NCBI GenBank assembly: GCA_025060475.1
Contig: JANXBZ010000012.1
Location: 1 to 48,141 of the forward strand
Direction of reading: 5' to 3'
DNA from: Dictyoglomus sp.
GTDB taxonomy: Bacteria > Dictyoglomota > Dictyoglomia > Dictyoglomales > Dictyoglomaceae
Length of the DNA stretch: 48,141 bases
Of the stretch, positions 1 through 48,141 are shown in pieces (position 1 is the first letter of the stretch; every line of letters begins with the position of its first letter). The notes below the pieces were generated by a model. It saw nothing but the letters and a program-made list of their open reading frames with translations, searched no databases and was not told the DNA's origin. Position numbers and translations under genes: made by a program.

Positions 1-2724
1 GAAGAAGAATTAATACAAGAATGTTTCAATCCCTTATAGGTACGCTACAAACTCTTTGCAAAATATGCAAAGATTACTTCTCTTTTTTTGTTTCAATCCC
101 TTATAGGTACGCTACAAACATAATATGCAATTGGATAAAAAAAGAGAAAGAAGAGGGTTTCAATCCCTTATAGGTACGCTACAAACTGGTTTTTGTGTTT
201 CTACTTGAAGTATTTCATTTTTGTTTCAATCCCTTATAGGTACGCTACAAACCTTGTTCTTATTTTGTCAAGAGAAAAATATTTTTTCTGTTTCAATCCC
301 TTATAGGTACGCTACAAACAGACTTTTTACAAAAATTTTTGCCAAATTTTTTGCAGTTTCAATCCCTTATAGGTACGCTACAAACATAGACGCCAAAAAA
401 GCCCTGGAAATTTTGAAAAAAAGTTTCAATCCCTTATAGGTACGCTACAAACAAAAGAAACGAATATTTCAAGCACTTTCTCTATCTGGTTTCAATCCCT
501 TATAGGTACGCTACAAACGTAATAGGCACAGGAATTCTCAGAAAAGAGAATTCCGTTTCAATCCCTTATAGGTACGCTACAAACTTATCTCTTTTTGTAT
601 TTATTTTTTTCAATATTACTGTTTCAATCCCTTATAGGTACGCTACAAACAGAAAAAGGAAAAGTAATCCCAAGAGAAAAGGGAAAGGTTTCAATCCCTT
701 ATAGGTACGCTACAAACAAGAGATAATTCAACTTATAATCAAGAATGCAGAACTAGTTTCAATCCCTTATAGGTACGCTACAAACCAAACAAAGAGAGCC
801 AGTCAAGGAGAGAAGAAAGAGGGTTTCAATCCCTTATAGGTACGCTACAAACTTTTTCTTGCCAATTCTCTATTATTCTTTGTTCCCAGTTTCAATCCCT
901 TATAGGTACGCTACAAACTACTCTATTTATTTATTATATATAGAGGGCTGGAGGCAGTTTCAATCCCTTATAGGTACGCTACAAACGAAATTGGTCTTTT
1001 TATCAAAATTTCATCTTTTTGAGTTTCAATCCCTTATAGGTACGCTACAAACTGGATATACATAATAGAATTCTTGCTCGACTTTTACTGTTTCAATCCC
1101 TTATAGGTACGCTACAAACTGGAATAACTTGTGCCAATTTACTTCACCTCCATTAGGTTTCAATCCCTTATAGGTACGCTACAAACGAAAGGGAAAGTAA
1201 TCCCAAGAGAAATCCCCAAATAATGTTTCAATCCCTTATAGGTACGCTACAAACTGCCATTTGCGAAATGCCCAAGGGACCGAAATTGATAGGTTTCAAT
1301 CCCTTATAGGTACGCTACAAACGATTTGATGTATCTAGATCCCTTTGTGTGCCGTATAGTTTCAATCCCTTATAGGTACGCTACAAACGCTTTACATTTC
1401 CTTTTGAAAATCAAAGAAACTAAAGGTTTCAATCCCTTATAGGTACGCTACAAACTAGGGACCGCTCAAAGTTTACTCTATGCTTCTGAAAAGTTTCAAT
1501 CCCTTATAGGTACGCTACAAACTCTTGCCCTTCGGCTTTTCTGTATTTGAAATTGTGTAGTTTCAATCCCTTATAGGTACGCTACAAACTGCAAATGAAG
1601 CGGCAAACGAGTTAGGTAGTTTTCTGTTTCAATCCCTTATAGGTACGCTACAAACTTTCTATGTCGTCTTCAGAGGGAGGCTTTGCTATTCGTTTCAATC
1701 CCTTATAGGTACGCTACAAACGGAATTAAATTCAAAGATGATGCAACATTTACAAATCCGTTTCAATCCCTTATAGGTACGCTACAAACGGAAACACAGG
1801 AGATTATATTACACTTGCAGGAGATAGTTTCAATCCCTTATAGGTACGCTACAAACATTATTAATTTTATCCATTTTTATCCCCCCTTTTTTTAGTTTCA
1901 ATCCCTTATAGGTACGCTACAAACATTTTTGCCAAATTTTTTGCATATTATGCAATTGGAGTTTCAATCCCTTATAGGTACGCTACAAACAAGAGAAAGT
2001 AATCCCAAGGTAATCCTAAAGAGAGAAAGGTTTCAATCCCTTATAGGTACGCTACAAACAAAAGAACAATTGGTACAAGCAATATTATATCAGGAGTTTC
2101 AATCCCTTATAGGTACGCTACAAACTCTTTTGAAGAGAATTCCTAGTGCCTATTACAAATTGTTTCAATCCCTTATAGGTACGCTACAAACTCTCTTACT
2201 TTCTCTTTTTAATCTTTTTACTAGGAGGGTTTCAATCCCTTATAGGTACGCTACAAACAATTATATGTAGCAAGAGAAGTAATTCAATTTTTACGTTTCA
2301 ATCCCTTATAGGTACGCTACAAACAATTTATTAATTTACTTCTTGCAAGAGGGTTGGAGAAGTTTCAATCCCTTATAGGTACGCTACAAACAGGAGGTGA
2401 GATTGTGAAAAAGTTTGAGAAGTATTAGTTTCAATCCCTTATAGGTACGCTACAAACTTTTGTATCGATAATTACAATTGGAAAAGCAAGTGAAGTTTCA
2501 ATCCCTTATAGGTACGCTACAAACCAGGAGGGTTGGAGAGTAGTAAGAGTAGAAAGAAGAGTTTCAATCCCTTATAGGTACGCTACAAACGAGTAAAGGT
2601 ATGCTAAGAGAATTACTCCCAAAATTATGTTTCAATCCCTTATAGGTACGCTACAAACGCATATTGTTTTCTTAGTGTCAAGACTTTTTTACAAGTTTCA
2701 ATCCCTTATAGGTACGCTACAAAC
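1..2724 (-). CRISPR. CRISPR array, 41 identical repeats, truncated at left edge
   Basis: The 30-nt repeat, read on the + strand, begins GTTTCAATCC and ends GCTACAAAC. By eye all 41 copies are identical, the first at 23-52 and the last at 2695-2724. The 40 complete spacers are 36-39 nt; a 22-nt partial spacer (1-22) shows the array continues to the left. On the minus strand the repeat ends in ATTGAAAC, the usual 8-nt crRNA 5' handle of type I-B/III systems, so transcription should run leftward from a leader at 2725-2921 and the newest spacers should lie near 2700. The absence of repeat decay fits a leader-proximal, active array. No cas gene flanks the leader side, so Cas proteins must be encoded beyond the left edge or elsewhere. 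Several spacers share sequence with each other (see findings). Small ORFs across the array are translations of the repeat, not genes. Confidence 0.99.
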
Positions 2725-2755
2725 CCACAGATAATAGAAAAAAGCTACACTTTTA

Positions 2756-2785
2756 AAAATATACCCTAATAGGAACTCTACAATT
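2756..2785 (-). repeat. Degenerate CRISPR repeat in the leader
   Basis: Aligned without gaps to the array repeat, 17 of the 22 bases at 2764-2785 are identical, while 2756-2763, which would encode the crRNA handle, are not. It is separated from the first true repeat by 31 nt (2725-2755), shorter than the 36-39-nt spacers. It lies at the predicted 5' end of the pre-crRNA. It could be a decayed repeat, an adaptation recognition site, or part of a crRNA-like regulatory RNA. Confidence 0.6.
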
Positions 2786-2793
2786 TTAAAAAA

Positions 2794-2822
2794 ATGATAT
2801 CATAAATTTTTATAGATGTAAA
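2794..2822 (-). promoter_or_regulatory. Predicted promoter of the CRISPR array
   Basis: On the minus strand a -35 box TTTACA (2817-2822) is followed after exactly 17 nt by a -10 box TATCAT (2794-2799). Transcription would start near 2787 and run leftward into the array, immediately before the degenerate repeat at 2756-2785. The boxes match sigma-70 consensus at 5 of 6 positions each. Confidence 0.65.
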
Positions 2823-2843
2823 GTACCTTTAATTTGTTTTTAA

Positions 2844-2895
2844 TTTTTCTGTCGATCCCCAGGGTTTTTTGCAAGATTGAAGATGGACAGAAAAA
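2844..2895. repeat. 10-bp inverted repeat in the CRISPR leader
   Basis: TTTTTCTGTC at 2844-2853 is the exact reverse complement of GACAGAAAAA at 2886-2895, separated by 32 nt. It lies upstream of the predicted CRISPR -35 box. The loop is long for an RNA terminator, so a paired protein-binding site for adaptation or regulation is possible. The function is unknown. Confidence 0.5.
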
Positions 2896-2921
2896 TAAAG
2901 TTTTCTTATTAAATGATCTTA

Positions 2922-3383
2922 CTAATTTACATCTCCTAAATATACAGGACCAAGTAATTCTCCATTTTTTCCTATCAAATCTTTCAATATTTTAGGATAA
3001 ATTCTATAAGAGGATAGCTTATCTAAGGGAATCCATTCAATATCTACTTGAAAATTGTCAGGATTTTCTCCTTTTTTTAGGTTTTCTTCGTCTTTTATTT
3101 CGCAAAGGAACATATATTCTACTTGATGTAAGTGGGAGTCATATTCAGAAAATTCATGATTTTTCCCAATATATTCCCTTATATATCTAATATCATGAAT
3201 AATAATATTTACGTTAAGTTCTTCTTTACACTCGCGAATCAGAGTTTCCTTTAAATTTTCAAAGGGGTTTTGGCCTCCTCCAGGTAAAATATAAAAATAT
3301 CCCCAACGGTCAATACCTTTAATCATTAATATTTTTCCATCTTTTATTATTATTGCCTTAGCAGAATTTCTTATATTAGACAT
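2922..3383 (-). CDS. NUDIX hydrolase
   Basis: The 153-residue protein has the size of a single NUDIX domain, which cleaves nucleoside diphosphates linked to another moiety. The NUDIX box is visible as G36-x5-E42-x7-R50-E51-x2-E54-E55, preceded by the typical YILPGGG strand. The glycine usually found two residues after the EE pair is replaced by N57. Metal-binding glutamates are retained, so activity is likely; the substrate cannot be read from sequence. The ATG start has an AGGAG site about 8 nt upstream. The gene diverges from the reductase operon at 3433 and its 3' end faces the CRISPR leader. No functional link to CRISPR is implied by the sequence. Confidence 0.9.
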   Translation of the reverse strand: MSNIRNSAKAIIIKDGKILMIKGIDRWGYFYILPGGGQNPFENLKETLIRECKEELNVNIIIHDIRYIREYIGKNHEFSEYDSHLHQVEYMFLCEIKDEENLKKGENPDNFQVDIEWIPLDKLSSYRIYPKILKDLIGKNGELLGPVYLGDVN

Positions 3384-3432
3384 TCTTAATTCTCCTTTCT
3401 TGAAATTTTAGCCTTATAGTATAATTTATTTC

Positions 3433-4434
3433 ATGAGACTAGAAGAAATAAAATATTTATATCAAAAAATAAAAAAAGAGTCTATTTCTTCAGAAAAGTC
3501 TGTATTTTATTTTTGTGCTTATGTTCCTTGTGAGCTAATATATGCAAGTGGATTTAAACCTATAAGGTTTTTACCTTCTCCTATATATTTTGCGAGAAGT
3601 GATGAATATTTACCAAAATATTTGTGTCCTTATTTAAGATCTATTACTGAAGAGGTTTTAAGAGAAGATAAAAGGTTTGAAAAGGTAATATTTACTGATA
3701 GTTGCGATTCTTCAAGAAGAATTTTTGAAGTCTGGAGATATCTGAATCTTTCTAAAGAAATTTATTTTCTTCAAATTCCTTTTGGAGAGAAAGAAGAGGA
3801 TGTTAGGTATTTTGCAAAAAATATAAGAGATCTTTTCTATTTTTTAAATACAAAGGGAAATATAGAAAATATTTTTGAAAGTATAAATATCTATAACTTG
3901 GGAAGAAAGAAAATAAGAAACTCCTGGCAATATTCTTTGCTCTTTTATTCTATGGATATTAAAGAATTTTTAAAGCTTTCTTTTGAACCTACAAATGACA
4001 ATAATAAAAAATTTTATCTTTTTTCTACAGTGTATCCTATAGAACTAATAGAGTATATGGAGAATTTAAATTTAAATATCATATATGATGATTCCTGTTT
4101 TGGAATAAGAACAGAAGAAGAAATAAAAATATTAGATGATGATCCTTTTTATTCTCTGGCCTATTATTATCTTAAAAGGGAAGGTTGTGTGAGAAGAAGA
4201 AATTTATTGGATAAAATTTCTATAATTAAAGAAAGAGTGAAAAAAGAAAATATAAAAGGGGTAATTTTTTATTCCTTAAAATATTGTGATCCCCTTCTTT
4301 TTTATATCCCTATATTAAAGGAAGAATTGAGAAAGGAGAATATACCATCGTTAATTTTAGAAGATGATTTTACCATGGGAATAAAAGGACAAATAAGAAC
4401 AAGGTTAGAAGCTTTTTTGGAGATGGTAGGATGA
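3433..4434 (+). CDS. 2-hydroxyacyl-CoA dehydratase-like subunit, first
   Basis: The 333-residue protein resembles the HgdA/HgdB (2-hydroxyglutaryl-CoA dehydratase D-component, benzoyl-CoA reductase) fold. It has an early Cys in the CELIYASGFKP region, CPYLRS, TDSCDSSRR, and a C-terminal EDD...R(T)RLEAFLE ending shared with the next gene. Known family members hold a [4Fe-4S] or double-cubane cluster and accept one low-potential electron from an ATP-driven activase; such an activase is encoded two genes downstream. The gene overlaps the next one by 4 nt (ATGA). A TATAAT at 3420-3425 lies 7 nt before the ATG and no Shine-Dalgarno is visible, so the mRNA may be leaderless. The substrate is unknown; no CoA-transferase or acyl-CoA dehydrogenase gene is adjacent. 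Confidence 0.75.
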   Translation: MRLEEIKYLYQKIKKESISSEKSVFYFCAYVPCELIYASGFKPIRFLPSPIYFARSDEYLPKYLCPYLRSITEEVLREDKRFEKVIFTDSCDSSRRIFEVWRYLNLSKEIYFLQIPFGEKEEDVRYFAKNIRDLFYFLNTKGNIENIFESINIYNLGRKKIRNSWQYSLLFYSMDIKEFLKLSFEPTNDNNKKFYLFSTVYPIELIEYMENLNLNIIYDDSCFGIRTEEEIKILDDDPFYSLAYYYLKREGCVRRRNLLDKISIIKERVKKENIKGVIFYSLKYCDPLLFYIPILKEELRKENIPSLILEDDFTMGIKGQIRTRLEAFLEMVG

Positions 4435-5663
4435 AATTAAATTTAGACAAGAGAAATATAGAGAAAATAAGAAGAATTTTAAGATTTCCCCTTGTCTATC
4501 CATTAGGAGATATATTTATTAAGTTAAAATTTAGAAAGAATAAGGTAACTCTTGTATCATATGAATATGCCTTAGATCTAGTTAAGCATAATTATATGGG
4601 GAAAAATAAAGTAGTAATTACCAATATTTTAATGCCTTCAGAATTATTTTTTGCTCTTGATCTTTTCCCATTATTTCCAGAGGTAGCTTCAGCTTTTTCA
4701 GCTTCTTTAGGATTTGCAGATAAGACTCTTTTTGACAGTGAGGAAATAGTATATTCAAAGGATTTATGTAGTGTTCATAGGAATGTCATAGGATTAACTA
4801 AGAATGGTATTCTTCCAAAACCAGATTTCATCATTTCTACATCCCATCCCTGTCACTCTGCTATTCACTCTTTCTTTTTGATTTCTCAACTTTTTGGAGG
4901 AGAATATTTCCCCATAGATGTTCCTCTAAGGGACAATAATTCTATTGACTACACTGCAAAGAAATTTGAAGAGCTTTTCTTTATATTAGTTAAAAAATTA
5001 AAGATTAAAAAACCTATGTTAGGTTTGGAAAGAGCTATTAAGTATTCCAATATTTCTAGAGATTATCTTATGGAGATAAATGAGTTAAGAAAAGATTATT
5101 TAGTTATTGATGGGAGGAATTTTTTAGATTATGCAGGAATGATCTTTTCTACCTTTGGTTCCCATTGGGGAGTTAAATTTTTTAAGGTTTTAAGGGATGA
5201 AATTAAGGATAGAATTAAAAAGAAGAAGTTTCTTCCTTACAAAAAAAGAGTATGTTGGCTTCATCTTGGTCCTTATTTTAAAACAGATTTTTTTGATTGG
5301 CTAAAAAGTAAGTCTTGTACTATTGTATTTGAGGAAAGTAGTAAAGTCTATTGGGATAAACTTGATCCTAAGGATCCCTTTAAGTCTCTTGCAAAGAAAG
5401 TTATAAATGCCAAAATTTTTTATGATGTTGATGAGAGATTTAATATAGCTCTAGAAGGAGTAAAAGATTATAAGGCACAGGGAGTAATTATTTTTAATCA
5501 ATGGGGTTGTAGACAAGGAGCTGGAAATTCCTATATCTTAAGAAGGAGATTAATGGAGGTGGGTATTCCTGCTATAGTAATAGATGGTGATTTAATAGAT
5601 AAAGGGAATTTTCCATTAGAACAGGTAAAGACAAGAATTGAGGCTTTTCTGGAGGTGTTATAA
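4431..5663 (+). CDS. 2-hydroxyacyl-CoA dehydratase-like subunit, second
   Basis: The 410-residue protein is the partner of the preceding gene and belongs to the same HgdB/FldB-type superfamily. Candidate cluster or active-site cysteines sit in DLCSVHR, TSHPCHSAIH and NQWGCRQGAG, and the C-terminus (IDGDLIDKGN...TRIEAFLEVL) matches the family end seen in the upstream paralogue. The two subunits probably form a heterodimer carrying Fe-S clusters that is reduced by the downstream activase. It overlaps the upstream gene by 4 nt and stops directly before the next ATG, so the three genes are translationally coupled. The reaction could be dehydration of a 2-hydroxyacyl-CoA or another difficult low-potential reduction; the sequence does not decide. 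Confidence 0.75.
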   Translation: MKLNLDKRNIEKIRRILRFPLVYPLGDIFIKLKFRKNKVTLVSYEYALDLVKHNYMGKNKVVITNILMPSELFFALDLFPLFPEVASAFSASLGFADKTLFDSEEIVYSKDLCSVHRNVIGLTKNGILPKPDFIISTSHPCHSAIHSFFLISQLFGGEYFPIDVPLRDNNSIDYTAKKFEELFFILVKKLKIKKPMLGLERAIKYSNISRDYLMEINELRKDYLVIDGRNFLDYAGMIFSTFGSHWGVKFFKVLRDEIKDRIKKKKFLPYKKRVCWLHLGPYFKTDFFDWLKSKSCTIVFEESSKVYWDKLDPKDPFKSLAKKVINAKIFYDVDERFNIALEGVKDYKAQGVIIFNQWGCRQGAGNSYILRRRLMEVGIPAIVIDGDLIDKGNFPLEQVKTRIEAFLEVL

Positions 5664-6455
5664 ATGGATTATTTTTTAGGAGTAGATATTGGCTCTATAA
5701 CCACAAAAGTAGTTCTCCTTTCTTATGATAAGGAGAAAGTAGAGATTTTGGATTATAAAATAACAAAAACTGGGGTTGATGGTAATAATTCTGCTAAGAG
5801 ATTAATCGAAGATATTTTAAGAGAAAAGAATATTTATGATTATGAAGTAAAAGGAATAACTGCGACAGGATATGGAAGAATAAGGGTTGATTTTACAAGT
5901 TTTACAAAAACAGAGATCTCTTGTCATGGAAAGGGGGTAAATTTTGTTTTTCCTTCTGCAAGAACTATTTTAGATATAGGAGGGCAGGATAGCAAGGCTA
6001 TAAGAATAGGAAGTAAAGGAGAAGTATTAGATTTTGCTATGAATGATAAATGTGCTGCAGGAACAGGAAGATTTCTTGAAGTTATGTCAAAGGTATTGGA
6101 GGAAGATTTAGAAAATTTTGGGAAGATTCATATGACAACTAAAGATATGGTGGAAATTACAAATATTTGCACTGTTTTTGCAGAATCAGAGATAATAACT
6201 CTTCTTTCTGAAGGGTACAATAAAAATTCTATTATTAAAGGATTAAATTACTCTATTGGAAAAAGGGTTATTTCCTTGTTAAAAAGAGTTGGGATAGAAA
6301 GGGACGTAGTGATGACAGGAGGAGTTGCAAAGAACGAAGGAGTAAAAAAGGCTATAGAGGATCTATTAGGATTTGAAATTTTTATACCCTTTGAGCCCCA
6401 AATAATAGGAGCTTTAGGAGCGGGACTTTTTGCAATAGAAAACTATAAGTCATGA
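5664..6455 (+). CDS. ATP-dependent activase of the dehydratase-like reductase (HgdC family)
   Basis: The 263-residue ASKHA-fold ATPase has the phosphate-1 motif GVDIGSITTK at the N-terminus and DIGGQDSK at 104-111. The cluster-binding cysteines are C130 (NDKCAAGTG) and C169 (ICTVFAESE), spaced as in the homodimeric 2-hydroxyglutaryl-CoA dehydratase activator, where one [4Fe-4S] bridges the dimer. ATP hydrolysis drives transfer of a very low-potential electron to the dehydratase component, here the two preceding gene products. The start codon directly follows the upstream stop and lies behind GGAGG. Its 3' end overlaps the convergent nucleotidyltransferase gene by 13 nt. Confidence 0.92.
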   Translation: MDYFLGVDIGSITTKVVLLSYDKEKVEILDYKITKTGVDGNNSAKRLIEDILREKNIYDYEVKGITATGYGRIRVDFTSFTKTEISCHGKGVNFVFPSARTILDIGGQDSKAIRIGSKGEVLDFAMNDKCAAGTGRFLEVMSKVLEEDLENFGKIHMTTKDMVEITNICTVFAESEIITLLSEGYNKNSIIKGLNYSIGKRVISLLKRVGIERDVVMTGGVAKNEGVKKAIEDLLGFEIFIPFEPQIIGALGAGLFAIENYKS

Positions 6456-7189
6456 AATCTTTTCAAAAAATCTTTTAAATTATTAGCTTTTTCTATTTGA
6501 CTTAACGTTCCAAATTCCCAATGGAAATCCTTGATAATAAAAGGTCTAATATCTAGATTGTCTTCTAACATCATCTTGATTGCGGATGTAAATTCATATT
6601 CACCCCTTTCTGAAGGGCTTATTTTTTCTAAATACTTAAAGATTATAGGTTTTAAAATGAAAATTCCTGTCTGGTTCCAATTTGTGTTAACTTTTTCCTT
6701 GGGTTTTTCAATAATGTCTTTTACCTTTAGAATATTATTTTTCTCCTCTAAAAATACTGCACCTCCCTGGGAGAGGTCTTCTTCGTAATTTAATCCCATA
6801 AGGACATCACAAGGATTTTTTTCAAAGGCATTTTTAATATTAATATAATTTTCCCTTTCAACGATTACATCTCCCCAACTTAACATAAAATTCTCATTTC
6901 CTACAAAATCTTTTGCCTTTAAAACTGCAGCTCCTGTTCCTTTTGGAATTTCTTGAATTATATAGGAAATATTAAGATTAATTATTTTTCCATCTTTGAA
7001 GTAATCTTTAATTTTCTCTCCTAAATATCCTATAATTATTGCTATATCTTTTATCCCTGCATATTTAAAGCCCAAGAGAATGTATTCTAGTATAGGTTTT
7101 CCTAAGACTGGGATTAGCCCTTTTGGAAGGTTGTCAGTTAAAGGTCTTAATCTTTTTCCTAACCCTGCAGAAAGTATTACTCCTTTCAA
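6443..7189 (-). CDS. Sugar-1-phosphate nucleotidyltransferase
   Basis: The 248-residue protein begins with the pyrophosphorylase signature VILSAGLGKRLRPLT and continues PKGLIPVLGKPILEY, the NTP- and sugar-phosphate-binding elements of the RfbA/GalU/ManC-type family. It forms an NDP-sugar for glycan or exopolysaccharide synthesis. Length fits a single catalytic domain without the left-handed beta-helix of GlmU-type enzymes. The start is TTG at 7189, the only codon that places the conserved N-terminus correctly; a GAAGG motif lies about 10 nt upstream. Nucleotide and sugar specificity cannot be assigned. It converges on the activase gene with a 13-nt overlap. Confidence 0.88.
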   Translation of the reverse strand: MKGVILSAGLGKRLRPLTDNLPKGLIPVLGKPILEYILLGFKYAGIKDIAIIIGYLGEKIKDYFKDGKIINLNISYIIQEIPKGTGAAVLKAKDFVGNENFMLSWGDVIVERENYINIKNAFEKNPCDVLMGLNYEEDLSQGGAVFLEEKNNILKVKDIIEKPKEKVNTNWNQTGIFILKPIIFKYLEKISPSERGEYEFTSAIKMMLEDNLDIRPFIIKDFHWEFGTLSQIEKANNLKDFLKRFHDL

Positions 7190-7211
7190 TATAAAACCCT
7201 TCTTTCTCTAT

Positions 7212-7228
7212 CTATCTTCTCAAGATAG
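7212..7228. repeat. 7-bp inverted repeat, short loop
   Basis: CTATCTT at 7212-7218 and AAGATAG at 7222-7228 form a perfect dyad with a 3-nt centre. It lies in the 179-nt intergenic region just upstream of the nucleotidyltransferase start. It could be a small hairpin in that gene's leader or an operator half; no evidence decides. Confidence 0.4.
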
Positions 7229-7295
7229 TGTCTTAATCTATGATAAACAATAGGTTTATGTAAATCAATAAAAAGATTTTTATGTGAAGATAAAA

Positions 7296-7331
7296 TGTCA
7301 AGAAATGCTATGCCTTAAGCTATTCTTGACA
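7296..7331. promoter_or_regulatory. 36-bp dyad overlapping the padR-family promoter
   Basis: Two 14-bp arms (7296-7309 and 7318-7331) are inverted repeats matching at 12 of 14 positions, each carrying TGTCAAGAA at its outer end, around an 8-bp centre. The right arm contains the -35 box TTGACA (7326-7331) of the downstream PadR-family gene, so a bound dimer would block RNA polymerase. This is the expected geometry for an autoregulated operator. Confidence 0.65.
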
Positions 7332-7354
7332 AAAATTTATAAGAATTATATATA
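7326..7354 (+). promoter_or_regulatory. Promoter of the PadR-family gene
   Basis: A consensus -35 box TTGACA (7326-7331) and a -10 box TATATA (7349-7354) are separated by exactly 17 nt. The predicted transcription start is near 7361, leaving about 8 nt before the ATG at 7369 and no room for a Shine-Dalgarno sequence. Confidence 0.8.
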
Positions 7355-7368
7355 TAAATTAGTAATAT

Positions 7369-7746
7369 ATGAATAGGGAAAGAAAAAAAGGACTTGGATT
7401 AAGTCCAGGATTTTGGATTAGAATGTGGATTTTAGTAGCTCTAGGAGATAGAGAGCTTCATGGGTATGAGCTAATTAGCAAAATTTCTGATATATTTCCA
7501 GGAATGATTGGAAAAGGAATTGGAGAGATGGGCAGAGGATACAGGATTTTAAGAGAACTTGAGATGGAAGGTTTAATAACTTCTTATTGGGATGTTGAAG
7601 GAATCGGGCCTGCGAAAAGGGTTTATAAATTAACTCCAAAGGGAGAAGAACTTAGAAGAGAAAGCATAAAGTATATAAGAGAGATCAAAGGATATATAGA
7701 AAAATTTATTGAAATAGCAGAGAGCGAAGAGAAGAAAATACCATAG
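7369..7746 (+). CDS. PadR-family transcriptional regulator
   Basis: The 125-residue protein has the PadR winged-helix signature: a helix ending ILVALGDRELHGYEL, a recognition-helix region GEMGRGYRILRELEMEGLI, the wing with KRVYKLTPKGEELRRE, and a C-terminal helix for dimerisation. PadR proteins are small-molecule-responsive repressors of detoxification or transport genes and usually bind inverted repeats near their own promoter. A 36-bp dyad covers this gene's -35 box. It is monocistronic and converges with hpt, leaving 5 nt between stop codons. Its effector and other targets are unknown; the divergent nucleotidyltransferase is the only other gene served by the same intergenic region. Confidence 0.9.
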   Translation: MNRERKKGLGLSPGFWIRMWILVALGDRELHGYELISKISDIFPGMIGKGIGEMGRGYRILRELEMEGLITSYWDVEGIGPAKRVYKLTPKGEELRRESIKYIREIKGYIEKFIEIAESEEKKIP

Positions 7747-7751
7747 GAATT

Positions 7752-8273
7752 TTATTTTTCTAATACTCCTATATACATTAAATTTCTATAATCTTCATTG
7801 TAATCTAAACCATAACCTACTACATAATAATTAGGAATTTCAAATCCTTTATAATCAATGGGAACATCTATAATCCTTCTACCTGGACAATCTAGAAAAG
7901 TGCATACTTTCAAAGAAGAAGGTTCTCTTGCCTTTAATACTTTTAAGAGATAAGCTAAGGAAAGTCCTGTATCGACAATATCTTCTACAATTATTACATC
8001 TTTGTTATATATGTTTGTATCTAAATCCTTTGTAATTCTTACAATTCCGAAGGTTTCTTTGGATGGTCCATAGCTTAAAATAGAAATAAAATCTAAAATA
8101 AAAGGAATAGATAAACTTCTTGTAAGATCTACAGCAAAATATACTGCTCCCTTTAAAATACAGGCTAATATAGGAGTTTTCCCTTGATAATCTTCACTTA
8201 TTTTTTTCCCTAATTCTTTTATTCTTTCAGAAATCTCTTCATAGGTAAAAAGAATTTTTTCTATCTTGGCCAT
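7752..8273 (-). CDS. hpt: Hypoxanthine phosphoribosyltransferase
   Basis: The 173-residue protein is a typical HPRT: the PRPP-binding loop VIIVEDIVDTG lies at 93-103, an ILKGAVYF strand-loop at 39-46, and a C-terminal region ending YRNLMYIGVLEK. It salvages hypoxanthine (and often guanine) with PRPP to make IMP or GMP in the cytoplasm. The start codon overlaps the stop codon of the upstream kinase-nuclease gene by one base (TAATG), so the two are translationally coupled. This pairing is notable because the upstream protein carries a nuclease-like domain. Confidence 0.93.
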   Translation of the reverse strand: MAKIEKILFTYEEISERIKELGKKISEDYQGKTPILACILKGAVYFAVDLTRSLSIPFILDFISILSYGPSKETFGIVRITKDLDTNIYNKDVIIVEDIVDTGLSLAYLLKVLKAREPSSLKVCTFLDCPGRRIIDVPIDYKGFEIPNYYVVGYGLDYNEDYRNLMYIGVLEK

Positions 8274-9199
8274 TATTTCACCTTAGATATTCCGTATTTT
8301 TCTAATATTTTTATATAATCTCGCCCATATAATAGCTTGATATTTATATTGGGATATAATTCTTTAAGCTTCTTAATTTTTTTAATCTTCTCACTCATAA
8401 GTTTTGGCTTTTGGACCGTTAATTCTATATATAAGTCAAATTCAGGAAGATAAAAGTCAGGAGTGAAGGCTTCAATCACCTGTCCCTCTGCGTCCCATTC
8501 TAAAGGGAAGACTCTTGGTTCATATTCCCATGCTATTCTATAAAAAGTTAATAATTTTGCAAATTCTTCTTCACTTTTATTGGCAAACTTTATCTTTGAT
8601 GGAAAGTTAAAGCTTTCTTGTAAAGGTTGATTAATTTTGGTGGGTTTTTCTATAGATTTTATAATAATTTGGTAAATTTCATCCGGGGAATAATAATCTA
8701 AGTTTATAATTAAGTGATAATGATAGGGATCTTTCCAGTCATAGCCAAATAGAGTTTTAAAATATATATCCCTTTCTTTATCCTTTTCTAAGATTAATTT
8801 TATAGAAGTTTCTCTATCTAGGTTATAATTTTTCTGCAGGTTTTTAACTCGAAGATTTAAAGGAGCAATTATATTTATATGAAAGGAATTAGGATAGTCT
8901 TTAAATAAGAATTGTCCTCCTCTCCCTAAAAGAATAACAGGAGATTTTTCTAAATAATTTTTCGTTATCTCTTTAATACCTTCTTTATATTTCTCAATAA
9001 ACTCCTTTTCTCCAGAGTTCTTTTCAATCTTTTTTTCTTCCAGTAATAATTCCTCAGAATTTATTCTGCAATATTTTTGAAGTAGTGGGAACAAATTAAC
9101 TCTATCTAAAAGGATAAAACCAAATTCTTTAGAAAGTTTAGTAAATAAAAAATCTATCTCTGTTCCAAATTCTCTTGCTACTGTTATTAATCTCACCAT
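8273..9199 (-). CDS. Cytidylate-kinase-like domain fused to a PD-(D/E)XK-like domain
   Basis: Residues 1 to about 190 resemble the cytidylate-kinase-like family: the start MVRLITVAREFGTEIDFL parallels the usual ITIsREfGSgG nucleotide-binding loop, and RGGQFLF and an Arg/Lys-rich segment follow. The loop lacks the usual Gly-rich run, so kinase activity is uncertain. Residues 205-308 form a second domain with SEEEFAKLLTFY, WEYEPRVFPLEW, FTPDFYLPEFDLYIELT and a basic helix. D248 and E259 followed by a beta strand and K264/K268 resemble a PD-(D/E)XK nuclease core, though the E-x-K lysine is replaced by threonine (E259-L-T261). The gene lies 5 nt after the Fe-ADH gene and overlaps hpt by one base. 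I infer a role near nucleotide or nucleic-acid metabolism; no specific function is claimed. Confidence 0.6.
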   Translation of the reverse strand: MVRLITVAREFGTEIDFLFTKLSKEFGFILLDRVNLFPLLQKYCRINSEELLLEEKKIEKNSGEKEFIEKYKEGIKEITKNYLEKSPVILLGRGGQFLFKDYPNSFHINIIAPLNLRVKNLQKNYNLDRETSIKLILEKDKERDIYFKTLFGYDWKDPYHYHLIINLDYYSPDEIYQIIIKSIEKPTKINQPLQESFNFPSKIKFANKSEEEFAKLLTFYRIAWEYEPRVFPLEWDAEGQVIEAFTPDFYLPEFDLYIELTVQKPKLMSEKIKKIKKLKELYPNINIKLLYGRDYIKILEKYGISKVK

Positions 9200-9204
9200 A
9201 TCTT

Positions 9205-10311
9205 TTATAATACCTCCTCATATAATGCAAAGATATCTTCCTCCTTTACAGGTCTTATATTATTATTAATATTTATCTGCGAGGTTTTTGCTTTTTCTAC
9301 TAATAATTGAATGTCAATTTTTTCTCTAATCACTTGAGAAAGTCTTAATGGAAGATTCAGTTTTTTAAGAAGTTCCTCAATTTTCTCAGGGGGATATCCT
9401 CCCATTAGAAATTTTAAATAATTCATTTTTTCATGGGGTATAAAGGGGGCATTGTATCTTAAATATGCTGGAAGTAGGATACCGTTAGCTATACCATGAA
9501 TTACATTATAAACACCTCCTAAGGGACGAGACATGGCATGGACCAATGTAGTTTTTGTGTTATTTATAGCCACACCTGCCCAAAAAGAGGCGTAGGATAC
9601 CTTTTCTTTAGAGGATGTAGAATTTTTAAGGATTGCAGGGATGAGGTTATTCCAAAGAGTTTCTATGGCTTCTTTTGCCCATATATCGGTGTATGGAGTA
9701 GAGGAACGAGAAAGAAAAGATTCTATTGCATGGGAGAGGGCATCAATTCCTGTTACCCCAGCAACTAATGAACTCATAGAAAATGTTAATTCAGGGTCTA
9801 CTATAGCAACTTTAGGTATTAAAGCTTTACCAAAGAGAAGAAATTTGTCTTTCATCTCTGGATCTGTTACTACAGCAAATCTTGTGGCTTCACTACCTGT
9901 TCCTGCAGTAGTAGGAACTGCTATTATGGGAAGGGCCTCTTCAATTTCTTTTCCCCTTAATTCAAAGATATTCATATTGGTTGCAAGAAGAGCAGAAACA
10001 ATTTTTGCAGAGTCAATAACACTTCCTCCCCCTACTGCTATAATTCCATCAGGTTTATAATCCTTTGCCCTATTAAAAAGATTAGCTATAGAATGAATGT
10101 CTGGCTCTGGAGTTATTCCACTTATTACCTGAACCTTAAGATCATATTTGTCAAAAAAATCTAGAATTTTATCAAAAAAGCCATTTCTTTTTAAGGAACT
10201 TTCCCCACAGAAGAAGGAAAATTTTTTGCCGAATTTTACTGCCTCTATAGGGAGTTGATCAATGGAACCCGAGCCATATATTATCCTTTGAGGAAGTTCC
10301 AAGATAGGCAT
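9205..10311 (-). CDS. Iron-containing alcohol dehydrogenase family protein
   Basis: The 368-residue protein is a full-length member of the Fe-ADH/glycerol-dehydrogenase superfamily. It has the NAD(P) loop VGGGSVID at 93-100, PTTAGTGSEATRFAV at 133-147, and the metal-binding helix GIDALSHAIESFLSR with D190 and H194, followed by the histidines of LVHAMSRPLGG and VIHGIANG. It would interconvert an alcohol or polyol and a carbonyl compound using NAD(P)H. It is the first gene of a three-gene operon with the kinase-nuclease fusion and hpt. It has AGGAG about 9 nt before ATG and a promoter at 10351-10379. Substrate is not predictable from sequence. Confidence 0.92.
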   Translation of the reverse strand: MPILELPQRIIYGSGSIDQLPIEAVKFGKKFSFFCGESSLKRNGFFDKILDFFDKYDLKVQVISGITPEPDIHSIANLFNRAKDYKPDGIIAVGGGSVIDSAKIVSALLATNMNIFELRGKEIEEALPIIAVPTTAGTGSEATRFAVVTDPEMKDKFLLFGKALIPKVAIVDPELTFSMSSLVAGVTGIDALSHAIESFLSRSSTPYTDIWAKEAIETLWNNLIPAILKNSTSSKEKVSYASFWAGVAINNTKTTLVHAMSRPLGGVYNVIHGIANGILLPAYLRYNAPFIPHEKMNYLKFLMGGYPPEKIEELLKKLNLPLRLSQVIREKIDIQLLVEKAKTSQININNNIRPVKEEDIFALYEEVL

Positions 10312-10350
10312 TATAATTTCTCCTTTCTGTTTAAATTTCTCTTCAGAATA

Positions 10351-10379
10351 ATTTTACTTCTAATTATTTTTGTTGACAA
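10351..10379 (-). promoter_or_regulatory. Promoter of the Fe-ADH operon
   Basis: Read on the minus strand, TTGTCA (10374-10379) is followed after 17 nt by TAAAAT (10351-10356). The -35 hexamer overlaps five of six bases of the -35 box of the divergent AlaX promoter, so the two promoters cannot be occupied together. Confidence 0.7.
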
Positions 10380-10401
10380 TGATTTTAATCATCCATAAAC
10401 T
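10373..10401 (+). promoter_or_regulatory. Promoter of the AlaX-like gene
   Basis: A consensus -35 TTGACA (10373-10378) is separated by 17 nt from TAAACT (10396-10401). Only 8 nt separate the -10 box from the ATG at 10410, which predicts a leaderless mRNA. No Shine-Dalgarno is visible. Confidence 0.7.
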
Positions 10402-10409
10402 TAAAAGCA

Positions 10410-11546
10410 ATGACAGAGAAAATATTTTATATTGATTCTGAAAAATATAGGGATAGAGGAAAAATTCTTGAGATAAGGGAGGGGGATTTATTTGGAATTC
10501 TTCTTAATAAAACTATTTTTTATCCTGAAGGAGGAGGTCAGCCTTCTGATAGAGGAATTATTAGGGGAGAAGATTGGGAACTTTTGGTAACAAAGGTAAT
10601 AGAAGAGGAAGAAAAAATTTTCCACTTTGGGAAATTGATGGGAAAGACTCCTAAAATTGGAGAAGAAGTTTTAATGGAGTTAGATATTTCATTAAGAAAA
10701 GAATATTCTCAGGAACACACTGCTCAGCATCTTTTTTCTGCTATCCTTGAAAGGGATTATGGTTATGAGACTATTGGTTTTCAAATTCTTTCTGATCATA
10801 CAAAGATTGAAATACCGTTAGCTTCTGATATAAATCTTTCTTATATAAAATCCGCAGAAGAAAAGACAAATTACTATATTCGAGAGGGAATACCTGTAAA
10901 GATTTATTGGAAAGACGAAAAAACAAGAATTGTTGAGGTTCTTAACGTAGATATTAATCCTTGTGGTGGAATTCATGTTAAAAATACAAGAGAAATAGGA
11001 CTTTTTAAGGTTTTAAAAGTTTATAGAAAAAATTCGCAGGTTTGGAGAATTGAATTTATCTCAGGAGATAGATTATTAAAAAGATTAGAAAAAAGAGAAG
11101 AAGAGTATGAATATATAAAACAAAAGTTGGGAGATTCTGATGTTGTCAGTTCTTTGGATAAGTTTATTACAAAGTTAAATACATTGGAAAAAGAAAACAA
11201 AAAGTTAAAGGAAAAGATATTAGATTATCAAGCGGAGGAAATATTGAAAGAGGGTATAGAAACTTCTATGGGAAAAATTGTTATGAAAAACTTGGAGCTT
11301 AATATGGGCGATTTGAGAATTCTGGCCTTAAAAATATTAGAAAGTTCTTCTTTATGTTTTCTCTTTAATACTCTTGGAGAATTAGTTCTTGGAAAAAATA
11401 GAGAATTTCCAAAGGAAATATGGGAGAAATTGATTAATTTCTTAGAAAATAGAAACTTTAGAGGTGGAAAGGGAGAAAACTTAATACAAGGAAAAATAGA
11501 TAATATTGAGAATATTAAGGAAGCTTTATTTCAAGAGCTTTTTTAA
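10410..11546 (+). CDS. Alanyl-tRNA editing protein AlaX-L
   Basis: The 378-residue protein is a free-standing alanyl-tRNA synthetase editing factor that hydrolyses Ser- or Gly-mischarged tRNA-Ala. It starts with the beta-barrel motif YPEGGGQPSDRG (38-49), has the zinc site HTAQH (H103, H107) and NPCGGIHV (C185, H189), then a coiled coil (about 230-275) and a C-terminal DHHA1-type domain containing FRGGKGENLIQGK. That layout and length match the long AlaX-L class. It is leaderless by promoter position and overlaps the convergent exported-protein gene by 32 nt. Confidence 0.9.
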   Translation: MTEKIFYIDSEKYRDRGKILEIREGDLFGILLNKTIFYPEGGGQPSDRGIIRGEDWELLVTKVIEEEEKIFHFGKLMGKTPKIGEEVLMELDISLRKEYSQEHTAQHLFSAILERDYGYETIGFQILSDHTKIEIPLASDINLSYIKSAEEKTNYYIREGIPVKIYWKDEKTRIVEVLNVDINPCGGIHVKNTREIGLFKVLKVYRKNSQVWRIEFISGDRLLKRLEKREEEYEYIKQKLGDSDVVSSLDKFITKLNTLEKENKKLKEKILDYQAEEILKEGIETSMGKIVMKNLELNMGDLRILALKILESSSLCFLFNTLGELVLGKNREFPKEIWEKLINFLENRNFRGGKGENLIQGKIDNIENIKEALFQELF

Positions 11547-12201
11547 GACCATAATAAGGATCAATTCTGAGTAATTCAGGAGTTCCTGGAACGTCATAGA
11601 TAAGATAAGCAATGATTCCTTCTTTTGGTTGAATTAATCTGTTAAATAGTACTTCTTCTCCTTGGGTGGCAAAATAGGCGGATATGGAAGGATCTGGATA
11701 ATAATCTTTATTTCCTACTCTCAGGAGAAACATTTTTTGGTCTAATTTTACTGGAACTTTATCTAAGTTGAATATAGCTAATTCTAACAAAACATATCGC
11801 ATCTTTGGATAAATACCATAGGCAAAGAGTCTTATCCCAGTAAAATCATAGTTGTAATTTAGGATAGAAAAATAAATATTTTCAAAATTTTTAACACTGT
11901 ATTTTTTGTCTCCTCTTATGAGGATATTTTTTTCAGGACAGAGAATTAGATCACCAGACGTATATATTTCAAATATATTTTTTCCATCATATAATATTCC
12001 TAAATTCTCTGCGATGTACATGTTATCTAACTTTTTTAGTTCAAAGATCTCTTCTTGATACAAAAGTAATTTTGCTTCTGGAACAAAAATATAATTTTTA
12101 ACTTTTTCTCCTTTATATTCTTTATTGTTAATAATCACAGGTATGGTTTGAGCATATAAAAGAGAGGAAAGAGTAAGTAAAATTATAAGAAATTTTTTCA
12201 T
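11515..12201 (-). CDS. Exported protein of unknown function
   Basis: The 228-residue protein has a clear signal peptide (MKKFLIILLTLSSLLYAQ). The mature part is beta-strand-rich and falls into an N-terminal half and a C-terminal half (about 120-228) in which YVLLELAIFNLDKVPVKL and FNRLIQPKEGIIAYLIYDVP look like the immunoglobulin-like, DUF4352-type folds of secreted proteins. I do not recognise a specific family. The ATG has a GAGGG site. Its last ten codons overlap the convergent AlaX gene. It is divergent from the lipoate-ligase-like gene. Confidence 0.7.
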   Translation of the reverse strand: MKKFLIILLTLSSLLYAQTIPVIINNKEYKGEKVKNYIFVPEAKLLLYQEEIFELKKLDNMYIAENLGILYDGKNIFEIYTSGDLILCPEKNILIRGDKKYSVKNFENIYFSILNYNYDFTGIRLFAYGIYPKMRYVLLELAIFNLDKVPVKLDQKMFLLRVGNKDYYPDPSISAYFATQGEEVLFNRLIQPKEGIIAYLIYDVPGTPELLRIDPYYGLKKALEIKLP

Positions 12202-12254
12202 GTCTTTACCCTCTTTAAAAATTATTTTTAAATATAGTATATTATATCTTGATT

Positions 12255-12935
12255 ATGAATAAATTAAAAGCCATTTTTATAGACTTAGAATTGATAGAGC
12301 CCTTTTCTTTATTCGGATTAGAGGAATATTTATTGGATGATCAAGATAATATTTATCTTATTTTTTATTCTTTTCCCTCTTCGGTGATTTTAGGACGAAC
12401 ATCTAAAATTATGGAAGAAGTTTATTTAGATAACATAATTAAGGATAAATTAATTCTTGCGAGGAGAAGAAGTGGAGGAGGAGTTGTATATGTAAAACCT
12501 GATCAATTATGTGTTAGTTTTATATTTCCCAAGAGATATCTTCCCAAGGATTTATTAGAAAAATACAAGTTTATTACTTCTATCATTATAAAGAGTATTA
12601 ATGAATTTGCAGATTCTATAAATTATGATGAAAGGGGAAATATTTTTTTGAAAAATGGAAAGATATCAGGATGTGGAAGTTATCTTTCAAAAGATTCTTA
12701 TCTTCACCATCTTACTATTATAAGAGAACCTCTTTTAAATATGGAAAGATATCTTAAAAAAATTAAGTACAATACATCCTATTTAATGGTTCCTAAAGAA
12801 ATCTTAAAAGAAAAGATTTTAAAAACTATGGAAGAAAATCTTAAAATTTTCTTTGAGAAAATAGATGTTAATTTAACAAATTGTGAAAAAATAATAGAAA
12901 AATATAGGGATGAAAAATTTATTTTTAGATTGTAA
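12255..12935 (+). CDS. Lipoate-protein ligase A-like protein
   Basis: The protein (226 residues from ATG 12255) shows the biotin/lipoate ligase core: SVILGRTSKIMEEVY, RRRSGGGVVYVKPDQLCVSF and NGKISGCGSYLSKDSYLHH, where the lysine before ISG corresponds to the catalytic lysine of LplA. It attaches lipoate or octanoate to E2/GcvH-type domains, or transfers it between them. The length is that of an N-terminal catalytic domain without the LplA accessory domain. An in-frame TTG at 12249 would add two residues. TATATT at 12238-12243 lies close upstream and no Shine-Dalgarno is seen, consistent with a very short leader. Confidence 0.82.
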   Translation: MNKLKAIFIDLELIEPFSLFGLEEYLLDDQDNIYLIFYSFPSSVILGRTSKIMEEVYLDNIIKDKLILARRRSGGGVVYVKPDQLCVSFIFPKRYLPKDLLEKYKFITSIIIKSINEFADSINYDERGNIFLKNGKISGCGSYLSKDSYLHHLTIIREPLLNMERYLKKIKYNTSYLMVPKEILKEKILKTMEENLKIFFEKIDVNLTNCEKIIEKYRDEKFIFRL

Positions 12936-12944
12936 AATTGTCTT

Positions 12945-13802
12945 ATGGTCTGGGCTTATCTTTCTATTTTAGGTAGAATTATTTTATTAGGCTACGAAAA
13001 GATCGTGGTAAAAAGACTTGGAACTTACAATGATAGTAAGGTTATTTCTTTTCTTTTCTTTTTTATTGCTGTTTTCTTCCTTTTTCCTTTTATCTTCTTA
13101 GACAGTATTCCAAAGAATTTTGAGTTTTCAAAATATGGGTTATTAAGTGGATTTATTTATTCTATTTCTTTTATTCTATATGTTAAGTCTTTATCTTTAG
13201 GAGAGGCTTCCCTTGTAGGACCGCTTTATAATTTTAATGTTTTCTTTCTTTTGATTTTAACTAGTATTTTTCTTAAAGAATCTCTTACTTTACCCAAGAT
13301 TTTAGGATTATTTCTTCTAGTTTATGGGGCATCTTATCTGGAAAAGAAGGGATCTTTTCTTTCTTCTTTAAAACTTTTGTTTAAGAGGAAGGAGACCCTT
13401 TTGATGATTTCAAGTTCTTTTTTGGTTTCCGTAGGAAGGACTATTGATGGGTTCGTGGTTGAGAAGGTTAGTCCTCTTTTTTATTGTTTTTTCCTTTATT
13501 TTATAATTAGTATTTTTCAATTTTTTTATATTTTATGGGAGAAAAAATTGAAGGAGATTTTTAGAGTTTTAAAAGAAAATACAAACTTAGTTTTGATTGC
13601 TAGTGCAATTAATGCTTATTCTTATCTTCTTCTTCTCTTTGCCTTTAGATATATAGATGTTAGTATTGCGGAACCATTATCCATGTTGAGCATGATATTA
13701 ACAGTAATCCTTGCCCATTATATTTTTAAAGAAAAAATAGGAACTCGCCTACTTGGTGTTTTTATCATGATTTTAGGATCTTATATTTTGTTCTTGAAAT
13801 AA
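12945..13802 (+). CDS. EamA/DMT-superfamily membrane transporter
   Basis: The 285-residue hydrophobic protein has about ten predicted membrane helices in two similar halves of five, each ending in a GxxxLxxGxYxL-like helix (PKILGLFLLVYGASYL and RLLGVFIMILGSYIL). This is the EamA repeat structure of drug/metabolite exporters. The conserved SLGEASLVGPLYNFN and YIDVSIAEPLSMLSM segments are the helix-4-type motifs of the two repeats. The substrate is unknown. It follows the lipoate-ligase-like gene by 9 nt and probably shares its mRNA; it lacks an obvious Shine-Dalgarno. Its stop abuts the stop of the convergent zinc-ribbon gene. Confidence 0.85.
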   Translation: MVWAYLSILGRIILLGYEKIVVKRLGTYNDSKVISFLFFFIAVFFLFPFIFLDSIPKNFEFSKYGLLSGFIYSISFILYVKSLSLGEASLVGPLYNFNVFFLLILTSIFLKESLTLPKILGLFLLVYGASYLEKKGSFLSSLKLLFKRKETLLMISSSFLVSVGRTIDGFVVEKVSPLFYCFFLYFIISIFQFFYILWEKKLKEIFRVLKENTNLVLIASAINAYSYLLLLFAFRYIDVSIAEPLSMLSMILTVILAHYIFKEKIGTRLLGVFIMILGSYILFLK

Positions 13803-13997
13803 TCATCTACAGGAACTACAATTTCTTGAAGAGCAAGAAGAACATATTCCCTTTTCAGAACCTATGGATGCAAATAGAGATATTAGTTTCTTAATATTTT
13901 TCCCTCCACAATTGGGACATTCAATCTCCTCTTCTTTATAAGTAAGTTTTTCAAAGATATTACCGCAATCTTTACATTTATATTCATATATTGGCAT
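13803..13997 (-). CDS. FmdB-type zinc-ribbon protein
   Basis: The 64-residue protein begins [12 protein letters not shown] and continues with ECPNCGG, giving the CxxC...CxxC zinc ribbon of the FmdB/CxxC_CxxC_SSSS family. The C-terminus is a Cys/Ser-rich tail ([14 protein letters not shown]) typical of the family. It starts at ATG 13997 because GAGGTG lies 6 nt upstream; a GTG inside that Shine-Dalgarno would add three residues and is unlikely. It follows the ODP gene by 5 nt and is probably co-transcribed with it. Family members are regulatory or redox-responsive by annotation only; no function is established here. Confidence 0.85.
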
Positions 13998-14002
13998 TAA
14001 TA

Positions 14003-15112
14003 TCACCTCTGAAATATTCTGAGAATTCTTCTGAAATTATCCCATATTGATGCTCTTTCTTCAAGAATTTCTTCGGGAATATCTAAATTATATTTTGATA
14101 AAATTGAAACTATATCAGATTTTATAGTTTCTTTATCTTTTAAAGACATATCTTCAGTAAAATCTTTATATAATATTCCTATCGCAGATATTGGAGAAAT
14201 TCGAAAATCTAGTGCTACTCCATTCTCAAAATGTACAATTTCGGGAAAGAAGGAAGAGGAATTTATACTTTCTAACTTCTCCATAACAAATTTTTCTCCA
14301 AATCTTTCCTTTTCTTTTTGAAGAATTTCATTAAAGGCATAAAGATATATTGATTCCTGTTTTTCTTGTGTTAATATATGTTCTAAACCAACTTCTAAAT
14401 CATTTAATCTCTTTAAGAATTCTACAATTAAATCTCCTTTTATAATATCTCCGTGTTGAGGAAGTATAAGTTCTGGAATAGGTTCTAATCTTCCTATTTT
14501 GTCTACAGCAAGTCTTAAAGCTTCTCTCGTAGGAATATAGATCTGATGAAATATTTTTATTCCTTCCCAAGAGTCCTTAGTAGCATAAATGTCTTCTCCT
14601 GCTTTTGTGACTAGTCCTCCTAACAAGTCTCCAGAAAAGAGAACTCTCCTCGTGGGATAATAAATCATACAGGCTCCTCGGAAATGACAAAAAGGTGTAG
14701 GAACAAATTGAAAAGCATGCCCTGTTCTTAATATTATCTTTTTATTCGGAAAATATTCAACAGCTTGGAATCTTTCTCTATCTAATCCATAGTTTCTTAT
14801 TAATCTCCAAGTATCTTCGGAGGAAAGAAGTATAGAATTAGGAGATAGAGACATGAGTCCAGGTAAAGAAGAGGTAAGATCTGGATCTTGATGATTTACA
14901 TAAATAATGTTTAGATTTTCTGCCCCTCCAATTAAATCCTTTAATGTTAAAGTCAAATCATTGAAGTAAATTAAAGGTATGGGATCAATTAAGATGTTAA
15001 TTTTGTTTCCATTATTAGAAAGAGTTAAGAGATAACTATTAGATACAAAGGGCAACTCAGGGGTTTGTATTAGATACAAATCTTTTATAATTTCAACAAC
15101 TTTTAATGCCAT
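14003..15112 (-). CDS. ODP-type diiron metallo-beta-lactamase-fold protein
   Basis: The protein (369 residues from ATG 15112) has a metallo-beta-lactamase fold domain related to the diiron domain of flavodiiron proteins. Candidate iron ligands are in [30 protein letters not shown] and LPQHGDII. The HQDPD form is that of oxygen-binding diiron (ODP) proteins rather than hydrolytic lactamases, and no flavodoxin domain follows. The C-terminal 120 residues are a separate, unassigned region. I infer O2 sensing or reduction in an anaerobe. GGAGG precedes ATG 15112; an upstream in-frame TTG at 15136 has no such site. It is the first gene of a pair with the zinc-ribbon protein. Confidence 0.8.
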
Positions 15113-15262
15113 TTTTCTTTTTCCTCCATTTAACAATTTTTAAAGTGTATATAGCTAAATTATATATCTTTTATGTATTTAATCAAGAGATTTTTTTGAA
15201 AAGAAATTTTTATATATAATTAGTCTTGTATTTTGAAATTTAATGAGAAAGGAGGAAAATAG

Positions 15263-16273
15263 GTGGACTTAATTGAAGTTTTAAAAAATTTATCAGCCCT
15301 CGATGGCCCATCGGGATATGAACAGAAGGTAATAAATTATATAGAGGAAGAAGCAAAAAAAATTGAAAAGACCGAGACAGAAATAGATAAGCAGGGAAAT
15401 CTTATTGTCAGGAAGGATGGAAAGGGAAAGAAAATTGCTCTTTTTGCTCATGCAGATGAGATAGGATTTGTGTTAACGAAAAGAGAATATGGTAATTTTT
15501 TTAGGTTTTCTACCTTTGGAGGAATCGACCCTAAAGCTATTATTGCTCAAAGATTAAGATTTCATACAAGGGATGGAAGTATTGCCTATGGAGTTGTGGG
15601 GATGTTAGAACCTCATCTTCAAACAGAAGAGAGTAGAAGTAAGGTTCCTTCTCTTGATGACCTTTTTATTGATATGTTAGAAAACGAAGATAAAGTAAAT
15701 ATTGGAGATATTGGAAATTTTACCTCAGAACCATTTCTTCTTTCAGAAAAATATTTAACAGGTAAGGCATTAGATAATAGAGTAAGCTGTGGAATTCTTC
15801 TTTATACTATGGAGCTTTTGAAGGAATTTATTCCAAAATCTGAAAGTTACTTTGTTTTTAACATTAGAGAAGAGGATGGAACATCGGGTGCTCGAGGACC
15901 TTGCTACAAAATAAAACCAGATCTTGCTATAGTTTTAGATGTAACTCATGCTGATATTTCTCGTCCTTCCTATCCTAAGATTGAAACAGGAAGAGGTCCT
16001 GTTTTTAATATAGGTCCTGTTATAAATAGGGAGTATTTCGAGAAAATAAAAAATCTAGCAGAAAGAATCTCTGTGAATTATCAAATAGAACCTACAGGAG
16101 CAGTAAGTAATACTGATACTGATATAATCCAAATCTCTGCAGGAGGAATTCCCACATTACTCATCTCTATTCCCTTAAGATATATGCATACTCCTTATGA
16201 GGTGGTAAATTTAAGGGATTTGGAAGAAACCGCAAGACTTCTTTCCCATTTCATAGCAAGAGGAGGTGAATGA
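15263..16273 (+). CDS. M42-family aminopeptidase, copy 1
   Basis: The 336-residue protein is a full-length M42 (glutamyl aminopeptidase/TET-type) dinuclear metallopeptidase. Ligands and catalytic residues are visible: H63 and D65 in FAHADEIGF, the bridging Asp in ALDNRVSCG, the Glu pair in REEDGTSGAR, Asp in VLDVTHAD, and His in RYMHTPYE. TET peptidases form large dodecamers that trim peptides in the cytoplasm. The start is GTG with GGAGG 7 nt upstream. It is the first of three tandem paralogues with coupled starts. The 150-nt upstream region contains TATAAT-like boxes near 15215-15222 but no clear -35. Confidence 0.93.
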   Translation: MDLIEVLKNLSALDGPSGYEQKVINYIEEEAKKIEKTETEIDKQGNLIVRKDGKGKKIALFAHADEIGFVLTKREYGNFFRFSTFGGIDPKAIIAQRLRFHTRDGSIAYGVVGMLEPHLQTEESRSKVPSLDDLFIDMLENEDKVNIGDIGNFTSEPFLLSEKYLTGKALDNRVSCGILLYTMELLKEFIPKSESYFVFNIREEDGTSGARGPCYKIKPDLAIVLDVTHADISRPSYPKIETGRGPVFNIGPVINREYFEKIKNLAERISVNYQIEPTGAVSNTDTDIIQISAGGIPTLLISIPLRYMHTPYEVVNLRDLEETARLLSHFIARGGE

Positions 16274-16274
16274 T

Positions 16275-17282
16275 TTGTATATAAAAGAGTTAACAGAGAT
16301 TAGTGGAGTATCAGGGTATGAGAAAAAGGTAAGGGAATTTATAAAAAATAAAATAAAAGAAAAAGTTGAGGGAATAGAAGAGGATGGTTTAGGAAATCTC
16401 ATAGCATGGAAGAGAGGAAAGAATAGTAAAAAATTAATGATCTGTGCTCATATGGATGAGGTAGGTTTTATGGTTAGCAATATTGAGGAGGATGGAAAAT
16501 TGAGTGTTATTCCCTTGGGAGGCATAGATCTTAGGGCAGTTATTGGAAAGAAGGTCTTAGTTGGAGAAAATGAAATTCCAGGAATTATTGGGTATAAACC
16601 CGTTCATCTTCAAAGAAGTGATTTACTAACTCCTCCTAGCTTAAATGATATAAAAATAGATATCGGTGCCACAAAAAGGAGTGAAGTTGAAGGAAAAATA
16701 AAAATCGGAGATTTTGTCGCCTTTGCAGGAAATTCCATGATTCATGCAGAATGGTTTTCGGGAAAAGCATTAGATAATAGAGGAGGATGTTCCCTTTTGA
16801 TAGATCTTATAGAGAAGAATCTTGATTTAGCTTATACAACCTATTTTGTCTTCTCCGTTCAGGAGGAGTTAGGATTAAGAGGAGCAAGGGTTGCCAGTGA
16901 GAGGATAAATCCCGATTTTGCTTTTGTTATTGAGACTACTACCTCGGGAGATAATCCAGAATTTCCCGAAGATAGAAGGTCTTCTGAGCTGGGAAAAGGT
17001 CCTGTTATTACTCCTGTTCATTCAGGGTATGTGAATGATGAGAGATTATTTAATTGGGTATTAAAGATAGCAAAGGAAAGTAATATCCCCCATCAGATAA
17101 AAAGAAGAACTGTAGGAGGAACCGATGCAAGGGCTATTGCTGTATCATCGGGTGCTCCTTCCCTTGTAATTTCTATCCCTTCAAGATATATTCATTCTCC
17201 TTTATGTGTAATGAATTTATCCGATTATGAAAATACTTTAAAATTACTCTCTATTCTTTTAGTGAAGGAGGAAGAAAGATGA
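16275..17282 (+). CDS. M42-family aminopeptidase, copy 2
   Basis: This is the second M42 paralogue, about 335 residues. It keeps H59 and D61 (CAHMDEVGF), ALDNRGGC, VQEELGLRGAR and RYIHSPL, but the metal-site Asp of copies 1 and 3 is Glu here (FVIETTTSGDNP), a known alternative in the family that may alter specificity. I choose TTG at 16275, 8 nt after AGGAGG at 16261-16266; the GTG at 16266 lies inside that Shine-Dalgarno and would add three residues. The start is coupled to the stop of copy 1, and its own stop overlaps the next ATG by 4 nt. Confidence 0.92.
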   Translation: MYIKELTEISGVSGYEKKVREFIKNKIKEKVEGIEEDGLGNLIAWKRGKNSKKLMICAHMDEVGFMVSNIEEDGKLSVIPLGGIDLRAVIGKKVLVGENEIPGIIGYKPVHLQRSDLLTPPSLNDIKIDIGATKRSEVEGKIKIGDFVAFAGNSMIHAEWFSGKALDNRGGCSLLIDLIEKNLDLAYTTYFVFSVQEELGLRGARVASERINPDFAFVIETTTSGDNPEFPEDRRSSELGKGPVITPVHSGYVNDERLFNWVLKIAKESNIPHQIKRRTVGGTDARAIAVSSGAPSLVISIPSRYIHSPLCVMNLSDYENTLKLLSILLVKEEER

Positions 17283-18289
17283 AAGATTTAGTAAAGAAAC
17301 TAACTCAAACCTCTTCTCCCAGTGGAAGGGAAAGTGAGATTAGAAATATTATATTAGATGAAGTTAAGGATTTTATAGATGGATATGAGATAGATAAATT
17401 GGGAAATCTTATTGTTTGGAAAAAAGGAAGAAGTGATGAGAAACTTCTTCTTGATGCCCATATGGATGAGATCGGAGTAGTTGCTACATATATCGATGAT
17501 AAAGGATTTATTAGGATTGAGCCTGTAGGAGGAATATCTCCCTATAATCTTTTAGGCTCTACTATTTCTTTTCCCAATGTAAAGGGAATTGTAGGAGTAG
17601 AGGGAGAGACCCAGGAGGATCTTGCTAAAAATATAAGAGAACTTAATTTTGATAAAATTTTTGTGGATATTGGAGTAGGAGATAAAGAAAGAGCAGAGGA
17701 ATTGGTCCCTCCAGGCACTTTTGGTGTTTACGATGCTCCTTTTATTGATTTAGGGGAAAGAATAGTGTCCAAAGCTATGGACGATAGGATTGGATGTGCT
17801 ATTATTATTGAGGTTCTAAAAAGATCAAAACCCTACCATAATCTGTATGCTACCTTTTCTGTTCAAGAGGAAGTAGGACTTGTGGGAGCAAGTACTGTCG
17901 CTTTTAATATAAAGCCTGATATGGCAATTGCAGTGGATGTTACCTCTTATTCCGATACTCCAAAAGGAAATAAAAGAATGTCCCTTATTTTAGGAAAGGG
18001 TCCCGCTATAAAGATCAAAGATAGTGCATCTATTAGCGATAGGAGAGTAGTAGAGAAACTGAGAAGTATAGCGGAGAAAAATAATATTCCTTATCAAATA
18101 GAAGTTTTACTAAGGGGAGGAACCAATGCGGCAGTTCTTCAAACTACGGGAGAAGGAATCGTTAGTGGGACTTTATCTATACCTACAAGATATGTCCATT
18201 CTCCCCATGAGATGGTAGATTTGAAAGATGTAGAAAATGCAGTAAGATTATTAGTCCTTTTAGTAGAAGGAGAGGAAAAACTACTTTAA
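17279..18289 (+). CDS. M42-family aminopeptidase, copy 3
   Basis: The third M42 paralogue has 336 residues. It has H61 and D63 (AHMDEIG), AMDDRIGC, VQEEVGLVGAS, VDVTSYSD and RYVHSPHE, so the dinuclear site is complete. It begins at ATG 17279 with GGAGG upstream and overlaps copy 2 by 4 nt. Three different subunits made from one mRNA could form mixed TET particles or separate particles with different peptide specificities; this is inference. Its 3' end overlaps the convergent murJ gene by 9 nt. Confidence 0.92.
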   Translation: MKDLVKKLTQTSSPSGRESEIRNIILDEVKDFIDGYEIDKLGNLIVWKKGRSDEKLLLDAHMDEIGVVATYIDDKGFIRIEPVGGISPYNLLGSTISFPNVKGIVGVEGETQEDLAKNIRELNFDKIFVDIGVGDKERAEELVPPGTFGVYDAPFIDLGERIVSKAMDDRIGCAIIIEVLKRSKPYHNLYATFSVQEEVGLVGASTVAFNIKPDMAIAVDVTSYSDTPKGNKRMSLILGKGPAIKIKDSASISDRRVVEKLRSIAEKNNIPYQIEVLLRGGTNAAVLQTTGEGIVSGTLSIPTRYVHSPHEMVDLKDVENAVRLLVLLVEGEEKLL

Positions 18290-19891
18290 ACCTATAAATT
18301 GGGAAAGAAGCTCGAGGTTTCTTTTAATAATATTAAATATTCTTCCTGCCTCCTCGAGCTTCCATTTAGAACATAGATAAAGATAAATTAAAACAGAAAG
18401 GCCAACGGAAGAAAGAACAGAAATTCCTAATCCCAATTGATTTTTAGGTAAAATAAAGGATAAGAAATTATATGATAAAAGGCCAATAATTCCGATAATA
18501 AAGCCGCCAATGGTAAATAGTTTTGTTTTTTCGAATAGTTCTTTTGTGAAGGGAGCATGAATTTTTCTTTTTAATTCTCTATAGAGAAGTATAGAGGCAA
18601 TAGATGATGCACAGGATGTTGCTAAGGCAAGCCCCATATGGGCTAAAGGTTTGATAAAGATAAAGTTTAAGACTATATTGGAAATTAAAGCTATAATGGA
18701 AATTTTAGTAGGAATTTTAGTATCATGAAGGGAAAAGAAAACTCTGACCAAAATTGTATTTATGGACATGGAAATAAGACCAAGAGAATAAAAAATCAAT
18801 GATTCTGAGGTTCTTTTTGTAGCAAGAGCATCAAAGAGACCTCTCTCAAAGGCAAGCTGTACTATAGGTTTTGCCAAAAAGATAAATCCAAAGGTGGAGG
18901 GAATAACTAGGAATAAAACTGCTCTTAAGGTTTTCTCCATGGATATTTTTAGATTGGAGAGATCTTTACTTTGGGCATTAAAGGCAAACTCTGTATAGGT
19001 TGCTGTGGCAAGGGCATTGACAAATAAATTAAATGGAAGCTGATATATTCTACTGGCATAATTTAATGCGGAAATACTTCCCTCAGGAAGATAAGAACCA
19101 AAAATTCTATCCACTGCCATATTTATAAGTCCAATACTTTGAGCAATAAATATGGGACCGGTAAGATAAAGAGCCTTTTTAAGTCCTTCATATTTGAAGT
19201 TTAACTCCCATTTTAAAGAAAATCCAATCTTGGAGATATAAGGAAGAAGAATAATATATTGTAATACAACATTGGCTAAGGAGCCCCATCCAAGAACATA
19301 AACTCCTAAGGATTTATAAAGGAAATATATGGTAATAATAAATATAACATTTCCTATTACTCCTGAAAGATTTGGAAGAAAGAAACTTCTTTGAGAGTTA
19401 AAGATTCCTGATATTAATCCATAGGTTCCCCAAAAGATTATGGAGGGAAGCATAATATAGGAAAGATATATGGAAAGATTTTTTGTCTCTTCATTGAAGC
19501 CTGGAGCAAGTATAGTAATAATTATTGGGGATAATAAATAGGAAAGGATTGTTACAATTAGAAGAATAATAAAAATGTCTGAAAGAAGAATATTAGCAAA
19601 TCTTTCTGCTTCTTCCTTTCCATGTTTTTCTTTCCATTCAGCATAAAGGGGAATAAATACCGATGAAAGGGCTCCTGAAACCAACCCTGCTAAAATGCCT
19701 GGAACTGCTTGAGCCACTACAAAACTGTCAGTAAATTTTCTTGCTCCAAAGAAGGCAGCAATCATCATCTCTCTTAAAAATCCTAAGATTCTACTAAGTA
19801 TGGATAAAAGAGTAATGAGGATGGTTGCCTCAGTAATACTCTGTCTCAAGAATAATCTTTTCAGTCTTTGTAAAATACTCTTCTTGTCCAT
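18281..19891 (-). CDS. murJ: Lipid II flippase MurJ
   Basis: The 536-residue polytopic protein has about 14 membrane helices and the MVF-family features: an N-terminal ITLLSILSRILGFLREMMIAAFFG helix-loop, FVVAQAVPGILAGLVSGALSS, and the basic cavity residues typical of MurJ. It flips lipid-linked peptidoglycan precursor across the cytoplasmic membrane. The start ATG has no Shine-Dalgarno; a TATAAT on the minus strand (19909-19914) predicts a leader of about 10 nt. It diverges from the XRE regulator and shares its -35 region. It is monocistronic and converges on the M42 operon. Confidence 0.93.
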   Translation of the reverse strand: MDKKSILQRLKRLFLRQSITEATILITLLSILSRILGFLREMMIAAFFGARKFTDSFVVAQAVPGILAGLVSGALSSVFIPLYAEWKEKHGKEEAERFANILLSDIFIILLIVTILSYLLSPIIITILAPGFNEETKNLSIYLSYIMLPSIIFWGTYGLISGIFNSQRSFFLPNLSGVIGNVIFIITIYFLYKSLGVYVLGWGSLANVVLQYIILLPYISKIGFSLKWELNFKYEGLKKALYLTGPIFIAQSIGLINMAVDRIFGSYLPEGSISALNYASRIYQLPFNLFVNALATATYTEFAFNAQSKDLSNLKISMEKTLRAVLFLVIPSTFGFIFLAKPIVQLAFERGLFDALATKRTSESLIFYSLGLISMSINTILVRVFFSLHDTKIPTKISIIALISNIVLNFIFIKPLAHMGLALATSCASSIASILLYRELKRKIHAPFTKELFEKTKLFTIGGFIIGIIGLLSYNFLSFILPKNQLGLGISVLSSVGLSVLIYLYLCSKWKLEEAGRIFNIIKRNLELLSQFIGLK

Positions 19892-19908
19892 GGATTTAAA
19901 ACAAAGAT

Positions 19909-19936
19909 ATTATACCAGAAAATTATGTCTTAACAA
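19909..19936 (-). promoter_or_regulatory. Promoter of murJ
   Basis: On the minus strand TTGTTA (19931-19936) is followed after 16 nt by a perfect TATAAT (19909-19914). The -35 box overlaps that of the divergent XRE promoter by five bases. Confidence 0.65.
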
Positions 19937-19958
19937 AAAACAGATTAAAGATTAAAAT
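19930..19958 (+). promoter_or_regulatory. Promoter of the XRE/ImmA operon
   Basis: TTAACA (19930-19935), 17 nt, then TAAAAT (19953-19958). The ATG at 19965 is 6 nt beyond the -10 box, predicting a leaderless mRNA. The -35 is interlocked with that of murJ. Confidence 0.65.
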
Positions 19959-19964
19959 TAAACT

Positions 19965-20291
19965 ATGAACATTGGTGATAAGATTAGAAAAATAAGAAAA
20001 CAAAAAAACTTAACCTTAGAAGAGTTATCAAAAAAAACAGGACTTTCCCTCTCTTATATATCCTTGATTGAAAGGGGATTAAAAAACCCCTCCTTAAAGG
20101 CTTTGGAAAAGATTGCAGAATGCCTAGATATAAGTCCCTCAATCTTTTTTAGAGAAGAAGATATTGATGAAAAAGAAAGTATAGAGGTATTTTTAAGAGC
20201 AAATACAAATTTAGATGAAGAAGAAAGAAAAATGATTATTCAACTTATTGAGTCTCTGGAGAAGAAAAAGAATGTACGAGGAGCTAGTTAG
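19965..20291 (+). CDS. XRE-family HTH regulator
   Basis: The 108-residue protein has a canonical lambda-Cro/XRE helix-turn-helix in its first 65 residues (KIRKIRKQKNLTLEELSKKT...LSYISLIERGLKNPSLKALEKIA), followed by an acidic, helical tail. It should bind DNA as a dimer. It is overlapped by 20 nt by an ImmA/IrrE-type metallopeptidase gene; in known XRE-ImmA pairs the protease cleaves the repressor in response to stress. No phage genes are nearby, so a chromosomal regulatory pair is more likely than a prophage switch. It is predicted to be leaderless. Confidence 0.9.
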   Translation: MNIGDKIRKIRKQKNLTLEELSKKTGLSLSYISLIERGLKNPSLKALEKIAECLDISPSIFFREEDIDEKESIEVFLRANTNLDEEERKMIIQLIESLEKKKNVRGAS

Positions 20292-20712
20292 GGAAATTCT
20301 TCTATATTTTTCTATAGGAAAACCCCCAATAAAGCCCGATTTAATTGCCTATGGATTAGGTTTGAAGATAATATTGTCCCCTTCTCTTGGAAATATATCA
20401 GGATTTATATGTAGTTTTAATAATTCCGGAGTTATATTAGTAAATAAATATCATCCATTGACAAGACAAAGATTTACAATCGCTCATGAGCTTGGACATT
20501 ACTTCTTGCATCATAAATCTTTCCTTTCCTTTGAAGAAGATAAAATAATGCGAATTCAAGCCAATAATTTTGCAGGAACCCTTCTTTTGCCATATTTCCT
20601 ATTAGAAAGATATCTTTATCTCCATCCGTCGAAAATATCTAAGATATTTATGGTATCCCAAGGAGTAGTAGAAAGAAGGATAGAATTTTTAAGAAGGGAG
20701 AATAAGATATGA
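20272..20712 (+). CDS. ImmA/IrrE-family metallopeptidase
   Basis: The protein (146 residues from ATG 20272) has the zinc-protease motif HELGH at 72-76 inside TIAHELGHYFLHH, with downstream EED that may supply the third ligand. This is the COG2856 ImmA/IrrE family, partner proteases of XRE repressors. A GGAGA site lies 9 nt before ATG 20272; an in-frame TTG at 20248 would add eight residues and has no site. It overlaps the regulator gene by 20 nt and the next gene by 4 nt, so all three are translationally coupled. Confidence 0.9.
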   Translation: MYEELVREILLYFSIGKPPIKPDLIAYGLGLKIILSPSLGNISGFICSFNNSGVILVNKYHPLTRQRFTIAHELGHYFLHHKSFLSFEEDKIMRIQANNFAGTLLLPYFLLERYLYLHPSKISKIFMVSQGVVERRIEFLRRENKI

Positions 20713-23700
20713 AAAGAAAAGCTATTATTAGCTTAATCTTTATACTTTTAATTGTTCTTCCCATTTTCTCTCAAGATTTGGAAGATCCATGGAAATTATT
20801 ATTTAATAATAATTGGGAATTGGCAAAGAATATATGGCTTTCAAAGGAAGATAGTTACTTATCAAATATCGGTTTATCTTTATTATCTCTATTTCGAGAT
20901 GATCCTAAATCCGCATGGAATTACTGGGAAAGGGCAATAAAATTAAATCCAAAATCCTATTGGCATAATGTCATTGGTTTATTAGGTATTAGGATGTGGG
21001 AGGATCTTGGTAAGATACCGTATTTTAAAAAGCTTTTAGAAAATTATAAAGAAAGATCTGAGTATTTGGACTATCTTTATTGGAGAAGCTTATGTAGCAT
21101 AAGGGATATAGAGGGTTTGAAGAAATTTAAGAAAAATAAGGGACTTATTGATGAATGGTTGATTATAGGGCCCTTTGATAATGTAGGAAATTCTGGATTT
21201 TACAAAGAATATCCTCCTGAGAAAGAGATTAATTTAGAGAAGACCTATTTAGGAAAAGGAGGAATAGAATTAAAATGGTTCTCTCCTAAGAAATATTCCA
21301 ATACGGGATATATAAGTTTCTATAATTTATTATATCCCAATAAATGGGGTGTAGCTTATGCATTAACTTATTTTTATTTGCCGAGAACCCAGGAAATTCT
21401 TATTAACTTAGGAAGTGCTGAAAGTATTGCCCTTTGGATTAACGATTTTCCTTATATAAAAGAGGATGCAGAAAGATCTTCATACTTTGGACAAAATATT
21501 TTAAGAATAAAACTTTCTTCAGGGTGGCATAAGATCTTAATAAAGGTAGCTAATACCGATGGAGATTGGGGATTTTTCTTCTCTGTTACCGATTCTTCAA
21601 ACAAACCCATTACTGATATAAAATTTTCCAAGGAGCCTCAAAGATATTCAAGAAGGATCTTTGATTTTAAAGAAGAAAATCCAGAGCTTCTTTTAGCAGA
21701 AGAGGTAAGATATTTACCAATATTTTATATATTTTCAGCCTATCTTTTAATGGAGAAGGGAATTTATGATAAAGCGGAAAATCTTCTTCAGATGGCTCAG
21801 AGAATCAATCCTGACTCTGCTCTTGTTAATTACTTCTTGGGAAGGTTAAATTTATATACAGGAAAAGAGGAGAAAGGAAAAGAATTAATTCTTAAAGCTT
21901 TTAATAAAGTTCCATCTTTTACTCAGACTTTCTCATATCTTGCAGGATACAGCTATTCCTATGGAAGATATGAGGAGGCTATTGATTACTTAAAATCTGC
22001 ATTAAAAGAAAATCCCTATGCTTTTCAGGTAAGAACAATTATTTCAAGAATATTTTTAAGAAAGGGATGGTTAAGAGAAGCGGATGAGAATATTAAATTC
22101 TTAGAAGAAAATTATAAAGAAAGTCTTGTTAAGGATTATTTAAGGGGAAGATGGTATGAAGCAAAGAATCAATACGATAGAGCCATAAAAAAATATGAAG
22201 AGGTTTTAGAAAAAGATTCAGAATACTGGGAAGGGATTTATTCATTATATTATCTTTCTAAAAACTTAGGAAAATGGGAGATTTCTGAGAAAATTCTTAA
22301 TATCTTTGAAGAAAAAGATCCTTCGGATTTATGGATATATTTAGAAAAAGCAGAAATATTTATAGCAAAAGGAGAAGAAGAAAAAGCCTATGAAATTTTA
22401 AATTATTCCTTGTATATTTCTCCTTATCATCCTGATATTTATTTTAACATGGGAAATCTTAGTCATCTTAAGGGAGAAAAAGATAAAGCAATTAACCTCT
22501 TTGAGAAGGCATTGGATCTTGAACCTGGTTATCAAAAATTAAGAGAATATCTTTCCTATTTAAGAGAAGAGACCATATCTTTGCCTGATATTAGTGAATA
22601 TCTTAAGATTCCCATACCAAAGGAATACTTAGATTATCCCGGAGTAGTACTATTAGATGAGAAGAGAAGAATTGTGCATAAAGATGGGTCTGCAACAAAT
22701 ATTTATCACAGCATAATAAGAATAAATAATGATAAGGGAAGGGAAAGATATGGAGAATTTACTATAGATTATGACTCTACCTTTGAATCTGTAAGAATAT
22801 TAAGAGCAAGAACCCTAAAACCCAATGGAGAGGAATTAGAAGCAGTATCTATAAAAGATTTTGCCATAGCAGAGGATTATCCATTATATACCGATCAAAG
22901 ACAGATTGTAATATCCATGCCTGGGGTTGAGGCTGGGGTAATTTTAGAGTGCTTTTATATAGTAGAAGAATTTACAAGAAGTGTGTTTGGAAAACAATTT
23001 CAGGATCTTTATTTCTTCCAATGGCAAGATCCTGTTTTAACAAGTAGATATCAATTGAAGGTTCCTAAGGGAATTCAATTTAAATATAAAACCTATAACG
23101 TAGAACTTACTCCTAAAATTGTGGAAGAAAAAGACTTTCTTATATACACTTGGGAATATAAAAATATTCCTCCCCTTCTTCCAGAGCCCTATATGCCTTA
23201 TTATGCCAATGTATTGCCTCAGCTTTGGATTACCACATATCCTGATTGGGAAACTCTTTCCGAGTGGTTTGCTTCTATCTCCTACCCTCAAATTAGAGGA
23301 GATAAGGCTATTGAAGAAAAGGTAAAAGAATTGACCAAAGATAAAAAGACAAGAGAAGAAAAAATTAAGGCTATTTATAATTATGTAATATCTAATATAA
23401 GATATGTGGGATTGGAATATGGGATAAGAGGAGTTATGCCCCATCAGGCTCCTGAAATATTTAAGGTGAAATATGGAGATTGTAAGGATAAAGCAGTTTT
23501 AATGATAACTATGCTAAGGCTTGCAGGAATTGAATCATATTATACTTTAGTAAATACTCGTTTCTCTACATCTCTTAAGAAAGAACTTCCAGGTTTTCAA
23601 TTTGATCATGCTATCTGCGCTGTTCCTTTAAAAGATAAATGGCTATTTTTGGATGGCACAGCAGAGGATACTCCTATGGGGGAAGTTCCTATTATGGATC

Positions 23701-24413
23701 AAGGAGCGGATGTAATGATTTTGAAAGATGATGGAAGTTATATCTTCACAAAGATTCCTCTAAGTAAGCCTGAAGAAAATAGAAGATATTATAAAGTTAA
23801 TATAAATATAGATGAAAAAGGGAAATTAACAGGAAAACTAAATTTAGAATCCAGGGGATATTTTGGGGTTTATTCCCGTTGGAATCTAAAATCCGCATCA
23901 TCTTTAGAAAAGGAAGAAACTTTATCCCAGAGTATAAATGTTAAATTACCTGGTTCCATATTAAAGGAATGGTCTATAGAAAATTTAGAAAATTTAGACT
24001 TTCCTGTAGTAATTAAGATGTCCTTTGAAAACGATAAATATATAAAAAGGGATAAAGTTGTTTACTTTAATCCTGTATTGTTTACTAAAATCACTTCCGC
24101 TGTTGAAATAGGAAAACCCGAAAGAAGATATCCTATAAATTATTATTATCCCTATGAGGAGATAGAGGAGATTGAAGTTAGTCTTCCTCCATCTTGGGAA
24201 ATTAAAGAAATTCCATCTAATGCAGATTTAAAATATCCCTGGGTAACCTATGAGAGGAAGATAATAAGAGAAGGAAATAATTTAAAGATTAGAAGAATTT
24301 TTAGGTTAGAGAAAATTGAGATAGGTTTGGAAGATTATAAAGCTTATAAAGAAGTTATGGAAAGGATAATAAAACTAGATCAGGAAATGATTGTCTGTTC
24401 TCCTTCCCAATAA
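20709..24413 (+). CDS. Large exported TPR and transglutaminase-like protein
   Basis: The 1234-residue protein starts with a signal peptide (to FSQ near residue 22). Residues 145-300 hold a beta-rich module beginning WLIIGPFDN; residues 330-640 are TPR repeats such as AINLFEKALDLEPGYQ; residues 650-830 resemble DUF3857; residues 860-1000 are a transglutaminase-like domain with probable triad C925 (YGDCKDKA), H967 (FDHAIC) and D982 (LDGTAED); the C-terminus resembles DUF3858. Known proteins with this domain order are envelope-associated, and their biochemistry is not established. The ATG overlaps the ImmA-like gene by 4 nt, so its expression is tied to the XRE/ImmA pair. It would act outside the cytoplasmic membrane. 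Cross-linking, amide hydrolysis or a structural role are all possible. Confidence 0.82.
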   Translation: MKRKAIISLIFILLIVLPIFSQDLEDPWKLLFNNNWELAKNIWLSKEDSYLSNIGLSLLSLFRDDPKSAWNYWERAIKLNPKSYWHNVIGLLGIRMWEDLGKIPYFKKLLENYKERSEYLDYLYWRSLCSIRDIEGLKKFKKNKGLIDEWLIIGPFDNVGNSGFYKEYPPEKEINLEKTYLGKGGIELKWFSPKKYSNTGYISFYNLLYPNKWGVAYALTYFYLPRTQEILINLGSAESIALWINDFPYIKEDAERSSYFGQNILRIKLSSGWHKILIKVANTDGDWGFFFSVTDSSNKPITDIKFSKEPQRYSRRIFDFKEENPELLLAEEVRYLPIFYIFSAYLLMEKGIYDKAENLLQMAQRINPDSALVNYFLGRLNLYTGKEEKGKELILKAFNKVPSFTQTFSYLAGYSYSYGRYEEAIDYLKSALKENPYAFQVRTIISRIFLRKGWLREADENIKFLEENYKESLVKDYLRGRWYEAKNQYDRAIKKYEEVLEKDSEYWEGIYSLYYLSKNLGKWEISEKILNIFEEKDPSDLWIYLEKAEIFIAKGEEEKAYEILNYSLYISPYHPDIYFNMGNLSHLKGEKDKAINLFEKALDLEPGYQKLREYLSYLREETISLPDISEYLKIPIPKEYLDYPGVVLLDEKRRIVHKDGSATNIYHSIIRINNDKGRERYGEFTIDYDSTFESVRILRARTLKPNGEELEAVSIKDFAIAEDYPLYTDQRQIVISMPGVEAGVILECFYIVEEFTRSVFGKQFQDLYFFQWQDPVLTSRYQLKVPKGIQFKYKTYNVELTPKIVEEKDFLIYTWEYKNIPPLLPEPYMPYYANVLPQLWITTYPDWETLSEWFASISYPQIRGDKAIEEKVKELTKDKKTREEKIKAIYNYVISNIRYVGLEYGIRGVMPHQAPEIFKVKYGDCKDKAVLMITMLRLAGIESYYTLVNTRFSTSLKKELPGFQFDHAICAVPLKDKWLFLDGTAEDTPMGEVPIMDQGADVMILKDDGSYIFTKIPLSKPEENRRYYKVNINIDEKGKLTGKLNLESRGYFGVYSRWNLKSASSLEKEETLSQSINVKLPGSILKEWSIENLENLDFPVVIKMSFENDKYIKRDKVVYFNPVLFTKITSAVEIGKPERRYPINYYYPYEEIEEIEVSLPPSWEIKEIPSNADLKYPWVTYERKIIREGNNLKIRRIFRLEKIEIGLEDYKAYKEVMERIIKLDQEMIVCSPSQ

Positions 24414-24418
24414 AAAAT

Positions 24419-25598
24419 TTATACAAGTATTTCTTTTTTAATTAAATTTATCTCTTCAAAATTCTGAGCAATATTTATAGAATGATCTCCAATTCTTTTT
24501 TCATTCTTTCAATATGCTTATTAATAGCTTCCTTTAATCTTGATACATGACTTTCTCTTATCATCTCAAAGGCATTTTTCATGTTTTTAAATACAAGATT
24601 TTTTAATTCATCAAGATCTTTTTTAGCAAAATCTGAAAATTCTACTTTACTTGATATCATATCCTCAGTTTTCTCCATAATTCTTTCTACATCATCTAAA
24701 CTTCTTAGTATGGCATTTAATTCCTTAGCTTCTCCTTAGATATTTCTGTCATTCTTATCAGTTCCTTTCTTGCACTCTCCAGGGCAGTAGAAGGAGTATT
24801 TAGGAGAAGGGGATTTAAGAATAATGGCTTTCTTATAACTATTCTTTCTTCTCCAGGTACTATTCCTGTCTTGCAGTATGAGAAGATGTTAGGGAAACTA
24901 ATCTTGTGAAAAGAGAAAGAAAGGGAATATTGAAAAATAGATGGGCAATTGCAGTTCTTCTTGCAGAAAGTCTCGTATTTATTGATGCTATAAGAGCTGT
25001 AACACAGGTTCCTATATTGGCACCTAAGATAAGGGGAATAGCATCCTTTCCTGCCAATGCCACCACTATACTTGTGGTCACACTACTGCTTTGGATTATT
25101 GCAGTTATTACCGCCCCCGTAAGGATTCCAAGAATGGGAGATACTTACTCATAGAAATCATTAAGGAATGAAAGACTTGCCAATTTCTAAGATTAGATAG
25201 CGCGTCTTCCATTAAATAAAGACCTAAAAATAGAATTCCAAAACCAAAAAGGGCTTCACCAATAAAAGAAGAAATCCAGAAAAAAGAAAGTAAGGAGCCA
25301 CATGAGTAAGCTTAAAAGCAACAATCTGAGCAGTAATAGTGGTTCCAATATTTGCACCAAAGATAATTCCAAGAGATTCTTCTAAGGTTAGTAATCCAGC
25401 ATTAACAAATCCGACGGTTAAAACCGTTACTGCGCTACTACTTTGGACAATAGACGTGATTAAAGTTCCAAGAAAAAGTCCCCTCCATGGAGAGTTTGTA
25501 ATCTTTTCAAAGATTTCCCTTAATCTTGATCCTGAGATCATTTGGACTATTCTATATAGAAAAAGAAAAAACCCTGCCAATGAGAGTCCTATATTCAT
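24419..25598 (-). pseudogene. Decayed Na+/phosphate cotransporter with PhoU-like tail
   Basis: The remnants of one NptA/YjbB-type gene can be followed on the minus strand through several frames. The first NaPi repeat is intact from MNIGLSLAGFFLF (ATG 25598, behind GGAGGAG) to ANIGTTITAQIVAF. Near 25260 the frame shifts and continues GEALFGFGILFLGLYLMEDA; near 25140 it shifts again into ILTGAVITAIIQSSSV and ILGANIGTCVTALIASI. At about 24860, after SSHTARQ, a deletion and shift jump to PLFLNPLLLNTPSTALESARKEL. A further shift leads to the PhoU-like helices ending near 24478, and a last one reaches NIAQNFEEINLIKKEI, stop at 24419. An intact member would be about 530-560 residues; this locus has room for 393. 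It should not make a functional transporter unless sequencing errors are involved. Confidence 0.88.
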
Positions 25599-25617
25599 CT
25601 TTCTCCTCCCATAAGGT

Positions 25618-25646
25618 TTGTCTAATTGAAATTTTAGCATTATAAT
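25618..25646 (+). promoter_or_regulatory. Promoter of the SRAP gene
   Basis: TTGTCT (25618-25623), 17 nt, then a perfect TATAAT (25641-25646). The ATG at 25657 begins 10 nt past the -10 box, leaving a leader of about 4 nt and no Shine-Dalgarno. Confidence 0.6.
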
Positions 25647-25656
25647 TTTAAAAACT

Positions 25657-26325
25657 ATGTGTGGAAGATTTTTATTGGTAGATATAGAAAAAGTTCCTGA
25701 AAGGTTTAATGTTCAAATATATGAAAGTTCTCATCTGAGAAAAAGATATAATATTTCTCCAGGGCAACCTGTACAGATAATTTTTCAAGAAAGTCCTAAC
25801 AGGATAGAAGAAGCAAGATGGGGACTTATTCCTCACTGGGCAAAGGATCCATCCATTGGGAATAGGATGATAAATGCAAGGGCTGAATCTCTCTTTGAAA
25901 AACCTGCCTTTAGGGATTCTCTTATAAATAGAAGATGTTTAATTCCTGCCAATGGATTTTATGAATGGAAAAAAGAAGGCTTGGAAAAAATTCCCTATCT
26001 TATCCACTTAAAAGATTTTTCCCTTTTTGCCTTTGCAGGACTTTACGATTTATGGGAGGATGAAAAGGGAAATTTAATAAGAACCTTTACAATAATAACC
26101 ACATCTGCCAATTCCTTTATAAAAGAAATCCATGATAGAATGCCTGTAATTTTGAAAAGGGAAGAAGAAGAGATTTGGATAAATAAAAAGGAGAAAAATA
26201 TTAGAAAACTTTTGGATCTTTTAAAACCTTATCCAGCGGAGCTTATGTCTGCTTATACAGTATCTAAGAAGGTAAATAATCCTAAATACGATTCCGAGGA
26301 TTTAATAAAGCCTTTTAATTACTAA
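25657..26325 (+). CDS. SRAP-domain abasic-site protein (YedK/HMCES family)
   Basis: The 222-residue protein is a complete SRAP domain. It begins MCGRF, placing the catalytic Cys at position 2 where it becomes N-terminal after Met removal and forms a thiazolidine cross-link with abasic sites in single-stranded DNA. Other family residues are N73 (MINARAES), E103 (GFYEWKKEG) and H159 (IHDRMPVIL). It protects abasic sites from cleavage during replication. It is monocistronic, with a predicted near-leaderless start, and converges on the HD-GYP gene with 2 nt between stops. Confidence 0.95.
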   Translation: MCGRFLLVDIEKVPERFNVQIYESSHLRKRYNISPGQPVQIIFQESPNRIEEARWGLIPHWAKDPSIGNRMINARAESLFEKPAFRDSLINRRCLIPANGFYEWKKEGLEKIPYLIHLKDFSLFAFAGLYDLWEDEKGNLIRTFTIITTSANSFIKEIHDRMPVILKREEEEIWINKKEKNIRKLLDLLKPYPAELMSAYTVSKKVNNPKYDSEDLIKPFNY

Positions 26326-26327
26326 GA

Positions 26328-28259
26328 TTAAACCTTTGCAAGTATTTCCTCCATTATTATATCAATCATTACTTCAGAAAGTTTCGGATCAAACTGAGTT
26401 CCACTACATCCTTTTATTTCCTCGATAGCTTCTCTTAAATTTAGGGCTTTTTTATAAGGTCTTTCACTGGTCATGGCATCAAAAGAGTCTGCAATACAAA
26501 GAATTCTTGACTCTAAAGGTATTTCTTCTCCCATTAATCCATCGGGATAGCCCTTTCCATCCCATCTTTCATGGTGATGTCTTACAATATGGGCTATATC
26601 TTTAAACTCTTCTATCCCTTTTAAAAGCTCTTCACTTTTTACAGGATGAATTTTTATTAATTCATATTCTCCTTTTGTTAAAACTTCAGGTTTATTTAAA
26701 ATTCTTTGGGGTACATATATCTTTCCTATATCATGTACCAATGCAGACCAATAAATCTTTCTTATGGTTTCCACAGGTAAATTAAGCTTTTCTGCAATTT
26801 TTACAGCATATTTTGCTACCCTCTCAGAGTGACCTTGAGTATACTTATCATAGTATTCCAAGGTTTTCACAAGGGTAAGAATTATTCTGTTTAGAAATAT
26901 TTCTTCTTTTCTAAGATAATCTCTTAACTCATGAAACTCTAAAAGAATATTTTCGAACCATTCCATAAGTTTTATATCTATTTCAGTAAATTTCTCTTTG
27001 TTTTCATCATGAATATTAATGAAAACTAAATATTCACTGAATTTTAATGGCAAAATTAAGGACTCTTTTATATTTTTATAAAAATTTTGAAAATCTTGAA
27101 AGATTAAAGAAAGATCTTCTTTATGTAAAATTTTTATGTTATCTAGAATTTTTAAGATTTTTAATTTTATAATTTTTCCTTCCAATTCTTCTTTAATCCC
27201 ATAACTCTTTAAAACTTCAAGTTCATCCTCTCTTTTTAAAAAGATAATTCCCGAATCCGCTTTAGGAAATGTAGCCACACAAAAATCTAATATCCTTTTT
27301 AGAAAATCCTCTTCCTTTAGTTTTATATTCGTTAAATCGGAGATTAACTCATAGGTCCTCCATATCCTTTCCGAAGCCTTCTCTAGTTCTTTATGGGTTT
27401 CTCTTAATTCTTCTGTTGCTTTTAAAACTCTTTTTGCAAGAATTCTGTTAAATATGAAAAGAATTAAAATTATTGAAAATGCTGATAATAAAATATATAA
27501 AATTATCTTTCCTAACCATTCAGGATATTCTTCTTCTTTCACAATATATTTTTCAGCTAATTTTTCCAATTCCTCATCTTTAATTTGGGAAAGATTTTCA
27601 TTTAAAATATTTAAAACTTCTGTATTTCCATCTTGAGTGGCAAGATAAAGGTAATTAGAAGTAAAAGGCTTTGATTTTGAAAATTTATAAAGAAGGTCGT
27701 ATTTTATCAAATAGAAATTTGCAGGAATATCATCCATTAAAAATACACTTATCTCACCTTTTTTTGCGGATTCCACAATATCAGAATAATTTTTATAAAG
27801 TTTAAATCTTATATTGGGATTTTTAGATAAAGAAATTTTTATAAGTGCATCATTTTCTTTAACTCCAACTACATAGGGAGTGATATCATCTAAAGATGAG
27901 ATTGGGGGAAGTCTTGAATCATAGTAGATACTTGAGGTCATTTTAAAAAGGGGCTTTGTAAAATCTAAATATTTTTCCCTTTCCTCTGTTTTAAATATGT
28001 TATCTATAATGTCCGCCTCTTTGTTTTTTATCATCTCATGGGCTTTTGCCCATTCCACAGGCATTAATTTTACCTTTATTCCTGTTCTTTCCTCCCAAAT
28101 CTTCCAAAAATCCACAGAAATTCCCACAAAATTCCCATGTTCATCAATATAGGTAAAGGGGGGATAGTCTCTATCTAAGACAACCCTTAGTTCCTTCCCG
28201 TAAAGAGGAGTATATAGTAAAAGAAAAAGTATAAATATTAAACTTACTCTCTTAAACAT
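26328..28259 (-). CDS. Membrane sensor: periplasmic solute-binding, GAF-like and HD-GYP domains
   Basis: The 643-residue protein has a signal peptide (1-21), a periplasmic SBP_bac_3-type domain (about 22-242, with DRDYPPFTYIDEHGNFVGISVDFW), one membrane helix (248-270), a short coiled coil, a GAF-like domain (about 305-440) and an HD-GYP domain (455-635). The HD-GYP signature is complete: HSERVAKYA, H509-D510 in HDIGKIY, HHERWDGKGYPDG (562-574) and DSFDAMTSERPY. HD-GYP enzymes hydrolyse cyclic di-GMP, so the protein probably links an extracellular amino-acid-like or other small ligand to c-di-GMP turnover. No GGDEF gene is seen in the window. A weak or absent Shine-Dalgarno precedes the ATG. 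Confidence 0.92.
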   Translation of the reverse strand: MFKRVSLIFILFLLLYTPLYGKELRVVLDRDYPPFTYIDEHGNFVGISVDFWKIWEERTGIKVKLMPVEWAKAHEMIKNKEADIIDNIFKTEEREKYLDFTKPLFKMTSSIYYDSRLPPISSLDDITPYVVGVKENDALIKISLSKNPNIRFKLYKNYSDIVESAKKGEISVFLMDDIPANFYLIKYDLLYKFSKSKPFTSNYLYLATQDGNTEVLNILNENLSQIKDEELEKLAEKYIVKEEEYPEWLGKIILYILLSAFSIILILFIFNRILAKRVLKATEELRETHKELEKASERIWRTYELISDLTNIKLKEEDFLKRILDFCVATFPKADSGIIFLKREDELEVLKSYGIKEELEGKIIKLKILKILDNIKILHKEDLSLIFQDFQNFYKNIKESLILPLKFSEYLVFINIHDENKEKFTEIDIKLMEWFENILLEFHELRDYLRKEEIFLNRIILTLVKTLEYYDKYTQGHSERVAKYAVKIAEKLNLPVETIRKIYWSALVHDIGKIYVPQRILNKPEVLTKGEYELIKIHPVKSEELLKGIEEFKDIAHIVRHHHERWDGKGYPDGLMGEEIPLESRILCIADSFDAMTSERPYKKALNLREAIEEIKGCSGTQFDPKLSEVMIDIIMEEILAKV

Positions 28260-28316
28260 TTATTTTTTCCCAACTTAGCAAGATTTTAATATACTAGTTA
28301 ATTATATCATAAAACT

Positions 28317-28340
28317 TGACTTTCTTCTCTTAAAAAGTCA
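28317..28340. repeat. 7-bp inverted repeat upstream of the glycosyltransferase
   Basis: TGACTTT (28317-28323) and AAAGTCA (28334-28340) flank a 10-nt centre. The motif TTCTCTTAAA occurs within this dyad (28325-28334) and again at 28368-28377, just upstream of the predicted promoter of the glycosyltransferase. This may be an operator with a second half-site. Confidence 0.4.
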
Positions 28341-28404
28341 GGAGCCACTACAATCTAATAATCTTTTTTCTCTTAAAGTAGTAACAAGACCAATATATCT
28401 ATGT

Positions 28405-28410
28405 TATAAT
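28405..28410 (+). promoter_or_regulatory. -10 box of the glycosyltransferase gene
   Basis: A perfect TATAAT ends 8 nt before the ATG at 28419, again predicting a leaderless transcript. A -35 candidate GTAACA (28381-28386) is 18 nt upstream and weak. Confidence 0.5.
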
Positions 28411-28418
28411 TATGAGCT

Positions 28419-29606
28419 ATGAAACTAATTATTGGTCAGTTTACTGATGCTTATCCTCCCATAACAGATGGAGTCGCTAATGTAGTAAAAAATTATGCCT
28501 ATTGGTTGAATAAAAAATATGGAAAAACCTACGTAATAACTCCAGCTTTTCCTAATTATAAAGATGAGGAAGATTTTGAAGTTATAAGATTTTTCTCTAT
28601 TCCTCTTATAATAAGACCCCCTTATAGATTAGGGATACCTTTTATAGATTTAAAATCTATGGAGAAAATTAAAAAAATTCCCTTTTCTCTAATTCATGCC
28701 CATTCTCCCTTTTCTGCAGGAGTTTTAGCTTTATATATTGCAAGAAAAAAAAGAATTCCAATTATTGCTACTTTCCATACAAAATATTATGATGATTTTA
28801 AATCCGCAGTAAAATCAGATCTTTTAGCTAAAATTATGGTCAAAATAATTATGGAATTTTATAATCAAGTGGATGAGGTTTGGACTGTTAACAAATCTAC
28901 AGCGGATATTCTTTTTGAATATGGATATAGAAAAAAGGTAGAGATAGTTCCCAATGGAAGTGAATTTATTCCCCCTTCCAATAAAGAAGAATATAGAAAA
29001 AGAATAGATGAAATTTATAATCTTTATCCTGAGGAGATAGTACTTTTGTATGTTGGTCAATTAATTCTTCACAAAAATCTTGAATTTTTAATATATTCTT
29101 TAAAATATCTAAGGGATTGGGAAGTAAGTTTTAAGATCTTTATTGTGGGAACAGGAAAAGACGAAAGATATCTTAAAAATTTAGTTAAAAAGCTTGATCT
29201 AGAAAAATTTGTGATATTTACGGGGAAAATATTAGATCGAGAATTATTAAAATCCTTCTATGCAAGAGCGGATCTTTTTCTCTTTCCCTCTTTATATGAT
29301 GCATCCGCTGTTGTAATTAAAGAGGCTTCTTCCTTTGGATGTCCTTCATTAGTAATTGAAGGTTCTGCCACTTCTGAAGGAATAATTGAGGGATATAACG
29401 GCTTTTTATCTAAAAATGATCCTTTTTTGTATGCCATTAAAATAAAGGAAATAATTTCTGATAGAGAAAAATTAAGAGATGTGGGAGAAAGAGCAAGAGA
29501 AACACTATATAGGCATTGGAGAGATATATTAGAAGAAGTGGCTGGAAGATATGAGGAGATAGTTCGAAGGCATCAATCGAAAATCTTTAAATTTTCTGAT
29601 TTTTAA
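28419..29606 (+). CDS. GT4-family glycosyltransferase
   Basis: The 395-residue GT-B-fold enzyme has the N-terminal FTDAYPPITDGVANVVKNYA loop, HAHSPFSAG, FHTKYYDD and, in the C-terminal half, LLYVGQLILHKNLEF and the donor-binding region FPSLYDASAVVIKEASSFGCP. The pattern resembles diacylglycerol alpha-glucosyltransferases and related lipid glycosyltransferases, so a glycolipid product is plausible. It acts on the cytoplasmic face of the membrane. The gene stands alone between the HD-GYP gene and the solute-uptake operon. Acceptor and donor sugars cannot be proven from sequence. Confidence 0.88.
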   Translation: MKLIIGQFTDAYPPITDGVANVVKNYAYWLNKKYGKTYVITPAFPNYKDEEDFEVIRFFSIPLIIRPPYRLGIPFIDLKSMEKIKKIPFSLIHAHSPFSAGVLALYIARKKRIPIIATFHTKYYDDFKSAVKSDLLAKIMVKIIMEFYNQVDEVWTVNKSTADILFEYGYRKKVEIVPNGSEFIPPSNKEEYRKRIDEIYNLYPEEIVLLYVGQLILHKNLEFLIYSLKYLRDWEVSFKIFIVGTGKDERYLKNLVKKLDLEKFVIFTGKILDRELLKSFYARADLFLFPSLYDASAVVIKEASSFGCPSLVIEGSATSEGIIEGYNGFLSKNDPFLYAIKIKEIISDREKLRDVGERARETLYRHWRDILEEVAGRYEEIVRRHQSKIFKFSDF

Positions 29607-29857
29607 ATTAACTTGAAAAATTAGCTTTAAACTATTTGGTTAAACATTGAAAAATTTCCCTTAAATAATATTTTTATATCCCATTGACACCATTTCTTTT
29701 TTAGGTATAAAATAAGCCTAAAAATATTGTGTGCGAAAAAATAAACTGGAAAATATGGAAAAAATTCTCTTAAATTTTTAAACGCAAGAAAAAATTTATA
29801 GGAGGTGGGAGAAAAAATTTATTAGAAATTCTTAAAAAATAGAAAGGAGGATTTTAT
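29607..29857 (+). promoter_or_regulatory. Promoter and long 5' leader of the uptake operon
   Basis: A consensus -35 TTGACA (29684-29689) and TATAAA (29706-29711) are 16 nt apart. Transcription would start near 29718, giving an untranslated leader of about 140 nt before tctC, unusually long for this window. The leader holds an extra AGGAGG at 29799-29804 not followed by a convincing gene, and the true AAGGAGG about 9 nt before the ATG at 29858. No tRNA or known riboswitch was recognised. The 77 nt before the promoter are AT-rich with no gene. Confidence 0.65.
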
Positions 29858-30829
29858 ATGTTTAACAGAAAATTCCTTATTATCTTAATTCTTCTTGGTA
29901 TTTTTCTGATTAATGTGGGAACCAGTGCTGGATATCCAGAAAGACCTGTTCAGATTATAGTCCCTTGGTCTGCAGGTGGAGCTACTGATGTTCTCTTTAG
30001 GACTATTGCCAGTGTATTTCCTAAATATGCTAATGGGCAACCTTTAGTTGTGAACAATATTCCTGGTGGTGGAGCAGTGCCAGGAACTATGGAGTTTTTG
30101 AGGGCAAAACCCGATGGATATACTTTGCTTTCCTTTGCAGCACCAATATTAATTAAATCCCATATGGATCCCGTTCAATTTGATGTCAATTCCTTTGAGC
30201 CAGTAGTATTAGTAGTTAATGACCCTTGCTATATTCTTGTTAGGAAGGATTCTCCTTGGAAAAACTTGAAGGATTATGTGGAATTTGCAAAACAAAATCC
30301 CGGAAAGATAACCATTGGGAATGGTGGTGCAGGAGGCGGAACCCATCTTGCTGCTCTTGCCTTTGAGGCCTTCGCAAAGATTAAGCTTACCCATGTTCCC
30401 TTTGAAGGTGGCGGTCCTGCAGTTACTGCTCTTGTAGGAGGACATATTGATTCCTATATGGGTGCTGCACCAGAGGGATTAACAAATGTAGATGCAGGAC
30501 AACTAAGAATTCTTGGAGTATTTGGTAAGAATAGGATTGAAAAGTATCCTGATGTTGCTACTGCCAGAGAACAAGGATTTAATTTCTTATTTGGAATGTG
30601 GAGAGGAGTAGCAGTACAAAAGGGAGTTCCTAAAGAAATAATAGATAAGCTTCATGTAATATTCTATAAATGTATTCAAGATCCTGATTTCCAAAAGAGA
30701 GCAAAGGAGCTTGCATTGTCCATAGAATATAAAGGACCAGCATCCTTTGCAAAATTCATAAAGGATTACGACAAATATTATGAAAATCTTATTAAAACCA
30801 ATAAATTAGGGACTAAATATAAGTATTAA
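29858..30829 (+). CDS. tctC: TctC: tripartite tricarboxylate transporter solute-binding protein
   Basis: The 323-residue exported protein has a signal peptide ending near TSAGYP and the TctC hallmarks YPERPVQIIVPWSAGGATDV at the mature N-terminus, GGGAVPGTMEFLRAKPDGYT, and GGAGGGTHLAALAFEA. TctC proteins bind carboxylates or other small anions in the periplasm and deliver them to a TctA/TctB membrane pair, encoded directly downstream. The ATG has AAGGAGG 9 nt upstream. A strong GC-rich hairpin follows the stop, probably raising the ratio of binding protein to membrane subunits. The ligand is not predictable. Confidence 0.94.
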   Translation: MFNRKFLIILILLGIFLINVGTSAGYPERPVQIIVPWSAGGATDVLFRTIASVFPKYANGQPLVVNNIPGGGAVPGTMEFLRAKPDGYTLLSFAAPILIKSHMDPVQFDVNSFEPVVLVVNDPCYILVRKDSPWKNLKDYVEFAKQNPGKITIGNGGAGGGTHLAALAFEAFAKIKLTHVPFEGGGPAVTALVGGHIDSYMGAAPEGLTNVDAGQLRILGVFGKNRIEKYPDVATAREQGFNFLFGMWRGVAVQKGVPKEIIDKLHVIFYKCIQDPDFQKRAKELALSIEYKGPASFAKFIKDYDKYYENLIKTNKLGTKYKY

Positions 30830-30836
30830 AAATATT

Positions 30837-30859
30837 CCCCTGCCCAATAAGGGCAGGGG
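30837..30859 (+). terminator. Hairpin between tctC and tctB
   Basis: CCCCTGCCC (30837-30845), loop AATAA, GGGCAGGGG (30851-30859): a perfect 9-bp, mostly G-C stem 7 nt after the tctC stop. It is followed by ACTTTATT rather than a clean U-run, so partial termination or mRNA 3'-end stabilisation fits better than full termination. Confidence 0.75.
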
Positions 30860-30888
30860 ACTTTATTAAATTCCTAGGAGGAGTAAAA

Positions 30889-31341
30889 ATGAAATTTAAA
30901 ATAAATTGGGATGTGGGAATAGGTATTGGTATAGTGATTTTGGGAATTTTCATATTGATTCTTACTTTAGGAATGCCTAAATCGCCTTTGGGATTGGGAC
31001 CTGGTGATTATCCCCGAGTAATATCTTATGGTTTAATAATTACAGGAATAATCTTAATTATTCAGGGATTAAAAGAGGAACCATCTTCGCAAAGGATTTA
31101 TTCTTTGAATTCTTTAAAAAGGGTTGGTCTTCTTGTTTTATTGGGACTTCTTTATGTTTATTTAGTTCATTATATTGGTTTTTTATATTTAACTCCTTTT
31201 CTTATGGTGGCTACCATGTATCTTTTTGGATATAAAAAATTACTCTGGGGAATAATAATAAGCATATTGTTTACATTACTAGTAAATTTCATATTTTACA
31301 ATATTTTTAAAGTTCCATTACCTGTCTTTTCTTTATTTTAA
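30889..31341 (+). CDS. tctB: TctB: small membrane subunit of the TTT transporter
   Basis: The 150-residue protein has four predicted membrane helices and the TctB-family loop MPKSPLGLGPGDYPRVIS after the first helix. TctB is the small integral subunit that pairs with TctA. It has AGGAGG upstream and is followed after 18 nt by tctA. Confidence 0.9.
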   Translation: MKFKINWDVGIGIGIVILGIFILILTLGMPKSPLGLGPGDYPRVISYGLIITGIILIIQGLKEEPSSQRIYSLNSLKRVGLLVLLGLLYVYLVHYIGFLYLTPFLMVATMYLFGYKKLLWGIIISILFTLLVNFIFYNIFKVPLPVFSLF

Positions 31342-31359
31342 TTTTTAGGAGGCTAAAAG

Positions 31360-32835
31360 ATGGTAAATTATTGGTTAGAAGGACTTAAAATTGCAATTCA
31401 ACCTAATAATCTTATCTTAATGCTTATTGGAACTATAGGCGGAATCATAGTAGGAGCTCTTCCAGGAGTTACTTCCTCTATGGGAATAATTCTCCTCCTT
31501 CCCTTTACCTATTATCTTGATCCAAAATCTGCAATGCTTATGCTTGCAGGAATGTATTCAGGATCCATGTTTGGTGGATCTATTTCTGCAATCCTTCTTG
31601 GAGTTCCTGGAACACCCTCTGCTTCTGCAACCCTTCTTGATGGATATCCCTTGGGAAAACAAGGAAAAGGAGGAAAAGCAATCTTAACTGCTCTTTATGC
31701 ATCTACTGCTGGAGGAATTCTAAGTGGTATAGTTCTGGTATTTTTGGCACCTGAGCTTGCAAAATTTGCCCTTAGATTTTCTCCAGTAGATTATTTTGCT
31801 CTTTCCATATTTGGTTTAACAATAATAGCCAGTGTCTCTGGAAGATATTTAGTTAAGGGATTAATTGCAGGAATATTGGGACTTTTTATATCCACAGTGG
31901 GAGTTGAAAATATTAGAGGTTCCACAAGATTTACTTTTGGAATACCTGCTCTAACTGCAGGGTTTGAACTCCTTCCTGTACTAATAGGTGTTTTTGCTAT
32001 TGCAGAGATATTATTGGAATTGGAACAAAGGGAGAAGGAATATAAAATTCAACATACTTTAACTTCTTCATTTTTAAGTTGGGAGGAAATTAAATCTTTA
32101 TTAATACCTATACTTGTAGGAGCTGTTATAGGAATAACTATAGGGATTATTCCTGGTACAGGAGGAACCATTGCTACTTACTTAGCTTATAATGAGCTTA
32201 GAAGATGGTCTAAAAATAAACAGAAATTTGGAAAAGGAGCTATAGAAGGAGTAGCAGTTGTGGAATGTGCAAACAATGCAGTTACAGGTGGTGCATTGGT
32301 ACCTACCTTAGCCCTTGGAGTTCCAGGAGACGTAGTAACTGCAGTAATGCTTGGTGCCATGATTCTTATAGGTGTAAGACCAGGACCTCTTTTATTCCAG
32401 GCAAGACCTGATTTAATATATTCTTTCTTTGCTGGTTGGTTCATTATTCAATTTATGATGCTTGGAACTGGATTTATATCGAGCTTAACTGCTCCTTACA
32501 TCTTAAAAATTCCTAAAAATATTCTCATGCCTATAGTTCTTGTTTTCGCAATAATTGGTTCTTTTGCAATTAGAAACAGTCTTTATGATGTTGCTGTAGC
32601 AATAATCTTTGGACTAATAGGATACTTTATGAGAAAGCATAATTTCCCTCAAGCTCCTTTAGTACTTGGAGTAATCTTAGGTCCCATGGCGGAGACAAAT
32701 TTAAATAGGGCATTAATATTATCCAGAAATGATTGGAGTATTTTAGTAAGAAGTCCCATCTCTTTAACATTATTAATTCTTTCTGTTTTATCTATAGTTT
32801 TTGCAGTTATTTCCTTTAGAAAGGAAAGTAAATAG
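31360..32835 (+). CDS. tctA: TctA: large membrane subunit of the TTT transporter
   Basis: The 491-residue polytopic protein has about 12 helices and the TctA signatures GALPGVTSSMGIILLLPFTY, GGSISAILLGVPGTPSASAT and, in the second half, GIIPGTGGTIATYLAYNE and GALVPTLALGVPGDVVTAVM. These conserved Gly/Pro loops line the transport path. It uses an ion gradient to import the TctC-bound solute. AGGAGG lies 7 nt before the ATG. The next gene starts 11 nt after its stop. Confidence 0.95.
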   Translation: MVNYWLEGLKIAIQPNNLILMLIGTIGGIIVGALPGVTSSMGIILLLPFTYYLDPKSAMLMLAGMYSGSMFGGSISAILLGVPGTPSASATLLDGYPLGKQGKGGKAILTALYASTAGGILSGIVLVFLAPELAKFALRFSPVDYFALSIFGLTIIASVSGRYLVKGLIAGILGLFISTVGVENIRGSTRFTFGIPALTAGFELLPVLIGVFAIAEILLELEQREKEYKIQHTLTSSFLSWEEIKSLLIPILVGAVIGITIGIIPGTGGTIATYLAYNELRRWSKNKQKFGKGAIEGVAVVECANNAVTGGALVPTLALGVPGDVVTAVMLGAMILIGVRPGPLLFQARPDLIYSFFAGWFIIQFMMLGTGFISSLTAPYILKIPKNILMPIVLVFAIIGSFAIRNSLYDVAVAIIFGLIGYFMRKHNFPQAPLVLGVILGPMAETNLNRALILSRNDWSILVRSPISLTLLILSVLSIVFAVISFRKESK

Positions 32836-32845
32836 GGAGGAGCTT

Positions 32846-33952
32846 ATGGATAGAAAAGAAGAAGTTAGGATTAAACTTGATAGAGTGAGAGAATTTTTAA
32901 AGAATCATAATCTTTCTGCAATGCTTATTAAAAAGCAGCCAAACTTTTCTTGGATTACTGCAGGAGGAGTAAATTTTGTAGGTATGGCTACAGAAATGGG
33001 AGTAACTTCTGTTCTTGTCACAGAAAAGGATCAATTTGTAATAGCAAATAAGATTGAAGCAAGAAGAATGAGAGATGAGGAAGTGGGAGAAATAAATTTT
33101 GAAGTATTAGAATATGAATGGTACGAAGATAAAGAGATGGAAATTGTAAAGAAGATTGTAGGGGATGGAAATATTGGATGTGATGTACCTCTTTCTGGAA
33201 CCCAGTTTGTAGATAATGATTTTAGAAGATTAAGATTTGAGCTTACTCAAGGGGAGATAGAAAGATATCAATTTTTAGGAGAAAAATTGTCAAGAATTGT
33301 AGAGGAAGTGTTAATGTATGAGACAAAGCCAGGGGATACAGAGATAGAAGTTGCAGGAAAGATATCCCAAAAACTTTGGAAAGAAGGGATAGAACCTACT
33401 GCATTTATGGTATCCTCTGATGATAGGGTAAGAAATTATAGACATCCTATTTCGAAGAATAAAAAAATAGAAAAACTTGTTATGGCTTCAGTTAACGCAA
33501 GGTATAAAGGACTTTACGCTACTATAACTCGTATGGCTTATTTTGGAAATATTCCCGAATCTTTGAAGAAACAATATGAAGATAACGTAGAAATTGAATG
33601 TATTATGATAAATAAAACAAGAATTGGGGAAGAGATGAGAGTACCTGTTCTTTCCGCTATAGAAGAATATGAAAAAAGAGGATATAAAGAAGAATGGAAA
33701 TTACATCATCAAGGTGGATCTATGGGATACTACCCAAGGGATACAAGGGTAACCCCAAATACTACAGAAAAAGTAGTCAAAAATCAAGCTTTTTGTTGGA
33801 ATCCATCCATATCAGGGACAAAATCCGAGGACGGATTTATAGCTACAGAAAATGGACCTATTATGATTACAAAACCTATTATTTTCCCTACTTTAAAGGT
33901 GGAAATCGAAGGAATAACTTTTATTAAGCCCGATATCTTAGTAATTTCTTAA
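32846..33952 (+). CDS. Pita-bread (M24/creatinase-fold) protein lacking metal ligands
   Basis: The 368-residue protein has the two-domain creatinase/prolidase layout: an N-terminal domain to about 135 and a pita-bread domain to the end. The His region LHHQGGSMGY (H287/H288) is present, but the dinuclear metal ligands of peptidases look replaced: the two Asp positions align with S215 and T226 (SVNARYKGLYATITRM), and one Glu with N319 (CWNPSISGTKSED). It may be a metal-independent hydrolase, as creatinase is, or bind without cleaving. The start is ATG 32846 after GGGAGG; upstream in-frame codons lie inside tctA. Its position in the uptake operon suggests it acts on the imported compound. Confidence 0.8.
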   Translation: MDRKEEVRIKLDRVREFLKNHNLSAMLIKKQPNFSWITAGGVNFVGMATEMGVTSVLVTEKDQFVIANKIEARRMRDEEVGEINFEVLEYEWYEDKEMEIVKKIVGDGNIGCDVPLSGTQFVDNDFRRLRFELTQGEIERYQFLGEKLSRIVEEVLMYETKPGDTEIEVAGKISQKLWKEGIEPTAFMVSSDDRVRNYRHPISKNKKIEKLVMASVNARYKGLYATITRMAYFGNIPESLKKQYEDNVEIECIMINKTRIGEEMRVPVLSAIEEYEKRGYKEEWKLHHQGGSMGYYPRDTRVTPNTTEKVVKNQAFCWNPSISGTKSEDGFIATENGPIMITKPIIFPTLKVEIEGITFIKPDILVIS

Positions 33953-33964
33953 GGGGGAATTAAG

Positions 33965-35146
33965 ATGGAAAAGGTAAAAATAGGATTAGTTGGCGTGGGA
34001 TTTATAGCAAAAATTCATATTTCTGCTTATAAAGAGATTGAGCCATATGCAGAAGTGGTTGGAGTTTGCTCAAGAAGAAGGGAAAATGCAGAAGAATTTG
34101 CAAATAGATATGGTATTCCTAAGGTATTTAATAATTTTGAAGAGTTATGTTCTGATTCAAATATAGATATAGTAGATATTTGTACCCCTACTAATCTTCA
34201 TGATGATGTAATAATTTGCTCCGCTCAAAATAAAAAGCATGTGATATGTGAAAAGCCATTAACAGGATATTTTGGAGAAGATAGTGATAAGGAGTTTGTA
34301 GGAAAAGAAGTTCCTAAAAGTCATATGTATAAAAAGGTTTTAGAAAAAATTGAAAAAATAGAAAAAGCTATAAAAGAGAATAATATAAAGTTCATGTATG
34401 GAGAAAATTTAGTATATGCTCCTTCCATAGAAAAGATGAAAAGGATGATTCTTTCTTCCAATTCATCCATTCTTGAAATTAGAGCGGAGTGTAGTCATTC
34501 AGGATCCCATGCTACTTATGCCCATCTTTGGAGGACCTCTGGTGGTGGAAGCCTTATGCGTCTCGGCTCCCATCCTGTAGCTCTTGTCTTACATCTTAAG
34601 CATTTTGAGGGAATCAAAAAATTTGGAAAGCCTATAAGAGCAAAATCGGTCTGGGCGGAAATTGGAAATTTAACAAAAACTGAAAACTTCTTAAAGGAAG
34701 AAAAACATTATGTAGCAACTTTTTGGAAGGATGTAGAGGATTGGTCTGTTGTAGTTATTGATTTTGAGGATGGAACAAAGGGAATAATTTTCTCCAATGA
34801 TATAAGCCTTGGTGGGCTTAAGAATTGGATACAAGTAAATCTTTCTAAAGGAATGATCTATGCTAATATCAATCCCAATAATATGATGCTTGCATACTCT
34901 CCTGAGGATGTTATATGGAAGGATGAGTATATTGCGGAAAAAATTGAGACAAAAGCAGGATGGAATTTTCCTTCCCCTGATGATTTTTGGACCAGAGGAT
35001 TTCCTCAGGAACTAAAGGATTTTGTATTAGCAGTAAGAGATAATAAAGATCCTATTTCTAATTTTGAACTAGCAAAGGAAACTGCAAAAGTTCTATATGC
35101 AGGATATTATTCCAGTGAGGAGGGAAGAAAGATTGACTTATTCTAG
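33965..35146 (+). CDS. Gfo/Idh/MocA-family oxidoreductase
   Basis: The 393-residue protein has the N-terminal Rossmann motif IGLVGVGFIAKIHISAY, DICTPTNLHDDV and the family signature CEKPLTG with the catalytic-type lysine, followed by a C-terminal alpha/beta domain containing HLWRTSGGGSLMRLGSHP, where the Gly-rich strand and His fit the active site. It probably oxidises or reduces a hydroxy or keto group of a sugar or cyclitol with NAD(P). It follows the M24-like gene by 12 nt in the same operon. A hairpin follows the stop. Confidence 0.92.
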   Translation: MEKVKIGLVGVGFIAKIHISAYKEIEPYAEVVGVCSRRRENAEEFANRYGIPKVFNNFEELCSDSNIDIVDICTPTNLHDDVIICSAQNKKHVICEKPLTGYFGEDSDKEFVGKEVPKSHMYKKVLEKIEKIEKAIKENNIKFMYGENLVYAPSIEKMKRMILSSNSSILEIRAECSHSGSHATYAHLWRTSGGGSLMRLGSHPVALVLHLKHFEGIKKFGKPIRAKSVWAEIGNLTKTENFLKEEKHYVATFWKDVEDWSVVVIDFEDGTKGIIFSNDISLGGLKNWIQVNLSKGMIYANINPNNMMLAYSPEDVIWKDEYIAEKIETKAGWNFPSPDDFWTRGFPQELKDFVLAVRDNKDPISNFELAKETAKVLYAGYYSSEEGRKIDLF

Positions 35147-35152
35147 GAAAGA

Positions 35153-35184
35153 ATGCCCAAGTACCCTTAAGGGTACCTGGGCAT
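35153..35184 (+). terminator. Hairpin between the oxidoreductase and dctP-like genes
   Basis: Two 14-nt arms (35153-35166 and 35171-35184) pair at 13 of 14 positions around TTAA. No U-run follows, and the next gene's Shine-Dalgarno lies about 15 nt later, so it probably modulates read-through or protects the mRNA. Confidence 0.7.
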
Positions 35185-35209
35185 TAAATATTAATAGGAG
35201 GGATGTAGG

Positions 35210-36187
35210 ATGAAAAGGTATTTCTTTACTTTCTCCTTTCTTTTAATTTTAATAATTTTATCATCTATTCAGGCTCAAAGCAATATTACTATTAAAGCGG
35301 CAACACCTTTTCCCAAGGGACATATCATAACTGAAGCTATGGAAAATTTCAAGTCTATAATTGAAGAACAGACTAAAGGAAGAATCATAGTAGAGCTTGA
35401 GATTGCCAAGGATACAGAAGAAGGAGTAAACGATAAATGTTCAAAGGGTTTAGTAGATATGCAATTTACTGGAGGAAGAGCTCTTGAAGTATTTGCAGGA
35501 CAATATTTCTTCATGAATGCCCCATTTGTATTAAAAGATTATGAACATTTCTTCAGATTAATGAGAGGACCCATAGGAGAGAAAGCAAAGGCACAAATAT
35601 TAGAAAAAGGAAATATGTATACATTAGGTTATCTTTATAGGGGATATAGACAAATGACTTCTAATAAGCTTATTCTTTATCCCTTTAATCTTAAAGGACT
35701 AAGATTAAGACTTCCTGTAGTTCCTACATGGGTAAAGGTATGGGAAGCTCTTGGAACAAAACCAGTGACTGTTCCTCTTACAGGACTATATCAAGCCTTG
35801 AAAGATGGAATTGCAGAGGCATCTGAGGGAGATCTAACTCAGATTTCTGGATTTAAATTATATGAAGTACAAAAATATTTGATAATTACAAACCACTTGG
35901 TGTCCTTTGGATGGGTACATATGTATAGACCAACCTTTGATAAGTTATCTTCTGCAGATAAAAAACTTATATCAGAAACTGTAGAAAAAGTATGTGATAT
36001 GGCTACTAAGAAGCTTCTTGCTAGTGAAAATGATATTTTAAAATCTCTTCTTGATAAAGGAATGAAAGTAATATTCTTAGATAAGAAAACTTTGGATGCC
36101 ATTAGAAACAAGGCAAAACCAGCAATAGAAGAACTATTTAGAACTACATGGCCTGTTACCACCTGGGAAGAAGTTCTAAAACAGTAA
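35210..36187 (+). CDS. TRAP-transporter solute-binding protein (DctP family), orphan
   Basis: The 325-residue exported protein has a signal peptide (MKRYFFTFSFLLILIILSS) and DctP features: ATPFPKGHIITEAMENFK, GLVDMQFTGGR, and the Arg-containing LKGLRLRLPVVPTWVKVWEALG segment whose conserved Arg binds a carboxylate ligand. TRAP binding proteins normally work with DctQ and DctM membrane proteins, but neither is in this operon or elsewhere in the window; the next gene is on the other strand. It may use distant partners. GGAGGG precedes the ATG. Confidence 0.9.
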   Translation: MKRYFFTFSFLLILIILSSIQAQSNITIKAATPFPKGHIITEAMENFKSIIEEQTKGRIIVELEIAKDTEEGVNDKCSKGLVDMQFTGGRALEVFAGQYFFMNAPFVLKDYEHFFRLMRGPIGEKAKAQILEKGNMYTLGYLYRGYRQMTSNKLILYPFNLKGLRLRLPVVPTWVKVWEALGTKPVTVPLTGLYQALKDGIAEASEGDLTQISGFKLYEVQKYLIITNHLVSFGWVHMYRPTFDKLSSADKKLISETVEKVCDMATKKLLASENDILKSLLDKGMKVIFLDKKTLDAIRNKAKPAIEELFRTTWPVTTWEEVLKQ

Positions 36188-36224
36188 ATTCCCCTCCTAA
36201 ATTTTTTAAGGGCTAAATAATTTA

Positions 36225-36251
36225 TAGGGCTACCTTCTAAAGGTAGCCCTA
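36225..36251. terminator. Strong hairpin terminator between convergent genes
   Basis: A 12-bp perfect stem (36225-36236 with 36240-36251) around a 3-nt loop lies 37 nt after the dctP-like stop and 4 nt before the stop of the convergent membrane-protein gene. It can terminate both transcripts; A/T-rich runs flank it on each side. Confidence 0.8.
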
Positions 36252-36255
36252 AACT

Positions 36256-36675
36256 TTATAAAGGTTTCCTTTGAGAAATATATATTAAAAATATAGCAGC
36301 TCCCAGTTTTAATATTCCCATAAGAACTTGAAAGTTATTAGGAAAAACACCATACAAGGAAGGCGGTAAATACTGAAAGATAAAAAGAATAAAAATTTCA
36401 ATTCCTGTTATATATAAGAATCTTTGAAGAAGATTGTTTCTAAAAAGTCCCTTTCTATAATAGTTTTCGACTCCCATAATGATTCCTAAAGCAAGAACAG
36501 CAAAAACTATGAATAAAAGTTTATCTACAAAATTAATTACAAGAATATTTTTTGTAATAAAGGGCATAATTTTTAAATAAAAACCTCGGAAAAGAAGAAG
36601 AAGGTAAAAGGTAAAAGTAGTGGTTATTAACCAGAGTATATAACAAAGAATAATTTGAAAATTTAGCTTTCTCAT
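36256..36675 (-). CDS. Small membrane protein of unknown function
   Basis: The 139-residue protein has four predicted membrane helices (about 8-30, 40-66, 84-106 and 113-133) and a short basic tail. I do not recognise a family. Its start ATG has no Shine-Dalgarno and is preceded by TAAAAT 7 nt upstream, so it may be leaderless. It is divergent from the envelope operon and shares its 66-nt intergenic region, which contains an AT palindrome near 36700. Confidence 0.65.
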   Translation of the reverse strand: MRKLNFQIILCYILWLITTTFTFYLLLLFRGFYLKIMPFITKNILVINFVDKLLFIVFAVLALGIIMGVENYYRKGLFRNNLLQRFLYITGIEIFILFIFQYLPPSLYGVFPNNFQVLMGILKLGAAIFLIYISQRKPL

Positions 36676-36741
36676 ATTTTATATTTTATCACAGGTTATA
36701 TTATAATAAAAATAAAAATCCTTAGGAAGGAGTCTAAATTA

Positions 36742-37509
36742 ATGAGAAGTATTTTTGAGGTTATGATAGAATCAGCTTTTATGGCAGGAGATATTTTAAG
36801 AAAATATTATGAAAATGGAAATTTTGTTATTTCTCAAAAAACTACATCTTATGATTTAGTAACTACTGTAGATAAGGAATCTCAAGAAGTTATTATTTCT
36901 TTTCTTTCTTCAAAATTTCCCCATATTCCCATTCTTGGAGAAGAGGGATTTGAGATAAAAAGATATGAAAGAGCTTTTTTTGTAGATCCTTTAGATGGAA
37001 CTTTAAACTTTGTTCACAAAATTCCCTTTTTTGCAATCTCCATTGGATATTGGGAAGATAATAAACCTAAGTTAGGATTAGTTTATGATCCGATAAGAAG
37101 AGATCTATTTTATGCTAAAGAGGGAGAAGGTGCCTTTTTGAATGGAAAAAGAATACATGTATCCTCTCCTTCTTCTCTTGAAAATTCTATATTTGTTACG
37201 GGCTGGCCCTATGATAAAAAAAAGATGGAAAAAGCTATAAATTTTGCAAACAGATTATTAAAATATACAGAGTATAGAGCTTTGGGAAGCGCAAGTTTAG
37301 AATTATGTTATGTAGGAATGGGGAATTTTGATGGATATTTTGAGTTTGGGTTATATCCTTGGGATTTGGCAGGAGGAGTTTTAATAGCAAAGGAAGCAGG
37401 AGCAAAAATCTCAAAACCCAATGGGGAAGAATTTGATCTCTTTGATGGTGAAATTTTAGCAATAGCTCCAAGTATATATGAGGAATTTTTGAGGGCAATT
37501 TCTTCATGA
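36742..37509 (+). CDS. Inositol-monophosphatase family phosphatase
   Basis: The 255-residue protein is a complete IMPase-family enzyme: metal ligands in LGEEGFE and the hallmark DPLDGTLNFVHKIPFFAIS, and the C-terminal motif PWDLAGGVLIAKEAGAKI. It removes phosphate from inositol-1-phosphate, fructose-1,6-bisphosphate, or related compounds, with Mg2+. It has GGAAGGAG upstream and is the first gene of a seven-gene envelope operon; the next start overlaps its stop (ATGA). In thermophiles this family often supplies inositol-based solutes or gluconeogenic sugar phosphate; sequence alone does not choose. Confidence 0.92.
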   Translation: MRSIFEVMIESAFMAGDILRKYYENGNFVISQKTTSYDLVTTVDKESQEVIISFLSSKFPHIPILGEEGFEIKRYERAFFVDPLDGTLNFVHKIPFFAISIGYWEDNKPKLGLVYDPIRRDLFYAKEGEGAFLNGKRIHVSSPSSLENSIFVTGWPYDKKKMEKAINFANRLLKYTEYRALGSASLELCYVGMGNFDGYFEFGLYPWDLAGGVLIAKEAGAKISKPNGEEFDLFDGEILAIAPSIYEEFLRAISS

Positions 37510-38033
37510 GATACTTTAAAATCTTTCTTTTGATTCTTTTATTTGTCTTTATTTCAGGTTGTGCAAGAACAGTAACAAGCCCTCTAAAAAAGGTAGTAGA
37601 GGTTTCTTTTACGTTGGAATTTAATTTAGAAGAGGGACGTTATTTAGTTGTTGCCTTTAATAAAGAAAAACAACCTACAACAACTGATTTATCTACTTGG
37701 AAAAATTTTATTCTTTTTAAGGTAGATGATAAAAGATTTTATAGAGGAAAAAATGGTAATTTAGATAATCTTTCCCTTCCATATTTTGAATGTACTGTAG
37801 ACTCAGAGCTTAAGAATTTTAATCTTAAAATTCCCTTATCCCAGCTTTATGAGGATGGAGTAGAGCCTGAAAAATTACATATAAATATTTTTTATTTCTA
37901 TTATGAAGAAGAAAATATTATTTTTGAAAAATATCTTTTAAGTGATATAGCTATGAATATTGAAAGGGGATTTAATAGAGATTATCTTGGACAATCAAAT
38001 TTCATATCAAGTATTAATTTGAAATTCTATTAA
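37506..38033 (+). CDS. Putative lipoprotein
   Basis: The 175-residue protein has a lipoprotein signal peptide with lipobox ISGC at residues 16-19, so Cys19 would be lipidated. The rest is beta-strand-rich, with no recognised domain. It sits directly upstream of lnt, which N-acylates lipoproteins, and overlaps the IMPase gene by 4 nt. Its function is unknown. Confidence 0.75.
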   Translation: MRYFKIFLLILLFVFISGCARTVTSPLKKVVEVSFTLEFNLEEGRYLVVAFNKEKQPTTTDLSTWKNFILFKVDDKRFYRGKNGNLDNLSLPYFECTVDSELKNFNLKIPLSQLYEDGVEPEKLHINIFYFYYEEENIIFEKYLLSDIAMNIERGFNRDYLGQSNFISSINLKFY

Positions 38034-38034
38034 T

Positions 38035-39462
38035 ATGAGGAATTTAATCTTATTAATTTTATCAATAATATTTTATATCTTTTCCTTTCCTCCTTTTAAC
38101 CTTTCTTTCCTTATCTTTTTTACTTTAATTCCTTTATTTTTTCTTGTTCCTAGACTTTCTTATAAGGAATCCTTTATTTATGGATTTTTGTTTGGATTTG
38201 GCTTTTATGGAGTTAATTTTTATTGGCTTCCCAATCTTTTAAAACATTTTGTTCCCTTTGTTTTTGGAATATTTATATCCTTCCTTTTGGTTTTCTATCT
38301 TTCTTTATATAATGGAGTATTCCTATGGGGAGTAAAGAAAAAATTTAATTCCCTTCTTTTCCCTCCCTTTTTCTGGTGTTTCTTGGAATTTATAAAAAGT
38401 ATTGGTCCCTTATCCTTTAATTGGGGAACATTGGGAGAGCCTCTAGTAAATATTTTCCCCTTACTTCAATGGGCAAGTGTTTTTGGGGGATTGGGATTGA
38501 GCTTTATGGTGGTTTTAATAAATAATATTTTATTTAAATTTAAATCCTTTTCTTTAAAATATAAACTCTATAGCATAGTTTTTATCCTTTCTCTCTTTTT
38601 TATAGGAAATTTCATGGGTATGGATCTGGAAAAGCCCCTTTTTAATCTTAAAATAGGTGCAGTTCAGGGAAGTTATGATAGTTTTTCCAAGGTATATATA
38701 AGAGATATCGAGGATCAACTAAAAATACATAAAGATCTTACCCTATCCCTTCCCGATAATTTGTACTTGATAATTTGGCCTGAGAGTGTTCTTTTTTGCA
38801 CCTTAAATAATTTTCCCCAATATATTAATGAACTTAAGGATTTAGCAAGGAGAAAAGGCTCTTTTTTGATAATAGGTGCATTAAAGAATGAAAAGCAAAA
38901 TTTATTTAATTCTGCATATTTCTTTTCTCCCTTTGAAGAGGAATATAAAACCTATAGTAAGGTTCAGTTGGTACCCTTTGTAGAGGAACTTCCTTTTTCC
39001 TTTTTATTTCCCTCCTTTATAAAAAATCTTGTGGGTAATTATAAAAGGGGAGAAGGTTTCTTTCCCTTTAAAACTCCTTTGATAAATATTGGGATCTTAA
39101 TATGTTTTGAATCTTTATTTTCCTACACCGCAAGAGAACATATAAAAAAGGGAGCGGATATCTTAGTAGTGATAACCAATGATGGATGGTTTCAAGGAAC
39201 TCCCGCTGTTTGGCAACATAGAAATCTTTCTTTAATAAGGGCTGTAGAAAATAGAGTCCCATTAGTACAAGTTGCAAATACTGGAATAACCTTTTTTGTA
39301 GATCCCTATGGTAGAATATTAAAGGAGAGTAAAGAGGGAGAAAGAATGGTATATTATTGTGATATTCCCATCAATAAAAAAACTTTTTCTTTATATAGAA
39401 TATGGGGAGACCTTTTCTTCTTTCTGTGTTTTATAATATTTCTTGTTTATAAAATAATATGA
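38035..39462 (+). CDS. lnt: Apolipoprotein N-acyltransferase
   Basis: The 475-residue protein has an N-terminal block of membrane helices (to about 200), a periplasmic nitrilase-like domain and a C-terminal helix. The nitrilase triad is visible as E250 (IWPESVLF), K309 (YSKVQLVPF) and C357 (ILICFESLF). It transfers an acyl chain from phospholipid to the N-terminal Cys of lipoproteins, the last maturation step in bacteria with an outer membrane. It starts 1 nt after the lipoprotein stop and overlaps lptC by 4 nt. Confidence 0.95.
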   Translation: MRNLILLILSIIFYIFSFPPFNLSFLIFFTLIPLFFLVPRLSYKESFIYGFLFGFGFYGVNFYWLPNLLKHFVPFVFGIFISFLLVFYLSLYNGVFLWGVKKKFNSLLFPPFFWCFLEFIKSIGPLSFNWGTLGEPLVNIFPLLQWASVFGGLGLSFMVVLINNILFKFKSFSLKYKLYSIVFILSLFFIGNFMGMDLEKPLFNLKIGAVQGSYDSFSKVYIRDIEDQLKIHKDLTLSLPDNLYLIIWPESVLFCTLNNFPQYINELKDLARRKGSFLIIGALKNEKQNLFNSAYFFSPFEEEYKTYSKVQLVPFVEELPFSFLFPSFIKNLVGNYKRGEGFFPFKTPLINIGILICFESLFSYTAREHIKKGADILVVITNDGWFQGTPAVWQHRNLSLIRAVENRVPLVQVANTGITFFVDPYGRILKESKEGERMVYYCDIPINKKTFSLYRIWGDLFFFLCFIIFLVYKII

Positions 39463-40013
39463 TGCGAGGAGTAATTTACTTAGGAATAGGTTTTTTGATT
39501 TTACTTATTGGATGGGGGTTAAGCTCCTTATTATCTAAACCCATTGAAGTTGATATTCCTATACCCTTAGTCCAAGAAGAAGCAGGAATTTTTGCAAAAG
39601 AAGTTTTTCTTAAAGGAAGAGAGGAGGGAGATGATACCTGGGAGATTAGAGCGGATAATTTAAAAATTGATTTACAGTATAAGTATTTTAAATTTGAAGG
39701 AAGAGTAGAGGGAAAGGTATATAGAGAGAAAAAATTATCTATCGATGTTTGGGGAGATTTGGCAGAATTTGATGTTGAAAAGGGAATTTTGAAATTTCCT
39801 AAAGGTGTAAGCTTTCTTACAGAAGATGGTTATAAGGGGATTGCTCCTTATGGAGTATGGTATATTAATTTAAGAGAGTTTATCTGTGCTAATGGTAGAG
39901 TAAAATTTGAGAAAATTGGAGAATTTAAGGCAGAAGCAGACTTTTTCAAATTTTCTACAAAAGAGGGAATTGCTACTTTTGAAGGTAATGTGATAATAGA
40001 GACAGGAATATAA
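39459..40013 (+). CDS. lptC: LptC-like LPS-transport bridge protein
   Basis: The 184-residue protein has a single N-terminal membrane helix and a beta-jellyroll region of LptC/LptA type (WEIRADNLKIDLQYKYFKFEGRVEGKVYR, then AEFDVEKGILKFPKGVSF). LptC is anchored in the inner membrane and passes lipid A-type molecules to LptA. Identification relies on the fold-type repeats and on its place before lptA, the LptF/G-type permease and lptD. It overlaps lnt by 4 nt. Two adjacent ATG codons could serve as start. Confidence 0.75.
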   Translation: MMRGVIYLGIGFLILLIGWGLSSLLSKPIEVDIPIPLVQEEAGIFAKEVFLKGREEGDDTWEIRADNLKIDLQYKYFKFEGRVEGKVYREKKLSIDVWGDLAEFDVEKGILKFPKGVSFLTEDGYKGIAPYGVWYINLREFICANGRVKFEKIGEFKAEADFFKFSTKEGIATFEGNVIIETGI

Positions 40014-40025
40014 AGGAGGAGGAAT

Positions 40026-40688
40026 ATGAAAAGAAAAATCTTATTTTTAGTTTTAATTCTATTTTTGTTGAATTATCTTTTTGCTCAAACAGCAACATCC
40101 TCAAAAACTCCAGTTCAAATTAAAGCTCAGAGGGTTTCCTATGATTGGGGAAAGAAAATGTCTAAAGCGGAAGGAAATGTAGTAGTAACATATAAACCTG
40201 GAAAAGAAGATGAAACAAAAATTTTTGCTCCAGTAGTATTTTATAATCAGGATGCAAGCTTGGTTGAGGTTCAGGGGAAAGTTACTATCACTCGAAGGGA
40301 TCTAAATATCACAGGAGAGGATTTAAAAGCAGATTTGAGAAAGGAAGAGGTAGAGTTAAAGAAAAACGTGGTTATTGTAATCCAAAGAAAGGTAGAGGGA
40401 GGTAGGACAGAAACAACTAAATTGACTTCTCAGACTTTAAAATATTCCTTAAGGACAAGCACAGGAACCCTTTCAGGAGGAGTAAATATAGATAGAGAGG
40501 ACTTAAAGGCAAGGTCTGATAGTGCTTCGGTAGATACTGATAAGGAGATATATATTTTAATAGATAATGTTTCCATGCTTGATAGTGATAGAAATGAGAT
40601 AAAATGTAAAAAACTGAATGTGTATGTAAGAGAAAAGAAAGTAGAAGCTGAAGGAGATGTAGAATCTATCTTCTATATAACGGAATAA
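40026..40688 (+). CDS. lptA: LptA/OstA-like periplasmic LPS-transport protein
   Basis: The 220-residue protein has a signal peptide ending FAQ and a run of OstA-type beta repeats: IKAQRVSYDWGKKMSKAEGNVVVTY, DASLVEVQGKVTITRRDLNITGEDLKAD, and TGTLSGGVNIDREDLKARSDSASVD. LptA polymers form the periplasmic bridge between LptC and LptD. AGGAGGAGG precedes the ATG. Its stop overlaps the permease start by one base. Confidence 0.88.
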   Translation: MKRKILFLVLILFLLNYLFAQTATSSKTPVQIKAQRVSYDWGKKMSKAEGNVVVTYKPGKEDETKIFAPVVFYNQDASLVEVQGKVTITRRDLNITGEDLKADLRKEEVELKKNVVIVIQRKVEGGRTETTKLTSQTLKYSLRTSTGTLSGGVNIDREDLKARSDSASVDTDKEIYILIDNVSMLDSDRNEIKCKKLNVYVREKKVEAEGDVESIFYITE

Positions 40689-41767
40689 TGAGACTTTATC
40701 TTAAATATGTTCTTTCTGAAGTAATTGGGCCATTTTTGCTTGGAATTTTGGGGTTTATTCTTGTGATGTTAATTCAGATTCTTTATGAGTTTTCTCATCT
40801 TATCATTTTAAAAAGATTGAGCTTACAGACAGTTCTAAGGCTTTTATATTACAAAACCCCATCCCTTTTAGTTTTCGTAATTCCTACCGCCCTTCTTTTC
40901 GCTATAATTTTTTCCTTTAGTAGATTGATAAGAGATGGAGAGCTTTTTGCTTTAAGGAGTAATGGAATTTGCTTTTTTAAGCTGACTATCCCCATATTTA
41001 TATTTTCAAGTTTTTTAGCTATTATTCTCTGGATCTTAAATTACTCTTTGATTCCCAATTCTAACTATAGGGCAAATCAAATGATTCAAAGATACTTCTT
41101 TGTAAATCCTCTTCCTATAAAGGGAGAAAATGTATTTTTTCATGACGAACAATCCCGATACTATTATGTGAAGAGGGTAAAAGAAGATAACACTATGGAA
41201 AATGTTATGATTTATGATCTTTCTTTAGGGGAAGAGTTTCCTATTCTTCTTACTGCAAAAACTGCAGTTTGGAGCGAAGAAAGTCTTTTTCTAATTGATG
41301 GGATGATTCATAAATTCGGAAAGGATCATTTTGTTATTTGGGAAGGGAAATTTAAAACTTTTAAGATAAATCTTCCTCAGGAATTTAGACTTATTTTCCA
41401 AAGGGAAAAAACTCCCCAAGAGATGACTACTGACGAATTATGGAAAAAAATAAAACTATTTAAAAAGGCAGGCATCTCTACAAGGAGACTAGAAGTAGAG
41501 AATTATTTAAGACTTGCCCAAACCTTTGCTATTCCTATCTTTACACTTCTTGCCTTTGCGGTTATCCTTATTACAGGAAGGGGAGGAAAACTTTGGGGAA
41601 CAGCATTTTCTGTTATAATTGCATTCTTCTATTATGGATTTACTATTATTGCAAGATCCTTAGGAGAATATAATATATTTCATCCTTTTATTTCTGCTTG
41701 GCTTCCCAACTTATCCTTTGGAAGTATTAGTTTAGGAGTATTCCTATGGAAAATAAGAAAATGGTGA
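40688..41767 (+). CDS. LptF/LptG-family permease
   Basis: The 359-residue protein has three membrane helices, a periplasmic jellyroll domain and three more helices, the YjgP/YjgQ layout. Family residues include the N-terminal RLYLKYVLSEVIGPFLLGIL and, before the C-terminal helices, ARSLGEYN. LptF and LptG form the ABC permease dimer that extracts LPS from the inner membrane; only one such gene is present here, and the ATPase LptB is not in the window. A homodimer or a second gene elsewhere are both possible. It overlaps lptD by 22 nt. Confidence 0.9.
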   Translation: MRLYLKYVLSEVIGPFLLGILGFILVMLIQILYEFSHLIILKRLSLQTVLRLLYYKTPSLLVFVIPTALLFAIIFSFSRLIRDGELFALRSNGICFFKLTIPIFIFSSFLAIILWILNYSLIPNSNYRANQMIQRYFFVNPLPIKGENVFFHDEQSRYYYVKRVKEDNTMENVMIYDLSLGEEFPILLTAKTAVWSEESLFLIDGMIHKFGKDHFVIWEGKFKTFKINLPQEFRLIFQREKTPQEMTTDELWKKIKLFKKAGISTRRLEVENYLRLAQTFAIPIFTLLAFAVILITGRGGKLWGTAFSVIIAFFYYGFTIIARSLGEYNIFHPFISAWLPNLSFGSISLGVFLWKIRKW

Positions 41768-43863
41768 GATTCTCTATAATTTTTCTTATTCTGATCGTTT
41801 TTATAGAAAATATTGCCTATGGAGAAAGTTCTCCGTGGAGGTTAAAAGCGGAAAGAATTGAATTCTTCTGGGAGACTCAAACTTTTAGTGCCTATGGAGG
41901 AGTGGAGATTAGAGGAAAGGACATTTTTATAACAGCAGATAGAGTAGAAGGAAATATTAGAGAGGGAGTGATTAAGGCCATAGGAAAAGTAAAATTTAAA
42001 GATCCAAGGGGAGAATTTTATGCTCAGGAAATTAAATACTACTTTAAAGAAGATATGGCAAATTTAATTCAGGTTATTGCAACCTACACTGCTCCAGAGG
42101 TGAGAGGAAAGCTTTACTTTTCAGGAGAAGAGTTAGAATGGAAAAGGGAACGAATACTGATAAGTCAAGGAAAGATTACTACCTGTGAGATGGAAAGTCC
42201 CCATTATTATTTTTCTGCTTCTCAGATTATTTATATCCCTGACGAAATGATAATTCTTGATGGGGTTTCTTTAAAATTTATATTCCTTCCCTTTTCTATT
42301 CCCTTATTTAGATATGTTCTTTCCTTAAAAAAAGAGCCTATCCCCTTTCCCCAAATAGGATTTGATGGTCAAAGCATATTTTTCTCCTATCCCGTAGCTT
42401 ATTCTCTTTTAGGCCAAATGGGGCTTATTAGTTTTTTGATTAAGCATAATCTTTCTACTCAAGAAAATCCCTACACCCTTGATATTTCTCAAAATTATAC
42501 CTTTAAAAATATAAAAGGAAATATAAAACTTACCCTTAGTGGGTATGTTGAAAGTTTAGAAAAATCAGATATAGTTCTCTCTTGGAGTCATGATCAAAAA
42601 CTAATGGAGTTTTTAAGCATTAATAATATCTTTTCTCTAAATATTAAGTCTCAATATAATTTTTATATTCTTCAAGATATTTTTAGGCTCACTCTTACTT
42701 ATGGATTAAATAGATCTCTTCTTCAGATGATCTACAGAGAAGATAATAATTCCAAAAGATTTTCTTCCACTTTAAATGTTTCTCAAGAGATTGATAAAAA
42801 TAATTCTCTATCCTTTAACTTAAGATATAATGATAATACTATTTTGGGAAGAAGAACCTATGAAATATACGAGGATGGAAGATTTATTCATAAAGGCAAA
42901 AATTATTCTTTATCTATATATGAAAATTATAGAATTTCCGATCCCCCCAATTTACAGCTTTTAAAAATTCCAGAAATAAATTTTAACGGAAGTTACTCTA
43001 TCCTTAACATTCCTGTGAGAATAGACGGGATTTTAGGATATTATGATGAGCCTACTTCATATTTGAAGGCATATAAGGTAAGTTTTGGCTTCTCTATTCC
43101 TTATTCTTTAAGAACTTCTAATTTCAGTCTCAGTTCTTATATAGGATATAGGCAAGATTTTTATCAAACTGGGGATGCGAGATATTTAATCTATGGAAAT
43201 ATCTCTGCAAGTTTCAAGCCCTTTAAATTTCTCTCCCTTTCTTCTTTCTATAATTTCCAATTTCTAGGAAAGGATATAATAACGGGAGAGTCTGGAAATA
43301 CACCCTTTTACTTTGATTATCAAGGAGAAACTAATTTATTAAGTGGAAGCTTAGTTATTGGGGATCCTAGTTTTAATATTACCCTTTCTGATTCATATAA
43401 CTTTCTTTTAAAATCCTTAGCTCCTTTAAATATAAAGGTAAAATTTGATTATAAAAAAATTTTTGTAATTGAGGGAAGTACAAGTTACAACTGGAGTACA
43501 GAGAAGTTCTCTCCCTTTTTACTTCAATCTCTTGTTAATTATCCTCCTTTTTCTTTAAGTTTGGGAATGCTTCTTAATCCCTATCTAGATAACCCGTTAC
43601 AAAGAATAGATTATAAATTAAGTTTTGATATCAAAGGAGATTGGCATACCGCAGGAAAGATAACCCTTTGGGGAACCTATCCTTCTTTATATTATTATCC
43701 CATAGTATTCCTTGATAAAGATTTGCATTGCTTTTTAGGAAAATTCACTTGGAATCCCAATAATGGAAATATTCAGTTTGAAATTGCTCTTAAAGCAATT
43801 CCAACGAAAAAGGTTGGGGGTGAGGTTGGACCTTCTGGCTTTTCTCTCCTTCCAAGTTTTTAA
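41746..43863 (+). CDS. lptD: LptD-like outer-membrane LPS-assembly protein
   Basis: The 705-residue protein has a signal peptide (ending near NIAYGES), an LptA-like N-terminal domain (WRLKAERIEFFWETQTFSAY to about 190) and a large C-terminal beta-barrel of alternating polar/hydrophobic strands rich in Tyr, Ser and Phe. This is the LptD order; length is slightly below the usual 750-800. It would insert lipid A-type glycolipid into an outer membrane, usually with the lipoprotein LptE, which is not identified here. The start ATG 41746 has AGGAG 7 nt upstream and lies within the permease gene. Confidence 0.85.
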   Translation: MENKKMVRFSIIFLILIVFIENIAYGESSPWRLKAERIEFFWETQTFSAYGGVEIRGKDIFITADRVEGNIREGVIKAIGKVKFKDPRGEFYAQEIKYYFKEDMANLIQVIATYTAPEVRGKLYFSGEELEWKRERILISQGKITTCEMESPHYYFSASQIIYIPDEMIILDGVSLKFIFLPFSIPLFRYVLSLKKEPIPFPQIGFDGQSIFFSYPVAYSLLGQMGLISFLIKHNLSTQENPYTLDISQNYTFKNIKGNIKLTLSGYVESLEKSDIVLSWSHDQKLMEFLSINNIFSLNIKSQYNFYILQDIFRLTLTYGLNRSLLQMIYREDNNSKRFSSTLNVSQEIDKNNSLSFNLRYNDNTILGRRTYEIYEDGRFIHKGKNYSLSIYENYRISDPPNLQLLKIPEINFNGSYSILNIPVRIDGILGYYDEPTSYLKAYKVSFGFSIPYSLRTSNFSLSSYIGYRQDFYQTGDARYLIYGNISASFKPFKFLSLSSFYNFQFLGKDIITGESGNTPFYFDYQGETNLLSGSLVIGDPSFNITLSDSYNFLLKSLAPLNIKVKFDYKKIFVIEGSTSYNWSTEKFSPFLLQSLVNYPPFSLSLGMLLNPYLDNPLQRIDYKLSFDIKGDWHTAGKITLWGTYPSLYYYPIVFLDKDLHCFLGKFTWNPNNGNIQFEIALKAIPTKKVGGEVGPSGFSLLPSF

Positions 43864-43885
43864 TATTAAATCTTAGAATTTTTGA

Positions 43886-43891
43886 TATAAT
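43886..43891 (+). promoter_or_regulatory. -10 box before the rubredoxin gene
   Basis: A TATAAT box with AT-rich flanks lies 36 nt before the rubredoxin start, in the 64-nt gap after lptD. No clear -35 is seen, but the gap and AAGGAGG suggest a new transcription unit. Confidence 0.45.
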
Positions 43892-43927
43892 TTTATTAAA
43901 AATAATTCTTAATAAGGAGGATTTTAA

Positions 43928-44086
43928 ATGCAAAAGTATAGATGCCTTGTGTGTGGATACATTTATGATCCCTCCATTGGAGATCCTGATAATAATATTC
44001 CCCCTGATACTCCCTTTGAGGAGCTTCCTGAGGACTGGGTATGTCCCATTTGTGGAGCGGAGAAAGATATGTTTCGACCCATTTAA
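43928..44086 (+). CDS. Rubredoxin
   Basis: The 52-residue protein is a complete rubredoxin with both iron-binding pairs, CLVCG at 6-10 and CPICG at 39-43, and the conserved aromatic and acidic core (YIYDP, PEDW). A mononuclear Fe(Cys)4 site carries single electrons to diiron or superoxide-reducing proteins. The ATG has AAGGAGG 8 nt upstream. It lies 12 nt before an NADH:rubredoxin-reductase-like gene. Together with the ODP-type protein at 14003 it suggests an O2-scavenging chain. Confidence 0.96.
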
Positions 44087-44098
44087 AAGGAAATTACT

Positions 44099-45286
44099 AT
44101 GTACCTAATTGTTGGTAACGGTATATCTGGAGTAAATTCTGCAGAAGTAATAAGAAGTAAAGATAAAGAAAATCCTATCTTAATAATCACTGAAGAAAAG
44201 TATCCCTATTACTCAAGACCTCAAATAATTGAATTTTTGGCAGGAAATATAAAGGAAGAGGATCTTCCATTCTATCCAAAAAGCTGGTATGAAGAGAATA
44301 AAATTAAGGTTTTTTATCACGAAAGGGCTTTAAGAGTTATTGGGGATAAAAAAATTTTAGAAACAGAAAAAGAAAAGTATAAGTTTGATAAGCTTTTAAT
44401 TGCGACAGGTGCTCTCCCTTTTATACCTCCTATAGAAAATATAAATGAAGAAGGAGTTTTTACTTTAAGAAATATTGATGATGCCAAGAATATTCTTTCT
44501 TTTATAAAAGATAAAGATAAGGCGATCATCTTGGGATGTGGACTTTTGGGACTGGAAATAGGAAGGGCTCTTTCTCAAAGGGGGTTAAAGATTATTGGTT
44601 TGGAATTTTTTCCAAGACTTATTCCTAAACAATTAGATGAAGAAGGAGCAAGAATTTTAAAAAAGAAAATAGAGGAAAAGTTCAATTTTGAATTTTATTT
44701 AGGAGTTGAAGCTCAAAAAATTATTTCTTCTAATGGAAAATTTAAGGGAGTTGAATTAAAGGATGGAAGAAAAATATATGGAGATTTGCTTATAGTTTCT
44801 ACTGGAATTGTTCCTAACGTTGATTTGGCAAAGAATTCTGGAATTTTAGTAAATAAAGGAATAATAGTTAATGAATATATGGAAACTAACATAAAGGATG
44901 TTTTTTCCTGCGGAGACTGTACAGAATTTAAAGGAAGAATATATGGGATTATTCCTGCATCCCTAGAACAATCTCTCGTTGCAGGGAAAAACATAATAGG
45001 AGAAAAAATTGAGTATAGAGGAACTATTCCCTCAAATACATTGAAAGTAACAGGAATTGATCTTACATCTATAGGGGAGATTAATCCTCCCAGGGATAAA
45101 GGTTTTGAGGTTATAATAAAAAAAGATGAGGAAGAGGGTTTTTATAGAAAATTGGTATTGAAAGACAGCATTGTTGTAGGAGCAATTCTTTTAGGAAACA
45201 AAAGGAGATATGTTAATAAGATTCAGTATCTTATTAAGGAAAGAAAGATTGTAGAGGGGAGGAAAGAATTGCTAGATGAAGATTAA
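44099..45286 (+). CDS. FAD-dependent NAD(P)H:rubredoxin oxidoreductase-like protein
   Basis: The 395-residue protein has the two-dinucleotide-binding-domain fold: FAD loop YLIVGNGISGVNSAEVIR at the start, NAD loop AIILGCGLLGLEIGRAL at about 141-157, and the C-terminal FAD motif DVFSCGDCTEF. It matches NADH:rubredoxin reductases and the FAD domain of nitrite reductases. The adjacent rubredoxin gene makes rubredoxin the likely partner. It would pass electrons from NAD(P)H to rubredoxin. It overlaps the next gene by 11 nt. Confidence 0.88.
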   Translation: MYLIVGNGISGVNSAEVIRSKDKENPILIITEEKYPYYSRPQIIEFLAGNIKEEDLPFYPKSWYEENKIKVFYHERALRVIGDKKILETEKEKYKFDKLLIATGALPFIPPIENINEEGVFTLRNIDDAKNILSFIKDKDKAIILGCGLLGLEIGRALSQRGLKIIGLEFFPRLIPKQLDEEGARILKKKIEEKFNFEFYLGVEAQKIISSNGKFKGVELKDGRKIYGDLLIVSTGIVPNVDLAKNSGILVNKGIIVNEYMETNIKDVFSCGDCTEFKGRIYGIIPASLEQSLVAGKNIIGEKIEYRGTIPSNTLKVTGIDLTSIGEINPPRDKGFEVIIKKDEEEGFYRKLVLKDSIVVGAILLGNKRRYVNKIQYLIKERKIVEGRKELLDED

Positions 45287-46181
45287 AATCTTTTTGTTTA
45301 TCTTTCTTCTTATCTTTCCTCTTTTTTCTATGGATTTGAAAAAGTTTGTGGAAGATGTCAAGAATATTCCTGATAATGTTTTATATTATAAAGCTTTAGA
45401 TGGAAAAAAATTAGCTTATAGATTTGTTTCTCCTGAAAATCCAAAGGGAGTTTTGATCTTTGTTCACGGAATAGTTGTCTATGGAAAATATTATCTTCCC
45501 TTTGCTCAAGAATTAGCAAAATATGGAATAAAGGTCTATCTTCCTGATTTAAGAGGGCATGGAAACTCCGAGGGAAAAAGAGGAGATTCTCCCGATACAT
45601 TAACCATTGTTCAGGATTTGGGAATTTTTTATCAGATGGTATTAAAGGAAAATCCTCTTCTTCCTATATATTTAGGTGGTCATAGTATGGGAGCAGGTTT
45701 AACTTTAAAATATGTGAAGGAATTGAACCTTTATCCCTCCGGAGTAATTTTGATTGGAGGAGGATTACCTGTTGAGAATATTTCTCCTAAGAACAGAGAT
45801 CTATTAAGACAGAAAACTATATCAAGGTTTCTCCAATTTCTTTCTCCTATATTTCCCCATTTTAGAGTTATTTCCTTTGATCTTCCGCAAGAAATAAAAG
45901 ATCCTTTATTAGTTACAAACTACTCACTTGCCTTTTTCAGAGCAGTTTTTCCTTCTAATATGAAGGTTATATGGGAAGGAATAAATCTTCCTATTCTTGC
46001 TATTGTAGGAGATAAAGATGAGTTTCTTGAGAAAAAAGATGTGGAGAGGGTTTTTAGTGTTTACAAAAGAGAGAATAGATCTTTTATTATTTTAGAAAAT
46101 ACAGATCACATTGATGTATTAGAAAAAAGTATAAAATATATAATAGAATGGATAACAGGAGGAGAGGATGGAAGATTTTGA
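45276..46181 (+). CDS. Exported alpha/beta hydrolase (monoacylglycerol-lipase-like)
   Basis: The 301-residue protein has a short signal peptide or N-terminal anchor (MKIKIFLFIFLLIFPLFS) and a serine alpha/beta-hydrolase domain: oxyanion-hole FVHGIVVYGKYY, PDLRGHGNSEGKRG, nucleophile elbow GGHSMGAG and C-terminal GDKDEFLEKKD...NTDHIDVLE supplying Asp and His. PDLRGHG...S and GHSMG resemble monoglyceride lipases, suggesting lipid ester hydrolysis outside the cytoplasmic membrane. It overlaps the reductase gene by 11 nt and the HtrA gene by 14 nt. Confidence 0.85.
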   Translation: MKIKIFLFIFLLIFPLFSMDLKKFVEDVKNIPDNVLYYKALDGKKLAYRFVSPENPKGVLIFVHGIVVYGKYYLPFAQELAKYGIKVYLPDLRGHGNSEGKRGDSPDTLTIVQDLGIFYQMVLKENPLLPIYLGGHSMGAGLTLKYVKELNLYPSGVILIGGGLPVENISPKNRDLLRQKTISRFLQFLSPIFPHFRVISFDLPQEIKDPLLVTNYSLAFFRAVFPSNMKVIWEGINLPILAIVGDKDEFLEKKDVERVFSVYKRENRSFIILENTDHIDVLEKSIKYIIEWITGGEDGRF

Positions 46182-47127
46182 AAAAATTCTTGAAGCCTAT
46201 TCTCAAGCTATAGTGAAAGTAGTAGAAAAGGTTAGCCCTGCAGTAGTGAATATTGACATTAGTCAGTCTGTTGGTTTTTCTTTTTTCACAGGATTTCAGG
46301 AAGTGAAGGGAGTAGCATCAGGATTTATTTTTACTCCTGATGGATATATTATTACAAATAGTCATGTGACCCATCAGGCAAATAAATTAATAGTCACTCT
46401 AGAAGATAGAAGACAATTCACAGCGGAAATGGTAGGAGAGGACCCTCAAACTGATCTTGCAGTAATTAGAATTCCTGAGAGAGATCTGCCTATGCTTGAG
46501 TTTGGAGATTCAGATAAGCTAAAAGTAGGACAACCTGTTATGGCTATAGGAAATCCCTTGGGATTTGGACATAGTGTAACTAGCGGCGTTATAAGTGCTC
46601 TAGGAAGATCTTTAAGAAGTTTTAGTGGACATTTAATGGATAATATTATTCAAACTGATGCTCCTTTAAATCCAGGAAGTTCGGGAGGACCTTTAGTGGA
46701 TATATATGGAAAAGCAATAGGGGTTAATACTGCTATAATTCAGGGGGCTCAAGGAATATGTTTTTCTATTCCTATAAACACTGCAAAATGGGTTGCAGGT
46801 CTTTTAATAAAGGAGGGAAGGGTAAGAAGAAGTTATCTTGGAATTATTGGACAAAGTGTTATACTACCTAAAAGATTTAGAGATATTCTTAATTTACAGC
46901 AAGAGGGAGGAGTTTATGTGGTAAGGGTTGCTCCCTTTAGTCCTGCCAGTAAAGGAGGATTACAACCTCAAGATGTAGTGGTAGAAGTAGAAGGAGAAAT
47001 TGTTAACAATATTGATGACTTACATAAATTTCTTAGCCATACTCCTCCCGGGACAAAGGTGAGTATAAAAATTATTAGAGATAACAGGTTAATTAATCTT
47101 TCTATAATCTTGGGCTCTGAGGGATAA
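46168..47127 (+). CDS. HtrA/Deg-type serine protease without a signal peptide
   Basis: The 319-residue protein has a trypsin-like S1C domain with triad H66 (TNSHV), D96 (TDLAV) and S172 (NPGSSGGPL), followed by one PDZ domain (about 225-315; VVRVAPFSPASKGGLQPQDVVVEVEG). Most HtrA proteins are exported, but the N-terminus here (MEDFEKILEAYSQAIVKVVEKV) is an amphipathic helix with no hydrophobic stretch, and the next in-frame region is already the protease. It therefore appears cytoplasmic. AGGAGAG precedes the ATG, inside the hydrolase gene. It probably degrades or remodels damaged proteins. Confidence 0.92.
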   Translation: MEDFEKILEAYSQAIVKVVEKVSPAVVNIDISQSVGFSFFTGFQEVKGVASGFIFTPDGYIITNSHVTHQANKLIVTLEDRRQFTAEMVGEDPQTDLAVIRIPERDLPMLEFGDSDKLKVGQPVMAIGNPLGFGHSVTSGVISALGRSLRSFSGHLMDNIIQTDAPLNPGSSGGPLVDIYGKAIGVNTAIIQGAQGICFSIPINTAKWVAGLLIKEGRVRRSYLGIIGQSVILPKRFRDILNLQQEGGVYVVRVAPFSPASKGGLQPQDVVVEVEGEIVNNIDDLHKFLSHTPPGTKVSIKIIRDNRLINLSIILGSEG

Positions 47128-47168
47128 AGAAGAATATCCTTTTATTTAAGAAAGGAGGGAAATGGAGA

Positions 47169-48122
47169 TTGTCGGAAGGTTATAGTGCAGTAATTTTTGG
47201 AGACGAGCTATTGAATTATTCCTTTCCAGGCGATCATCCCATGAATCGGAGAAGATTAGAGTCTTTCTGGAATGAATTTAAAAAAATTACTGAGGAAAAA
47301 AAGATAAAAGTTTTTCCTCCAAATTTAGCTAAAGAATCAGATCTTCTTCTTTTTCACACAAAGGACTATGTAGATTTTGTTAAAAGAAAATCAAAAGAGG
47401 GAACAGGATTTTTGGATTATGGAGATACTCCTGCATACCCTGGATGTTTTGAATCTGCATCATATGTTGTAGGAGCTACTTTAAGGGGATTGGAATTAAT
47501 ATTTAAAGAAAATTATAAACATGTTTTTGTACCTATGGCAGGACTTCATCATGCAAGAAGAGATCGTGCCAGTGGTTTTTGCATATTTAATGACATTGGC
47601 GTTGCTATTAATAAAGCGAGAATGGAGTATGGAGTTAGAGAAATTCTATATGTGGATATGGATGCTCATCATGGGGATGGTGTATTCTATGAATTTTTAG
47701 AAGATCCCTTCTTATATATAGTAGATATTCATGAAGATGGAAGATTTTTATATCCAGGAACAGGAGGAAGGCATGAGAGAGGAGATAAAGATGCTTTTGG
47801 AACAAAACTAAATATTCCTCTTCTACCAGGATCTTCCGATGAAGATCTTTTATCCGCATTAAAAGAGGTAGAAGATTTCTCTATGGAATTTAAAACAGAA
47901 CTTGTTATTCTTCAGGCAGGAGTAGATGGAATTCAGAATGATCCAATAACTCATTTAAATTATACCTATGATGGCTATGAAAAGTTTATTTCAGGAATTC
48001 ATAATTTGGCTCATAAAATATGTGATGGAAGGTTATTAATATTAGGTGGAGGGGGATATAATCCAGAAAATACAAAAAATGGATGGCTAAGAATACTGAA
48101 AGTAATAAATGAGGATATTTGA
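47169..48122 (+). CDS. Histone-deacetylase-family amidohydrolase
   Basis: The 317-residue protein is a full-length zinc deacetylase of the HDAC/AcuC/acetylpolyamine-amidohydrolase superfamily. H127-H128 (GLHHARRDRASGFCIFND) act as general acid/base, D165 and H167 (DMDAHHGDG) and the Asp in QAGVDGIQND bind zinc, and the Tyr in GGGGYNPE stabilises the oxyanion. Bacterial members remove acetyl groups from polyamines, metabolites or acetyl-lysine; the target here is unknown. The start is TTG at 47169 with AGGAGGG about 9 nt upstream; a nearby ATG at 47163 is out of frame. The last 19 nt of the window carry no feature. Confidence 0.93.
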   Translation: MSEGYSAVIFGDELLNYSFPGDHPMNRRRLESFWNEFKKITEEKKIKVFPPNLAKESDLLLFHTKDYVDFVKRKSKEGTGFLDYGDTPAYPGCFESASYVVGATLRGLELIFKENYKHVFVPMAGLHHARRDRASGFCIFNDIGVAINKARMEYGVREILYVDMDAHHGDGVFYEFLEDPFLYIVDIHEDGRFLYPGTGGRHERGDKDAFGTKLNIPLLPGSSDEDLLSALKEVEDFSMEFKTELVILQAGVDGIQNDPITHLNYTYDGYEKFISGIHNLAHKICDGRLLILGGGGYNPENTKNGWLRILKVINEDI

Positions 48123-48141
48123 TAACTTTCCTGTACTGAAA

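Follow-up and report, generated by a model that had tools for sequence, protein, structure and literature searches.

The available excerpt of a report on Dictyoglomus turgidum DSM 6724 describes a CRISPR array (array 1) that lacks cas genes and has spacers averaging 36 nt in length (PMC5167688). In Sulfolobus, according to the accessible part of another report, many different overlapping spacers were acquired de novo from the small element pMGB1 (PMC4390879), and in Marinomonas, as stated in an extract of a third, a III-B system uses type I-F crRNAs against escaping phages (PMC5576922). Here, we analyzed a stretch of DNA of 48,141 nt (hereafter, the window), which lies at the beginning of contig C12 in a Dictyoglomus sp. 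assembly (1.72 Mb, 81 contigs). The window contains a CRISPR array on the minus strand (positions 23–2724), consisting of 41 identical 30-nt direct repeats and 40 unique spacers of near-constant length (36–39 nt). In our comparison, array 1 of D. turgidum has the same 30-nt repeat as the window array, and it likewise has no cas genes beside it (PMC5167688). The window array resembles the Sulfolobus case in that many overlapping spacers appear to come out of one small element, whereas the accessible part of that report concerns a known plasmid and acquisition in the laboratory, and here we have a single natural array whose source we only infer (PMC4390879). With Marinomonas, as represented in the extract, the Dictyoglomus genome shares a type I system together with III-B genes, and variable targets; however, the type I system is I-F there and I-B here, and crRNA sharing in the present genome is a putative analogy (PMC5576922).

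The contig end cuts into a partial spacer where the array starts, so older spacers may be missing. The crRNA strand was taken to be the minus strand, on which the repeat ends in ATTGAAAC, which we take to be the crRNA 5′ handle, as in known systems. The right flank of the array (leader, positions 2725–2925, minus strand) could be aligned with eight leaders from other arrays, a degenerate repeat unit being part of the match; this alignment of nine leaders placed a conserved leader on one side of the array. New spacers are usually added at the leader end; therefore, with the leader on the right, spacer 40 should be the newest, and leader conservation supports the first-pass annotation, which had called it so. 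Judging from its alignment with the other eight, the array looks able to acquire spacers. The degenerate repeat copy CCCTTATAGGAAAGCTACAATTTT occurred in 9/9 leaders, at a distance of approximately 40 nt from the final repeat, and an inverted repeat (CTGTC...GACAG) lay farther out in all nine; both elements of the window leader were among the more diverged copies.

The cas genes of this genome are encoded elsewhere. Contig C11 carries Cas6, Cas8b/Csh1, Cas7, Cas5, Cas3, Cas4, Cas1, and Cas2 beside an array with a repeat ending in GTACTCTACAAAC, that is, a type I-B gene set (cas8b, cas7, cas5, cas3, cas6, and the adaptation genes) that does not adjoin the window array, and the repeat of this cas-adjacent array differs from that of the window by one base. 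On contig C8, Cmr1–6 (III-B) adjoin a repeat of the C11 array's variant at the contig end. The C11 array is itself cut by a contig end, and a single array may have been split between the ends of C11 and C8. A repeat three bases different from that of the window was present at L043 (G019:C36), in a genome outside the family that shares only the domain.

Four spacers had been proposed in the first-pass annotation to tile about 100 nt of a single invader region. The coordinates and letters of all four were correct, namely, spacer 2 (positions 120–156), spacer 5 (320–355), spacer 29 (1925–1960), and spacer 40 (2659–2694), and when chained in the order 40-5-29-2, they covered 95 nt. The last 21 nt of spacer 5 are the first 21 nt of spacer 29, and this identity is exact to both spacer ends. 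The end of spacer 29, TATGCAATTGGA, is found inside spacer 2, the right end of the tile; over the full overlap, the final 16 nt of spacer 29 and the initial 16 nt of spacer 2 agree at all positions but one (15/16 nt). Spacer 40, the left end of the tile, ends in AGACTTTTTTACAA and spacer 5 begins with AGACTTTTTACAA, one T apart (last 14 versus first 13 nt). The overlapping copies of the tile differ, in other words, by one base or one T. In a plain local alignment of all spacers against all, with 60 dinucleotide-preserving shuffled arrays as the null, the 5/29 pair scored 42 (highest among the shuffled arrays, 33), the 2/29 pair scored 27 (mean null maximum, 26.7), and the 40/5 pair scored 21, which is at chance level. 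Because the claim concerns spacer ends that meet spacer starts, we also scored dovetails, which require an end-to-start geometry; the scores were 42 for 5-29, 27 for 29-2, and 22 for 40-5. When the 5/29 pair was taken as an anchor, the best extension to the right among the other 38 spacers was spacer 2 (score 27, matched in 0/600 shuffles), and the best extension to the left was spacer 40 (score 22, matched in 1/600 shuffles); one control spacer from the relative G004 scored 24 against spacer 5. The 5/29 overlap is certain, the 29/2 link is strong, and the 40/5 link, weak and AT-rich, is the weakest of the chain. The four-spacer chain stands, with the two weaker links as extensions of the anchor. 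We make no claim that spacers 1 and 37 also belong to the tile (lowest uncorrected p = 0.0035 in 72 tests).

Overlap is array-wide rather than peculiar to one locus, which the first-pass annotation had overlooked. The pairs whose local alignments exceeded every one of the 60 shuffles were 10/18, 5/29, 8/32 (on opposite strands), and 18/30. Nine dovetails scored at least 22, eight of them on the same strand, compared with a shuffle mean of 0.63 and a shuffle maximum of 3, and six scored at least 26, compared with 0.13 in the shuffles. The strong overlaps beyond the tile include a second group, detected by both local alignment and dovetail scoring, formed by spacers 10 (positions 651–687), 18 (1187–1224), and 30 (1991–2029), which have a common core (24/25 nt between spacers 10 and 18) and diverging flanks. 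They also include the opposite-strand pair of spacers 8 (519–554, with an inverted repeat within it) and 32 (2126–2161), and the pair of spacers 35 (2325–2361) and 38 (2525–2560), the latter pair being weak, with a dovetail score of 22. As controls, we used relatives' arrays of at least 20 spacers, after the removal of exact duplicates and the exclusion of five smaller sets; the seven control arrays contained 0, 2, 0, 3, 2, 0, and 0 dovetails scoring at least 22, with the count of 3 and one of the counts of 2 including one pair counted both ways. D. turgidum array 1 differs from the window array in the same respect, with 0 such dovetails versus 9. When the window spacers were compared with 316 real spacers from other arrays, 6 of the 50,560 comparisons reached a score of at least 22 and none reached 26, so that the same number of comparisons as within the window array is expected to yield 0.37 and 0.00, respectively. 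Relative to the shuffles, the control arrays, and the real spacers of other arrays, the window array thus contains overlapping spacers beyond chance, as repeated sampling would produce. In a relative's genome, G004, the array L041 (G004:C1:176000-190000, array at 2489–6856) contained three-spacer blocks duplicated within the array (spacers 1–3 = 4–6; spacers 18–20 = 38–40), and one of its spacers also occurred in L040, the other array of that genome.

The best overall explanation, to which we assign a probability of approximately 0.68, is that an array written by the I-B system repeatedly captured pieces of one invader and its slightly diverged relatives, drawn from a small or low-diversity pool. 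Under this explanation, cas1, cas2, and cas4, the adaptation genes of the type I-B system on contig C11, would write the window array in trans. Separate events, spread over many additions, would each have taken a piece of approximately 37 nt, overlapping with others, out of one short AT-rich region that a mobile element has in common with slightly diverged relatives. The positions of the overlapping spacers, far apart in the array (2, 5, 29, and 40), fit separate events. The overlaps would arise from a small or low-diversity invader pool and would not necessarily require a special hot spot. Cas6 would cleave the minus-strand crRNAs, which would then guide the I-B complex with Cas3 and may also serve the co-resident III-B Cmr complex. 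We see no new system here: the array is a natural and unusually clear case of repeated sampling, which is ordinary behavior for CRISPR systems of this known kind. Through the overlapping spacers of one natural array, an uncultured mobile element can be glimpsed even in the absence of its own sequence; should that element be found, changes in its locus between infections could be followed by comparing spacers of different ages.

The main rival is that the overlaps reflect a short repeated element, such as operator-like palindromes or a tandem repeat, with copies at multiple sites of one invader or in several unrelated invaders, in which case there would be no single-locus tile. The common core and diverging flanks of spacers 10, 18, and 30 fit such a repeat better than one locus and thus count against our preferred explanation. 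The dispersed repeat would also account for the inverted repeats with arms of at least 7, which occurred in 5/40 spacers versus 0.69 in the shuffles, and for the palindrome in spacer 1 that resembles the perfect palindrome of spacer 29, TTGCATATTATGCAA. However, the four spacers chain without conflict in order or orientation, and the exact 21-nt identity of spacers 5 and 29 runs to both spacer ends; we therefore regard a dispersed repeat as unlikely, although worth serious consideration.

Chance similarity among AT-rich spacers is a much poorer candidate. The window spacers are the most AT-rich among the larger spacer sets compared (31.6% GC), and the plain local alignment placed the 40/5 pair at chance and the 2/29 pair near it, but the composition-keeping dinucleotide shuffles fell far short of the overlap seen, as did the real spacers of other arrays. 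Chance, already unlikely for the 5/29 pair, is accordingly very improbable for the array. An origin of the spacers in the host chromosome or in a resident provirus would be still more surprising, with no positive point in its favor: among the 40 of 79 candidate places that were scored in the host genome (99.56% complete), only short matches were found outside the arrays and stray repeats, and the core of spacer 29, searched with up to three mismatches, was confined to the array among seven genomes. The preferred explanation, repeated capture from one invader and its relatives, is opposed by the absence of a protospacer in the collections searched, which leaves it with no single replicon, and also by the one-base or one-T differences between overlapping copies and by the weak, AT-rich 40/5 link.

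With the array stretch as the query, no protospacer was found in GenBank phages (8 records, E-values of 0.07–0.8) or in plasmids (12 records, some of which looked like other arrays, judged by matches over several repeat lengths, and the rest weak). Matches to the 95-nt tile came from 17 phage records and 28 plasmid records, in no case over 80% of its length. Among 290 genomes, with at most three candidates scored per genome, 53 reached E ≤ 0.01 with the tile, one of these being the array of the window itself; the match next in rank (1.6e−5) had 76% identity in AT-rich letters, and no protospacer was recognized. Eight scans of viral contigs with exact or degenerate patterns for parts of nine spacers also yielded no protospacer, six of them without any match. 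Two viral contigs were rejected because only a 19-nt core was common, and one that fitted a degenerate peptide pattern, with 27/31 nt of spacer 24 matched, was not accepted as a protospacer. A scan of genome contigs with one 21-mer found three unrelated organisms that share the 21-mer and not the remainder. No protospacer was found in the family relatives (five of six covered), where the weak matches looked like chance; one (G006:C190) was rejected because an open reading frame encloses it, and the best two of G003 were rejected as partial (26–30 nt). An attempt to read a PAM via one large array of G004 yielded, across six genomes, nothing but matches to arrays or stray repeats. In the collections searched, no protospacer was found for the window array, and hence no PAM could be read, although the failure of these searches says little. 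A literature search on Dictyoglomus with virus, hot spring, and viral contigs found no paper. The first-pass annotation had held that one lineage of mobile element keeps returning. The sampling of one sequence by several spacers, at positions far apart in the array and with small variations, is supported, whereas no replicon was found, and the virus and plasmid searches gave neither one match spanning the spacers nor complete matches in unrelated replicons. Our best inference from the spacers is that the source was probably one such returning lineage.

The same annotation had noted TTGACA on the reverse strand of spacer 40, which is present there; the motif occurs on the minus strand of two spacers. 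Together with the palindromes, this motif is all that suggests promoter or intergenic control DNA as the target, a possibility that is unproven. A codon model that assigned held-out gene pieces to the correct strand in 83% of cases called 28/40 spacers as coding on the plus strand (p = 0.017), with only 15/21 among the confident calls (p = 0.078), and found no coding-strand bias in the other 11 spacer sets; the spacer-sense bias of the window array is a suggestive but weak hint. A peptide reading common to spacers 10 and 18 was dropped, as it was seen by eye only and its frame was lost in spacer 30. It is conceivable, but doubtful, that the array favors non-coding DNA of a regulatory and palindromic kind, taken mostly from one strand of a single small thermophilic element, and records base changes in its operators over successive infections under CRISPR pressure.

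The overlap count also gives a rough bound on the size of the mobile element. We modeled 40 spacers drawn uniformly from one sequence, with overlaps of at least 13 nt and hot spots ignored, and compared the outcome with a count of 4, which was our own choice of clear overlaps. The modeled chance of at least four overlaps fell from 0.955 for a 5-kb sequence to 0.543 for 10 kb, 0.135 for 20 kb, 0.049 for 30 kb, and 0.010 for 50 kb; for 3 kb, the chance of at most four overlaps was 0.002. Under uniform sampling, the model would roughly bound the effective invader pool at approximately 4–30 kb.

Follow-up and report, generated by a model that had tools for sequence, protein, structure and literature searches.

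Analysis of a 48,141-nucleotide stretch of Dictyoglomus sp. DNA (hereafter, the window) revealed a two-domain fusion gene on the minus strand, directly followed by hpt. Both open reading frames and the overlap between them were found as described in an earlier account made from the letters alone (the sequence-only reading). The relevant features are as follows, where CTD denotes the C-terminal domain of the fusion protein.

8273-9199, minus strand: two-domain protein of 308 aa with a cytidylate-kinase-like N-terminus and a PD-(D/E)XK-like C-terminus (open reading frame, Pfam and homologue alignment).
8696-9187, minus strand: Cytidylate_kin2-like domain, residues 5-168, with a degenerate P-loop (AREFGTEID) and retained GRGGQ and D..R motifs (Pfam PF13189, E 4.8e-25; P-loop comparison).
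8276-8590, minus strand: CTD, residues ~204-308, a PD-(D/E)XK-like nuclease domain (PHROG, T7 endonuclease I 3cae and sub-threshold Phage_endo_I matches).
8570-8572, minus strand: E210, motif I acidic residue, aligned with T7 endonuclease I E20 (invariant in 93/93; profile alignment).
8456-8461, minus strand: P247-D248, motif II, aligned with T7 endonuclease I P54-D55 (invariant in 93/93).
8417-8425, minus strand: E259-L260-T261, motif III in the form ExT, aligned with T7 endonuclease I E65-T66-K67 (E and T invariant in 93/93).
8378-8389, minus strand: K271 and K274 in the helix after motif III, candidates for a migrated catalytic lysine (both invariant in 93/93; precedent in PMC1913061).
8271-8275, minus strand: TAATG, overlap of the fusion TAA stop with the hpt ATG (sequence).
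7752-8273, minus strand: hpt (HGPRTase), 173 aa, a member of the CTD-linked HPRT lineage (TIGR01203, tree).
7887-7889, minus strand: C129 of HPRT, at the position of the purine-contacting lysine (human K165; comparison of linked and unlinked HPRTs).
9205-10311, minus strand: iron-containing alcohol dehydrogenase, 5 bp upstream of the fusion gene (Pfam).

The hpt start codon and the stop codon of the fusion gene share one base, and because of this single-base overlap translational coupling of the two genes is likely. In the loci that were read, the upstream alcohol dehydrogenase was retained in the window's family and not in other phyla. Nearby, positions 4431-6455 encode a 410-aa protein resembling, by eye, a 2-hydroxyacyl-CoA dehydratase subunit, followed by a BadF/BcrA-type ATPase, and positions 10410-11546 encode a stand-alone AlaRS-like protein with a threonyl/alanyl second additional domain (an AlaX-type editing protein).

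The N-terminal assignment of the sequence-only reading was borne out by Pfam, as residues 5-168 scored 89.2 bits against the Cytidylate_kin2 cut-off of 28. The domain belongs to the same family as other Cytidylate_kin2 proteins (PF13189) but differs from them in being fused to the CTD, in its degenerate P-loop in the window lineage and in being dispensable across the CTD family. In particular, the P-loop is degenerate in the window (EFGTEID) and in several other families, and an intact GSGG is present in some, for example f191 and f274; GRGGQ, H110, R120, D143, R146 and Y164 (alignment numbering) persist. Judged from these residues, kinase activity of the window protein is doubtful and ligand binding possible. 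The kinase-like domain was fused in 45 of the 96 CTD loci, and otherwise the CTD occurred alone or with a different N-terminus. Because not all members have the domain, and because the window's copy has a degenerate P-loop, the core of the set does not include a nucleotide kinase; of the proposed combination of kinase, nuclease and HPRT, the link between the latter two held, but the kinase did not prove to be a fixed member. In some lineages (L048, L121, L122 and L126) a small N-terminal domain of ~80 aa replaced the kinase-like one; by eye a PC4- or Pur-like ssDNA-binding domain was suspected, and Pfam gave no match. A second cytidylate-kinase-like match, lacking a CTD, was also seen in the window's own genome (G000:C1:4311-4703) and in relatives.

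To characterize the CTD, we compared it with profile and structure collections. All 18 CTDs scanned matched PHROG families annotated as Holliday junction resolvase or endonuclease (best E 5.7e-10). A profile built from 18 CTDs retrieved T7 endonuclease I structures from the PDB (3cae, E 3.6e-5) and placed E210, D248 and E259 in register with E20, D55 and E65, the catalytic residues of that enzyme. No curated Pfam model covered the CTD. Its matches to Phage_endo_I (PF05367) stayed below threshold, with 16.6-19.5 bits for the window CTD against a curated cut-off of 29.1 and sub-threshold matches for 9 of the 18 members (best E 1.3e-5). Across 93 distinct homologues, F245, P247, D248, F249, Y250, L251, E259 and T261 of the conserved stretch FTPDFYLPEFDLYIELT were invariant, and E210, K271 and K274 likewise showed no variation. 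Compared with an 86%-identical relative, the CTD had a dN/dS of about 0.02-0.05, with dS near saturation, and by this ratio the domain is under strong purifying selection. As it is also found across many phyla, its conservation is not due to chance.

The motif I acidic residue and the motif II PD of the PD-(D/E)XK superfamily are thus present in all 93 sequences, as the sequence-only reading had suggested for the core, but motif III departs from the classical form. It reads ExT in 93/93, the strict ExK is absent and the position of the signature lysine is always Thr. The invariant K271 and K274 lie 12 and 15 residues after E259. This arrangement fits published exceptions (PMC1913061), according to which the motif III lysine of DUF1626 is often Thr and the lysine has probably migrated to the following helix. 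The same paper describes DUF790 and DUF506, which, like DUF1626, lack the motif III lysine and have conserved basic residues in the next helix; unlike for the CTD, no HPRT linkage was found there for these three families. DUF790 itself was matched weakly and by only one CTD member (E 2.4e-4).

The T7 endonuclease I and phage Holliday junction resolvase group (PF05367; PHROGs 9019, 945 and 15137) resembles the CTD in consisting of small single domains with an alignable helix-strand core and the three acidic equivalents in register. In contrast, the phage endonuclease relatives found by tblastn have a classical EVKG at motif III, while the CTD has ExT with invariant lysines further along, and the CTD is bacterial, chromosomal and HPRT-linked. 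A profile match to the influenza PA endonuclease was not significant (E about 0.065) and covered motif II to the helix. Influenza PA uses a helix lysine, K134, 15 residues after E119, which equals the spacing from E259 to K274 in the CTD; for PA, we found no evidence of RNA cap-snatching by the CTD or of homology beyond the superfamily.

On the strength of these profiles and motifs, the CTD very probably belongs to the PD-(D/E)XK superfamily, of which it is, as a domain, a new variant. It is probably a catalytically active nuclease, although catalysis, given a motif III without lysine, rests on the migrated-lysine argument.

Comparison with nuclease folds had been proposed as a check on the C-terminal domain. 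The sequence profiles gave a nuclease type and no non-nuclease fold was seen, but the structure models were of low confidence. Two models, predicted with the window protein and the 86%-identical relative as the only sequences, had mean pLDDT values of 52.9 and 43.5. In these low-confidence models the order of elements (helix, strands, helix, strand, helix) was compatible with a PD-(D/E)XK core, and a fold search of the PDB with them matched only unrelated proteins. As far as sequence comparison goes, the fold is therefore supported by homology and not by the model, and its details are presumptive.

We then examined the distribution of the CTD and its genomic neighbours. Besides the window's own family, profile searches located the domain in eight or more further phylum-level sets, so that at least nine phyla contain it. 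Two of the further sets had it in about one third to one half of their genomes, and in one phylum it was near-universal. A strong CTD was present in 96 genomes or records, of which three had it at contig ends and were left out; in 92 of the 93 that could be assessed, HPRT lay directly downstream on the same strand. The conserved linkage with hpt that a genome survey was expected to reveal is therefore present. Three of these are single-frame fusions of CTD and HPRT, including the Thermomicrobium roseum hpt (WP_012643103), which is annotated only as HPRT. Neighbours other than HPRT varied between phyla in the loci read. The sole exception to the linkage was G349, with a stand-alone CTD (L053:5540-5881) and both of its HPRT genes elsewhere; by eye, this CTD adjoins a gene resembling MnmA/TrmU. 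Because they are adjacent or fused in at least nine phyla, the CTD and HPRT are very probably functionally linked and work together, and there is every likelihood that the CTD is a dedicated functional partner of HPRT.

The window HPRT scored 193.6 bits against the TIGR01203 cut-off of 150 (E 2e-57), retained the PRPP loop EDIVDTG (EDxxDTG) and was the only HGPRT above cut-off in its genome. In a tree of 111 HPRTs the CTD-linked proteins clustered (4 changes; mean after shuffling, 23.6), and a single clade of linked HPRTs was not rejected (p-AU 0.119; 0.569 without T. roseum and the f85/f278 group). By this phylogeny, the linked HPRTs are a distinct lineage. The CTD tree broadly agreed with the HPRT tree and both followed lineages, so the two appear to have been inherited as a unit.

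Lys165 of human HPRT contacts O6 and N7 of the purine (PMC2228302). The equivalent position was Lys in all 26 unlinked HPRTs, whereas the linked ones (n=85) had 38 Lys, 26 Cys and 21 Arg, so that 47 of 85 carried Cys or Arg instead. The Cys variant was restricted to carriers of the kinase fusion in one clade and Arg was scattered over several families; E97, T102 and G103 of the PRPP loop were kept in 85/85. The window protein has Cys129 and lacks the purine-contacting lysine, and this residue suggests that the only HGPRT of its genome may have an unusual base specificity. There is no general loss of normal salvage in this lineage, given that Lys persists in many of its members and that the substitution of the lysine is clustered on the tree.

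We read these data as a conserved, undescribed nuclease-HPRT module with a housekeeping rather than a defence role. The CTD would be a PD-(D/E)XK nuclease of the T7 endonuclease I or phage resolvase type, with its catalytic lysine moved to K271 or K274, and would most likely cut a nucleic-acid substrate using a divalent metal. It would be made together with HPRT, from overlapping or adjacent genes and sometimes as one polypeptide, and the two would most likely form one complex. HPRT, with its PRPP site kept and its purine-contacting lysine often changed, would act as an oligomeric scaffold and as a sensor of PRPP or purine nucleotides. In some lineages the degenerate kinase-like domain would add one more module, for nucleotide binding or docking. 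For this explanation as a whole, in which an active nuclease serves a specialised HPRT as its dedicated partner within one complex and HPRT is its scaffold or sensor, we consider the chances to be evenly balanced. That HPRT gates the nuclease or senses for it is, taken separately, a tentative proposal. We favour sensing over salvage on two grounds: the products of nucleases are nucleotides and not bases, and the base-contact residue drifts while the PRPP site stays. On the first of these grounds, recycling of nucleotides from nucleic acid, as first suggested for this locus, is chemically indirect, since HPRT uses free bases; the purine-contacting lysine has also been lost in the window lineage.

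The most far-reaching form of the preferred reading is that purine status is coupled directly to the cleavage or repair of nucleic acids: in a housekeeping system widespread among bacteria, a repurposed HPRT lineage would detect PRPP or purine nucleotides and control a PD-(D/E)XK nuclease. We find this conceivable but doubtful. Literature searches found no pathway of this kind, and a search of open-access papers gave no description of an HPRT-linked nuclease, which does not prove that none exists; the sequence-only reading likewise knew of no described system. For HPRT, a textbook enzyme, the conserved nuclease partner in nine or more phyla, the fusions and the base-contact changes suggest that a connection of purine metabolism with nucleic-acid processing has gone unrecognised. 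As the nuclease-HPRT pair is small and its expression should pose little difficulty, the question can be tested directly.

A different way to join the two proteins is a pair for repair or turnover of damaged purines, in which the nuclease would nick nucleic acid where a purine is deaminated or damaged (hypoxanthine, xanthine) and the freed base would be salvaged or recognised by the HPRT lineage. This would be the only direct chemical tie between a nuclease and a base-salvage enzyme, the CTD resembles endonucleases of the DNA-repair type, and hpt borders mutM in T. roseum. However, a nuclease frees no bases and a glycosylase would be needed, and none was conserved in the neighbourhoods read; moreover, the HPRT lysine that contacts hypoxanthine O6 and N7 is Cys in the window lineage. 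We regard this pair as unlikely.

It is similarly improbable that the CTD is a non-catalytic nuclease fold that binds nucleic acid or protein and so localises HPRT. The invariant Thr in place of the motif III lysine would agree with such a role, and inactivated PD-(D/E)XK domains exist, one being reported for RecC (PMC1185551). Nevertheless, none of the 93 sequences departs from the three acidic residues or from the two lysines that could stand in for the missing one, a constraint that a dead domain would not need, and there is published precedent for a migrated lysine (PMC1913061).

An ordinary operon, with a housekeeping nuclease and HPRT merely co-transcribed and having no functional or physical interplay, is very unlikely. 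Overlapping genes are common in compact genomes, and the window operon also includes the alcohol dehydrogenase; yet the CTD has stayed next to HPRT across nine or more phyla whose other neighbouring genes differ, three in-frame fusions exist and the linked HPRTs form their own lineage.

An anti-phage or toxin-antitoxin system with a nucleotide-depleting or nucleic-acid-degrading response, as the sequence-only reading had also envisaged, is scarcely credible: a nuclease with a nucleotide enzyme is a common defence combination and PADLOC gave weak matches (PD-DEXK defence proteins, best E only 5.7e-4 over 34 residues; ShosT, E 0.027), but none of these was convincing, 41 of 43 genomes of one phylum carry the CTD (28 of 28 near-complete ones), it is inherited with HPRT, the loci read had no defence-island-like neighbourhood and no CTD relatives were found in viral contigs.

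Another conserved gene directly upstream of hpt was seen in genomes without the CTD. In several of these, hpt followed a TilS-like gene and often preceded an FtsH-like gene (by eye; L143, L144, L147, L155 and L157-L159), and a profile confirmed TilS in G472, G016 and G009. TilS is unrelated to the CTD. Replacement of TilS by the CTD upstream of hpt was considered and rejected, as 13 of the 14 tested genomes with a CTD have a TilS gene at another place; it was not found in the remaining one, G367, which is 77% complete. The two arrangements also coexist, since G052, G284 and G147 each contain two HPRT genes, one linked to tilS and one to the CTD.
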